Shown: piece after piece, positions 1 through 64,000 of the stretch
How positions within the stretch are numbered: the stretch's first letter is position 1
Layout: the number at the start of each line of letters is the position of its first letter
DNA from: Polychytrium aggregatum
Taxonomy: Eukaryota; Chytridiomycota; Chytridiomycetes; Polychytriales
Length of the DNA stretch: 64,000 nt
Assembly (NCBI RefSeq): GCF_025602895.1
Contig: NW_026516258.1
Span: 124,001-188,000, forward strand
Direction: 5' to 3'
Notes under the pieces: model-generated
Database searches by the model: none
The model's input: only the letters and a program-made list of their open reading frames with translations
Told to the model about the DNA's origin: nothing
Translations under genes and position numbers: made by a program

Positions 1-109
1 GTGTTTCATGGATTCGGAACTACCGAGGACCGGAAGAAGGCAGCGGGTATCTTCGAGCAACTCGCCAACGAGGGCCACAGCGACAGCCAAATCTGGATCG
101 GACAGTACT

Positions 110-176
<67 letters not shown>

Positions 177-501
177 TGAATTATCGGAGGACCGAAAGAA
201 GGCATTCGAGTGGTTCAGCAAGTCGGCCAACCAAGGCAACTCATATGGACAGTGGAGCGTTGGTCATTGCTACGACGATGGAATCGGAGTCACCATGGAC
301 CACACCAAGGCAGTCGAGTGGTATCGCAAGTCGGCCGAGCAGGGAAATCGATACGGACAAGATTGGCTCGGTGGCTGCTACGAGAATGGCTGGGGTGTCC
401 CTCGAGACATCGACACCGCCGTCTTCTGGTACCGCAAGTCCGCCGGCCAGGGTGGCTCAAGTGCCATCAGCAGTCTCAAGAAACTGGGCCTGTGGCCCTG
501 A
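1..501 (+). CDS. Sel1-repeat protein, 3' part (5' end outside window)
   Basis: The reading frame is open from base 1 to the TGA at 499-501, so the start lies upstream. The product holds about three Sel1-type (TPR-like) repeats with the usual pattern A..W..K.A.QG...GQ..LG.CY..G.GV. Examples are AFEWFSKSANQG and AVEWYRKSAEQG. Between the first and second repeats a (GATGAC)n tract encodes about 20 consecutive Asp residues, where a Sel1 repeat would normally have a short loop. Sel1 proteins are solenoid adaptors, for example in ER-associated degradation or in chitin synthase activation (Chs4/Skt5-like). Nothing here tells which role applies. The fragment ends shortly after the last repeat and has no C-terminal anchor. 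The family call is secure; the function is not. Confidence 0.85.
109..177. repeat. (GATGAC)n microsatellite inside the Sel1 gene
   Basis: About eleven near-perfect copies of a 6-bp unit, in frame, encode the poly-Asp tract of the Sel1 protein. On the other strand the same DNA would read Arg-His. Confidence 0.9.
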
Positions 502-993
502 TTCCGATGCCCTCTCAAGTTCCACTTCCAAACTACCAAATGGCCTTGTCGCTACAACCAGTTCGCTGGGGACGCGAGTGTGGATGGGATTTCCCGAGTT
601 CAATATATTTGATCTGCCCAACTTGCTCGATTCCCACGGATGTCAGTAATGCCAGCGATGCCAGTGATGCTGGGTCAGTGAGTTTGGACAGATGGATCCG
701 ATCCATTCCATCGATCAACTCCTCCCGTTGCCTTACCGGGAGTTCTCCAGCGTCCAGCCACTGTCGATTGGATATTACATCTGAACTGCAAGTCAATGTG
801 TATTGAGTCTATTGTATTTATGGCCTCGCGATTGCAGGCAAACTTCTCACGGATACTCGCCCCAGAGATTCGGTGACGCCGAAAGCAGTGGCAGTGACTG
901 GCACAGCTGGGCGACACGCTGACTATGGTTCTCGCAGCTGCAGCTGCAGCCAACGCCCGTCCGCCTGCTCCCCTTCGGATTTCACCAAACAGC
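502..993. other. Convergent intergenic region, Sel1 gene / adenylate cyclase
   Basis: No coding sequence is supported here. The region holds copy A of a dispersed repeat (617-752). The rest is the 3' flanks of the two convergent genes. Confidence 0.6.
617..752 (+). repeat. Dispersed repeat, copy A
   Basis: The block runs from an ACTTGCTCGATTCCCACG-like start, through several 9-bp ATGCCAGCG-type units, then TGAGTTTGG and CAGATGGATCCGATCCATTC, and ends in a GGGAGTTCTCCA-like element. A second copy in the same orientation lies at 22740-22920, also 3' of a plus-strand gene. Confidence 0.75.
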
Positions 994-3900
994 TTATGAC
1001 TTTTCCCGTCGGTCTCGCAGATAGTCGGCAAGGGCCTGCAGTCCTTCGATAACGTTTTCAGAGTCGGACGACAGCACCTGGGTCAACGGCTGGAGCATGT
1101 TCCGGAAGGGCGGCAGCGTCGAGATGTAGAGCACCATCGAAATAGCCTCGATGCGCTTGAGCAGTCCCTCCAGCACCGCCAGTTTTCCGCCGTTGGATTC
1201 CATCTCGTCGTCGGGATCCGGTTGCCACGGCGTCGGAGCAGCGCCGATGAGCGGATCGGCCGACTGCCATTCGCTGCTGCCTCCGGGCCGCAGTGCCCCG
1301 ACAGCGCTCGAGTCGGCTAGCAGTCGTCGGGGACGCTGAGTGCCTGTGAAATATCCAGCCAGGTGCTCGAGCTTCAGACAGAGATCGCCAATCCTCTGGA
1401 TCTCCTCCCGGGGCACAATCGGCAGATCGGGCTGCGGGCCGTCGAGGTCAGCGGTGATTTGGTATCGGCGCTGGCGGGCTTCCTCCTGTCGGAATCGAAT
1501 GGGAACGTGTCAAGGAGAGATGATGGTGGATTACAACAAGACTCGGCCATGTGCAAAGGCTGTTATCATACTGGTGTGTAAATGTGGAGCTGGCCGCTCA
1601 GCAGAGCCGTCAGGAACTTGTGTCGGGCATGGAGTGCTGTCGGGTAGACCTGTCGTGGCGCAGGTCATGGACGTCAGTCGAAGGGTCGATGGAAAGGCGT
1701 AGAACCGCATGGCTACAGCAGAGTTACCGCACCAGAGCAACTGCGCCAGAGTCACTGCACCAGAGTCACTGCAAACACGCAAGTCCTCTCCCTCCCCTGT
1801 TGGTGCGGCACTTACCGAGTACAGCATGTCCGGTGTTTCGAGGCCCTTGAGCCTCACCTCGCCAATGAGCCAGGCATGCACACCCATCTTGAGGAGCCGC
1901 CGGATGATGGCGTTGTCTTCGTTCTGCCTGGGGCCTGTCGCTGATGAGTCCTCATCGTTCTCGTATCCCAGCATTTCGAGCTGCGTGAGCCCCACATCCG
2001 CCGACGGAGGCCGCGCACTCATCAACATGTCATCGCCATCGACGACGGGATCGAGATCCGAGTCAGGCCCGAGCCAGGTTGCGAACCGGCTGCGGACGAC
2101 CTTCATCATGTCGGACGAGAGCAGGATCTGTCCACCCTGCGAGGCACCGCTGACACGAGCTGCACGGTTGACCATCGGCCCGAAATAGTCCATGCGCGAG
2201 GTGACCGGATCGATCTCACACAGTGGCGAGCCGTAGTGGACGCCCATGCGGATGCACAGCCCGCGCCAGACCACATCGGATTCTTTCTTGACCGAGCCCG
2301 TGTCGAAGCCGTACTGGATAAGCATCGTGCGCCGCTTCTCGGTCCGGGCGAGCTTCTTGGCCTCCTGCGAGTTGTGGGGCATTCGGATAAAGTCGCGGTC
2401 GTTGTAGTGGATGGTGCAGCCGTCGTACATGGCCAGGATCTCCTCGGGCCAGGTTACGTTCATGAGCTCCCTCTGCGCCGCCAGGCACCACTCGAGGGCA
2501 TTAAGCGGGTTCTGGAAGCTGATCATGAAGGCGTCGCCCTCGGTCTTGACTTCGTATCCCTTGTGCTCCTTGATCAGGCGTCTCATCAGGCTGTTGTGGA
2601 GCTTGATGGCCTGGCGCATCGCAACCGAGTTGCTCTCCCAGATGGCCGTCGAGTTGCGGATGTCGGTGAAGACCAGGGCAAGCGAGCCGACGGGTGCAAG
2701 CTGCACAGAGTGAAAGCAGTCAGTGGCACTTGTCTCGGTCCACACGCCGACCCTCGAAGCCATCGCCATCGCCATCGCCATCGCCATCGCCATCGCCACA
2801 ATCCAACACAGCTTGCAATCCACTCTGCGAGCATCTCACCTCGTTCTTGGGTACTCGCACGATCGGCGCATCGTCCATGTGCTCCCCGACGCTCGTCCGC
2901 TTCGAGGATCCGCCCAGCCATTGCTTCTTGGCCAGGTCGCGCAGTCCCAGCAGCATAACCATGTAGCCGTCGCCGGTCATGCCAGCCGTGCCGTTGCCGT
3001 GCAAGCTCAGGGCAACATCGCGGACCTTCATAGCCGCGGTGTTCCAGCCGCCGGTAATCTTGCGCGCTTGCGGGGTCGCCGAGCCGCTGCTTCCTACCGG
3101 AGACTCGCGCTGGTTGCCGATCGACCGGTGGGCGATGCTGACGACGCGCTGGGCGCCGTCTTCATATGTGCCGCCACACCGCAGCGCCTTCCACACGGCA
3201 GCGCTGGTGATGACGATAAACTCGTCGTTGGGCCTGGACGCATTCTGGCTGTGGGCGCCCTTGGCAGGCTTGGACTGGTCGTCCAGATTGAGCTCGATCT
3301 TGCGGATGAAGGGGTCGGCGTTGACAGCGCCGAGGAAGGGTGAGTATCCAAACGCCCGGCTGATGTCCAGTCGCTCGTTGATGAGCCCGACGCGCGACAT
3401 GAATCCGCCCGTGTTCTGGATGCGCTCGATCTCGTCTTCCATCCAGCGAACTTCGCTGTTGAGCATCTCGCGGTCGCGCGAGAGGCCGTTGAGGCTCTCG
3501 ATGTTGACAGAACACAGCTTCGTCAGAGTCTCGGCCGAGCCTCCGTTCCGCGAAATCACAGCCATGCCGTCGCCGACGTTGGCGACGTAGGCCGTGCATG
3601 TGCCGCGCTGCTTGCCCGTGCACAGGAAGATCACCGTCGCCGAGCATCCGACAAAGAGCTGCGAGTCGTCCGGGTTCTTGCGCGACTGCGTCGAGTAGCT
3701 GTCCTTGCGCTCCAGCCGCTCGGCAAAGCTTGGGTACCGCGTGCAAATGTCCTTGTTCAGGATCAGGAACGTCCGTCGCAGTGCGTGCATGATCGCATTT
3801 GAGTCCAGGGCCACAGGCGAGTGCAGGCGCGACTGCCGGTTTGCCTTGAGGTTGGCGTTGATGCCAGAGACGACCGGGACAGGCTGGTTGAGGGTGGCGG

Positions 3901-6900
3901 CGCTGCCACGGCGGCCAAAAGCCGAGGGTGCTGGGGGTTTGGCGGCCTGGGGGACCGGAGGCACGGCCACGTTTGGCGAGGCGCCCTGGTGCTTCTCGAG
4001 CTCCTTCTCTTGGGCCTCAAGTTCGTTCGCAAAGACGTCCTTGAAGGTGTCAAAGAGATACTTGGCCATGCGGGTGCCTCCGGCCGTGCCCCGGCCGTCA
4101 AAGACGCCAAAGAGCGCCTCGTTGGTGCGGTTGCGGAACTTTGGCAGAACCAGGTCCCAGACGCCAAAGAACCCGTCGTCTTCGACGCGGCCGCCGGTGG
4201 TGAGCTGCTTGCGGCGCTCAAAGGTGGTGTCGCTGCCCGGGCCCACGGACAGATTCACGGTGGCGGCCCGGGGCCGGGCCAGCACGTCCGAGACGGAGCA
4301 GTGAATGGCATTGTTGCTGCATCCCTCGAGCGAGATTTCGCTCTCCATCGTCCGCACACGTCTGTCGGTGGTGTCGTCCGGCAACACAATCAGATAGGTC
4401 ACATCCGTCAGGCCGAGCATCCGCAGGTTTGTCAGGGCTGAAAAGTCGCTGAGGTCACGCTTGCCCGCAGGGACCACGGCGGTGCTGCCAGCCTGCCCCG
4501 GATTTGGGATCGCTCCCGCAGCGCCGGCGCCTGTGACGGCCGCTGCTGCTGCCGCCGCTGCGACTGGGTTAACCCGTGAGGTCGAGCGAGTCGCGACCGA
4601 GGGACTTGATGCGCTGAGGCTGTGTACGTTCGCAACGTTGGCGGTGGGCACCATACCGCTGCCATGTGCAGAAGTGATTTCGAGCCGCTGGTTGCCGGAC
4701 AGGTTGAGGTACTTGAGATCGAGATTCCAGTTCCTGTCACAGAATCGACAAGTCAGTCGCGCTCAAGCAGCACGGGGACATGATCATAACAAGCATAGGA
4801 GCAATGCGCCTTGGACCATGTGTGCTGTCGCCATCGGGTGTGGTGTGTCGTGTCTCGGGTGCCATGAACGCTCGACACTCGGCCATCAAGTTGCAAGCCA
4901 GCTCGGACAATCAGTCCTTCCGCTTCCCTCCCCTCCCCTCCCCTCCCCTCCCCTCCCCTGAGCCCAACATGCACACGTACCAGTTCCATTCATACGGCCA
5001 GTTGGTCACGTTGTACCGCAGCCCGGTTCCCTCGCCACGGCCACCCGCCTGCGAGCCCAGGTCCAACGCCGCCAGCTTGGTCATACGAGCGACCTCTCCC
5101 GGGATGGTGCTGAGCTTGTTGCCGTTCAGGAAGAGCCACCGAAGAGCGCGCAGCCGCTCAATCTCTGGCGGGAGGATCGCGATTTGGTTGCCGCTGAGGT
5201 AGAGCTCCTGCAGCCGCTCGAACCACGGCCGCTCCGTCAGGGACCGCGAGGCGTTCTTGGCGACCACCCAGGCGGTGATGTCGGTGATTTCGTTGAAGGA
5301 GACGTTGAGGGTGTGCAGGTTCTGCAGGTTGTAGAGCACTTGGTAGAACTCGTCGTCGAGCCGGTTTTCGGCAATGTAGAGCGCCTCCAGCGTGGCGCTG
5401 AGCGGCGGCGGGATCACCCGCCCCGTGGGCTGCGAGGCGAGGGCGCTCAAGACACCCTCGCTGCTCTCCAGCGAGCTCGCTGCCGCCAGCGGCGATCCTC
5501 CGCCCGACGAAGCCAGATGGTGCTGGCTGATCTTCTGGGCTCGGTTGCGGGCAAAGGTGCCGTACTTTGGCGACATGGGCGAGTGGGTGTCCGCCAGAGA
5601 GCCGTCGCCGTCCTCGGAGCCCTCGCTCGGGAGCGTCATTGCGCCGCGCATGCCCTGGTCGTCGGGCTCGATCGTTGATACGCCGCCCAGACCGCCCAGG
5701 CCGCCCATGCCAAGGCCATGGCCATGACCAGAACCGAGACCGCTGTTCAAGATCGGCAGCCGGAACTCCTTGATCTGGTTGCAGGTCAGGTTGAGGACCC
5801 GGAGCTTGCCGCAGTTCCAGATGTCGGGCGGCACGGACGAGATGCGGTTGGACTGCATGTCCAGCAGCAGGAGTTCGCCGAGGTACCCGACGCTCGTGGG
5901 GATGGCTTCGATCTTGTTGCGGGCCAGATAGACCTCCCGGAGCCGCAGCGCGCCAATCATCGGCGCAGACGCAAGCGGCGGATAGCTCGAGGACGACGGA
6001 TACGGGCTCACCTCGGCATTGTTGGTGACCAAGCCGGTCGGCACCAAGGACTGCAGCGACAGCATCGCAAACGGCGGCAGCTCGCGCAGACGATTCCCGT
6101 TCAGCTTGAGAACCTCCAGCCCCGTCAGACGTTCAAAGAAACGGTTGGGCAGCATCTTGATGCCGCAGTCCGAGACGTCCAGCTGCGTGAGCGTGGCACT
6201 GGTGTTGGAGATGCACAGGATCATGCCCAAGGGGATCGAGTTGGTCGGCGCATCGCTTGTCGAACCCGCGATGCTGGCCGTGTCCGAGGCGCCCGTGGCA
6301 CTGGTTCCGCGCGAGCTCATGTTGGGGACGTTCATGGAGCCCTTGTCGCTCGAGCTGAACTGGACGGTGGCGGCCGAGCCGCGGCGCTGCTTGTTCGAGA
6401 ACGGGCGCTGGAAGCTCATTGTGAGCTTCTTGATCCTGCTGATGTGGATAAAGTACGGGCTGGTGGGGTCGAGGGGCGTGGTCGTGTCTTCGAGGGTCGA
6501 GAGCGCCTCGGGTGTCGGGTTGTTGGTCATGGGCGAGCGATCGTCCCACCCAGCGCACCAGAACAGCCGGTTGCCGTCGAGGCGCACGGTCGTGAGCTGC
6601 TGGCACTTGCGCAGGATCTCCAGAACGAGCATATCGTGCTTGGCGATGCCGCTGCCGCCCATAGGGATGGAACCAAACGCGTCGTCGGGCTCGCCCAGCA
6701 GGTTGGATCGGAGATCAATCTCCTTGAGCTCGTTCAGATAGCCCATGGACTGCGGCAGGCCGGCCTTGATCTTGTTTTTGACGAGCTTCAGGTACTCGAG
6801 CGAGCGCAAGTCGCCGACGTACTCGGGCAGCTTGCCGGTGATGCGGCAAAAGCTCAGGTCGAGGTAGCGCAGACACTTGCCGAGGTATCGGCACGGATCT

Positions 6901-9859
6901 TGAGGGAAGTGCGTGAAGCGATTGTTGTTGAGGATCAGAGTGTGCAGACTCGACATGTTGGCAAAGATGCCCTCGGGGATGCTTCTGATCAGGTTGTGGC
7001 TAAGGTCCAGGCGCTCGAGATTCACCAGGCGCTCCATGCCGCTGCCGTCGAGGGTCTTGATCCGGTTGCGGCCCAGGTCGAGCTCGACGAGTGTGTTGAT
7101 GTAGTAGAGGGTCTTTGGCGGCCGGAACATCTGGCTCTGCCGCATGGTCAGCCGCTGGAGGACGTGGAGATTGCGGGCAAAGTCGACGGCAAAATCAGTG
7201 ACGCTGGGGTTGCGCGAGAGATCCAGGTCCATCAACTCGTTGACGTGCAGGCACAGATAGCTGGGGATCATCGACAGGCCCATGCCGGAGAGGTAGATGC
7301 GCGACGGATGCATGGTGGTCCAGATAGATGGGTCCTAGAGCCACACAGCCAGCAGTGCGGGAGTGAGTGAGTGTCGACGCAGCTGATCGCAAGGCACGGT
7401 CCAACAGAAGCGTGGGCGCATCAAGCGGGCCCCCACAACAACGCTCGATGCCCACAGAAATGCACCATGACTGCAAGCGAGAAGGGATCAACAGCGTCTA
7501 GTGGCCAAGCAAAGGAGCCAAAGACGACGGAAGGATGGCGGCAAAAGGCATGTTCCAGGGTGGAGTGGCTTGGACAATGACCTCCGTGCGCAGATACGCA
7601 CCACTTCGTTCGTCGTGACTTCGCGCAGCAGGAACCGGAACAGGTACGAATTATCTTCGCGGCCCATGATATCGATGCGGTCTGGCAGAAACTGGTATCC
7701 GACTTGTTCCAGAAGTTGGTGCTGCAGGAATATGGGACGCTCTCCGCTGGACATGATGCGTTCTGGGAGTCCAGTGCCCGTGTACACACAGAGACAGAGT
7801 TAGCCCCAGGGCTGAAGTTGAGGTTGAGACTGCAGCCACAGGAAGGCGCATGTGGTTGAAGACGCAGAAAGCCGTGACGGTGTATATGCAGGGCAGTCGC
7901 CTCAGCCAAACAGGCGAGGACACGACACCTACCCGTGCCGCTGTGCTGGAGAGCCAAGTGGAACTTGTGTTTGTCGTGGATGACAAACTTTTTGGCCAGC
8001 AGACTGAGCAGGTCGGCCACGGTTGAGCGGGCCCGACAGGAGATTGTAGAAAAGGAGCCGTCGGCACGGAACACACGGATGTATCCCTACAGGGAGGAGT
8101 GCGCAAATTCAGAATCGGGTAAGGGGAGCATCGGGATATGATGCAGTATCAGGCGAGCGAACAGCAGAGGAGCCGGTGCATACCACACGATCGTCCATGA
8201 TGGCGCCGGCACTTTCGCCCATGTAGTCAGACTCGCCGCTGATGGTGCCTGGCATAATCAAGTCGGTGCAGACGAGTGAGTGAGCGTCGAGACGGAGCAA
8301 CTGCCACGAATCACGACAGTTGCCAAGGCCACGTCGATCGCCGGTTGCGGTCGCCGACAGAGTGCATAGCGAGCGGTGCTATTTACTTGAGGAGCCATGC
8401 TGTGATCCACCCCAGCTTGTGCTGGCAGAGCTGAGCTGGTGGTAGGTGGATGGGCCGGGACGGGTGTTGAGCATGCTGAGGTTTGGGGCCGGATCGTCTG
8501 ATTAGGAAGAAGCAGAGGCGAGATGTCTGGTGGCATGAGTAGGGACTATAGCCTAGTGGAGCGAGATGACGATTTGGCTGGCGGTTTTGCGGGGGGGGGT
8601 GGTCAAATACAAACCATCGAGAAATTCCTGGAGACATCCACCAAGGTTGCATGGTGAGCAAAGAGAATTAGCAACGGGGGCGACTGGTGAGGCATGAGCA
8701 ATTGACGGATGCGGCCCTGACGATGTTTTGATCCTGTTCTGATCCTGTCCCGGTGCCGATGCTGCTACACTGGCCTTTGATCCTGTATCGATTGTGCCAC
8801 TGGGTCATCTCCACTTGCCCTCTCCATCGGCAAGGCGCGAGGTGTCCGTATGCTTCCCAATCTCAAAAGATCAAGGTAAGATGCTGGCAAGCACGGGCAC
8901 TTGGCCATGGACACATAGGCACCGCGATATACAGTGAATCCAGCACTGTCCTTGAATGATGCGATGCGATGCGATGCAATGTGATTGAATGTGATATGGC
9001 AGAGGCAAAGACAGCATCAGCCTGGGGGGAGGGCTCGTACCAGTGGTTTTCCAGCGTTCTGGGCCTGGTAGCGGGCGATGGGGCTATCGCGGCTCGGCGA
9101 AGAGTCCTTGGGGTATGCTTTCCTGAGAGCGGCAGCGGAAGACAGGGGCGAGCCCTGCTCGATGGGAGTGGCCATGGGCGACTCGACATCCTCGGGGAGG
9201 CTGTTTTCTTTCTTGCTGCGAAACTGCGGGATCCAGAACATGCCCTTCTTTTTGGGGACGCTGGTGCCGGGGTTGGGCGGCGGCCCTGTGGCAGTGATGG
9301 CTGGGCCTGGGTTCATGCTTGGATCGGAGGTCGAGTGGTGGATGAGCTGGGCAGGGCCGCTTGCGGTGCTGGTGATGCTGGAGGTCTCGGCGCTGGGCCG
9401 CCTCGATCCAAAGCCAGAGGAGACCGAGGGAGGATAGTACTGCTGGATGTGCGGACGAACGCCGCTACTGGGCATGACGGTGCTGATGCTGTGGTTGGGG
9501 CTGGCGCCAGCAAAGCGGCTGGCCAGGGTCGCCGACGATGTGTCTGGATTGGACTCTTGGCGCCGCGAGCGCATGTACGGCGAGCCCTGGGTCTGGGCCG
9601 AGCTCTGTGGTGGAGGCGGGGGTGGTGCCGAGGGTTGGCCGTTGGAGTTGTTGTAGGGCGATGAGTAGTATCCAGGGGGCTGGTAGCTCTGGCTCGAGTA
9701 CGAGGGCTGCTGCTGGTGGTGATATGTGCGGGGAGGCTCGTTGGCGAACTGGACATGGGTGCCGGATGCGGGAGACGAGACGGGCGGGCGGTTGGGCTGC
9801 AGGATCGACGATGCTGATAGCGATCGGCGCTTCATTGACGGCGAAGCCTGGGGCTGCAT
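994..9859 (-). CDS. CYR1: Adenylate cyclase (RA - LRR - PP2C-like - class III cyclase)
   Basis: Makes cAMP from ATP; in fungi this enzyme is controlled by Ras through the RA and LRR regions. Phase-consistent exons: 9859-9041 (Ser/Pro-rich), 8421-8387, 8238-8184, 8086-7933 and 7762-7602 (RA), 7334-4981 (LRRs), 4733-2840 (PP2C-like), 2700-1816 (cyclase), 1485-994. They sum to about 2,282 residues, normal for fungal cyclases. The RA exon reads YIRVFRADGSFSTI. The PP2C-like part has FDGRG and VGDG where active phosphatases have DGHG and GDS, so it is probably degenerate. The cyclase domain keeps both metal aspartates, in FTDIRNST (about D1837) and KTEGDAF (about D1880). From the RA exon onward the model is solid. 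The three 5' exons are supported only by splice sites and phase; an alternative start is the ATG at 8255 or 8536. Introns at 4734-4980 and 2701-2839 carry microsatellites. Confidence 0.9.
2760..2803. repeat. (CATCGC)n microsatellite in a cyclase intron
   Basis: About seven copies of a 6-bp unit lie inside intron 2701-2839. The same unit recurs at 17263-17290 and, in variant form, at 52363-52407. Confidence 0.85.
4925..4960. repeat. (CCCCT)n microsatellite in a cyclase intron
   Basis: Pyrimidine tract of about seven 5-bp units inside intron 4734-4980 (G-rich on the transcribed strand). Confidence 0.85.
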
Positions 9860-10159
9860 GGTGGTCTACCGAGGCGGGTGCAGCGGGAAGAGTCTGGGAG
9901 AGGAGGGAACGAAGCGATGCGCGATCCTGGGAGAAGAGCGGCGGGGAGCCTGAACGAGAAGCGGTGGATCCGTGTGGATGACGATAGAGTCCAAGATCAA
10001 GAGCCGATGGCGATGCGGGGTGATGGAGCAGATGATGTGGATGTGCTTGCTCCGTGGCGACCTCAGAGCACAAGCCGAGGAGATCGATGTGCTGACAGGG
10101 CTGATGCAGGAAGGAGTTGGACGAAGCGGGAGGAGGCCGGCTGGAAGATGGAACAACCA

Positions 10160-10310
10160 GCTGGACAGCCAGGTGGATGGCCAGGCGGATAGCCAAGAGG
10201 AGCAGTCAAGGGAATGTCCAGGTGGATTACCAAGTGGATAACCAGGTGGATAGCCAGGCGGATAACCAGGCGGATAACCAGATGGATAATCAGATGGAAT
10301 GACCAGGCGG
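10160..10310. repeat. 12-bp minisatellite (GGATAACCAGGC-type)
   Basis: About a dozen imperfect 12-bp units (consensus GCGGATAACCAG), most regular at 10225-10300. Confidence 0.85.
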
Positions 10311-10500
10311 AGAGCTGGTCGGATGGGCCACCGAAGGACTTGTTGCAGGCGGCGGTGGGGGGGGGCGAGAGGGACAAGCGGCGCCATCGTCGGCGCTTCC
10401 AAATCGGGCGGGTCGAGCCTGGGTCGAGCCGGGCGAAAGAAACGTGGGTGTTGAATGCCTTGCAGAGGTGATGATCAAACGAATTCGCATCAAGAGTCAC

Positions 10501-10572
10501 GGCTGTCGCCTTTCTCTGCCCTGAACATACTCCTTCGGCTGTCGCCTTTCTCTGCCCTGAACATCCTCCTTC
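10501..10572 (+). repeat. 36-bp tandem duplication 5' of the ZGPAT-like gene
   Basis: Two adjacent 36-bp copies (10501-10536 and 10537-10572) differ at one base. They end 74 bp before the preferred start codon at 10646, so they lie in the core promoter or 5' leader. Confidence 0.9.
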
Positions 10573-10645
10573 GGCTGTGGCGACTCGCGGTCTTTACTCG
10601 TTATCGATCTCCTTCGACAATCTCCCAAGGGCGTATATTCTCGGA

Positions 10646-12728
10646 ATGACATTGCCGTCGCAGATCCAGCAGGAGGACAACGTCCTTGCCGAGCACCGCA
10701 CCCAATTGCAGGAGATTGACGACATGCTGGCCACGCTGCAGACCATCGGCAAGCCCAATACCGACAATCTCGATATCGGCAAATCCAACACCGACGCCAA
10801 TCCAGGCATCACCGCAGTGAATGCAGACTCCACCGACAGCAACCACAACGCCGATACAATCGCCCATCTGCAGACCATCCGCGCAGATCTGGTCGAGCTC
10901 ATCCAGGCCCAGGAATCGCATCTGCTGGAGCTCAAGCGGGCGCATCTGCTGGCCTCGCTCGACATGGCCGATCAACAGCCCGACGATACTGCCGTAGGTG
11001 TCTCGTTCTTCCGTGATCGCCACCTGCACATCAACACATTGCACACTTGCGCATATATACCTTCTTCAACGCCTCATCTTCCATTATCGCCTCATCTTCC
11101 ATTATCACCTCATCCATCACCATCTCGTCCAGCCCGGTCCAGAAGCAGCATCCTCCCAAACAGCAATCCAGCCCAACCAGCCATCAACCCAGTCCCCAGC
11201 ACCCGCCCCGCCCGACCCACTATTCTCCTTTGAGACCGGAGCAAAGTGCTGCATCCCCTTCGAGGTGCCCAAGATCACCCCGCCAAAGCATATCTTCCTC
11301 CCGTCGCTCGTGCTCTCAACCGACGACACCCAGGCCAAGGTCCTGGTGCTTACGCCTCCTTCGTCGGGACTGGTGCCTTGCCAGCGCTTCCTCGGCTCAA
11401 GGTGCTCAGCTCGGCGGCGCTGCTCCTTCTCCCATGGCCACTCGGTCCCGCTCGAGCATCTGCTACCCTATGAAATCCTCGAATTTGACCGTCTTGTGGC
11501 TGGCTCCAGATGTTTGGCCAAATACGCTCGCACCCAGATTTACTACCCCGCTCGCATCGTCCGGGTCGAGCCCAAGGACGGAAGCTTCATGATCACCTTT
11601 GACGGATACCCCGACGAAATGGTCCGCGCCGAGTGCGAGGACTTGGTGCCCTTGACCGGAATCGACATTGCTGACGACGATGTGTTGCATTACGAGGACG
11701 ACGGCGCTATCGCCAACTCGGCTGCTGGCAGCCCGATCCCCACGAGCGACAACAACAGCAACGACAATGACAACAGCAACGACAACGACAACGACAGCAA
11801 CGACGACGACGACGACGACGACAGCGAGCCGTTCAAAGTCTATCGCTTCATGATCGACGAATCCAAGGTCCTGGGTGCCTGGGAGAACCATACCCTCGGA
11901 ATCGGATCCAAGCTGTTGGCCAAGATGGGATACCAAGAGGTAGGTACCAGGTGCATCGTCCGCCTGCAAAGTACTCCATAGACACCAGTGCTGCTTCCTG
12001 GAACGCAACAGCACTCCTCCCCTGGATCCCATGTCATCTGCTCACCTGCTGCTGCCATGCATCAATCCCAGGGAATGGGCCTTGGCAAGACGGGCGAAGG
12101 CCGGGTCGAGCCCATCGAAGTCACGGTGTATCCGCCGGGATGTGGTCTTGGATTCCAGCCAAGCGAAGGCGAGCGCCTGCCCAAGAAGCGGTTGTCGATT
12201 CCACAAGATCCGTCGTCTGAGCCGCCCCGCCCCAAACGAAGCCGCACCGGCGACAGCGGCTCCGACGTCTTTGACTTTCTCAATCGGTCACTCAACTCCA
12301 GCCAACCCTCGTCGTCACTGGCATCGTCGGTATCATCATCATCACCACCACCGTCGTCACCCTCATCCACTCGCCTGCCATCGTCGCCAGCATCCTCTCG
12401 AGCCCGTGGATCGCCATCGCTTGCATCCACCTCCAACTCACCATCGGCCGAATCCAAGGGCAAGGACAAGGGCAAGTCGACTGCCCCCTCCAGCGCCACA
12501 AACCTCGAGCTCATCAAGCTGCATACTCAGCTCTCGCAGCTCGCGCGGGAGATCCAAAAGACCAGCGAGTCGCTCCAGCGCAACCGCAAGGACGCGCAGA
12601 TGAGTCGCATCTACGAAGCCAAGCTGCGCGAGCTGGAAAGCGCTCGCTTGCTCGTCGACCAGCGCATCCGCAAGCTGGAACAGGGTGTGCAGAGCGGCAA
12701 GATGAAGGCCAAGATGGGTGTGTTTTGA
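10646..12728 (+). CDS. ZGPAT: ZGPAT-like CCCH zinc-finger, Tudor-like and G-patch protein
   Basis: Exons 10646-10993, 11133-11939 and 12072-12728, all phase 0, give 603 residues. The order of parts matches the ZGPAT family: N-terminal coiled coil (QIQQEDNVLAEHRTQLQEID), one CCCH finger (about residues 163-185, RFLGSRCSARRRCSFSHGH), a Tudor-like strand region (LAKYARTQIYYPARIVRV), an acidic Asn/Asp-rich linker, a G-patch (LGIGSKLLAKMGYQE joined across the second intron to GMGLGKTGEGRVEP) and a C-terminal coiled coil. Human ZGPAT is a nuclear repressor, and related G-patch proteins activate DEAH helicases in splicing. The intron splits the G-patch between two conserved glycines, which supports the model. 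The start at 10646 was chosen because the coiled coil follows at once; 10577 is a possible alternative. Confidence 0.88.
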
Positions 12729-13603
12729 GCACCGGAGGCCTGGGACGCCTCTGACGGGAGTGGCTCGAGCCCGGAGCTGTTCCGAGTACTTGACAAATAT
12801 CTGATTCCGTGGACTCGCAACATGTCCCGAGCTTGTGCTGATCGGCCGGATCACTGCCGCGAATGCAGTTCGCGCATGGGTGCGACCTGATGGCCCATGG
12901 TTGGTCTTCTTGAACATGTCCATGGTCTTGTGGGGGGGGGGGAAAGTATTTCTACTGACTGGTGGTGCGCTCGGTCCCGCTGGACATGTCCAAGATCACT
13001 CCATGTTCGCCTGCATCTCTGCTGTGCCAATTCGGCAACATGGCAGTTCATGGATGGCACTGCAATGCGGTCGCCGTGCGGATGTGCACAAACCACTGTT
13101 CATCTCGCTGACAAGGCACATCTGCAACATCTGCACCATCAGCACCATCAGCACCATCAGCACCATCTGCACCATCTGCCATCTGCACCATCAGCAACAT
13201 CTGCGACATCGAGCATCGAGCAATCACAGCACTGATCATCCGGGCCAATGGCCGCTGTACCGTCGTCCCGGCCCTCCACCCTGCGCTCGTGCGCGCACTG
13301 TGGAAGGGGCATGCCTCGCTTGTCCCCATTCCCTCCTTCGCCTGTTCATACATTCTCAGTCGTTCGGCGTCGACAGCGTCGGTGGCTTCAGCCTCCCTCC
13401 TCTGCCAGCCCGCGGCCGTGCATCCTTCTGCCTCATCGCCCTTTGTGCTCTCTCCTCCTCCGGCACTCGCGGATTGCTAGCGACCGACCTCATCTCCTGC
13501 TGCCTCTTGCGATCCGCCTCCTGCGACCCCACCCCTTTTCCTGTAGAAAGAAGAGACTCTTCCCCCCCCCTCTCGCCTTCCGCACCAGCCGAATTCGTAA
13601 CCA
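12729..13603. other. Intergenic region between ZGPAT-like and transglutaminase-like genes
   Basis: No coding exon is supported. It holds a poly-G run near 12933 and a 9-bp ATCAGCACC array at about 13110-13205. The pyrimidine-rich 13320-13600 part is presumably promoter and 5' leader of the next gene. Confidence 0.6.
13110..13205. repeat. ATCAGCACC / ATCTGCACC array
   Basis: About ten imperfect 9-bp units in the intergenic region. Confidence 0.8.
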
Positions 13604-16435
13604 ATGTCCTTCCCAAAGACCACCCGAGTCACCTCCAAGCTCGGCGACTTCTTCTCCAAGCTCTCGCCCTCGCCCAGCAAGGATGGTGCTGCTGGTGCTG
13701 CTGCTGCCACCGGCACTTCCACCAAGACCACCAGCGTCACCGAGAACGGCGTCACCACCACCACCACCGTCACCACCGTCAACGGCAAGACCACCACTAC
13801 CATCACCAAGACTGGCGTCCCGACGAACTCTGCCCCACAGGGCCCTTCGACCAAGCCCCTGGCCAACCTCCTCTCCAAGTTCAACAAGTCCCAGAACGGC
13901 GCCGTCCCGGCCCCTCCCCCGAAGGACCCTCCCTTCGTCGCCTCGATTACGCCTCCCGTCAGCCCGCCCAGCAAGCCGCAAGAACCTGCCCCTGCTCCGG
14001 TGCCCGCCCCGACCATCTCGTACATCTCCGTCCCTGCCCCGTTGTCGACATCCAATGTCAAGGATGTGCTCAGCGTGGTCAAGTAAGTGATGAAATCGCT
14101 CCGTGTGGCTCCGTCGCCGATGGCAATCGACCACGACGACCCAGCTTGCTGCAACAGCTCCTGACCCTGTTTCTTGATCCGACCAACACAAACACTGAAC
14201 GGGGCAACATCTCATTTGGCACCTGCAAACTGGCAACATGTCATCCAACGCCATTGCCTGATCTACCTCCCCGGCGTACCTCGGTTCATGCTCCAGCTCC
14301 GCTGCCGTCGGTGGCGATCCTTCGTACAGCGGACCCAAGCTGGAGTTTACTGGTTCGTCTGCTCTCCCCACCACTTCACTGCATGCCATTCATCGAGCCT
14401 AGGCAATCCTTGTGTCTAATCACATCCCATTCCATTTGATCTCGCATCACCACATCCCATCCCATCCCATCCCATCCCATCCCATCCCATCCCACATCAC
14501 AACCTGCAGAGGACGACTTTATCGACACCGACAACCACGCCAAGAAAGCCCCCAAGCACGCCGAGCATTCGCCCGAGACTCTAGCCCGCTACCTGTGCGA
14601 TCCCTTCCAGAGCGACCTGCACAAGCTCCGGGCCATCTACGTCTGGATCACCCACAACATTGCCTACGACACCCAGGCGTACTTTGCCGGCAAGCTGCAC
14701 AAGCCCGTGGTCGAGGAGATCCTGCGGGAGCGCCGCGCCGTCTGCTCGGGATACTCGGTTCTCTTCCAGGAGATTGGAAAGGCCGCTGGGCTTGATGTCC
14801 GAACCGTCATTGGCTTCTCGAGAGGTGGGCTCTCTGGCTATGCATGGATCTGGAGTGCGTGCGTGGGAGGCGGCAGAGGAGAGCATGGAATGCTCCACCA
14901 CAGCGACGGAACAGGCGGTGGATGCATCCGGTGCCGGGGCCCAGGCTGTGGAGGAATGCGGGTGCCGCTCGAGCCCTCAGCGACTGGACTCGTGCGGCTC
15001 AGAAGGCCCCGCACCGACCCAGTGGGCCGATCCTGGCCCATGCCGTTGTTCCGGGCCCATATCGCCGTCCTCCTGTTTTTATTGCCCATCTAACGCTCAG
15101 ACTTGCTCATTGCTGCGCAAATCCACTCCCAACCACCCTCGACAGGCGTCGGCTACCTCCCCGGCGACATGACCATGCAGCGAAGCCGCGACGGCAAGCC
15201 TTTCGGTCACGAGTGGAATGCAGGTACGCCGAGGCTTGAGGCCGGATCCGATTGGACAATCTCGGATCGGAGCCGATTGCATTGGGCCTTCTGATGGATG
15301 GCCCGAGCCATAACAGATCCCTCGAGCACACATCTAGCCGTCCTCATCACTCACCTTTCCTCCTCTTGTCCCTTCCCTTGCCTATCCCTCGTTCCCATCG
15401 TGGCAGTCCTGATCCGGGGCCGCTGGCGCCTGATCGACTCGACCTGGGGAGCCGGCCATCTCAACGGCACCAACTTTGTCTTCAGCTTCACGCCTTACTA
15501 CTTCCTGACCTCCCCGCGCAAGTTCATCTTTACGCACTACCCCGGCGAGGCCCATCAGCAGTTCCTCACCCCGCCCCTGAGCGAGGATCAGTTCCACCAG
15601 CTCCCATACACCAAGGCCTGCTTCCACATCAACCGTGTCGATCTCATCAAGCCCCGCGGCGACTCGCGTGCCCTGCACATCATCGAGGTCCACGACGACT
15701 GGGTCGAGATCGAGTTTACGATGGATGACGTGCCCGGACCCGACATCCTCACGACGACCTTCCAGTTCCCCTGTCCCCGCGATGCTCGCGGTCGTCTGCA
15801 GCTCGTCGGCCCCCGCGTGAACTGCAACGTCCAGGAGCGGGTTATCCCTGGCAACAAGAAGCACATTGTCGTCAAGGCACTGTGCCCCAAGGGCGGCGAG
15901 GGCCACCTGACGGTCTTTTGTCTGACTGAAGATATGGTATGTGCTCCGAGCGGCAGCAAGGAAGAGGGGGGGGTAATCGATGTAAGAGTGCAGCGCCTCA
16001 CCCATGCCTTGCCATTCAACTGTCCAGGTCAAGGCCCAGAAGGCCAGCTCGCTCATGCACGGCAGCGCCGAGGGCGGCCCCATCTTCTCGTTCCTGATCC
16101 GCAACACGGGCACCGGCAAGGGCTACGTTCCCCTGGCCACGATCGTGCCCAACCCAGCCAACCCGCCGTTCGCCCTGCGCGAGCCCCTCCACGAGATCCT
16201 GAAGGTCGGCACGACCCAAAAGTTTGTCATCACCAACGACGGCGCCGACAAGGCCGACTACAACCTCGCGGTCGTCGCTCCCGGCAACGTCAAGACGGAG
16301 CTCCAGTCCAGAAACAGCGAGATGTACTTTGGCGAGGTCACGATCGATAAGCCTGGACAGTACATGCTCGGTGTCATCAAGCGCAACGGCAATGCCTGGC
16401 GAGTCGAGGGTCTCTCTGTGTTCAAGGGCGAGTAA
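13604..16435 (+). CDS. Transglutaminase-like (kyphoscoliosis-peptidase type) protein
   Basis: Six exons (13604-14082, 14297-14352, 14510-14824, 15146-15223, 15407-15936, 16028-16435) with matching phases give 621 residues. The N-terminal 160 residues are Thr/Ser/Pro-rich and probably disordered. The core is a transglutaminase-like fold with the full triad: Cys about 257 in RRAVCSGYSVLF, His about 305 in PFGHEWNAV, Asp about 320 in RLIDSTWGAG. C-terminal beta-rich modules follow (about 370-621). This arrangement fits the KY/Cyk3 group of cytoskeletal transglutaminase-like proteins, which act at muscle or cytokinesis sites. Here all three catalytic residues are kept, so it may be an active peptidase or transferase. 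The 56-nt second exon is needed to join KLEFTEDDFIDTD in frame. No signal peptide is seen. Confidence 0.88.
14455..14494. repeat. (CCCAT)n microsatellite in intron
   Basis: About eight 5-bp units lie just upstream of the 3' splice site of the intron ending at 14509. Confidence 0.85.
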
Positions 16436-17526
16436 GGCTGTTGGCTCGATACGAGCGCTCGAGCCTGCGGTGGCCAGTTGAGGTAGGTCTGCGTATCCTC
16501 AATATTGGTCAAAGTACTGTCCTTGCCTGCTCTGGCAACTGCCGCAGCCTGCACATCAACGCATGCACCCCAGCAGCCTGTCGCGCCTGAGGCTTGGAAA
16601 GCACCGGTACATTGTCCTGACCTGTTCTCCGTCTGGCCACACACATCCGTCGTCTCAGATACAGATCATATCGCCGGCCGGCACTCCTGCTCGCGGCTGC
16701 CTCGCAGTCCACTTCGCTCCTTCTCCTCTCTCCCCCCCTTCTTGGCCACTCTTGCATTTGGCAGGTTCCATCGATCCTCTTGATGTTCCATTCGCTATAC
16801 ACAACCTCCTGTCCTTCCGTTTGTCTACACACGACCTCGTATGTTTGCTCCTTCCATCCCTCCCCCCCCCACTATCCCACCTGTCCTGTCCATCGGCATG
16901 GCTTCCTGTAGAGCCGCGATGTGATGGTCCCGGCTGCTTTATAACCTGATCGTTTGAATGTTTCTTGCCTTTGTTTTTTGCCTCACTTTGTCGGTGCTTT
17001 CCTTCGCCCCTCTGTCTCCGCCCCACGCCTGTGGCTCTCCACCCTCCCTTTCCATGACTCTGATCGAGCGACTCTGGTTGTGTGGACAAATCTGATCAAG
17101 TAGATTCCCATCCGCCTCCCTCCCTCCCTCTCGCTCGCTCGCTCGATTCGACAATATACTTTCTCCCTCCCCCTACTCGCTGAGACGATTTCGCTACAGT
17201 AGTGGAGCATCGTGTGCCTTTGTGCGAGATACAGCTCCAGAGTGTGGCTGTGTTCAGCACTCGCCATCGCCATCGCCATCGCCATCGCCGGTTTGACGGC
17301 GGGGAGCACACTTCCATCACACCCACAGGAGAGGGCGGCCAGGTGGCAATATGCAAAGCGGGACTCGAATGCGGATGCCATACGACAATGTTTGATTTGG
17401 GATGCGAGTGCTGTGTACATGGAGCGATTGTGTGAGTGGTGCGGGGCGATGATGGTGTTGAGAGGGCGTGGACATGAACAACCTTCTGCGAACCACGACG
17501 TTCGCTTAAGACATCAAAGACAACGG
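16436..17526. other. Convergent intergenic region
   Basis: 3' flanks of the transglutaminase-like and PL14 genes. It is pyrimidine-rich, with a poly-C run near 16861 and a (GCCATC)n tract at 17263-17290. No gene seen. Confidence 0.6.
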
Positions 17527-20108
17527 TCAGTTGATGACCTCGAGTTTCAGACCCTTAAAGTACGTGTACTGGCTGACGGGGGTATCATACGAGTCATCGC
17601 TGCCCCCAAAGAAGGTCTCAAAGTCGATCGCCGCGAAGCCCACATTCTCAAACTCGCGCCAGACGACCTGGTCATATGAGATGGCGAGTTTGTCGTTGTA
17701 GTACACCTGCACGCCGCCGTCCTGGTTCGGAGTCGAGTCGTCCTGGAAGCTGTTGAGCGAGATCACCTGGCGGACCTTGTTCCACTGGCCCGTTGCAAAG
17801 TAGAACGAGCCTCGGCCGATGGAGGCGCCGTAGTCGGAGTTGCAGTAGGTGAAGGGTGGGATGGAGCAGAAGCTGTCGGCTTGGAGAGACTGGTCGACGT
17901 AGAGGTAGATCTCGCCTTTGCCTTGGATTCGGAACTGGTGGAAAGCCGGCAGATGGAGCCGTGTGCGGTCACAAACAACAACGAGGTGATGGACTGGAGT
18001 CAGTATATGGGTACAAACGGACGGGATGCAGAGTGCCGCACTTGGTAGTGGATACGACCAGGGTATCTGCACAAGCAGGATGTGGTGGCGAGAGGAGACA
18101 CTTGCCATGAACCGTGTAGAGAAGCATGTCAGTGCATCGTTGCCTCCAGAGCATCCAGATGCCACAACGCTCTGGTCGGAGGCGACGCCAACAAGCCCAG
18201 GTAGCTTTCCTCCTTGCACTACCATCAAGCGACAAGCGATGACAGATGAGCACCCAGGCCAAGTGACCGCGATCGATGTCGATGATGTCGTCGAGTGCAT
18301 GGCGGCTCGTTGGTTGCTGCCTCAATGCTGAACCGAGCACGGCAAGCTGCTTCGACACTGGTCGCAAGCGATTAACTCGTCGTTCTACTTGGTGCGCCCT
18401 CAGCACCCGGATCCTCACCAAAGTTGAAGCCCGTGGGAAAGAACACTTGGAACTCAAACGAGACCGTCGTCGCCTGCGACAGGTCCATGGGTTCAAAGTA
18501 CACCTGGGATATCGTGTCAGAGCAGCACGCCAGGCGAGCATGTCAAATAGGCAAGAGAGATTGTAAGCATAGTGTTTCGATGGAGATGTCTGGAAAATCA
18601 AAGCAGAGAGAGACAAGACGTTCGCTAATACCATACCCCAGTGCCGCCGACGGGGTCATGTGCTGGATTCCTTGAGCCTGCGACGTATCTGAGTACGACG
18701 AATAGACGGGAATAGTTGAGCAAGAGTTGACCCTGTTGAGTGAGGGACAGAGAAGGCAACCTGGCAGAGCAACCGTGTGTATGGACAAGAATGCCGAGCG
18801 ATGGAGTGGTGATGGTGGTGGTGGGGGGGGGCGAAGAAGCTGCAATGGATCAACAGCAAGTGCACTCGTACAGGACTCGGAGAACCTGGGCAGTGCCCAC
18901 AGGGTCTTGAACAATCTGTCGGTTTTGCGAGCCATAGGCATCGCGGACGACATTCATCCCTCGAAAGGCATCGGATGAAACGCCTTGGGAGAAATCAGGG
19001 CAGCTCCAGGAGGAATTGCCGGTAGTAGTGCAGCCACTCGAGAGAGGAGTCGGGCTTGGTTTTGGACTTGGCTTGGAACTGGGACTGGGACTGGGACTGG
19101 GACTGGGACTTGGCTTGGAACTGGGACTGGGACTGGGACTGGGACTCGATCTGGGACTCGATTTGGGGCTTGGGCTGGGACTCGGACTTGGACTTGGCTT
19201 GGGACTGGATTTAGGACTGCGATCGCTCACAGCTCGATTCCGGAAGCCAAGAGTATGCCGTGTGGACCCTGAGCTGTCCTTGGCGACAGCAGCAGAGCGA
19301 ATTCGAGACTCGGTCCATTCGGATACCAAGCGTCTGCGTGCTCTGGTGGTCGCTCTGCGTCCCTGTCTCCCCGGGACTTGGAATGCATTCTTCATAGCCC
19401 GCTGATCTGCCAGACGGAGAACGAGGCACCGCTTGTTGGAGAAAGCCATGTGGTTGCTTGAGAGCGCACTGAGCACCGAGCATCGAGTACCGAGCACCGA
19501 GCACCGAGCACCGAACGTTCATCGCCCAGTGCCTGTCCTCGACTTACTCGCTGCCGAGCTGGCCAGCTCTGTTCGAGGTTGCATTCGTTTCTGGAGCGTT
19601 TCTGGTGGTGGGGCAGTGAGAGCCTCTGTGACCCTGTCGCTGATTTGCTGCAAGAACCCCAGCAATCCATCGAGGGTACTTCCCAGGCTCGAAGTGGACT
19701 CGTCTCGCTTGGCGACGGCGACTGGAATGTCGCCTTTGGATGGCCCCGACGGCAGGGTCAAGTCTTGGGGCAGACACATATGATCCCAGCAGCGACCAGA
19801 GCGGCAGTCGGAATGGACTATGCAAGCCATGCCTGCTTCACACAGGGTCGCGCAGTACTGCCCGCACGGATTATCTCCTGGCGGCGATTACGTCGAAACA
19901 AGTGCAGCCGTGGTGGTGAGATTGACAACGAACTGAGAGAACCAGGGTGCTGCTGGTGATGCCGCGCGAGTGTGGGAGCGACACTACCTCCATTCAACGA
20001 TGTGCAGCCAGCTGGGAACACAATCGCTGCTGAGTTCTCAGCCGTATCGGCCAGGGCCATTGACATCAAGGCCAGGAACGACAGGGCTGGATGTATCGGC
20101 GATATCGG
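17527..20108 (-). CDS. Secreted polysaccharide lyase family 14-like protein with Cys-rich module and Ser/Pro linker
   Basis: Exons: 17527-17934, 18106-18212, 18419-18503, 18637-18688, 18872 to about 19265 or 19406, 19548-19877, 19988 to about 20108. The first four and the 3' boundary of the fifth are phase-checked. The N-terminus has a signal-like stretch (ALSFLALMSMALA), then a small Cys-rich module (NPCGQYCATLCEAGMAC, SDCRSGRCWDHMC), a long Ser/Pro/Lys linker and a PL14-like domain (GKLPGL, SGCSGGNDALTCFSTRFM, GKGEIYLYV, YGASIGRGSFYF, IDFETFFGGSDD). PL14 enzymes cut alginate or glucuronans by beta-elimination. The intron 17935-18105 is GC-AG. The initiating exon is uncertain: no ATG precedes the signal-like stretch in this exon, and the first internal ATG is at 20066. 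The Cys-rich part may bind polysaccharide, which is inference. Confidence 0.8.
19075..19210. repeat. (CTGGGA)n hexanucleotide coding for the Ser-Pro linker
   Basis: Roughly twenty imperfect 6-bp units, read on the minus strand as Ser-Pro with occasional Ser-Lys-Pro. Confidence 0.85.
19462..19516. repeat. GAGCACCGA short tandem array in a PL14 intron
   Basis: About six imperfect 9-10-bp units inside the intron below 19548. Confidence 0.75.
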
Positions 20109-21191
20109 CTGTCAGAAGACAAGTAAAACAGAAGATTGCGAGAGCGAGTCTTGATGCTCACCACACAAGGAGGGCTTGAGGCTGGCCGACGGTCGCATGG
20201 TTGATGAAGGAGGTGATGGATTTCAGTTGGCGATGAGCCGAGAGATGAAGATATGGAGGAACAACCAGGCGATATATACACGGACTCATCGACGAGGACG
20301 ATTTGTAGTCGGCTGTGGCCACAACAGGGGGGCTGCTCAGACATATCTCTGCGACGGCTGCTGTGGCTCGTTGGAAGGGAGCCATCGCCTTATTGCACAT
20401 ATCTCTGGGCGGCGGATGTCGATCAAGTACCAGGCCGCTGCCAGACCATATGTGCCTGCCACTGGTTGTGTGCAGGAGTCGAGGCTATGATGGCTGATTG
20501 TGCCGGGGGGGGGTCTGTCTCCTGGCGGGTGTCGATGCAGTCGATATGTTCGCTTTTGCTCGCTTTTGTTCGCTTTTGTTCGCTGCTCGACACTTGGCCA
20601 TTGTCGCAGACATTCGCAGACTTTGACCATCTGTTTGGTGTCGTCTGCTTGCTGACAATCTCTCCTGCTGGCCGATGGGCTCACATGCACCAGGATCGGC
20701 CTTGCGGCGAGTAACCCAATCAGCAACACATGTTGCGCATCCACCACACACAATCGGCCGCATCTGTCCTGGCCACCCCAACGGTCGCCCTTCCAGAACA
20801 TGTCAGAACGACCGCTCGCCCCACAATCTATCGCACATTCAGGCATTCGCAGCATGGCCGCAACACGTGGTGGTTGTCGCTCTCGGTATCGGAGGAATTC
20901 CACACACATTCATCCTTTCAAAGTGGGTCCGTTTCAAATCCAAGGCTGAAGTGGAGGCAGGTGATTGGGCGAGACGCTCTCTCTCTGCTTCTCTCTCTCC
21001 CTCGCTCTCTCGCCCTTCTCGCCCTTGGATTGGACACAAAACCCAACTCACAAAACCCAACACTCGTTCGACCGCATTCCTTGGATCCGCCTCGCCGAAC
21101 TCAGATCCCATCCAGCCCAAGGGAGTTCTCTCCAGTCCACCGCAGCCGACTCATCCTCGCTAAGTCATCAGGGCACCAAGACACCAAGGCA
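20109..21191. promoter_or_regulatory. Divergent promoter region, PL14 gene / small membrane protein gene
   Basis: No complete gene is supported. A 5' exon of the PL14 gene may lie in 20161-20344, because a consensus donor GTGAGC at about 20160 is followed by a 52-nt intron-like stretch. Near 20545-20590 a TTCGCTTTTG unit is repeated about four times. A poly-G run is at about 20505. Confidence 0.5.
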
Positions 21192-22501
21192 ATGGAATCT
21201 GCCAGCGCACGCAAACGGGCCCAGGCCAACGATCCGATCGCACCGATCGCCAACGACCTGGTCTTCTCGCTCAACCAGGAGGCCGACAACCTGGTATGCC
21301 TCGTTCCGCCGTCCACGGGTCACTTTGGCAACGGTCCGTTTGCATCCACATGGGATCATCGCCCGGCTAGGATCCCGTCCGTCGGGCTGATATCGGTCTG
21401 GTGTGCGTGCGAGGCTGTGACAGCTTCTGACCGGCGTGTTCATGCTCTCCATATCCTTGCAGCTGAACTTTGCCAAGTACTTTGGACTGTGCCAGGCTCC
21501 CGAAGAGCCCAAGATCACTGACATCGATGCCCTCGGTAAGAAACCGAGAGCCTGTATTCTGGTGGCGGATAGCTTGGAGTGCCTCCGTCCACAAACCATC
21601 ACAGCAAGCGATATGGCTGACCCCGAGGACCTCGTTGGCATTCTGTTTTTCTCCAACATCCGGCTTCGATCGACAGGATTCACGCTGCAGTTCATGGACC
21701 GCAAAGTGGGGTCTCTCAAAGAAGTGCGGGTTCAGTTCAACAAGCCGTGTGTCCGCCGAGACGACGCCCGATTCCAGATCGCTCTCCTCGCCCAGGAAGC
21801 CAAATCTGCACTGGAGATGGTGGGTGCCGGACAAGCGCGCATATCCAACGCACATCTCATGCCGCTGTCGAGACGGTCAAATGTGGACTGGCCGGTGTTC
21901 TAATGTGGGTTGCTTCCGTCGAGCCCTTCAGGATCCCGACAAGACCTACGTCCCGCCTGGCCGCAACCCTGAGCCGTATTTCGAGCTGCCCAGTGTCAAC
22001 GTGGCTGCCCCGCTGCTGACGATCTGGGCGCTGCTGATTATTGGCACCTTTGTGGACCCGTTTCTCCTGCCGGAGCAAGTCTTTTTTATCCACAGTCAGC
22101 TCGGCGGCCGCGCCGGCTTCCACTTGATCCTGCGCATCGTGCTGTTCATTCACGCGTGCGAGTCTGTGGTTGCGATTGGATACTGCCTCTGGGGCGGAGT
22201 GCCTCTGGTCTCGACCATCAAGTGGGCACTCTCGATCTTGGTCTTTGGCATGGGCAGTCTGCGGCTGCTCGTCCGGATGGTGGTTCGGATGGTCAAGACC
22301 GAGTGGAGCCCGCTCTCATTCCTGAACAAGCATCACGGCAACGTCGAAGTGGACACCTCGGCTGTCGGTACCGGCGAGGGCCAAGGCCAAGGCGAAGATG
22401 AGGACAAGGCCGAGGAGGACTTCAAGATCTTTGCCGACGGAGGGATTCTAGATCTGTCGGGCCACTACGAGAAGGTCTTTGGAAAGCGCAAGCAGGAGTG
22501 A
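21192..22501 (+). CDS. Small multi-pass membrane protein (DUF4499-like?)
   Basis: Exons 21192-21293, 21463-21535 and 21924-22501 are phase-consistent and give 250 residues. The N-terminus (MESASARKRAQANDPIAPIA) is polar. It is followed by three hydrophobic segments: around APLLTIWALLIIGTFVDPFL, LILRIVLFIHACESVVAIGY and TIKWALSILVFGMGSLRLLV. A charged tail (GQGEDEDKAEEDFKIF) ends in GKRKQE. The pattern H-x-x-E in the second segment and W-x-x-x-x-x-x-F-G-x-x-S-L in the third recalls the DUF4499/TMEM254-type fold, but I am not sure of this. No catalytic motif is seen. The C-terminal lysines (KRKQE) are close to an ER-retrieval signal without matching it exactly. It is probably an endomembrane protein of unknown role. 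Confidence 0.7.
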
Positions 22502-22739
22502 ACCCATATAGATGACAGTGCAGGGCAACGCTGCCAAATGAGATTGCTCGGGAAGGTCTCTGGCGCCTTTCATTGAGAACCTGAATATACACACCAGCCT
22601 TTGGGCAAGGGGCGAATGGCATATCCCATCCATGGATGCTCAGTGACTTGATGTGGGGCTTATCTGTGGCGCTCTCTCCTCGTCGGGTCTCGCCTGTCCC
22701 TCTCTTCTCTGTCACCTCTGTCTCGTTCGGTCGATTCAC

Positions 22740-22920
22740 CCAACTTGCTCGATTCACCCAACTTGCTCGATTCCCACGAATGCCAGCGACGCCAGCGATG
22801 CTAGTGATGCCAGTGATGCCAGCGACGCCAGCGATGCCAGCGATGCTGGATCTGTGAGTTTGAGCAGATGGATCCGATGCATTCCATCGATCAGCTCATC
22901 CTGGGAGCTCTCCACCTGCA
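22740..22920 (+). repeat. Dispersed repeat, copy B
   Basis: Matches copy A (617-752) in the same orientation, but its internal ATGCCAGCG-type 9-bp array is longer and the ACTTGCTCGATTC element is doubled. It ends with the shared TGAGTTTG...GATCCGATGCATTCCATCGA part and a GGGAGCTCTCCA element. Confidence 0.75.
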
Positions 22921-23237
22921 CCAGAGCAGTTTTCCATGTTTGACATCGGTCAGATCGGCGTCAAGCGTTCGGCTTTGGTCCTTGCCGGGCCTCCACCATG
23001 GCCATTCGACCTCCACACCCTGCAAGCTTGATGTCCAAACATCCTCCCAACACTTCCCACGCACCAGTATCAAGCAAATGCCACCGACAGCAGTCATATA
23101 TCAAAAGCGGATGCGTATATTCATTTCCGAGTCGCATTCGCAAGTTGATGCAAAACGGTGAGGGAGGACATGAAAGAAGGGACTGAACAAGAACAACAGC
23201 AAACAACTATGGACAAGCTGCAAAAGATCGCATGCGC

Positions 23238-23300
23238 AAATAATAATAATAATAATAATAATCATAATCATAATCATAATCACAATCATGGTCATAATAA
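23238..23300. repeat. (AAT/CAT)n trinucleotide tract
   Basis: AAT repeats pass into AATCAT repeats. Confidence 0.9.
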
Positions 23301-23801
23301 AATCGCGGGGCTAACAGACAAGACTCGGCTGATCGCCATCGCCGAGCCAGGATCAATGGTCATAAGAACAGAGGCAATGGACACGAAATATCAAGAACAT
23401 TACAAACAGGTAGCGTCGGTGAAGGTAGGCTGGAATGTGCGGGAATGTCGGGCGGGTAGATCAGCATGCCCTGCCCCCTCACGGAACGAAGGAAATGGCG
23501 GTACATCGTGGGGGGGGGTGCTCTCAAACAAGGCGCATCTGAGACCCATGGAATAGCTCGAGATTCTCCCAGCCGGGTCACATCGAGACCGGCGAGAGAA
23601 GCCAAGCAGATCCGCCCGGGAAAAGAAGAGAAACGCAAGCGGGTTGGTTCCCAGCCAAGAACCGAGCAACGAGGATCGACATGCTTGTCGCAGTATCGGG
23701 GGAAGGAAAGCGGAATGAAGGGAATGGAATGGAATGGAAGGGGAGTGAAGGGCATCGGGAGCCATTGGCATGCACAACAGGCAGAGAGTGACCGTGACCG
23801 A

Positions 23802-24632
23802 TCAGTCCAGCAGCACGTTCTCGAGGAACGACTGCTTCAGGGTCCTGAAGGCCACCAGGTTCTCGGGCGGAAGCTCGAGCTCGTTCTGGGCAAGGAACTT
23901 GATGGCGGTCTGGACACGGATGCACTCGAGCTTCTTCTCCTGGATTTCGTTCTGGCGAGCGAGCGAGTCCGAGATGCGCTCAAGGATGGCCAGGCGCTGG
24001 TTCAGGGTGTGGATCGGGAAGAGGGCGGGATCGTTGGAGGGCCGGGCGTTCTTGAGGAGCAGAGCAGCCTTGCCCTTCTCGGACAGGCGCTTGTCGGATC
24101 GCTTCATGCGCTTGGCGCCGGGGGTGTTTGGAGGAGCGTTGGGGTCGTTGGGGTCGCTGCGGGCCCGCTTCTTTTCGATCTCGGCCAGCTCTTCTTCGAT
24201 GTGATCGGCCTGGAACTCATCGAGCTCGCCCAGGACCTCGATGCAGTTTTCGTGCATGAAGGGCGGGTTGCCGTAGGTCTGCAGATAGAGCTGCTTGACG
24301 GTCTCCATCACTTGTTCGGGCGACTCGGTCATGGGATGGTGCTGGTCGTATTGGTGGTGCAGCTTGAGGAAGCGCAGGACATCGGTCTTGATGGAAAGGA
24401 ACTTGATACGCAGGGCATCGGGGGTGCGGAGCGAGTTGGGATAGGACTCTTCGTACTTGCGGTGGACGGAGGCCCAGAAGTTCTTTGGGACGGTCGGGGC
24501 CTGCTTGGTGTCTGCGTAGGCAAAGGCGAGCTGCAGGCACTGCTCGTCGTTCCAGGGATGGCTGCGAGCAGGCTTGGTTGGGGTGGCCGAGGCGGCCAGG
24601 TCCTTTTGGACGACGACGACGGGGGTGGTCAT
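23802..24632 (-). CDS. Intronless SANT/Myb-like protein with C-terminal helices
   Basis: A single exon of 276 residues; the ATG at 24632 opens MTTPVVVVQKD. Residues about 20-95 (HPWNDEQCLQLAFAYADTK, then FWASVHRKYEE and TPDALRIKFLSIK) look like a Myb/SANT-type trihelical DNA-binding domain of the kind found in transposase-derived and trihelix proteins. A basic stretch (KKRARSD, AKRMKRSDKRLS) could be a nuclear signal. The C-terminal half is helical and charged (LNQRLAILERISDSLARQNE). The lack of introns contrasts with its intron-rich neighbours and could mean retroposition or domestication from a mobile element, but no other transposon part is visible. Function unknown. Confidence 0.72.
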   Translation of the reverse strand: MTTPVVVVQKDLAASATPTKPARSHPWNDEQCLQLAFAYADTKQAPTVPKNFWASVHRKYEESYPNSLRTPDALRIKFLSIKTDVLRFLKLHHQYDQHHPMTESPEQVMETVKQLYLQTYGNPPFMHENCIEVLGELDEFQADHIEEELAEIEKKRARSDPNDPNAPPNTPGAKRMKRSDKRLSEKGKAALLLKNARPSNDPALFPIHTLNQRLAILERISDSLARQNEIQEKKLECIRVQTAIKFLAQNELELPPENLVAFRTLKQSFLENVLLD

Positions 24633-26030
24633 GGCGAGAGGAGCGAGGGGGAGCGAGAGGGGCGACGAGAAAGACAGGGAGATGGAGGGCCAACGAAAGA
24701 GAGGCAAAAGTGGGCGAGGGCAAAAGAGCAAAAGGGCGAGGGCGAGGTGGGGGGGGGCGGCGAGTGGGACGAGCGGGAAGGCGGTGTGTGTGTGTGTGCT
24801 GCAGGCGTTCCGTGCGCTCGTGCGTGTTCTGTGCCGAGCGCTGCGCTGCGCAGCGATGGAGTGCTGCGCGTCGTTGGCTGCGCGTCGTTGGCTGCGCGTC
24901 GTTGGTCTGTGGTTGTTGGTCCCACGGCCGAGTCGAATCCGCCTCCCGCCCAGCACATTCCCTCGAGCCGGCTCGAGTGAGCGCTCTGTGCCATTATGTG
25001 GCTGGAACACGCGTGCGCGGATTGGCGCGGCCGGAAATGGAGTGTCGTGCGACACAGCGCCTCCTGTGTGCGACATGCATCGCAGCAGCTTCTGTGGACG
25101 TACAAGCTGCAGCGGCAGCAACGCGCCAGGCGCGACGCGCACAAGGCCTTGCGTCTGCTGTCCAAGTGTGCTGTGTAAGTGTGCACGACCGCGCTGTTCA
25201 GGACCGCACTGTGTCCCTTATTAGCGCAGCTTTTTCGGTCGCTCGCCAAACTGCCCCCACAATCCCTCTCAAATCCAAAGGCCAAGCCGGCGTGCCTTTC
25301 CAGACTCGCTCTTTCGACTCTGACCGTTGGCGCCGAACTAATCTGCTTCTGAATCCCCGAGCCACTCTCCGAGCCACTCCCCGAACCACTCCCCCGAGCC
25401 ACTCCCCCCGAGCCTGCTGCAGCCCACTTGTTCTTGAGCCACTGCTCCTCCCCGAGGCATCTCGTGAGGTACAGCCCTGGACGGTCGTCGTTTGCTCGTG
25501 GTATCATTTGTCAGATTGCGATAACATTCATCACATCTCCGGATGAATAGCATCTATTGAGTTGTCATTCACCATTGCATCGAGATATCGACTTGCTGCG
25601 CTGTCTCCCCGTCGCTCCTGGCTGCTCTGTCCCGTCCCTGATTCCTTTCCCCTTTCTTCCTCGGTCCGCCGCGCACTCACCTCCATCCGCCTGTCCCCCT
25701 CCTTCTCCGCATCTCTACTCCTTCCTCTGTGTGGTTGACTTTGACTTTATCCACTCGCAACTTTATTAGCATTTTCCCCCTTTTTTATATCATTCGATTG
25801 GATTTCGCTTATTATTTTGATTTGCTTCTTGATTTGCTTCTTGGTTTGCTCCTTGATTTGTTTTAACGATCCGTCGACTCTTTCCCCATCCCGTTCCTCA
25901 GAGTCCTCCCATCGTCTTCACCGACCTCTCGTCGTTGAACCCGCTTGCCCTCCCCAGGCTCGCCAACCGTCCCCCCGCAACTCCTCTCGAGCCATAAGCC
26001 ATCGTGGGATCCTCGTCGTCGCGCCAGCAA
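24633..26030. promoter_or_regulatory. Divergent promoter region, SANT-like gene / polyproline gene
   Basis: No gene is supported. It contains three tandem TGCGCGTCGTTGGC units (about 24864-24905), a GAGCCACTCCCC-type 12-bp array (25355-25415), TTTGCTTCTTGA units near 25820-25860, and AT-rich pieces at 25765-25800 that could act as promoter elements. Confidence 0.55.
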
Positions 26031-29000
26031 ATGTTCCCCCGGAATTCGTCTCGGCCGGTGACCGCCCGCCCGGCCCGCTCCGACTCGCAGCCGCCCGTCG
26101 CCCGCTCAAAGGTTGTCTCCAACCGCACCCGCAATGCCTCGCCCACCACCGTCCGCACCACTCGGGTGGCCACTCGCCGCGATGATCTCCCTGCTCCTGT
26201 CCCGCTGAAGCGCACTCCTTCCACCAAGAGCGCCCCCAGCGTCCTTCGCACCAACGTTATCTCGCCCACCTCGTCGCTCATGTCCAGCTCGCCCAAGCCT
26301 TCCACGCCGCCCAAGCGTCCTTCGCCCTCGCTGCCCAGAGCCGCCTCTCCTCACAATCACCTTATCGGCCGTGGCGAGGTCGTCGTCGTCACCTCCAGGC
26401 GCACCTTCACCATCAAGTGCCTGCGCGATGCCACTGTCGCCTGGACCTTCCAGTCCGCCAACTTGCTGCTGCCTCCCGCCGAGCGCCATCCGCTCATTGC
26501 CGTCAAGCCCGACGGCACCTTTGCCTCCGACGAGGACAAGATCTTCCAGGTCTGCAACGACAACAAGGTCGTCTTTGCCATCACCCACAGCGAAAAGGCC
26601 AGCAACCCCTTCCGCTTCCAGTGGAAGAACGCCGAAGTCACCGACGACATCCCCTCTGTCCCACCCGAGGATCTGGTGGCCCCTCGTCCCCTCTCTGTCC
26701 TCGAGGACTCTGGAAAGCAGCGTCGCCGGCGCACCGTCGTCAGCCAGAGCAAGGCCGGAGACGTCCTCATGACCCAGGGCGGTGATGATCTCGACGACGA
26801 CTCGTCTGCTCCTCCCCCTCCTTCCATCACTGCGACCCCGCTCTCGTCTTCTCCCCCCACCGAACGTGTCTCGAGGATCCCTCGTCCCACTCTTCCCCAG
26901 CGCACTGCCGCCTCCAAGCTGTCGGAAGACATCACCAGCGAGCTGAGTTCGCCTCGAACGACCGAGCCGCCTGCCTCGGCGCTCTCATCGCGCCGCTCAG
27001 ACTCAGAGACCCTCGACAGCTCGCGCAAGAAGCTCTCCGGCAGCTTCTCAGGTAGGCGTCTGGACAGCCTCGGATGAGTGCGAGACGCGGACGAGGGGGC
27101 GGTCGGTGTGGCTGGGCTCTGGCTGGGCTCTGGCTGTGCTCTGCTGGGGGAGGGTATCTTGCGGATCTTGCGGATCTGCGTTGCGAGTCGATGCCATACA
27201 CCCCTGTCGTCGTTGCCCTGTAGCTGGCCTTGGCCTGTGGATTCACCACCCTGATCCATGGACCCACCGCCCTGATCCATGGACTTACCGCCCTGATCCA
27301 TGGGCTTACCACCCTGATCCATCTTTTCGCTGCTCTGATTCATCGCCGGTTCCCTGGATTCCCGCTTGACCTCTCGGCCCGTCGCCGATCGACAGATGAC
27401 GCCTCCGTCACGTCCATTGCTTCATCAGATGATCGGCGCTCGTCAAGAGCATCGGCGCTCGATATGGTCATGAGTATGGGTATGTTGGTTCGGCCTCTCG
27501 GCGTCTCCGTCGCCGCCTCGGGGCATTGTTGTGCCTGACCCACGGCCGTTCCCAGGCAGTGGTACCAGGGCACGACGCTTCTCCTGCACTGCGTCCCCAC
27601 AGCCGCCTCTCGTCCTGCCCTGCGCTGCCGACATCCATATCCACCTCTATCTCTCTCTCTATCCGTACCGTATCGACGTCTCTATCTCCATATGTCTATC
27701 TACTTCTGTCTACGTATCCATCTATCTACCTCTATCTATCTACCTCTATCTACATCTATCTACATCTTCCTCTACCTCTCTACGCCTCCGCCCCTTCCCT
27801 CCCCTCCTCCATCCTCTAACTGCCGTGACCGTCTGCCGTCATCTGCTCTGCTCGACTCACCTCGCGGGCCCTATGAATCGCACTGCCGTGCCCCTGCGCT
27901 GTTCTCTCGTCCTGTTTGCATTCCAGTATTCAGTGTTTTCTTTACCGTTCTCGCTACAGCTTCGGAACTCAAGTCGGAAGCCCCGGCATCGTCATTTAAA
28001 CCTAATCGTATGTCGCGCATCTCGGCCTTCGATATCATGGCTCTCAGTACGTTGTTTCCTCTAGCCCCTTGTAGCTGCAAATCTCCCCCCCCCATCTCCC
28101 CGACTCGGTAGTACCTCCTCTTGTCTGTGCCTTTGACCCTGTTTGCGGCTGTATCTGTCACTAACCGAACACACATGCCGACCGATGCCAAACGCTCATC
28201 GCATGCGCCATCGCCTCACCCTGCCGCTATTTCAATCCATCTGCCTGTGTTTCTGAATCGCTCTGCGCAGAGCTGGGCGACGATATCAAGAAGTCCCCGT
28301 CAGAGCTCCCGTCGCCGGAGCAGACCACGCGCATCTCGCGCGCCTCGGCCATCCACATCCTCTCCACCATGGGTACGGATCGTCTATCGCATCGGCACTG
28401 TTCTTCTTCTTACCTGTCCATCTCAGCCTTCACCGGCAGTCTGCTCTGCTCAGTGGATTGAGCCATGAGTCGCAAATCCCTTCTCGGACAACCCATCGCG
28501 GCAGCGACGATCGCTGACCCACACTCTGACTCGATATCGTTTTTATGCTGTATCAGACGAGCCCCAGGATGCCCCTCCCGTCATTCGATCCAACCGAATG
28601 TCGAGAGTGTCTGCCAACGATATTTTCTCGGACCTCTGTAAGCATCGCATCGTATCGCATCGCATCTTATCGCATCTCATCACAATGAACTGCATCGTAC
28701 CGCCCTGGATCGTGTCGTGCTGGATTGCATTGCGGCACGCCGGGTCGAGCGATGTTGTAATTGGCCTGTGGTTCATACACCGGCAATCGAGTCGCCGTCA
28801 TGCCGGGTACTGATCCGTTTTCCCGCACATGAACGTTTTCTCGCAGCTGGTGGATCGCGAAGAAAGTCTGCCATCGAGGCCCTGACACTCATTGGCGAGG
28901 CTGCCCGCGCCATGCAGGGTAATGATGACGCCGCTACCCGTTCTCGACCAGCTGGTCTGCTTTGTCCATCACACGCGTGGCTCTGTCCATCACGCACCTC

Positions 29001-32000
29001 CCCTAATCGTCTCTCCCGGGATTTCACAGACGATGCTGACGACGATGATGACGATGACGACGGTGCCGCTACAGACATCATTGCGTCGGTGAAAGCAAAG
29101 GCACAGCCGATTATCCTCAGTGCTGCTGCTGCCGTCGCTGCTGCTGACCATGCTAAGCCCACCCCTGTGGTCGTGGAAGCCGAACCAGAAGAAGCGAGTA
29201 TGTATTTTTTTTTGGCTGAGGGACAGCTGAAATTGCTGCGTCTCGGTCCGGCTGCTAACCCGCCGCGGCGAATGCCCATGTCTCCGATTCCAGTTCGTCC
29301 TTCCGACGAGCCCGTTATTGTCAAGCCTGTTGCGGTCAAGCCCGCAGTCACCGAGCCTGTTGTTGTCGAGGCTGCTGCAACGCCAACCCCCGAGGTCGTC
29401 CTGGCCACCCATGTGTCGTCATCATCGAGCATGCTCAAAGTTGGTGGGTATCGTGCGACCCTTGCTGTCGCGACGTTTCCCTCGTCGATTCGCCTGTTTG
29501 TCCCTGTTCCATTTCGCTGACTGTGCCATCCATTTCAGGCGATGTCGATGTCCCCGTCGCATGGCTCAATCAAGGCCCGATTCCTGGCTGGATGGAAGAC
29601 CTGATACCGGAGCAAGCCAAGGCCGCCGCGCCCGCTCCTGTGCCTGTAGCGGCTCCTCAAATTGCCCCCGCTGGACCGCCGCCGCCGCCTCCACCTCCCC
29701 CGGTCATGCAGTTCCCTTCGTCGGCGCCCCCGCCGCCACCGCCGCCACCCCCTGTTATGCAGTTCACTTCATCGGCACCTCCTCCTCCTCCTCCTCCTCC
29801 GCCTCCGCCAATGATGTTCTCAGGTGAGGCTCAGTTGATGTTATGCGCCAATTCCAGTGTGTCTGGAACTACATGTTTGGGGCCCTGACTGATCTGATGC
29901 ATGAACCGATACTAGGATCAGTACCGCCTCCCCCGCCTCCGCCGCCACCACCGCCGCCGATGGCAGGTAAAGACCAAGTCCCATTCATGGCGCGTGCGAC
30001 ATGCGATCGTGATTGCGCACAGCAGTGATTTTGTGTGGCCATGCTGCGTTCGCCGTGTCGTTTGATCGCTCGACTGCCTTTCGTGCTGACGATGCATCGT
30101 ACTTGACGTTTGAGCAGCCACAGGATCGATTCCTCCTCCGCCACCGCCCCCTCCTCCCATGATGGGTGAGTTTCGGAGTGCTGTTTATTCAGTCTTATAG
30201 CGTCGCATGGGGCATGGAGCATGGGGCTGTGGCGACATACTTTTATCGATCGTGCAGACGCATTGCCCTTGCTGGCTTTCCGCATGTTGGCCTGTGTTGC
30301 GATTCATTGCGAGTATGGGTCTAATCGCTGTGGTTTTCTGTCTCATCTAGGCGGCCCGCCTCCTCCCCCTCCGCCTCCCCCACCTCCAATGATGGGTGGT
30401 AAGTGCACCTGGATTGGTTCACGGTTGCTAGACGACTCTCGTCCCTCCCCGTAACACTCTTTCGTCCCCCCATAGGTGCTGGAGGTCCGCCGCCACCGCC
30501 GCCGCCGCCGCCTCCTCCGATGATGGGTGGTAAGTACCGGACTGTTGATTGGCAAGTCTGTGACTGTGACAAGACCGCATGTTCTCATTTGGCGCCTCGA
30601 ACGATTCCAGGTCCTGGTGGTCCGCCGCCGCCGCCACCACCTCCTCCGCCGATGAGTAAGTTGTCGTGCCATTCATCCTCCCGCCGCATCGCACGACCGA
30701 GGCGAGTACTAACCCCACGATCCGACCGTGCGTTGATGTCGATCAGTTCCTGGCGGTCCTCCACCTCCGCCCCCGCCTCCACCAGGTAAGATGCCGCCCT
30801 TGGTTGATATGCATTTCACGAAATGAAGAGTTGCTTGACAGCGCGTCAGACATACGTTCTACTTGTGTGCACTCTGGTACTCACCTTGCGCCTCTTGCTC
30901 ACTCTGCGCCTCTGCATCATCAGGATTCGGTCCTCCGCCTCCCCCGCCGCCTCCAGGAGGTGAGTGTCATGCAGCCGAGTGTCGGCGAAAGGGACGGTGT
31001 GCTTTGGCTTTTATCACAGTCGGTTCTGCACTGCTGGTAGAGCGATCGCTGATCCCACAATCTCGTGGATGTCCCCAGGCCCGCCACCACCACCTCCTCC
31101 TCCAGGCTTTGCAGGGGCGCCTGCAGCCCCCGCACCTGCACCGCCAAAGCCCTCGGGTGATCCCATGGAGGAGCTCCGTCGCGCCATCCAGGGCGGCGTC
31201 AAGCTGAAAAAGACCAAGGTTGCGGAGCGGCCCAAGTTCAACGAGCCCAGCGCCACCGAGAAGGCTGCCCAGATCGCTTCCCAGCGCCAGGAGTGCTTTA
31301 TTGAGCTGCTGGGGTATATGGAGGCGCCAAACGGCAACGTGGAGGAGCTTGGTGAGAAGTGCAAGAGCTCAACCAACACCGCCCGTGGCTTTGTCTTTAC
31401 CCTTGTGCGCAAGGGCTGGGTCAAGGCTGTGCGCATCGTCGACGACAAGAAGAAGGCCGGCCCCAAGGTCTCGGTCTGGCCCGGACGCGAGTGGACCAGC
31501 AGCATCGAGCTCGAGGACGCCGTCGAGGACGACATCCGCGACATTGGCGAGGGCGGCCTCGTTGCGCGGGTGCACATGTACCGCTTCGACGACAAGGTGC
31601 GCAAGCACGTTCTGGACGAGCTCGCCCTGACCAAGACCCGCAAGTTCCCCAAGCCGCTGGCGCCGTTCATCGAGCCCGAGCCGCCGCAGGACAACAGTCT
31701 CGAAAACCGCAAGAAGTGGGAGGCCTGGAACATCCGCAAGCTCGAGCACCAGCAGTCGGACTACTCGCAGTTCGAGCTCATCTTCCAGAAGCTGCTGGTC
31801 ACCGACATGATCATCAGCGGCACCTTCAACCAGCTGGAGCAGACCCTGATTGAAATGAAGCAGATGGCCGATGCCCTGACCAGCACCTTTGAGGGCTTCT
31901 CGGTCGCCAAGATCCGCAAGATTGTGGACTCGATTCCCTATCGCATCGCCGAGGTCGCCCGCAGCATCCAGAAGCAGAGCGGCATCATCATCCGCGACGA

Positions 32001-32514
32001 GAACCTGAAGCTGACGCCGGAATTCCTGAAGCAGATGAACCTGGTGCCGGACGAGGTCAAGCAGCCGGCCGATGCCAATGCTAATGCCAATGCCAACGCC
32101 AATGCTGCCCCAAGGACCACGCCGGCCCAACCCGCGGCAGCACCAGCTTCGGCTCCTATTCCTGTTCCTGCTCCTGCTCCTGCTCCTGCCCCTGTCCCTG
32201 CCCCTGTCCCTGTCCCTGTCTCTGCTCCCGTGCCCGTGCCGGCGCCCGCTCCAGTCGAAACCAAAGATGCCGCACCCAAAGAACCTGCCACCAAGGCCAC
32301 ACCCGCCGCCGAGTCCGCCGCCAAGGAGGACGGCGAGACAGAGAAGCCAGCCAATGCGCTCTCCGTCAAGCTGGACCCGCAGTTCAAAGCCGACCTGAAC
32401 CCGAGCGGCAGCATCACGATGGCCGGGGTGCCTCTCGACGTCCTGCTGCCGCTCCTGAAGAAGTCCTATGGACTCGGTCCGCAGGACAAGTCGATGCGGC
32501 GCCTGACGATGTAA
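26031..32514 (+). CDS. Polyproline (FH1-like) and WH2 actin-binding protein, 17 exons
   Basis: Exons: 26031-27051, 27396-27473, 27960-28046, 28271-28372, 28557-28637, 28847-28918, 29030-29197, 29294-29443, 29539-29823, 29916-29966, 30118-30165, 30351-30398, 30476-30529, 30611-30655, 30747-30785, 30924-30959, 31079-32514. They sum to 1,266 residues, and every intron is phase 1. The N-terminal exon is basic and Ser/Pro-rich with a folded-looking stretch (RGEVVVVTSRRTFTIKCL). Exons 2-6 each carry an RxSRxSA-like motif, clearest in exons 3-5. Exons 9-17 build a proline-rich, profilin-binding-type tract. Exon 17 then has a WH2 motif (about 818-834, MEELRRAIQGGVKLKKT) and about 430 residues I do not recognise, with helical regions and an Ala/Pro tail. 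Polyproline followed by WH2 fits WASP/WIP/VASP-type actin regulators. I see no FH2 domain, so it is not a formin on this evidence. A non-coding 5' exon may exist. Confidence 0.88.
27650..27790. repeat. CTAT-rich tetranucleotide tract in intron 2
   Basis: CTAT/CTAC units lie within the intron between exons 2 and 3 of the polyproline gene. Confidence 0.8.
32155..32245 (+). repeat. CCTGCT/CCTGTC hexanucleotide tract coding for Pro-Ala/Pro-Val
   Basis: An in-frame array in the last exon encodes alternating Pro with Ala or Val near the C-terminus. Confidence 0.85.
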
Positions 32515-33421
32515 AATTTTTTTTTTTTTTAGCTAACAACAAACCAGAAGAAAAACAAAAAGCAAAAGAAACAGCAGCAGCATCAGCAGCAGTAGCAGCA
32601 GTATCAGCAGCAGCAGCAGCAAATGAACCCTGTTGCTGGGGCTGACGTAATCATAGGAATAGGCCCGGAAGCGCCCATCGTCGTCGGTGTCATTGTCGTC
32701 GTCGTCGTAGTAGTAGTAGTTGTTGTTGTAGTTGTTGTTGTCATCATCGTCGTCGCTGTAAGCTGTAGCAGGTGGTGATAGCGGGGACTTGAAGTCACAC
32801 TCTAGGCGTTGTAGTTGCATCGTTGTAGCTGTACAAGAAATGAAAGCAGCAATAGCAAATACAGTGCATCCGAAACGAAACGAAACGAAACGGAACGAAA
32901 CGAAACGAAAACAGCAGAGCGGGACACCCTGTCCTCGAATACACATGCATCATGGATGATGTTACGGCTGGGACAACGACTGAGAATGTCTCGTGGAGGA
33001 AAGGGAGAGGGGGGGATATGCATCAAGTCCAAGCAGACCCTGTTCACTCAGTAGTTCGTTCATCATCAGAGACGCTCAAGGTCCAGAACTATTATTGATT
33101 GGGATGACATACAGCCGAGCACTGACATCCCTGACCGGATTGGCCCCGCAGACCCTGCTTCTGCCGGCTGCTGCATCTGCCCATCTTCCCAGTATTTGCT
33201 GTGGGTGAGGGCGTTCTTTTGCTCCTTGGGTATCTCAGCCCTTCCGCACCTAAACTTCGCCTGCCTCATTTTCTCCGTTTGCTCTCCGATATCGGGGGCT
33301 CTGCAACTTGTTTCGCTCAATTCAGCCATACCGGCCGAGACGAGCCTGATCGAGAGTTTGGACTGCCCCCTCCCCCTTGCTCCCAGCATCGCCGTGGACA
33401 TTCAGATAGTCTCCTTCCGCG
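32515..33421. other. Intergenic region, polyproline gene / RING-TPR gene
   Basis: No gene is supported. A T11 run follows the stop codon. AGC and GTC/GTT trinucleotide tracts lie at 32570-32625 and 32690-32755, and an (AACGA)n-like pentanucleotide tract at 32871-32910. The last 300 bp are pyrimidine-rich and presumably hold the next promoter. Confidence 0.6.
32871..32910. repeat. (CGAAA)n pentanucleotide tract
   Basis: Eight near-perfect 5-bp units. Confidence 0.9.
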
Positions 33422-36400
33422 ATGGACGACTCGAGCCTCAAGTTCATCAAGATTGTCGCCAAGGGCTCCAACGCCGCAGTTCCCACCATCCCGGCCTTCT
33501 CCAGGACCGTCAAGTTATACACCGCCTATGTTTCGTCCGACGTCGATAGTGAGCGTCGTTTCGCTGCTCTTTGTTGCTACTCTTTGCTGCTGCTGGGAAT
33601 CAACCGAGGGTATCCAGAAGGCTACCTCGGCATCACTCCAGCCGCTCTCTTGGCTCGCCCCCCCCCCTGACATCATTGGCCTCCTCTCGTCCGTCCGTAC
33701 ATGCCCCCCGCACTCTTGACCACCAGGCCTGGTCATTCAAGCGCCCCCGAACGAGGCAGACGGATTCAGCCAAGTTCTCAAACTAGGTTCCGATGGAGGT
33801 CAGGCAACAAATCCTCCGTCTCGGCACACCATCGCCGCTGCTATTATCATGTCCGCACACACGTCTCCATGAACACTCACCCGACACTCTTTGCAAACAC
33901 TCGCCCCACACGCCGCATGCCGCATGTCGCATGCTCAGCCGTCAAGATCCAGGAGGGGCAAAACACTGTCGAGATCAAAGTCGACGCGGTCGATGGCAGC
34001 TCCAGCATTTACTCGATCAGTGTGCATCGTCCGAGCGGTGGGTGATCCCCGACATGCGCCTCATGAAAGCAGAGCAGAGCAGAGCCTAGCCGAATGCTCA
34101 TATCGACACGAGGCAGCGGTGTCTGTTGGTGGCTGATTCCAGTATCGGTGATATTCGAGCACTTTGGAAAGCCTCCCTGCGAATCGGTTCACATCCGCAT
34201 CCGCATCCGTGCGTATTCTCTGCGCCGCACCTCTACTCTTCATCATCCACAGTAGCCACATTAGTGATGCTGATATCTCCCTCCCGCATCCCTCGTTGTG
34301 CTCCTCGCCTGGGCCGACTCGATCTCAGCGGCGGATGCCACTCTCAAGGCCCTGGAGTTTCCTGTCGGCATTCTCTTGCCAGACTTTCATCCCAAGGAGC
34401 TCAACTACGTGCTCCATGTTTCGTCGACCGTCGACAAGGTCGCCATCACCCCGGTGCCGATGAACGCCAAAGCCAAGCTGGAGCGGCTGCAGTTTGCAAA
34501 GACCGAGCCGACGCCGCTCCTGCTTGGCGACACCACCTGTGAATTCAAGGTGACGTCGATGGACGGAAAGCACTCGTTGCTGTACAGGGTGATTGTTCGA
34601 CGAGGTGAGACCCATCCGACAGAACAGAGGCGAGACGCAATGCGACAGAACAGAGAGCAGTGCTGTGTCGCCGAGTGGTCGCATATCTCGATGGGGCTTG
34701 CACTCTGATCACTCTCGCGGGTTCATGGCCGGCCAGACAAGCCCGGGTCTCGCATGAAGATCATGTCGGACACCAAGGACTATCCTCTCTGCAGCCTCTG
34801 CAGCAACCTGGTCTTCCGTCCGCGGATTTACAAGGTCCTCCAGGACATCAAGCCCGGACCCTGCCGCCACGAGTACTGCGGGAGGTGTCTGAACCTGTTT
34901 GCTCTGCGGTACACCGAGCCCAGCGCCCAAGCCGGCAAGGATCCCGCCACGATAGTCAGCTGCCCGCTCTGCAACATATCGAGCGAGGTCCGCAAGACAT
35001 GGAGCAACGATCCGCTTTGGGAAAGCAATCATGACATGGAAGTCGAGTTTGGCGGCTGGATGGCCAAGTGTCTCTTTGCGCCGTTTGGATGTCCGCGCCA
35101 GGACGTCAAGTGCATCGACATGGCCGCACACTTGTCCAAGGACTGCAAGCACATCCCCGTCGGATGCTCCGAGTGCCAGCGACTCTTCAACTCGCCCGAC
35201 CAGATAGCAGGGGGCAAGCACAAGGACCCCTGCATCCACACCTGCGCCTGCGGGCGAAAGGTCTATGCGCAAGAGGAGGGCTTCCACGCCAAGATGTGCC
35301 CCGAGAAGCGCAGCGAAAAGTCAGCCTCTGAGAAGCCCCCGCAGCGCGAGTGGGAAAAGGTCCTCGTGGACAAGAAAAAGTACCCGGGCGACGCCGAGAA
35401 GCTTGTCGGCCAGGCCAGCGGCAAATGGAGCCACTACCTGGCATCGCTCGGCACGGCGCAAAAGGCATACTGGGAGTCCTTTGGCGCCAGCGAGCACATG
35501 CCTGCAGCCGAGGCCCTCTCTGAACTGGCTGGGCTCTATGCGACCGCCATCGCCTCTAACCTTGAGTCTGTCTCGGTTCGCGGCGGCAAACCCGACGAGA
35601 ACCTGTGCATCCAGCTCGGCAAGGCCCTTGAGGAGAAGGGGATATGCACGGACCTGTTTCCGCCCCACCAGAAGAGCAAGGCGGCACAGGGAAGCAACAG
35701 CTCCACGACGCCTTCCGACGACTTCATGGGCGACGAGGTCAACGGGTGTCTTGCCCAGCTGAATGTCGATTCGGGTGCGAGCGATGTGGTCAAACTCCGG
35801 GCGCTGGAGGCAGAGTACCAGCGACTCCTTGGGCTTGGACTCTCGGACCAGGTAAACAATGCCCGGGGAAACGCTACGGCAGCGGGATCCAGGGTGTGCA
35901 GAGTTTGCCGCTCGCTGACAGTTTCGTGCTCGTCTCAAAAACCAAAGGCACAAGAAGTGCAGGGGCTCTATGCATGGAAGCTCAAGCAGGTCATTTCGAC
36001 TGGCGGCCAAATCGACGACCAGGGCAAAGCAGGATCGTTGTCGGGCAGCACCGTCCATGCAATGGAAAAGTACCAAGATGCCACCCGCATCAATCCCGAG
36101 AACCCAGATGCTGCGTGAGTGTGCTCGACCGTCAGCAGCACGCCAACTGACCGAGATCCAACTTGGTCGTTATTGGGGCGGTGGCTGATGTTTGCAGTTG
36201 CTCCGGATACAGCAAGATGAGGTCTACACGGCGGCACTGTGATTGCCGCGGCTGCATAGCTTGCAAAGGGCACCCTACATCGCCGAATGCTGCCCCGCTT
36301 CTCATTACCGGCTTTCATTCGTTGTGACCATGGCCGACCCAGTCTGCACTACGGTCGACTCCTGCTCCAGTCCGAGCGCATACCCGAGGCCATCAAGTAT

Positions 36401-38623
36401 CTGCGGACATCCCTGTCGTTCAAGCCAACAAACAGACCCGTGCGAATGTATTTGGTGAGTCCGGGGCTCTCACCTGCGGCACTCCCAGGCGAGCGACATA
36501 TTTCCGTCGGTGAGCCAAACATCGCTGACACACTCTCCCCCAGGGACTCGCGCTGATAAAGTGCGACGGCTCTGGACCAGAGGAGATTTCCGAAGCATTG
36601 GTGTATCTGAAGGAGGCCCTCTCGGATTTTTACTCGTCAGTGTCGTTGAATGGGCTCCAGCCCGCCTCAGGCCAAAACGGCGAGCTCCTCATCGACACTC
36701 ACAGTCGGCCCACTTGCCCCGCCTTCCTGGGCGTCGCCAACGCCCTTGCGCGTGGGTACATGGTTCAGAGTCGCCTGGATGCCGCCGAAGAAACGCTGAG
36801 CGATCTGCTGGACCTGCTGCCGGATGTGATGGTGAGGACCAACCGGAGGAGCAAGGCGTTTTCGGCCATGGGTGAGGCCATGTGCACGGCGCTCAAGAAC
36901 CTGCTCGAGGTGCTCTACTGCCAGAGCAGTCAAGTCCAAGCCAAGAAGCGCTTCGACAGCATCAAGCTCTCGCTGCTACACATCCAGCGCCTTGTTTCGG
37001 CGGCCGAGGTTGAGCAGCAAGTCTCGTTTATCGAGGCGTCCGAGCAAGTCGCCCAGGCCCTGGTGATCCTGGACCCGAGCCAAAATGAGTTCTTGGCTGC
37101 CTTTGGCGACACGCAGCTTTCGCAGTTTGACTACAATCCCAAATACGAAAAGAGCCCGGCGCGGCTGCTCTGGGCCGAGGAGGCCTTTGCTGCCTCGATT
37201 GCATGCGAGCGGCCGGGATCCAAGGAGGCCTCGGATGCACTCGCCAAGGTCTACGTGCACGAATGGTATGTGTCCGAGAAGAGCAAGATTGAGCAGATCA
37301 AGAGCCAGTTCGAAAAGCCCCCCGCGCCGGCCGGGAAGCCCAGTCCAGCCGAAAAGCCAAAGGCAGGTGGCCCGCCGGCCAAGGCAGCGCCAGGTACCAA
37401 GCCGCCAGTCGCCAAAGGGCCGGGAGCAGGAGGAGCGGGAGCAAAGGCTCCAGCAGGAGCAGCACCCAAAACACAGGGCGCTGCACCCAGCAGCGGGCCA
37501 AAGGCAGCAGCCAAGGCACAGCCCGGAGCCGACAACATTCCGCAGGCGCAGAAGAATATGATAGTCAAGACGGCCGAGAAGGTTGACAAGGCCGAGCCAG
37601 CGAAGAAAGCTGCACCAGGTACGGTTGGATTCTGCTGGCTGATGTACTTGAACGTGCCCCGCATCGCACCATCGTGACTCTGTATTTGTTCTCATACCCT
37701 GACATACTCGTGTCTCTGACTTGATGGGGTTGCCGATTTGGAATCCGCAGGGCCTGCAGGAAAGGCAGCGCCAGCACCTCCAGCAGCTCAGACCAAGAAG
37801 CCAGCAGCTGCCAACGCCGCGAGTGGAGCCAAACCAGCAGGGGCAAAGCCCATGAAGAAAGATGCATCTGGTGCTGAGCCCGCGGCGCCGCCTGCAGCGA
37901 CCGAGTCCAAGGCGACGACATCGGATCCATCGCCTGCGCCAGTCGAGGCTGCTGCAACCACACCGACACCCGAGGCTGTCCTGCCTCCACAGTTCAAGCC
38001 GCGGATCGGGGTCGCCCGAGTACTCTCCCGCAAAATCGGACTCACGACGGGCGACAAGACCCAGCTGGTGCTGGATGCCAAGAAGTGGTACCTCGAGGCC
38101 ATCGGGCTGAACAAATCCTTCCACGACTCGTACATCGAGCTCGGGGCGCTTGTTGAGAAGCATGGCACCCTGGAGGAGGCTGCAGATGTGTACGCCTCGT
38201 TCCCGTTTCCGCCCCTGGACTCACAGAACCCCAGCCAGGACGACCTGTTTCTGCACGGCGAAGTGACCAGGTTCGTGTGCCAAGCGTCGGCGAGACTCGG
38301 TGGAGACTTGGTGGAGACCCCTGCGTTTGGATGCTTGGCGGTTGTTGTGCCGCTACTCACTATCGACTCGCGCGCTGCCCTCCTCGTCTCTGTATGCTGC
38401 CAGAACATTCATGAAGTGCAAGCGATTCAAGGACGAGCGCCTGGTGCGAAGTCTGATCGCCGAGGGACGAGCGTCCAGCATCGCTGTCATTTCCAAGTAC
38501 GTCGAGATACTCGACCAAGCCTCGGAGACTCAGACGCTCAAGCAGGTCTTTGCCGGTGTCAACCGCAAGCCCATCGACCACCCGGACATGGTGGCATTCT
38601 TCAAGATGAAATACTGGGCATAG
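33422..38623 (+). CDS. RING / TRAF-type zinc-finger protein with cadherin-like and TPR domains
   Basis: Exons: 33422-33548, 33727-33798, 33939-34037, 34329-34604, 34737-36114 (a 96-nt intron 35852-35947 is possible), 36343-36454, 36544-37618, 37751-38270, 38404-38623. The product is 1,260 or 1,292 residues. First come two cadherin-like beta-sandwich repeats (SRTVKLYTAYV, EIKVDAVDGSSSIYSISVHR; then FHPKELNYVLHVSS, SLLYRVIVRR). Next is a RING (CSLCSNLVFRP, CRHEYCGRCLNLF, CPLC) and a TRAF-type finger (CLFAPFGCPRQD, CKHIPVGCSECQRLF). TPRs follow (YQDATRINPENPDAA, GRLLLQSERIPEAIKYLRTS), then a Lys/Ala/Pro-rich linker (about 960-1090) and a last TPR pair (AKKWYLEAIGLNKSFHDSY). A RING plus TRAF finger suggests an E3 ubiquitin ligase; the TPRs and beta domains would bind partners. 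The function is inferred from domains only. Confidence 0.87.
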
Positions 38624-38886
38624 TTCACACGCGCCTGTGGTGTCGCCAGCGGTGCGTGCTGATGAATCAAGACATGTATTTGGTACCATTTCGAAGGCAG
38701 GAAGTAATACAGGAGTGTGGTTGTGGTTCAACGATTAGCAGCCAGAGGTCTTGTAGTGTGGGGAGGGGTGAGAGGCGTGAGGAGCGGCTGGGGCCAAGGC
38801 AGAGTGATGAAGGCGAGACGAACGCTCATAAGCCGAGAGCGTTCAACCGGGAGATATGTGGGGACATCCACAATCTGGAGACAGAT

Positions 38887-41637
38887 CTAGATCGACTCGG
38901 GCAGGGCTCCGTTGTTGGTTTCCTTGAGCTTGCCAAACTTGCGGAGCAAGACTTTCATCCAGGGAGGGAGCATATCGGAGCTGTTTTCGGTGCCCCACAT
39001 CTCCTTCATATCCTTGTCGGTGGGCTTGATGCGACCGCCGGAGACCAACTCGACCAAGTAGATGGTGCCGTGGATGGCAATGTACGCGCCGATACCGGCG
39101 ATCAGGCCGTAGGCAATCGAGTAGGTCAGGGGCATCAGAGCCATGGTAAGGAAGGCAGGGATGGCATCGGGGAGGTAGTCCCAGTTGATGCTACGGAGCG
39201 AGCCCTTGGCCATCAGGACGCCGACAAAGATAAGGGCGGGACCGGTGGCCCAACGCGGGAACGACGCAAAGATGGGGGCAAAGAAGAGGGACAAGACAAA
39301 GAAGAAAGCGGTGGTGATGGCAGTGAGGCCGGTGCGGCCGCCTGGTTGTAGAGTGAAGTAGCGTGGAGTGGTTGTGTGGGGTGACGAGGATATTGATTGG
39401 TTAGATCCAGCAAGTGAGATTCCAACGCTGAACGAGGCAGATGCACTGATACCGAGGCGTGTCTTTCAGCGCTCCGATCATTACCTTCGGCGATACCAGC
39501 ACCGGATTCGATAAAGGCTGTGTTGGGGGAGCTTCCAAAGAGGGCGCCAAGCGAGATACTCGTGGCGTCAGCCAAGAACGCCCAGAAGGAGCCTTCAAAG
39601 TCGCCGGTGCGGTCATCGGCAAAGCCGGCAAACTGGATGTATCGGACCCATGGGCATTAGAGAGTGCCGGGTCATGGATGGGCGCTATGTGGCTGGTCCA
39701 ACATAGCAGAATCGGTGACCAACGCAGCGCGTAGGTGCGCTCCGGCGGACGCTGGATCGTCGCAGCGACTGTGCCTACCTTGGCCATGGAGTAGAGGGTT
39801 CCGGTTGTGTCCATGATATCGACATAGAGGAAGGTCACGAGGGCGACCCAGACCTCGGAGGTGCCAAGGTTCCAGTCCATGGCGAGGCCAGTGCGGCGGA
39901 TCTGGGGAACGGCAACGACGGTCTTGAAAAAGTCTGTCAAGGAGCACAAATGTCACTGTCAGCGGATGCAGTCGATTCTGTCTGCAGCTGGGGCTGCTCA
40001 CAAAGGCAGTGACAGAGAAACGGCTCTTTCTCTTGGAAGGCCCACTTCCGCTTCAACCAAATAGGCAATCGCCTGCGAGTGAGTCTGCGCTGCGGTTGGG
40101 GAGTAGCCACATACCAAAGGCAGCGTCGCCAGCAGGAGTGGCGGGGAAGGCGGTGATGGAGGTGTTTCGGAACCAGGAGATGGCCGAAATGAAGACGATG
40201 CCGATGAGGATGCCGCCCTTGACGCGGAACGAGGCCAGGAGGGCAATGATGACGAAACCAAAGATGCCAATCCAAGTGGTGCCGCTTTCCATGCCATGGC
40301 TGAGACACTGGCCGGAGGTCGGGTCCTTGTATTGGTCGGCACAGCCGCCGATGGTGACGAGGGTTGCGGGATCGTATGTGACCAGACCTGGCGGAACAGA
40401 AAGGTTGGGCCAGATGATCGGCGGTCGAAGGTGTGGCTCGACGTCAGCGGCAAATACGCACGCCTCAACTTTGTGGGCTAATCACAGAATGCTGCCGATG
40501 ATGAGCACACGCCTCTTACCGATGCCGGCCGAGTTCTGGAGGCCAATGAAGGTCAGGAACAGGCCAATGCCAGCGCCGGTGGCGATCTTGACGGACTTGG
40601 GCACGGCCTTGGCGAGGAGCTGACGCAGACCCAGCAGCGAGATGACAATGAAGAGAATGCCCTCAATGAAGACGGCAGCGACGGCGGTGCGATAGGGGAT
40701 CTTGCCGCTGCCCTGGAAGCCGACGACCTGGTAGGCAAAGTAGGCGTTCAAGCCCATACCCGGGGCCAAGCCAAGAGGCAGGTTGGCCATGGCGCCCATG
40801 AGGAAAGTGGCGATGGCGGCGGCGGCTGTGGAGAGGAAGGGTTGTTCAGCCGGTATGGTCAGGAGACGCACGGGCGAATCGATCAGCAGCGGACATCAGC
40901 ACCGACGCTGCCAGTGGACGGGATAGCATGCTTACCAGATGTCGCGGTGATAAAGTCTGCATAGAGTGAATGATGGAACGATGCATCAGCGGGTGCCGTG
41001 ATCAACGCAAGGGCCCAGACTGGGTGGATAGAGACTTGCCTTTCTTGATATCATTGAGACAGAGCTGATAGTTGGGATCCTTCAAGCACGTATCGGGCGA
41101 CGAGGTGCAGCCACAGGGGCCGCCAGAGTCGCTGAGGATGTTGGCATTGACTGTCGATCGAAGGCAAAGGACCCGTCAGCAGGTGATGGATATTCAACAG
41201 CGTCCAGAGCCGAGCTCCTCATGGGCAGCCGGATCGGTCTGACGGCTGAATCACTCGTTCCATGCGGCGACGATTGGCGCCACCGGGCATGACGATTTCC
41301 CTGGCTCGAAGCATACCCGAGATGATATAGGCCATGGTCACAAAGGTCGCCAAGCCTGGTCAGGATGGCCGAATGAAGGGCGTCAGTATCGACGTCCGAA
41401 CGCGGCGGGGCGGTGGCCAACAACAGCGACGGGACGAGTCGGATGTGTTGGCAGATATGGAAGATTGGCGATGCTTGGGCGACACGGCTGCTGGACAGAC
41501 ATCGGACCTGCACGGAGCTCGGTGGTGAACGAGGTGTTGGGGCGGATGCCCTTGCGGCCGCTGCCGTCGTCGAGCTTGAAGTAGCGACCGACGAAGGACG
41601 AGGCGACGGACTTGTTGAGGGAGTCGAAGATGCCCAT
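38887..41637 (-). CDS. azgA: Purine permease, AzgA family
   Basis: Nine exons, all phase-checked: 41637-41508, 41355-41317, 41150-41040, 40956-40936, 40825-40520, 40387-40115, 39933-39779, 39632-39485, 39341-38887. The product of 545 residues is the usual AzgA size. It opens [20 protein letters not shown] and carries family signatures: [10 protein letters not shown] joined to [63 protein letters not shown], and about 12 hydrophobic spans. AzgA proteins are plasma-membrane H+ symporters for adenine, guanine and hypoxanthine. Exon 4 is only 21 nt long. The intron 40957-41039 is GC-AG. No regulatory site is recognised, although a 15-bp repeat lies just upstream. Confidence 0.95.
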
Positions 41638-42485
41638 GACGGCGATGGTCCTTGGGGGTGATGTGGATTTTCCGAGGCGGCGATGGTCGCTGGACGGGAG
41701 AGCAAGAAGGCAGACGGGGCGAAGGAGCTGCCTGAAGAAATATCCTGGAGAAACTGCCTGGAGAAACTGCCTGGAGAAATATCCTGGGGAATCGGCCTGC
41801 CCCTCGGAGTGCCACCGCCACCCAAAAAATTTTTTCGGTCTTCCACCGACGACGCGCTCACGGCATTCCGCGCCGGCGGTCTGGCACGAGGTGCGGCCCC
41901 CGCTTTGTTTGCCAAATGGCGCTGTGTCAGCTGTGTGGTGGGGGAGGCACTGCGCACTGTTTCTGTGGCCCTGTGGCGTCGCACCCCCGCGCGTTGTGTG
42001 CAACCAGGGCACGCACCAGCCTCAACAGTGTGTGCGCAGCTGCAGGCAAACAGACCCAGCCCTTGTGGCTGGACCAAACTTCGCCCTGCGGACACACGCG
42101 CCGGCGTCGCACACGCCTGGGAAAGTACTTTCAGCAGTGAGTCAGGGCGACACAGATGCCCTCGGCTCGACTGCCAGCAAGGTCGACTCACGCGCCTGGA
42201 TGTCCACAGCGACCGCGTGCGACAAACTCGGCGTCAATCTCCGACAATCAGCCTGTTCAGAACGGCACGGGACAGCGACCCGCACGCTGCAGCCATGTGA
42301 TTGTTTCTGCTTGACCTCCGGAATCCGCCTGGCCGATCCCCTGCGGTAATGATCAGCAGGCACACCGCAGGGCAGCTTGGATCGCAGCATGGTGGATAGG
42401 TTTGTATTCGGAACCCATAGAGGGCCACCATCCACACGAATATGCCCCGCCATCGCCGTCGACACATCCGCTCCGCGACGACACC
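41638..42485. promoter_or_regulatory. Upstream region of azgA and 3' flank of the DEAH helicase gene
   Basis: No gene is supported. It includes a 15-bp AAACTGCCTGGAGAA-type repeat (41731-41790) about 100 bp 5' of the permease start. Confidence 0.55.
41731..41790. repeat. 15-bp tandem repeat upstream of azgA
   Basis: About four imperfect units mixing ATATCCTGGAGAA and ACTGCCTGGAGAA. Confidence 0.8.
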
Positions 42486-46606
<4,121 letters not shown>

Positions 46607-47159
46607 TCTGTTCGGAGGGTGATGTGGTGGTGGGATGCACAGAAGGCAGGATGATCGCAGGGAGACGAATATACGATGTCGAAAGAGCAATTCGATCTGC
46701 ACAGTCAAAAATCGGCGATGGCAATGGCAGCCTTCAGCGGATGAGCCGGGGCTGGAGCCGGTCAGGGTCAGATGCGGGGGGATGGCGAGGTGGTTGTTGG
46801 AATCTGGGTTGGCAAGGCAGATCGCCCGATCAATTTTTTCCGGCCCCTCGCGGCTGCTCATCTCGGTCACCTGAAAGTCACGTCGAATGTGGCGCAGCAA
46901 AAGTTGGAATCCGGCCATGGCCGGTTGACGGCATTTGGTATCGTCTTGAGCCGATTGACGGTGGTGGTGGGCAATTGGTGTGGAGGAATGACCAATTGTA
47001 TCATTGTTGGAAGCTCCACTCCGATTGCGGACAAGAACCGCCACCATCTGAATCTCTCTGGTTGGAACCTAGTCAAGCGTGGCTGTGTGTCAGCGAGATG
47101 ACATGATCGTTTGGCTATCGGGCAAGACTCACCTTGACAAGATGTCTTCGCACGACTGA
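46607..47159. promoter_or_regulatory. Region between DHX33-like start and Fanzor fragment
   Basis: About 550 bp that should hold the helicase promoter. I looked for an N-terminal Fanzor exon on the plus strand and found none that reads as one. Confidence 0.55.
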
Positions 47160-47984
47160 TTGAGCGAGCGATGCGTTTCTGGATCTGAATCAAGGACGCC
47201 ACTGCGCAGTATCTCTGCCAGCCCAAAATGCGCTGGTTTTGAGGAGAGTTTTTCTTCCCCAAGGGCAGAACCAGCCATCGTCGCTATTTTCTCGCCAGAT
47301 GGCTCCCCGCAAGAGAAAGACACCACCCAGGCGACCAAGTGGATCCAGAGCACCCACAAGATCCTTGATCTGCAGGAATGGATGAGCACCACACCAAGTC
47401 CCAAGATCCCCGGGTTGGCTTCCTTCCTGCAATACATTCGCCATGTGTTCGATGGAGACATGCTGGACAAACAGCTGTACTTCAGCCTGACCCGGCGACG
47501 GCGATTCAAGCGACTCGATCTCTACGGCAAGCGACAGCGCACCGTCCACGAGATGTGCAAGCAAGTCATCGACCAGGCACCAAGGGAGACCGACATCGTG
47601 ATTGCCTTTGGGAATGCATCCTGGAAGCAAGGGAAGGGATATGCATCCAGTCCCAGGAGACTCAGGTTTGCCAAGTACTTTGAGCAGTTCCACCACCACC
47701 AGAGACGACCACCAGACCAATCCGTCTCCAAGATCCATGTGTGCTCGGTGAACGAGTTCAACACATCCCAGGTGTGCTCACACTGTCGGGAAGCCAAGCG
47801 ACTCGAGAAGGTCGAGCATCTTGATATCGAGAAACCACACTTTGTCCGGAGCTGTGCAAGCTGCCATACGCTGTGGGATCGAGACATCAATGCAGCCAGG
47901 AACATGATCTCGGTATGCCAGTCGATCATCGCCACAGGAGATCGACCGGGTGTACTCACGACGATCCTTCCCAAACCAAAGTGA
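47160..47984 (+). CDS. Fanzor (eukaryotic TnpB-like RNA-guided nuclease), RuvC and zinc-ribbon fragment
   Basis: The frame is open for 274 codons; clear similarity starts near 47268. Visible parts in order: a RuvC-I-like EPAIVAIFSPDG (47268 on), where Fanzor/TnpB proteins have DPG...; a basic helix (YFSLTRRRRFKRLDLYGKRQ); IVIAFGNASW (about 47598), where TnpB has its RuvC-II glutamate; VNEFNTSQVC with Glu at 47754, about 47 residues later; zinc-ribbon cysteines CSHC (47775-47786) and CASC (47853-47864); RuvC-III WDRDINAARN with Asp at 47883; and a terminal GDRPGVL. A missing canonical Glu with a replacement about 45 residues on is the known rearranged site of Fanzors. The wedge and recognition domains that should precede RuvC are absent, so this is a 5'-truncated copy or its upstream exons are unrecognised. 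No TnpA or terminal inverted repeats were seen. Confidence 0.85.
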   Translation: MSERCVSGSESRTPLRSISASPKCAGFEESFSSPRAEPAIVAIFSPDGSPQEKDTTQATKWIQSTHKILDLQEWMSTTPSPKIPGLASFLQYIRHVFDGDMLDKQLYFSLTRRRRFKRLDLYGKRQRTVHEMCKQVIDQAPRETDIVIAFGNASWKQGKGYASSPRRLRFAKYFEQFHHHQRRPPDQSVSKIHVCSVNEFNTSQVCSHCREAKRLEKVEHLDIEKPHFVRSCASCHTLWDRDINAARNMISVCQSIIATGDRPGVLTTILPKPK

Positions 47985-48941
47985 CCCTCGAGAGCATGAG
48001 TGGCTCCATGCGTCTCAAGTGAAAACCGGCATGTCACGATGCATCTGTCACTGTTTTCAATCAATTCATTCGTCTCTGTTCATTTGACCTTTGTTCTAAA
48101 CGCATAGAAGGCGGGGGGAGGGGGGAAGGGCTGGCATTGCTCATAGAAACGGTTGAGCACATCCGACGAGACTGGAGAGAGAGGGAAGGCAGGCCCAGGG
48201 ACCTCGTTCCGCAAAACATCGTATCTCTATCGATATCTACGCGTCCTCGTCCATGATCCACATTCGATCTCCAGAGCTGGTGAATGTGGAATCATGCCGG
48301 ACATATTGAATGGCGAATCGGAGCAGAGTAAGGAGGAAAAAGCAATGGAAGAGAAAGAAGAGGGAGAGGGTAGACGACAGTGGAATCGTTGTGCAAAGAG
48401 GGGGGGGCATCGAACGAAAAAGAAGAATCGGTCAAGGGCGAAAAGCGAGAGCGGCACAGGGTGAGGCAGTTAGGCTAAAGAAAGTATTATAGCATAGAAA
48501 TATTCAAGTGAAGTAGAAGCTGCGTTGGCAGAGGGGCAACGAAAGAGAAAGTGGCTGAGAGTTCGGAGACAGCGACGCACAGCGACTTTGATCCGAAGAG
48601 CATCATCACAGCCCCAACGAGGGTAGAGGGGAAGGGCAGGGGAAGGGACAGAACCGGTGGCGTGAGCGTCAGATCAACAGGGGGCGGGTTGTCCGGGATC
48701 CACGAATATGGTTCCCGGGTGGAGCTTGGTGGGTATTGTTTGGTCGGGTAAGTGTTGTCGAGGGTGGGATGGTGAGTGCAAGGATCCGTCGTAGCGACTC
48801 CTCGCTCGTAGTGCTGTCTGCCAGGAGCTGTAGGGGCGGTCTTTGCTCGAAGCCAAGCGGCAGAGTACTCGGAACAACGACAAAGAAGGGGAGGCAATGA
48901 CGAATCCCCGTGCACGATCTTCTGTTTCACCAGGGATGGTA
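47985..48941. other. Fanzor 3' flank and ferric-reductase 3' flank
   Basis: No gene is supported. A 27-nt hairpin lies just after the Fanzor stop (47990-48016). The rest is purine-rich sequence with a poly-G run at about 48403 and no clear repeat. Confidence 0.5.
47990..48016 (+). ncRNA. Candidate omega-RNA hairpin after the Fanzor fragment
   Basis: GAGAGCATG (47990-47998) pairs with CATGCGTCTC (48007-48016) with one bulged G, giving a 9-bp stem and an 8-nt loop, 6 nt after the stop codon. Fanzor and TnpB guide RNAs come from the 3' end of the nuclease gene and just beyond it, so the place is right. There is no other proof that it is transcribed as a guide. Confidence 0.3.
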
Positions 48942-51900
48942 TTACACCTTCCAGGACTCGCGGAACCAGTGGGCATCCTCGGTGGTGACGACGAGGTGCT
49001 GCAGCTGTCGCATCATGGCTTCCGGTCCAGCCCCCATGACGGCAATCGGAGCGGCACGCTTCTTGCTCAAGACACGAGCCGCGGACGAGGTCGACTGCGG
49101 GCTCATCGGGCCGCTGCTTTCTCTTCTTCCTCCGTCACCATCCTCGTTCTCTCCACGGCAGTCCTTGACAATGTCCCCGAGGATCTTGGCAAAGTCAGGT
49201 CGGCCAGAGAACCAGTTGATGGACTCGGGAATGTGGTTGAGGGCCGAGATGGGGATGCCGGCGTCGAGGTTGTCGTCCACGAGGCTGAGGATGTACTCCT
49301 TGCTGTCGCTCGGGGACTTTGTGCCGGCAGCGACTGGCTCGGGCTTCTCTGGCGAGTCGGAGGAGTCCGGGCCGATGCGGGTGCGGGCATATTCGTGTGT
49401 GCGCGTGCGGCGAATGTAGTTCGAGACCAGGATGACCAGCCGCCCGCCAGCGAGGGCAAAGACGCACGCCAGCACCTCGGCGGCCCAGTTGAACCAGTAA
49501 AAGCACACAAAGTGCGTGAGGCCCTGGGTCAGATACGCATCGGTGCCCGTGCAGGTGTTCATGTCGAAGCCGGGCTGGATCAGCCGTCCAAAGACAAAGC
49601 CGACTGCGGCCATGCCAAAGACGGCCACGGCCAGAATCACCTGGGCCGACCGCGGCGATCTGAATCGCTTCTCGGGCAGTTGCTGGGGCAGTTGCTGGCG
49701 CTGCGGGTCGGTCAGGGGAGTGCCTGCGAGCAAAGTGTCAGCCGAGGCCTGGGTTGTCTTGGAAAGCGCTGTCTCGGGACTGTATGCGCCCTGCTCGAGC
49801 GGATCATGCACGCCCACGTCGTCTGGGTCGGTGGTGATGATGCGGGGCGAGTTGCTGTATGGGTTGGAGTGATGGCTCTCTGCGTGCAGGCTCTGGCGCT
49901 TGCTAAAGAGCTTGATGTCGAGGCTGATTTCGGGCTCGTCAAAGTTCATGATCTCGTGGAGGGCCTTGCGCAGACCGGGGGTGTTGGAGCCCACCATGGG
50001 GGACGTGATTGGATCCACATCGGCCACGAGGATGTCGAGGATGGATCGCGACCGGCGGTGTGCCATCGCTGTCGTCGTCGAGGGTACGTTGCCGTCCTCG
50101 TCGTGGATCGGGCGGAGCGTTCGAGTGCTGTGCTTGTTGTGGATGTTGGAGCCACGGGGAGCCATGCCCGGCGACGACTCGGCCAGTCCCAGTCCTAGGG
50201 AGTTGTTTTGATCGACGGGCTTGAGCGAGTGGTGCGAAGACTTGCGGGTGGTTGCGGCCGACGAGGTTGCGGCCATCCTGGGTGCCGGCGAGAGGATGCC
50301 TTCGCTCTTGATGGGCTTCAGGGACCGTGTCGTCTTGGACTTTGACGAGCTGGCGAGGGCCATCGGGGGCGACTGGACGGCGACGTCGACCTCCATATCC
50401 GCGACGACGTTGAGATCGTCCAGGACGATGGCGACGGGTTCGGACGGCGGCGACATGGCGGCCCACTTCATGATGGCCTGATAGCCAACGAGCGGCGTCA
50501 TTCCGGGCTGGACGGCCGTGGACGAGGTCTCGACATAGTCGTCGTAGAACTCGGGGAACTCCTTATGGACGGATCGCGGGGTACCGACAAAAGAGCGCTT
50601 GTGGGCCATCCCGGGCGACTTTGGGGCAGACTTGTGGCTCACGAACGAGCGCGGGCGCTTGGACCCCGAGCGGTGCGAGAGTGCCGGCGAGCCGACGACG
50701 TCGACCAGGTCCTCGTAGGCGCGGTCATCTTCGACGTCAAAGGCCTCGTCGTCGCTCAGATCGGCCTCCTCGGCCGTGACGAGCTCGAGGTACGACTTTT
50801 TCTGCAGCACCGGGGTCTTGGCCTTTGGTGGCTGCTTGGTAAAGTGCAGATGGACCTTGACGCGGCCAAAGAGGGACGAGTTTGGGTTGGAGAGGTCGGA
50901 CAGCAGCCGCCAGTAGACCAGGATGTCGGTCTCCTTCTTGGCCATCCAGACGAGGTGGATCTTGGCCTGCGGCGAGGCGGCGACGACAAAGTGGCGCATG
51001 AACGGGATCAGGGCACCGATACCAGTGCCGGCGCCAACGAGCATCAGGTTGTCAAAGGCCAGATACGAGGTGCGGCGGGATCCGAAAGGTCCATCGACAT
51101 TGACGGGCACAAGGACATCGTCTTCGACGGCGACAATGTCGTTGAGGGCCTGGGTCCAGCGGCCATGGACACGCACAAACAGAGTCATGCGGTCGGGGGT
51201 GTCGAGGTTGTAAGAGGCGATACTGAAGGGGTGCCAGTCGGAGGATATCGAGGGCACTTGGATGGAGATCCAGTCGCCAGGGGCGTATCGCGAGGTCGAC
51301 TTCCAGCCAGGGAGAATGGGGATGTCGACCTTGACGATGGACTCGGAGGTGGTTTGGCTGATCAGGGCGTGTGCCTGGCGCTTGGTGCGCAGATGGGCGC
51401 TCAGGCGGTCAAAGATGAACAGGACGATGGCCGAGAGCACAGGGTAGATACAGCGGATGCCCATATGGGAGGCGGCAAAGAGAATGAAGATGACATAGAG
51501 CTTGTGTGTCCAGGCAAAGAGACGATAGTTGCGGCGACGGGCCTGGGGAGGGGTGAGAAGGATGTTGTGGTGACGAAGGGGAGCAAGATGGAGTGAGTGC
51601 GGCGACAAACAAGTATGGCAGAGCCGTACACTGCAGCCGGCGGTAATAGAGCAGGCACAAACATGATGCAATCGTTGCGTCGTCCTCATTCTCGTTCTCA
51701 TTCTCGTCTGGACACTCACCTTATAGATTGATGTCGCGACCATGATGATCATGGCCACCCACGAAATGAACCCGGTGCCGTTGGAGTAGCCCAGGGTCGA
51801 CAGCCACGGGAACATGCTGGCCGCAAAGACGCCGTTCACCGAGTAAAAGACGATAAAGAAGAGGCAGTGGAAGGAGATCAGGAAGAAGCTGATGTAGCCC

Positions 51901-52918
51901 AGGGCAATGTGGAACCGAATGCCGGTGTGGAACTGCCCAGCCTCGGCGCCGGCAACGCTCTTGACGATATAGTTTTCGCGGATGGCAAAGGCGATGGCGA
52001 GGCCAGCATCCCACATGCCAGGGAGGGCTGTTGGATGGCATGGGCGGTCGAAGCATGCAAGCGAGCGAGGGGAGTGAGTTTGGTGGGTTGTGCCAAAGAC
52101 CCGGCAACGGGTGGCCGGGTTGCGGGTAAGAGTGTCAGATGGTGAGGGAGATGTGCACCAGGCAGCGCACCAGGCAGTGCACCAGGGACCGAGAATGAAA
52201 AACGGCAAAGGAACCCAGATGGGCGAGTTGGAGACTGAGTGTTAGAGCGGAAAGGCACGAACGGCGACGTGGGCCATTGTCCCTGATCCACATGGACCAA
52301 ACATGTGTCCAGGCGAGGGGGACCACAGATGGTGAATGGGCCCACCCTCCAATCACCCCAAACCATCGCCATCACCATCACCATCGCCATCACCATCGCC
52401 ATCAGCACTGCAATCGACATCACAAGCGCGGAGCGGATCGAACCTGAGTGCGCAAACATCCCGAGGACCTGGAGCCACATCGGATCGGAGGTCTTTGGCC
52501 CAAGCAGTCCCGTGACGACCGGCAGCGACCACAGGTACAGGTTCAGCAGAAAGATAAAGAGGGCAATCAGGATGTCGCCGACGGACCACGGGTTGCCAAG
52601 GATGGTGTAGCGCTTCTTGAGGTGCTTCAGGACCTCAAAGCGGGGCCGCCAGATGTTTTGCAGGGAGTGGTTGAGGTCAAGGGCCTGGCATCGATGCAGG
52701 GCGGCTTGGATGGAGATGTCCGAGAGCGAGTTGATGACGGTTATGGCAGCGACGGGGAGCAGCGAGAGAAGCAGATAGCCCAAGTCGGCCTGGTCGACCA
52801 CTCGCACGGTAGGATGGAACTTGACATTGTTGTGGTATAGCCAGAACCATGCAAAGGTGAAGAATGTCGGGCCGAGAACCAGCACGAAGATGACGATCCG
52901 CACAGGCACCGAGGTCAT
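48942..52918 (-). CDS. Ferric reductase / NADPH oxidase-type flavocytochrome with split NAD domain
   Basis: Exons 52918-52444, 52027-51720 and 51542-48942 give 1,127 residues. The N-terminal half is a multi-span ferric-reductase domain with two haem histidine pairs: H198/H212 (RFHIALGY...FH) and H274/H287 (WTHKLYVIF...SH). Then come the FAD-binding motif WHPFSIAS and the NAD(P) glycine motif GAGTGIGA. After HLHFTKQ (about 50850) the NAD domain is interrupted for about 530 residues by Ser-rich disordered sequence and two extra hydrophobic segments (about 49580-49650 and 49415-49520). It resumes at INWFSGRPDFAKIL (about 49210) and ends in FRESWKV. It probably moves electrons from NADPH across the plasma or vacuolar membrane to Fe(III), Cu(II) or O2; sequence alone does not separate these. 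Intron 1 holds a (CATCAC/CATCGC)n tract. Confidence 0.9.
52363..52407. repeat. (CATCGC/CATCAC)n microsatellite in ferric-reductase intron 1
   Basis: About seven 6-bp units of the same family as those at 2760-2803 and 17263-17290. Confidence 0.85.
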
Positions 52919-54131
52919 GGCGGAAGGGGTTGGGATGGTGGGGTGCTGGAGAGGGGGGAGGGCGGATGAGCAGACAGCAGTCCCGACGCAGGGATGAAGC
53001 GGGCTGGAGGCAAGACCAGACGACCTGGCGAGGCAAAGGACAGACAGAGGGAGCTGGACAGCCAAGCCAGAGAGCCAGCAGGAAAGGGGGAGGAAGCCGG
53101 CACGGGCGGGATCAGGGGAGAGAAAGCCGGAAGGAAAGGAGGCTGCTGAGCCGACTGCTGCTTATAAGATGAATAGCGAGCCGAGGGAGGGCGGATTGGG
53201 TTTTGAAAAAAGGGGGAGGGTGGAGGCAGCCTGGGTGATACTCCTGGGAGAGGATGCAGCCAGGCAGGACGGATGGGAATCAGTGGATCTGGAGGAACGA
53301 CGTCGATCTTTTGCTTTGAAAGTTAGGGCGACTCGGCCGACGCGAGCACAAGGTCTCATAACGGAGTACAAATCAAGGCGAGTCTGGCCGCATTGTCAGC
53401 AGGGACCGACCAAGGCCAACAGGGCCGCTGAGCAAACACAGGGATGGAGGTGGGGGAGCCGTGCGGCAAGACATTTGCGAGTGAGGGGGGCTGTTTACGA
53501 GCGAGGGGATACTTGTGGGCCAGGGGTGTTGGAGGAGCATCATGGTGCTTGACTCGTGGCATACGATGCATCGTGCTGGATTCATGTGCACATCGAGCTG
53601 GTGTCGATGTCGATCGGGACAGCAAGTTACCAACGACCCCGAGAGCAATATTCGAACGGGCTTGCCTGGCTGGCGAACAAGGGAGCCACACTGAACGCAC
53701 AGGAATGGCCAACGGTCAGGGCAGCACAGCGCCCCACGACAGGCAAGGAACACCAGCCCGGGTGGGGGAGAGCCGTGTATTGGCGATGAGAGTGTCAAGG
53801 ACAAATCGCGGCAGGGTCTGGCAAGGAACGCAAGAAAAATCCAGCAACGACGTTGGCAGCGATATCGCTGACCGACGGGTGGACGATTGAAGACCTCGGT
53901 TTCATGGAGCGAATTGGATGCAATCGCAGGACCGAGTTGCAGGAGTCGCAGGCCGAGTCGCAGCATCAGAACCAAGCTGCAGCTCGGTGTGCAGCACATA
54001 TACTGTGCAGACGCGTCACACTGCGGCTGAACTGCTCCCCGACTTGCCGACTGGCCGTTTCTTTCGCCGCGCACTGCAGGTGACGCCGCTCAGCAACAAA
54101 GACGTGTTGCACTTGTGTGCGACATGCGGCG

Positions 54132-54277
<146 letters not shown>

Positions 54278-54710
54278 GGACGAGTCTTCGTCATTTCAAC
54301 GGCTGTCGTCGACTATCATCCAACTCTCCCTCTCGAACGCACTGCATCGCGAAATCAACATCAACGTGTCCCATCATACGAACACCCTTGCGTCGCCTGT
54401 GCCGTCCGTGCTGCACGGCTGTCGCGCACACTGTCGGTGCTATGCAGACATCCCACAGCCAGTGCTCGGCGGACCAATCGCGTGGTCTTGCGCGGCTGTG
54501 ACTCGATTGCCCCGGCTTGGTGGTGGCGCTGGAGGGCGATGTTCCATGTCTGCGGGGTGGGTGGGCAGCACCAGTGGTGTCGGTGTGGACGGGGTGGGTT
54601 CCCGCGGCGATGGTGTCGATGGTGTCTGGCGTGGGCCAGGCCCATTTGCATGGTGAATAAGGGTAAATCGGTGTGCGATCCCAGAGGATGCAGCGCCGGC
54701 ATCGGCCATC

Positions 54711-54832
54711 GCAACAACCGTGCTAACAACCGTGCTAACAACCGTGCTAACAACCGTGCTAACAACCGTGCTAACAACCGTGCTAACAACCGTGCTAACA
54801 ACCGTGCTAACAACCGTGCTAACAACCGCGAC
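54711..54832. repeat. 12-bp tandem array (GCTAACAACCGT)n
   Basis: About nine to ten almost identical 12-bp units with no spacers, so not a CRISPR array. Confidence 0.95.
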
Positions 54833-56464
54833 AGCAACCATCGCGACAACCACCGCGACAACTCTTAAACAGCCACAAACACATTGGCTCTCCTGTCCAC
54901 CAAAGTCCCATGCCGCCACGATCCTGGCCTCCTGTGGTTCGTTCCCCTGGCCCGCAGTCCGTGCGCGTCTGCCATCGGTTCCCCCCCGGCCTGCACGAGT
55001 CGTCGCCGGCCTTTCTTTTTGTTAATTTCACTCCGGTGCACAGGCCGTCGGGCTTCAGCCGCAATCTTGGCTGAGCCGCTCCTGGTTCAGCCTGTCTCTC
55101 GTCCTGGGCATCCCCTCGCTCCACCGCTCGTCTTGCACTCAGTGTCCATCCGTCTGCCCAGCAATCGCTCGTCCGCAGCCGCATCTCCTTCCGTCACCAG
55201 TCGACTCACCTCATATCGTCAGCCGCATCACCGCCGACCATGGGTCGCTCGTGGTGCTCCCCTGGCCCGTCAAATGATAGCACCCCAGCCGGTCGTTTCG
55301 TCTCGCACGGACTTTCTTCGCAGACTTGGCAGAGTCACTGCGTTGGTCCTCGTTGCCAGACGCAAGCAACTTTCCTTTTGCCGTCGCGGCCTGGCGATCG
55401 ACTCAGCAGTCGGGCGAGGGCCTGCGACAAGCCGATTGAGCAACTTCCGACCGCCCACCGGCCTTGTCCACCATGACCCCGTCCTGTGACCCGGCCCTGG
55501 CGCTCGCATGCCTCACCTCCCTCTCGTGCTCGTGCGTTGTTGCTCGGCGCCTGATCCCTTCGCAACCATGTGCCTCGGATGCGCACGTGTGGGTTTCAAC
55601 TCCGTACAGCTTGCGCGGTGAGCACCCCCGCCGATGCTTCGATGTATTCGGATCTCTTCTCGATGAAGAGCGTGTTGGTCCAAGATATCCGAGCCGATCA
55701 AAGGATCGTGCTGATGACCGGATGATGGCAGAATCGACCTCACTTCCTGGGATCTGCCGAGACAGACTCCAGAGTCGAGGATAGTCTGCGTTGGGTGAAT
55801 GGGCCACTTCGCGCAGTGCCTGTCATCCCGATGTTCCATGCGAAACACAATACATGCATACCTGGAGAGCGGTGCTCTGATGCAGATCGAGAGCACCCTG
55901 GCCGGGCGACCGGATGAGCTGATCGATGGAACAGAACCATCCATCGAGTCCTGCGTTTACGGCAGATCTTGTTTTGAAACGAGACACATTCACACCCGGA
56001 TGGCTTGTGGATCGGTTGATGTTGATCGATCTGGCTGAACGGCTTTGATCGGTTCTCAAACCAGCGATAATGCTCTTCCACCCTCATCCCAGGGTGGCTT
56101 CTGCTCTGACCCGCAGTGGCTGCATCTGCAGCGACTCGCTGGCCCCCGTCATGCCCACTCATTCCATGCATCTCCCTCACTCAGGGAAATGATTTGACCC
56201 ATTTGACCGGGTGTGTGATATGATCCGGCTACGTGCTTGTCCGAATGAGTCGATGTGTCCCATTCTTCGACCCGCTGTGCGGCAGAACACCGCCATTTCG
56301 TCCAGCTCCCCGATTTGACCAACACCGGTATGATCGATTCACATTGCTCATTTGCTGCCATGGCAACGAGTCGTCCGCAAGACCCGGGTTGAGCTGCGAT
56401 CCAAAGACATCATCATCTGCCCGTAACTGGTCCAGCACCGCCGGCCTCGTCGTATCCGAGCCCA

Positions 56465-59400
56465 ATGTGGTTTTCGGCTCCTCCGCTTCCGTCCAGCATC
56501 ACCCTCCGTCCAGACGAAGCCCTGGTCGTCACCGTTTCCATAATCGACAATGGCCACTCGTCATTCGGTCTCTCGCATCCATCGCACAGTCCCCCAGCCG
56601 GCACTCTGGATATCCAGGCTTGGACCAATGCCCTCTCGTCAAGCAATGCGCTGGACCGACCCTGGGCTGCCGTTTCGCTTCCCCAAGTTGCTGCATCCAA
56701 CGACTGCCCGCTGCTCGGCAAGCTCCAGGACAGTCAGGCTGTTCGTCTGTTCTCTGGATCTATCCAGCCCTCCGATCGGACCATTACCCGATATGAGCTC
56801 ACCCTCCGAGCCGTCTGGACGATGCCCGACGGCTCCTCAGAAATCCAGTGGCTGAGCCCCGGCAACAACTTGGTCGTCTCCCTCGCCGGCGATGCCGATC
56901 CGCCTGTCGATGTGTCCGAATACATCGACTACGGTCTCTCTGGGCGCATCGAGAAGCTGCCTCCCCGAGACCACACCAGCCTGATTGCCTTCGTCCGCGA
57001 CTGGCAGTCGATCGTCGTCCTGGATCCCGGATACGAGGCCGTTTTCTGGGAGCGCCGCAATACCCAGTGGATCGAGCCCTCCTTCTCGGGTCCCTCGGGC
57101 TTTGTCGTCACTGGTCGACCGATCTTTACAGCTTGTTGGCAACATGCCCGAAGCGGTCGATGGCTGGTCCTCATTCCAAGCCTGCTCTCGAGCCCCATCG
57201 TCGCTGGGGGCAGCAACGTCATCGTCGCTGGGCATCAGGATCCCGATCGTCCAGCGGAAGCACTTTTGGCAGTCGGGCTGGCCGGTGAGGGTCTGCCGCC
57301 TTTGCTGGTCGAGAGCTGGTCCGTCCTCCGGGGGTCGCCCGTTTCGAGGCAAACCTCATCCTCCTGCTTCGGAGGGTCGCCGTTTGACTCCCTGGGATTC
57401 TGGTACGTTGGAACACCATCTTCAATAGCAGGTGCAGTAGCGGATGAATGGCGGATGCAATAGCAAATGTACTCATCCACACCGATTTGTGGCTGCATCT
57501 CACTGTTCCTCTGCCGGGCATTGCCCTTTCAACCTCGCTACGCGACCAGTACATGGAATACATTCGGTACCGACGTGTCGGCTGCAGCGATTGTGGAGGA
57601 AGTCAAGGTGACGAGTCCTGCCCGAATCCACAGCTCTCTTGTCGACTCGTCCTCCTCCCTTTGGTCTCACACGTATATGCTGTTTCATCACCTCCTTGGT
57701 CCACAGAGCTTCCACACAAGCGAAATCCCGGTCAGAGTAGTATTGGTCGATGATGGGTGGCAAGATACCACCGCAGACCGGAGACTTGTCTCGCTTGAGG
57801 CGGTATGTGGGATCCAGCTGCTCTTGGCTTGTCTATCCTACAATCGGCACCAGCGGCGAGTCCACCACAAAACCTCCAAGGACGTCTCAATCTCATCTGG
57901 ATGCGGCTCGTGGTTCTTCCCTCCCCACCATATAGAACTCAGCAAGATTCCCACACGGACTCTGTTCGCTCGTCGAGGAGCTCCGATTCAACGGAGTTGA
58001 CTCTGTCGGCGTATGGCATGCCATTGTCGGATATTGGTATGGGCTCGGGGATATACGAGAGTCCCGCAATGCCTCATCGACCTTACTGCATGGAGCATGC
58101 TTGCTCTTGCGTCGTCGGGACTCTGTATCGGCATATGACCAAGCTTGTGTTGCGATATGGCCAGGCTCGGATTTGGGCCTGATGGTCCGCCAGGTCGCTG
58201 TCCTGTTCCGCTCATCTTTGGTTGACCAACTCCTCGCCTGACGGTTAGGGACGGCATCGAGCCCGGCTCTGAGTTGGCGAGAAAGTACACCTGTCGCCGG
58301 GTTGCAACAAAGAGTGGATCGCTCAAGTGGATCATCGACCCAACGTCACTCTCGGCCTTTTACTCGGATTTTTATGCCAGACTCAAGTCGTTGGGGATAG
58401 CATTCGTCAAGGTCGACTATCAGGTGCGCCTCTAGGACCAGATACGATGCAACTCAATCCGATCGCATCGGACCCAGTCGACCCGGACACTCCCCAAAGT
58501 CTGACGAGCGAGCAGAGCCCAAGCGACGCTGATGGCGGCTGGACTGGCGATGCCACTGCACTCCTGCGGCGATGTTGCCACAGAACGACGTAGCGATGTA
58601 CTGACTCGATCAATATTCTGGAAACCCGTCAATGCTGGTGGCGGAACGGGGTGCTAGAATGTATTCGATGAACTCGAGGATGGATCGGAATTGTGCCGGC
58701 TCTACCAAGATGTCCTCATTCAGGCAGCCCGAAAGTACCAGGTTATTGCTTCGCTATGCACATGTTCGTTTCTTGCTGCGGCCGGTTTTGATGTATCGTT
58801 GAATGGGATTGCTCATCAGCCCCAATGTTCTTTCAAACAGCTTTCTGTCATCTGGTGCATGTGCCACACCCCAGAGATACTCCATCACACCTTTCTGCCC
58901 GGGCACACCCTTGGAATCGACAACACCCTTCGCAACTCCGAAGACTACTTCCCAGGTGCACCTGTTGTTGCAGATCATGCTCGCTATCCCCCGTCGATTC
59001 TCAGCGTTGCTGTGGCTGCATCGCTTACACTGTGCTGTCCTGTGTCCAGACGACTTTTCATCGCAGCAATGGCACATCGTCACCAACATCTTCAACTCTC
59101 TACTGTTCGACTCGATCATGCCCTCGGAGCACTCCACTCGTCTCGACTGGGACATGTTTCGGACCGCCGACGCATTCGGATATTCTGAGGTGCAAGCCCT
59201 TGCACGCTTCATGAGCGCCGGCCCGATATTCATGAGCGACAAGAGCCGAGTACACAACGCAGATGTCCTCAAGTGCATGCATCGGAACGGGAAACTGGTG
59301 TCGCTCCGCCACTCTGGCCTGCCAATGACTAGACTCTCCCTTGGCCTTGCCGGAATATCCAATGGCCTTGTCACGATCCAAACGCAGCGCCCAGACGGCC

Positions 59401-60194
59401 AACTCATGTCCATGCTTGCCGTATTCAATCTCGCAGACACCCCTCAGCTCGCAGGCATCACCGTCGATGACATTTTCGATGACACTGTCGATGTCTCGGA
59501 TGCGTCTCCTTCACCGAAAGTATTTGCTGCCCGTGGCTTTGACGACAAAAGGACCGTGTTGGTTTCGGCTCAGCGTCCACTCTCGGTGCTCGTTCCGCCT
59601 CGCCAGGCTGTCGTCATCGCCATCTCGCCTGTCATCTCTCTACAGCAACGCCCTCTGGATCTGGCGTCGCTGCGGGGTACAAGATCGCCCAATAGCCAGC
59701 TCGATCCACTCTCTCTGCCACTCGGGGCGTTACTGTGCTTCGGCTTCGTCGATCAGGTTCGGTCGAATTGCATCCGCTGAGCGAAGCATCATCTCAGATT
59801 CCGGGCAGTTGCTGATCGGCCGTTTTCATCCCTGCAGCTCGTTGGAAACGACCCAATTCGTGGACTCTCTGTGAGAATGCTCGATGCGCCCGCATCCGAA
59901 GCGACCGAGCTGCTGGTCGAGCTTGAGACCCGCGACAGCGGTACCCTGATGCTGTGGTGTCATGGAGCCGGCACTCGAATCCACAGCGTGGCCGTTGGGC
60001 GATCGCCTGACGCCGAAATGGTCTCGCACATGGATCCAAATCCGTTCTGGAAGTCCGAGATCGAAGCACTCGCATGGCCCGAGCACATCACCGGAGTGTC
60101 CGTGTACATCGACTTGGCCAAGGCTGGTCTTGATAGCCATCTTGGCAATAGTGCCAAGGTCCACCTGCGCATGATATACTCTGCAGCGTCCTGA
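56465..60194 (+). CDS. Raffinose-synthase / alkaline alpha-galactosidase family (GH36-like) protein
   Basis: Nine phase-checked exons: 56465-57402, 57550-57607, 57707-57802, 57936-58036, 58249-58423, 58658-58741, 58841-58955, 59050-59756, 59838-60194. The product has 876 residues. The N-terminal 300 residues are a beta-sandwich. The barrel shows the family's signatures in order: GFCTWNTFG, PVRVVLVDDGWQD, SLEANSARFPHGL, VGVWHAIVGYWDG, AFVKVDYQ (Asp about 454, the expected nucleophile), GIDNTLRNSEDYFP, IFNSLLFDSIMP, DWDMFRT and GPIFMSDKS. This family moves or hydrolyses alpha-galactosyl groups of raffinose-type sugars. Fungal members are uncharacterised or act as alpha-galactosidases. No signal peptide is seen, so it is probably cytosolic. 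Several introns are needed to place each signature in frame, which supports the model. Confidence 0.9.
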
Positions 60195-60788
60195 GTGCTC
60201 TCCAAACTGTGCATGGACTCGAGGCGAGTTGTCGCAGAGTCGCAGCATTCACAAATCAACACGGCTACCTGTGCTTGAGATCAAAATCCCCTCCCTCTTG
60301 AATGTTCCATGCACTGCAACCCATATGGTGTGTCCAAGCGCACAGCCACTTGCCGCGCTCGACTTTTGGATGCAGTTGGCATATATATGTGTGTGTGCAT
60401 CGGCAGAATGCCCGAGGTGTACAGCGTGGAGCAAGAATATCGCAGGTGGAAAGGGGGGGGTATATGTGTACGCTTGCTCTGCCGGTGTTTCCCTGGTAGG
60501 TTGAAAGCAACATACTTTGGAGGCCAATCATGGAGAAGTAAATTGGATTCAAGATGCATCAAAATGGTCTTATCGACAAAGGCACACACTGGCTTTGCCG
60601 CGGTGGCAGTCGTGACGAACCTGTCAATGAACGACAGCTCGAGTGCGGCAAAACGATGCAAACCAGACCGGTGGTGAAAACCACGGCTGTCGCATGTCAA
60701 TGACAAGAAAGAGAGGAATTCTGACGGGAGAGTGAATGAACAACGCCCCGACGGATGGATCCTTCGAGGAGAGTGCTTGCATCGTTGC
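60195..60788. other. Convergent intergenic region
   Basis: 3' flanks of the raffinose-synthase-like and tail-anchored genes. It has a poly-G run at about 60450 and no gene. Confidence 0.6.
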
Positions 60789-63700
60789 TTACACTGAGCC
60801 TTGTCCAAAGAATCGGAGACCAATCGCCACCAGAACGGCGGCACTGGCAACGACCGTGGCTGTCACGATCGAAGTCGACGGGGCTCTGGAGCGAGATGTC
60901 TGGGCCACGATCTCTTGGGCTCGCGTCTTGGCCTGAGGGTCCGAGCGGGTTTGGGGCGATTTGGCTTTGGGGGACTTGGCTTTGGGGGACTTGCTAGCGA
61001 CGCCCGAGGGCACAGGGACGGTCGAGACGGCTGCAGGTCGCTTGGATCGGAGCGAAAGCATGGAAAGCTGATAGTCCTCGATCTCACGGTGGTTGGGGAT
61101 CATGTACGACGTCGATTCCTCAGAGTCTCGGTGGAGAGTATAGGGGATATTGTTGCTGAAGTTCATGTAGGGTCTCTCGACCTTGGGTGTCTGCCCGGCA
61201 CGGAGGCAACAGATCAGAATCTGGCCCGATATGATTGCAGCCTCGTAGCTGTGTATCCACATCAGCAAGCGGTCCTACCTTGGCTGCGACTCTGGGCTGC
61301 TGGCTTGCCGTTCGGCTTCGAATGGGACTCACGGTCTCTGTTGGGGGACAATGAAGGGGGAGGCACAGATCCGATGCACGGACAAATCAGCACAACCCAC
61401 AAGTGCGCCTCAGCACCACCAGGCCGGGGTCGGCAGCAAACAGTCGACCAGCAGCATTCTGTGTCGACGGGGAGACGCAACTGATTCGCAGAGCGATCAT
61501 TGAGCGACACGACTTGCTCGTTGGCGCATTCGTTGCTCCTTACCTGTCTCTTCATCATAGTCCCAAAAGTGCTCCCAGATTGATGGTCCATCAACATCGA
61601 GGCTGATTTCTTGATTCTTGCGGCGGCTCTGGGCCGAGTTCTGGGCCGAGTTCCGGGCCGAGTTTTGAGAAATGAAAGTCGTTTTCAGTGCATTGGTCGC
61701 TCCGCACTTTCCTCATGCATCGGCGACAATTGTCATCAGAGTCTATACCAGTGTGTGCGCACTATCTTCATCTCTCTCCAAATCCAAATCGCAGCATAGT
61801 GTCATGCTAGAACCTGCCCGCAGCTGAGCTCCACTCACACACACGCTGATCGATGGAAACACACTTACCGGCTGCGCCTGGGGCTTTTGGTGGGCGAGCG
61901 ACGAGTCTTTCTTCAAGTAAGAGGCCCAGGTCGGCTTGATGGTGCTCTTCTCAGCCGACTGGACGGGCTTCTTGGCAGCTTTGGAGGCCCCCTTGTTGAG
62001 TTCGATGACAACATCTCTGCCCGACGAAATATAATCGGCCCAAACCTCTGGGGTGTTGCCTGTTGGAGACGGGTTGGACGACTGGCGGGAGCGGCTGGAA
62101 GCGGCCGAGGCCGAGGTAGGGCGCGGGGCTCGGATTGTTTTGGCCGGGGCCGTTGTCAACTTTGCAGCAGTCGAGGCTGAGGATCCTGCGACCGTCTTCA
62201 GGCTGCGCTCAATGACAATATCCTTTCCAGGCGAGATGTAGTCGGCCCAGACATCGGGGGTGTCACCGACAGGAGAGCTGTTGGACGATTGACGGGAACG
62301 ACGAGCCGGGGCAGACACTGGACGAGAAGCAGGACGAGACAGGGTTGGAGCCGGCGCAGCAGCCTTTGGCCCAGGACGCCCGGACGTTTTCTCGACAACA
62401 ATGCTTCTTCCGGGCGAAATGTACTCAGCCCAGATATCGGGGGTGTCGCCAACCGGCGAGGAGTTGGAAGACTGGCGAGAGCGGCCCGACGACGCCGACC
62501 GAGAGCGCTCAGGTCGGGTCTGTGGCTTGAGACTGCCGGACTGGGCCTTGGCACCATTGGTCTGTCTCTCAATCACAACTGGATTGGAGGGCGAGATGTA
62601 GTCGGCCCACACATCCGGAGTATTGCCTGTGGGAGAAGACGACGACTGGCGGCTATGGGCTTTTGACTGTGGCTGGGAGCTTGCCTGAGAGGAATGCGCT
62701 CTGTACGAGTCCTGGGCCTTGGCAGAGAGCATTGACCAGGTAATCTGGTCATTCGCGAGCGTCGTGAGCTTCTGAGGGCTGGACGATGGGTTTCTGGAGC
62801 GGGCCGGGGTCGATGTGGCCGGGGTAGCCTGGGCGGACAAGCGCTGGTAGGTATCCTGGGCTCGGTTCGGGAGCATCGACCAGGCGATATCATCGCCGCG
62901 TTCGGTGGACATATTTGCGAGCCTCGGGGACCTGTTGTGCGCATACTGGCGGTATGCTGTCTGAACCTTGACAGAAAGCATATCCCAGGAGATTTGTTCG
63001 TTCTTCTGGACTGGTCCGGTTGCGTATTTGAGACGCTGGTCGTTGGCAGCACGAGCATTGCCAGGAAGCATCGTCCAGGAAATTTCTTCGTCGTGGGGGC
63101 TCATTTGCATGGCCGTGGGACGGGTGCTCAGATAGGGCTCCTGACTGGCCTGGCCGAGTTTTTGGTTGATCCAATCCTGGGTAGCGATCTGGAAGGTTCC
63201 AGGCAATTGTGTGTGGTGGAGGTAATTGCCGGTGAAGATAATCGCCGGTGAAGTGACGAGTAACGAATGAGCAAGCGGCGACACGAGCACATGAACGGCG
63301 CCGCATCGAAACCTCAAAGGCGAGGGTAACAGTTGCTCCTCATCTTTCCTGGATTGCCAGTACTCAATGCTGCATTCTCGCTGTGGGGGGAAGGCACCGT
63401 CCAACTGAAACAGTAACACGAGTGCTGTACCTTGGAGGGCTGCGAGCGAGGACTCTTGCTTTCTTGGGAGGCCTGCTTGGTCCCGGGTGCCTTGTCACTG
63501 CGCGAGCTCTTAGCCGAGGCCGAGAGTGCGGGAGAGCGGACGGTGGTTCCCTGTTTGTGCAAAGCGATCCGCCCCAACAAGATCAGCAAACAAGGACTGT
63601 ATGTCGAAAGGAGAGCAGGGGATCGAGGAAACTTTTCACTCGCGCACATGTTCCGTCAGTTCCCACACACGATATGGATGCTCGCAAGCTGCCACAGCGC

Positions 63701-64000
63701 TCACCATGGATCCGTAAATGTTGGTGTTCTGTCCTGGGTGTCTCAAGCTCTGCAGCTCTCGGAAGAGAGAGTGGTTCAGTGCCTGGAGCTGATCGACGCT
63801 CTGAGCATCAAGGTTCTGGAACCGAGTCTCGTTCGAAAGACGGGCACGGCCGACTTGCGAGCGAAGGCCGTCGACCTCGCGCAGCTGGGCCCGGATCGCC
63901 GTCTGCAACTGCTGCTGCTGGAGGAGCTGCTGTCCTTGCTGGTGCTTTCTATTCTGCTCTGGGGTGCCGATCTTGGCACCTTTGGCGCCCTTCGTCGAGG
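60789..64000 (-). CDS. Repeat-containing, probably tail-anchored membrane protein (5' end outside window)
   Basis: Exons seen, 5' to 3': >64000-63705 (coiled coil rich in Gln, ending NTNIYGSM), 63550-63431 (Ser/Lys-rich), about 63190 or higher down to 61869 (repeat exon, upper edge uncertain), one ending at about 61541 (ISLDVDGPSIWEHFWDYDEET), perhaps an 11-nt microexon near 61280, and 61190-60789. The repeat exon has four copies of an ISWxML motif (EEISWTMLPGNAR, EQISWDMLSVKVQ, DDIAWSMLPNRAQ, DQITWSMLSAKAQ). These are followed by four copies of SRQSS..P.G.TP.VWADYIS...VVIE. The C-terminus is a single hydrophobic segment (IVTATVVASAAVLVAIG) followed by RFFGQGSV, typical of tail-anchored proteins of the ER or outer mitochondrial membrane. 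I do not recognise the family. Confidence 0.75.
61629..61668. repeat. 12-bp tandem repeat at a 3' splice site
   Basis: Three to four units of GGGCCGAGTTCT. On the coding (minus) strand each unit contains a possible acceptor CCCAG followed by AACTCGG. Confidence 0.8.

Follow-up and report, generated by a model that had tools for sequence, protein, structure and literature searches.

The Fanzor-like frame at positions 47160-47984 of the window, by which we mean the whole 64,000-nucleotide stretch of Polychytrium aggregatum DNA analyzed here, very probably belongs to an inactive copy, with two deletions, of a Fanzor transposon that is abundant in the genome. Fanzors are eukaryotic relatives of CRISPR nucleases. 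The frame runs on the plus strand for 274 codons without a stop, and its translation contains CSHC...CASC, DRDINAARN, VNEF and a basic region, the motifs on which a preliminary description had based its proposal of a TnpB/Fanzor zinc-ribbon frame. The proposal was borne out, also by the profile search suggested with it: PF07282 (Cas12f1-like_TNB) matched residues 191-249 (E 1.1e-10, 41.9 bits, cut-off 26.3) and was the sole Pfam family detected. NCBIfam guided_TnpB scored 5.9e-6, under its whole-protein cut-off, as expected of a fragment.

The genome searched comprises 64.7 Mb in 418 contigs. PF07282 gave at least 150 matches over the cut-off (the best 150 of 663 first-look candidates), and a protein search with the window ORF gave at least 141 scored matches, window included (141 of 1508 candidates), which indicates that the ORF is more than a chance frame. 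Counted by eye, the match begins no later than residue 21 in 76 of these 141 rows (with the window), a start that we take as the mark of a deletion junction, and 37 have frames of at least 768 aa; the list is biased to likeness with the window copy and is no census. In a DNA search with 47000-48100 (best 40 of 1346 candidates scored, window included), the other places were 95-97% identical and most matched as far as window position 47979. Among 20 pattern matches to possible viral relatives, none was confirmed.

Aligned with the other copies of what we call family A, the window copy has its left end at 46826-46829 (Table 1), so that the feature extends further than the frame first described. 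The left end near 46826 is reached by 24 of 25 other copies (L037 is interrupted; L030/L011 is 5'-truncated). Internally, about 1.8 kb of the Fanzor gene are gone, RuvC-I included, and the alignment runs unbroken over the junction in each of the 25 other short copies. The window copy diverges at 47980, while 24 of the 25 others continue for about 470 bp; the exception, L016, has lost most of this 3' stretch and kept the right terminus. No other short copy among the 25 ends at 47979. Set against 15 others, the window copy has private bases at only 8 of 1154 positions. Being common to the whole family, the internal deletion would predate the insertion in the window; from these alignments it appears to be old and shared, and the right truncation specific to the window copy. 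The deletion could be recurrent rather than single, but the one exact junction argues against this. With its right end also lost, the window copy is a relic. The earlier idea of a recent truncated insertion was thus half right, since the internal deletion is older than the insertion.

Table 1. Features of the window copy and of the adjacent helicase gene
Feature	Positions	Strand	Basis
DEAH-box helicase gene, 5' part, outside the element	44846..46606	-	Pfam DEAD and PDB matches
Family A copy, 3'-truncated and internally deleted	46826..47979	+	94-97% identity to 25 other copies
Degenerate left terminus	46826..46842	+	CCCGATCAATTTTTTCC versus family form CACTATCAATTTTTTCC
Low-diversity non-coding block in family A	46976..47200	+	pi per 25-bp step
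53-bp remnant of mariner-type transposase 3' end	47140..47192	+	88.7% identity to L060 (family B)
Original Fanzor start and NLS (MAPRKRK...)	47299..47385	+	Frame 47164-47385; alignment with full-length start
Internal deletion junction	47320..47328	+	Window aligned to L054 on both sides of a 1.8-kb gap
Remnant C-terminal Fanzor frame	47382..47984	+	First in-frame ATG 47382
Zinc ribbon and RuvC-III (TNB domain)	47730..47906	+	PF07282, residues 191-249

Because the element is cut off at 47979, the stop codon of the remnant frame (47982-47984) and its last codon are flanking DNA. The original start and NLS persist as 28 codons that are out of frame with the remainder after the deletion, and the end of this upstream frame overlaps the ATG that opens the C-terminal frame. 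The published Fanzor motif, D-X(125,275)-[TS][TS]XX-C4 finger-X(5,50)-RD (PMC3627910), is incomplete in the window copy: the RuvC-I Asp is deleted and the motif is complete from TS onwards. Without RuvC-I the protein, if made, should be catalytically dead. The copy had been described as lacking everything before RuvC; RuvC-I is indeed lost, but the stretch after it, through RuvC-III, is kept.

In the neighbouring helicase gene, segment 44849-45760 matched Pfam DEAD at 2.6e-14, and the top PDB matches were pre-mRNA-splicing DEAH helicases (5e-62). Its likely ATG, read by eye, is at 46606, which puts the left end of the element 219 bp away and not about 550 bp as given before. The link between the Fanzor copy and the helicase is incidental, a matter of position only.

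Family A and its mariner-Fanzor relatives

Family A elements end in CACTAT/ATAGTG, that is, in CACTATCAATTTTTTCC and the reverse complement of CACTATGAAAAAA. Recognisable right ends close in ...TTTTTTCATAGTG or a near variant; in L023, L024, L028 and L035 no right end was recognisable. At up to one mismatch CACTATCAATTTTTTCC occurs at 126 sites in the genome, and the reversed-pattern control at none. Exact 3-bp target-site duplications flank 14 of the 24 distinct copies with both ends (10 have none), a number reached in none of 20000 permutation rounds (mean 3.1, maximum 11), and other duplication lengths (2, 4, 5, 6) were seen in 0-1 copies; the duplicated sites L015, L020, L026 and L058, the family B loci and copies without a recognisable end were left out of this test. 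The minimal form also sits in a duplicated target, as L062, a copy of 250 bp, has both ends and a TCA duplication. At L061:51-1125 (C51:45700-46900) there is a fold-back, with two inverted family A left ends about 1.07 kb apart.

CACTA (En/Spm) transposons have a CACTA terminus and a 3-bp target duplication. Family A resembles them in the CACTA-like terminus and the 3-bp duplications, both found at its outer ends, and differs from them in its short imperfect inverted repeat and in the lack of an En/Spm transposase near the listed ends: for 100 listed ends of the 126, the 10 kb around them contain none of the 29 matches to PF02992 (En/Spm transposase). With no such match near the listed ends, and a trans-acting source being possible, we do not file the family A ends as En/Spm.

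The search for full-length copies elsewhere in the genome, proposed as a check in the preliminary description, was successful. The family A form was found in 8 of 12 full-length loci, seven with both ends recognised and L057 with the right end only. Measured end to end, these elements are 3353-3724 bp long, and each has one uninterrupted ORF of 818-933 aa on the element strand; their ORF lists contain no transposase frame. RuvC-I (IGIDPGVG) and the C-terminal domain are present in all seven aligned proteins (seven of the eight of family A, L058 being left out), and a basic N-terminus with a zinc-knuckle-like motif in six, the exception being L053, whose ATG lies further in. The published motif is complete in L056 (D558, 197 residues to TS, RD ending at 796; finger-to-RD distance read by eye), and in L049 QD replaces RD. 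With profile A1 against PDB, SpuFz1 (8gkh) was the third of three matches, with the C-terminal RP-VF stretch aligned and a weak E of 0.56; in a single-sequence PDB search it was not among the matches listed.

The four loci of family B (L052, L055, L059, L060) have no CACTAT ends. In L052, L055 and L060, transposase sequence lies upstream of the Fanzor, between mariner-type ends beside TA. L060 has the only intact transposase frame among the four (310 aa; DDE_3 2.6e-24), and L059 aligns from the transposase end onwards only. A further locus, L063 (family C), encodes a transposase of this kind, likewise 310 aa long, together with a Fanzor of 790 aa that is 43% identical to the first sequence of alignment A1; it is apparently nested in or beside a family A tail (L063 at C402:125250-129500, tail at C402:129744). 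Read by eye, TA stands beside three left and four right ends in family B, and L063 has it on either side. With a DDE_3 transposase and TA-flanked inverted ends, families B and C have the features of Tc1/mariner-IS630 elements. A transposase search scored at least 128 copies (of 539 candidates), most of them without stops.

Several observations connect family A with these elements. The region of L060 matched by the 53-bp remnant of the window copy is the transposase C-terminus. This remnant lies within a block, 46976-47200, that is far less diverse than the Fanzor coding part in short and full copies. In seven full-length copies, pi per 25-bp step is 0.000-0.023 in the block and 0.034-0.274 in the steps beside it; the corresponding values for 15 short copies are 0.000-0.029 and 0.011-0.196. 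By eye, the block also includes a splice-donor-like string on the minus strand. The right mariner terminus was read in 29 family A copies, with near-constant sequence after it; four family B copies, in contrast, have four different flanks after the terminal TA. The right-end pattern was not found in L016, L035 and L054 and gave a false match in L051. The sequence after the mariner end occurs at 106 sites at up to two mismatches, and at 107 with the mariner prefix (three mismatches). We also looked for an empty outer element carrying this sequence, and no unoccupied copy was found, as the mariner end precedes every one of its 60 exact matches.

The transposase end, the right terminus and the contrast between constant sequence in family A and varied flanks in family B show that the family A core is a mariner-Fanzor truncated on the left and lying between other ends. 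A mariner-Fanzor would have been taken up by a second DNA transposon and have multiplied between the ends of that transposon, moved in trans by a transposase encoded elsewhere that acts on CACTAT ends. A copy without the middle of the Fanzor gene may then have amplified as a non-autonomous form. The window copy would be of this form and would, at a later time, have been deprived of its right end and of the hairpins of the candidate omega-RNA.

According to Saito et al. (2023; PMC10432273), the SpuFz1 omega-RNA spans the right-end repeat, with a guide of 14-15 nt beyond it. The candidate omega-RNA of our elements is the matching 90-nt segment that precedes the mariner right end; it forms three hairpins, and its fold surpasses that of every one of 200 shuffles (z -3.27). 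The alignment fold is -13.1, against -6.6 +/- 3.0 for column shuffles (best shuffle -17.9), with little covariation, and Rfam gave no match at gathering scores for the window and three loci. A hairpin block after the mariner right end was also considered and rejected (z -1.39, 18 of 200 shuffles as good). If the guide is taken from beyond the mariner right end, it would be nearly identical in every family A copy. The 90-nt region is absent from the window copy which, having lost this region and the right end, would be able neither to move nor to guide.

Some other loci with related sequences were noticed. At L004:2211-2681 (C157), a transposase N-terminus is joined to a frame resembling the Fanzor 3' tail, by eye a short mariner-type derivative. 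L003:283-1713 (C124) and L002 contain a 476-aa ORF made up of the N-terminal part of an IS607-type transposase and a TnpB/Fanzor2-like nuclease; the L003 ORF matched NF033518 at residues 12-80 (4.3e-12, under cut-off) and guided_TnpB at residues 166-473 (1.8e-31, over cut-off). The IS607-type copies are paired in inverted orientation, with about 5.1 kb between the two, both on C124 and on C379 (where L006 and L007 are matches of the same length).

Insertion sites present twice in the assembly

Many insertion sites are present twice in the assembly. Leaving the window out, a second locus was found for 15 of 23 sites tested, and all 15 are occupied on both contigs. For the junction of the window copy itself, no second locus was among the matches listed, in which single flanks tied at the cut. 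Empty sites were sought for 24 joined junctions, for which contiguous matches should rank first, and none was found among the best 40 of 417 candidates.

In four same-site pairs, the flanks have 6 substitutions in 7054 positions (2/1769, 3/1686, 0/1799 and 1/1800) and the elements 133 in 8399 (28/1550, 12/1580, 9/1598 and 84/3671, in the same order); gaps, including end gaps, number nine in the flanks and 18 in the elements. In a fifth pair, L012 on C166 and its counterpart on C79, the flank is identical over 440 of 440 positions, with a full-length element of 3361 bp on C79 and a short one of 1627 bp on C166, which have 59 mismatches where aligned. Over element plus flank, whole-number identity is 99% for L017/C335 and 97% for L048/C113. 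Protein-search scores differ in all 14 doubled pairs with both members scored.

Two homologous sites of mariner copies served as controls. Their elements differ at about 2/1571 (C369/C335) and 3/1505 (C384/C399) positions, about 5/3076 together, which is about as much as their flanks; the difference between the Fanzor elements and these controls is significant (Fisher p 9e-13). The first pair was found by synteny, the second was picked for equal scores, and element and flank were split by hand. The low-copy IS607-type pair C124/C379 has the opposite pattern: 2/1431 differences fall within the ORF and more lie around it, the totals being 27 and 34 mismatches for about 3148 positions.

The simplest reading of the doubled sites, on the sequences at hand, would be that elements are often converted, or gaps in them repaired, with other family members as the template.

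The main rival is that the excess divergence is an artefact of assembly or polishing of high-copy repeats, to which we give a substantial chance, although less than an even one. The differences are nearly all family polymorphisms (in a separate alignment, only 2 of 149 differing sites had neither allele in other copies), and mis-mapping of reads would give the same result. Moreover, as many as seven further pairs with equal scores may consist of identical homologous copies; for one, C364:459527/C392:3839, the positions agree with the contig offset. On the other hand, mariner copies are also very abundant and differ little at homologous sites, although two pairs are a small control. Polishing cannot create the 1813-bp length difference between L012 and C79, and a repeat-induced misjoin usually swaps one flank, while here both are identical (440/440). 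In addition, there is no N in 286 kb of loci.

Under the repair reading, ectopic templated replacement is perhaps stimulated by Fanzor. The stronger proposal, that Fanzor, or excision followed by Fanzor cutting, drives the templated replacement of its own elements, is in our judgment unlikely to be right. If true, breaks at sites that hold or have just lost an element would be mended from other family members, a site would stay filled while its inner element is swapped, full-length for short included, sites would be kept from emptying (15 of 15 doubled sites are occupied on both contigs), Fanzor variants and 'ghost' forms would be shuffled, and the process would be a eukaryotic counterpart of TnpB-assisted retention with a genome-wide footprint.

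Constraint and exchange among short copies

Over 195 C-terminal codons, dN/dS is 0.27 (0.18-0.41) among 22 short copies, the window included; L015, L016, L026 and L020 (short) and L058 (full-length) were not part of this test. Besides the window, 24 short copies have no stop in the projected frame, and indels are found only in L024 (three bases inserted) and L027 (one base deleted, a frameshift). In our reading, the low overall dN/dS stems from sequence exchange between short and full-length copies. The two kinds are interspersed in the tree, and 84 variants occur in both. Variants private to one short copy comprise 32 nonsynonymous and 15 synonymous changes and no stops (omega about 0.76), against an omega of about 0.26 for variants shared with full copies (Fisher p 0.005, private against all other variants). 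Constraint on the remnant ORFs thus seems weak at the tips of the tree. Recombination was apparent in a test made without L015, L016, L026 and L058: of 3240 informative site pairs, 1632 are incompatible, and compatibility between neighbouring sites exceeds that in each of 5000 permutations. Copies of the family would keep exchanging sequence, even where same-site elements on homologous contigs are concerned.

The KP element is a repressor of the Drosophila P element, and it is the model for another explanation of the low dN/dS, namely that the C-terminal protein of the short copies is functional and kept by selection, for instance as a repressor of the full-length Fanzor or of transposition. 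This would agree with the dN/dS itself, with the open frames of the 24 copies, only two of them with an indel, and with the overlap between the 28-codon upstream frame and the C-terminal start codon. Nevertheless, the intermixed tree and the 84 shared variants mean that the pattern can come from full-length copies, omega of the private variants is about 0.76, L027 is frameshifted, and 11 of the 76 short-type rows, among those scored, have a stop in the matched stretch. The split between private and shared variants points to exchange with full-length copies, and we rejected a KP-like repressor as an explanation of the low dN/dS; such a function is improbable.

The earlier alternative of a gene with unrecognised 5' exons, which would make the window ORF the final exon of a functional, single-copy Fanzor gene, has hardly any chance of being right: the frame is open and introns are possible in a eukaryotic genome, but the full-length copies are single uninterrupted ORFs that contain the missing part, and the missing 1.8 kb are exactly the middle of that ORF, with a junction shared by 25 other short copies, so that hidden 5' exons are unsupported.

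Relation to known Fanzor elements and meaning

Fanzors in mariners, Fanzor-only elements and ghosts, as well as 5'-truncated, internally deleted and chimeric Fanzor elements, were known already (PMC3627910, PMC10432273, PMC10711439). PGv-1, PUl-1 and PUl-4, described by Bao and Jurka (2013; PMC3627910), are Tc/mariner elements with Fanzor1. They have mariner TIRs and TA duplications, and carry Fanzor either by itself or along with a mariner-like transposase; our families B and C match them. Compared with the elements described there, family A would represent a further step, the capture of a 5'-truncated mariner-Fanzor by a DNA transposon of another type.

Spu-1 of Spizellomyces punctatus is, as described by Saito et al. 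(2023; PMC10432273), an inverted-repeat element with Fanzor and TA duplications. It is present as 134 ghosts and as 42 loci in which all or part of Fz is retained. The ghosts are without the Fanzor gene and keep the ends and the omega-RNA region; the short copies of family A, unlike the ghosts so described, keep a 600-bp C-terminal remnant. Again in comparison with that description, family A differs from Spu-1 in having the Fanzor core inside second, CACTAT-type ends with 3-bp duplications, near-constant sequence after the mariner right end, and a transposase-bearing partner in the same genome. The Fanzor itself is, by the best PDB similarity, only weakly like SpuFz1. Neither same-site replacement nor a mariner-Fanzor under CACTA-like ends was described in the titles and first lines of abstracts among the matches listed from the open-licence Fanzor/TnpB literature.

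In a recent preprint (Mears et al. 2025; PMC11870625), TnpB promotes the retention and spread of its own element on bacterial plasmids. Compared with insertion-sequence maintenance as presented there, what we have here is a sequence pattern in a eukaryote, for which other causes are possible. What Fanzor does for the transposon that carries it was left as a question for S. punctatus by Saito et al. (PMC10432273).

The P. aggregatum genome combines a mariner-Fanzor with transposase, a Fanzor-only element with other ends and a non-autonomous form with a shared deletion, all in high copy number. The window copy itself is an ordinary relic. The part worth following is the doubled-site pattern: sites present twice, with an element more divergent than its surroundings, provide a natural assay of whether Fanzor promotes the retention or copying of its element.
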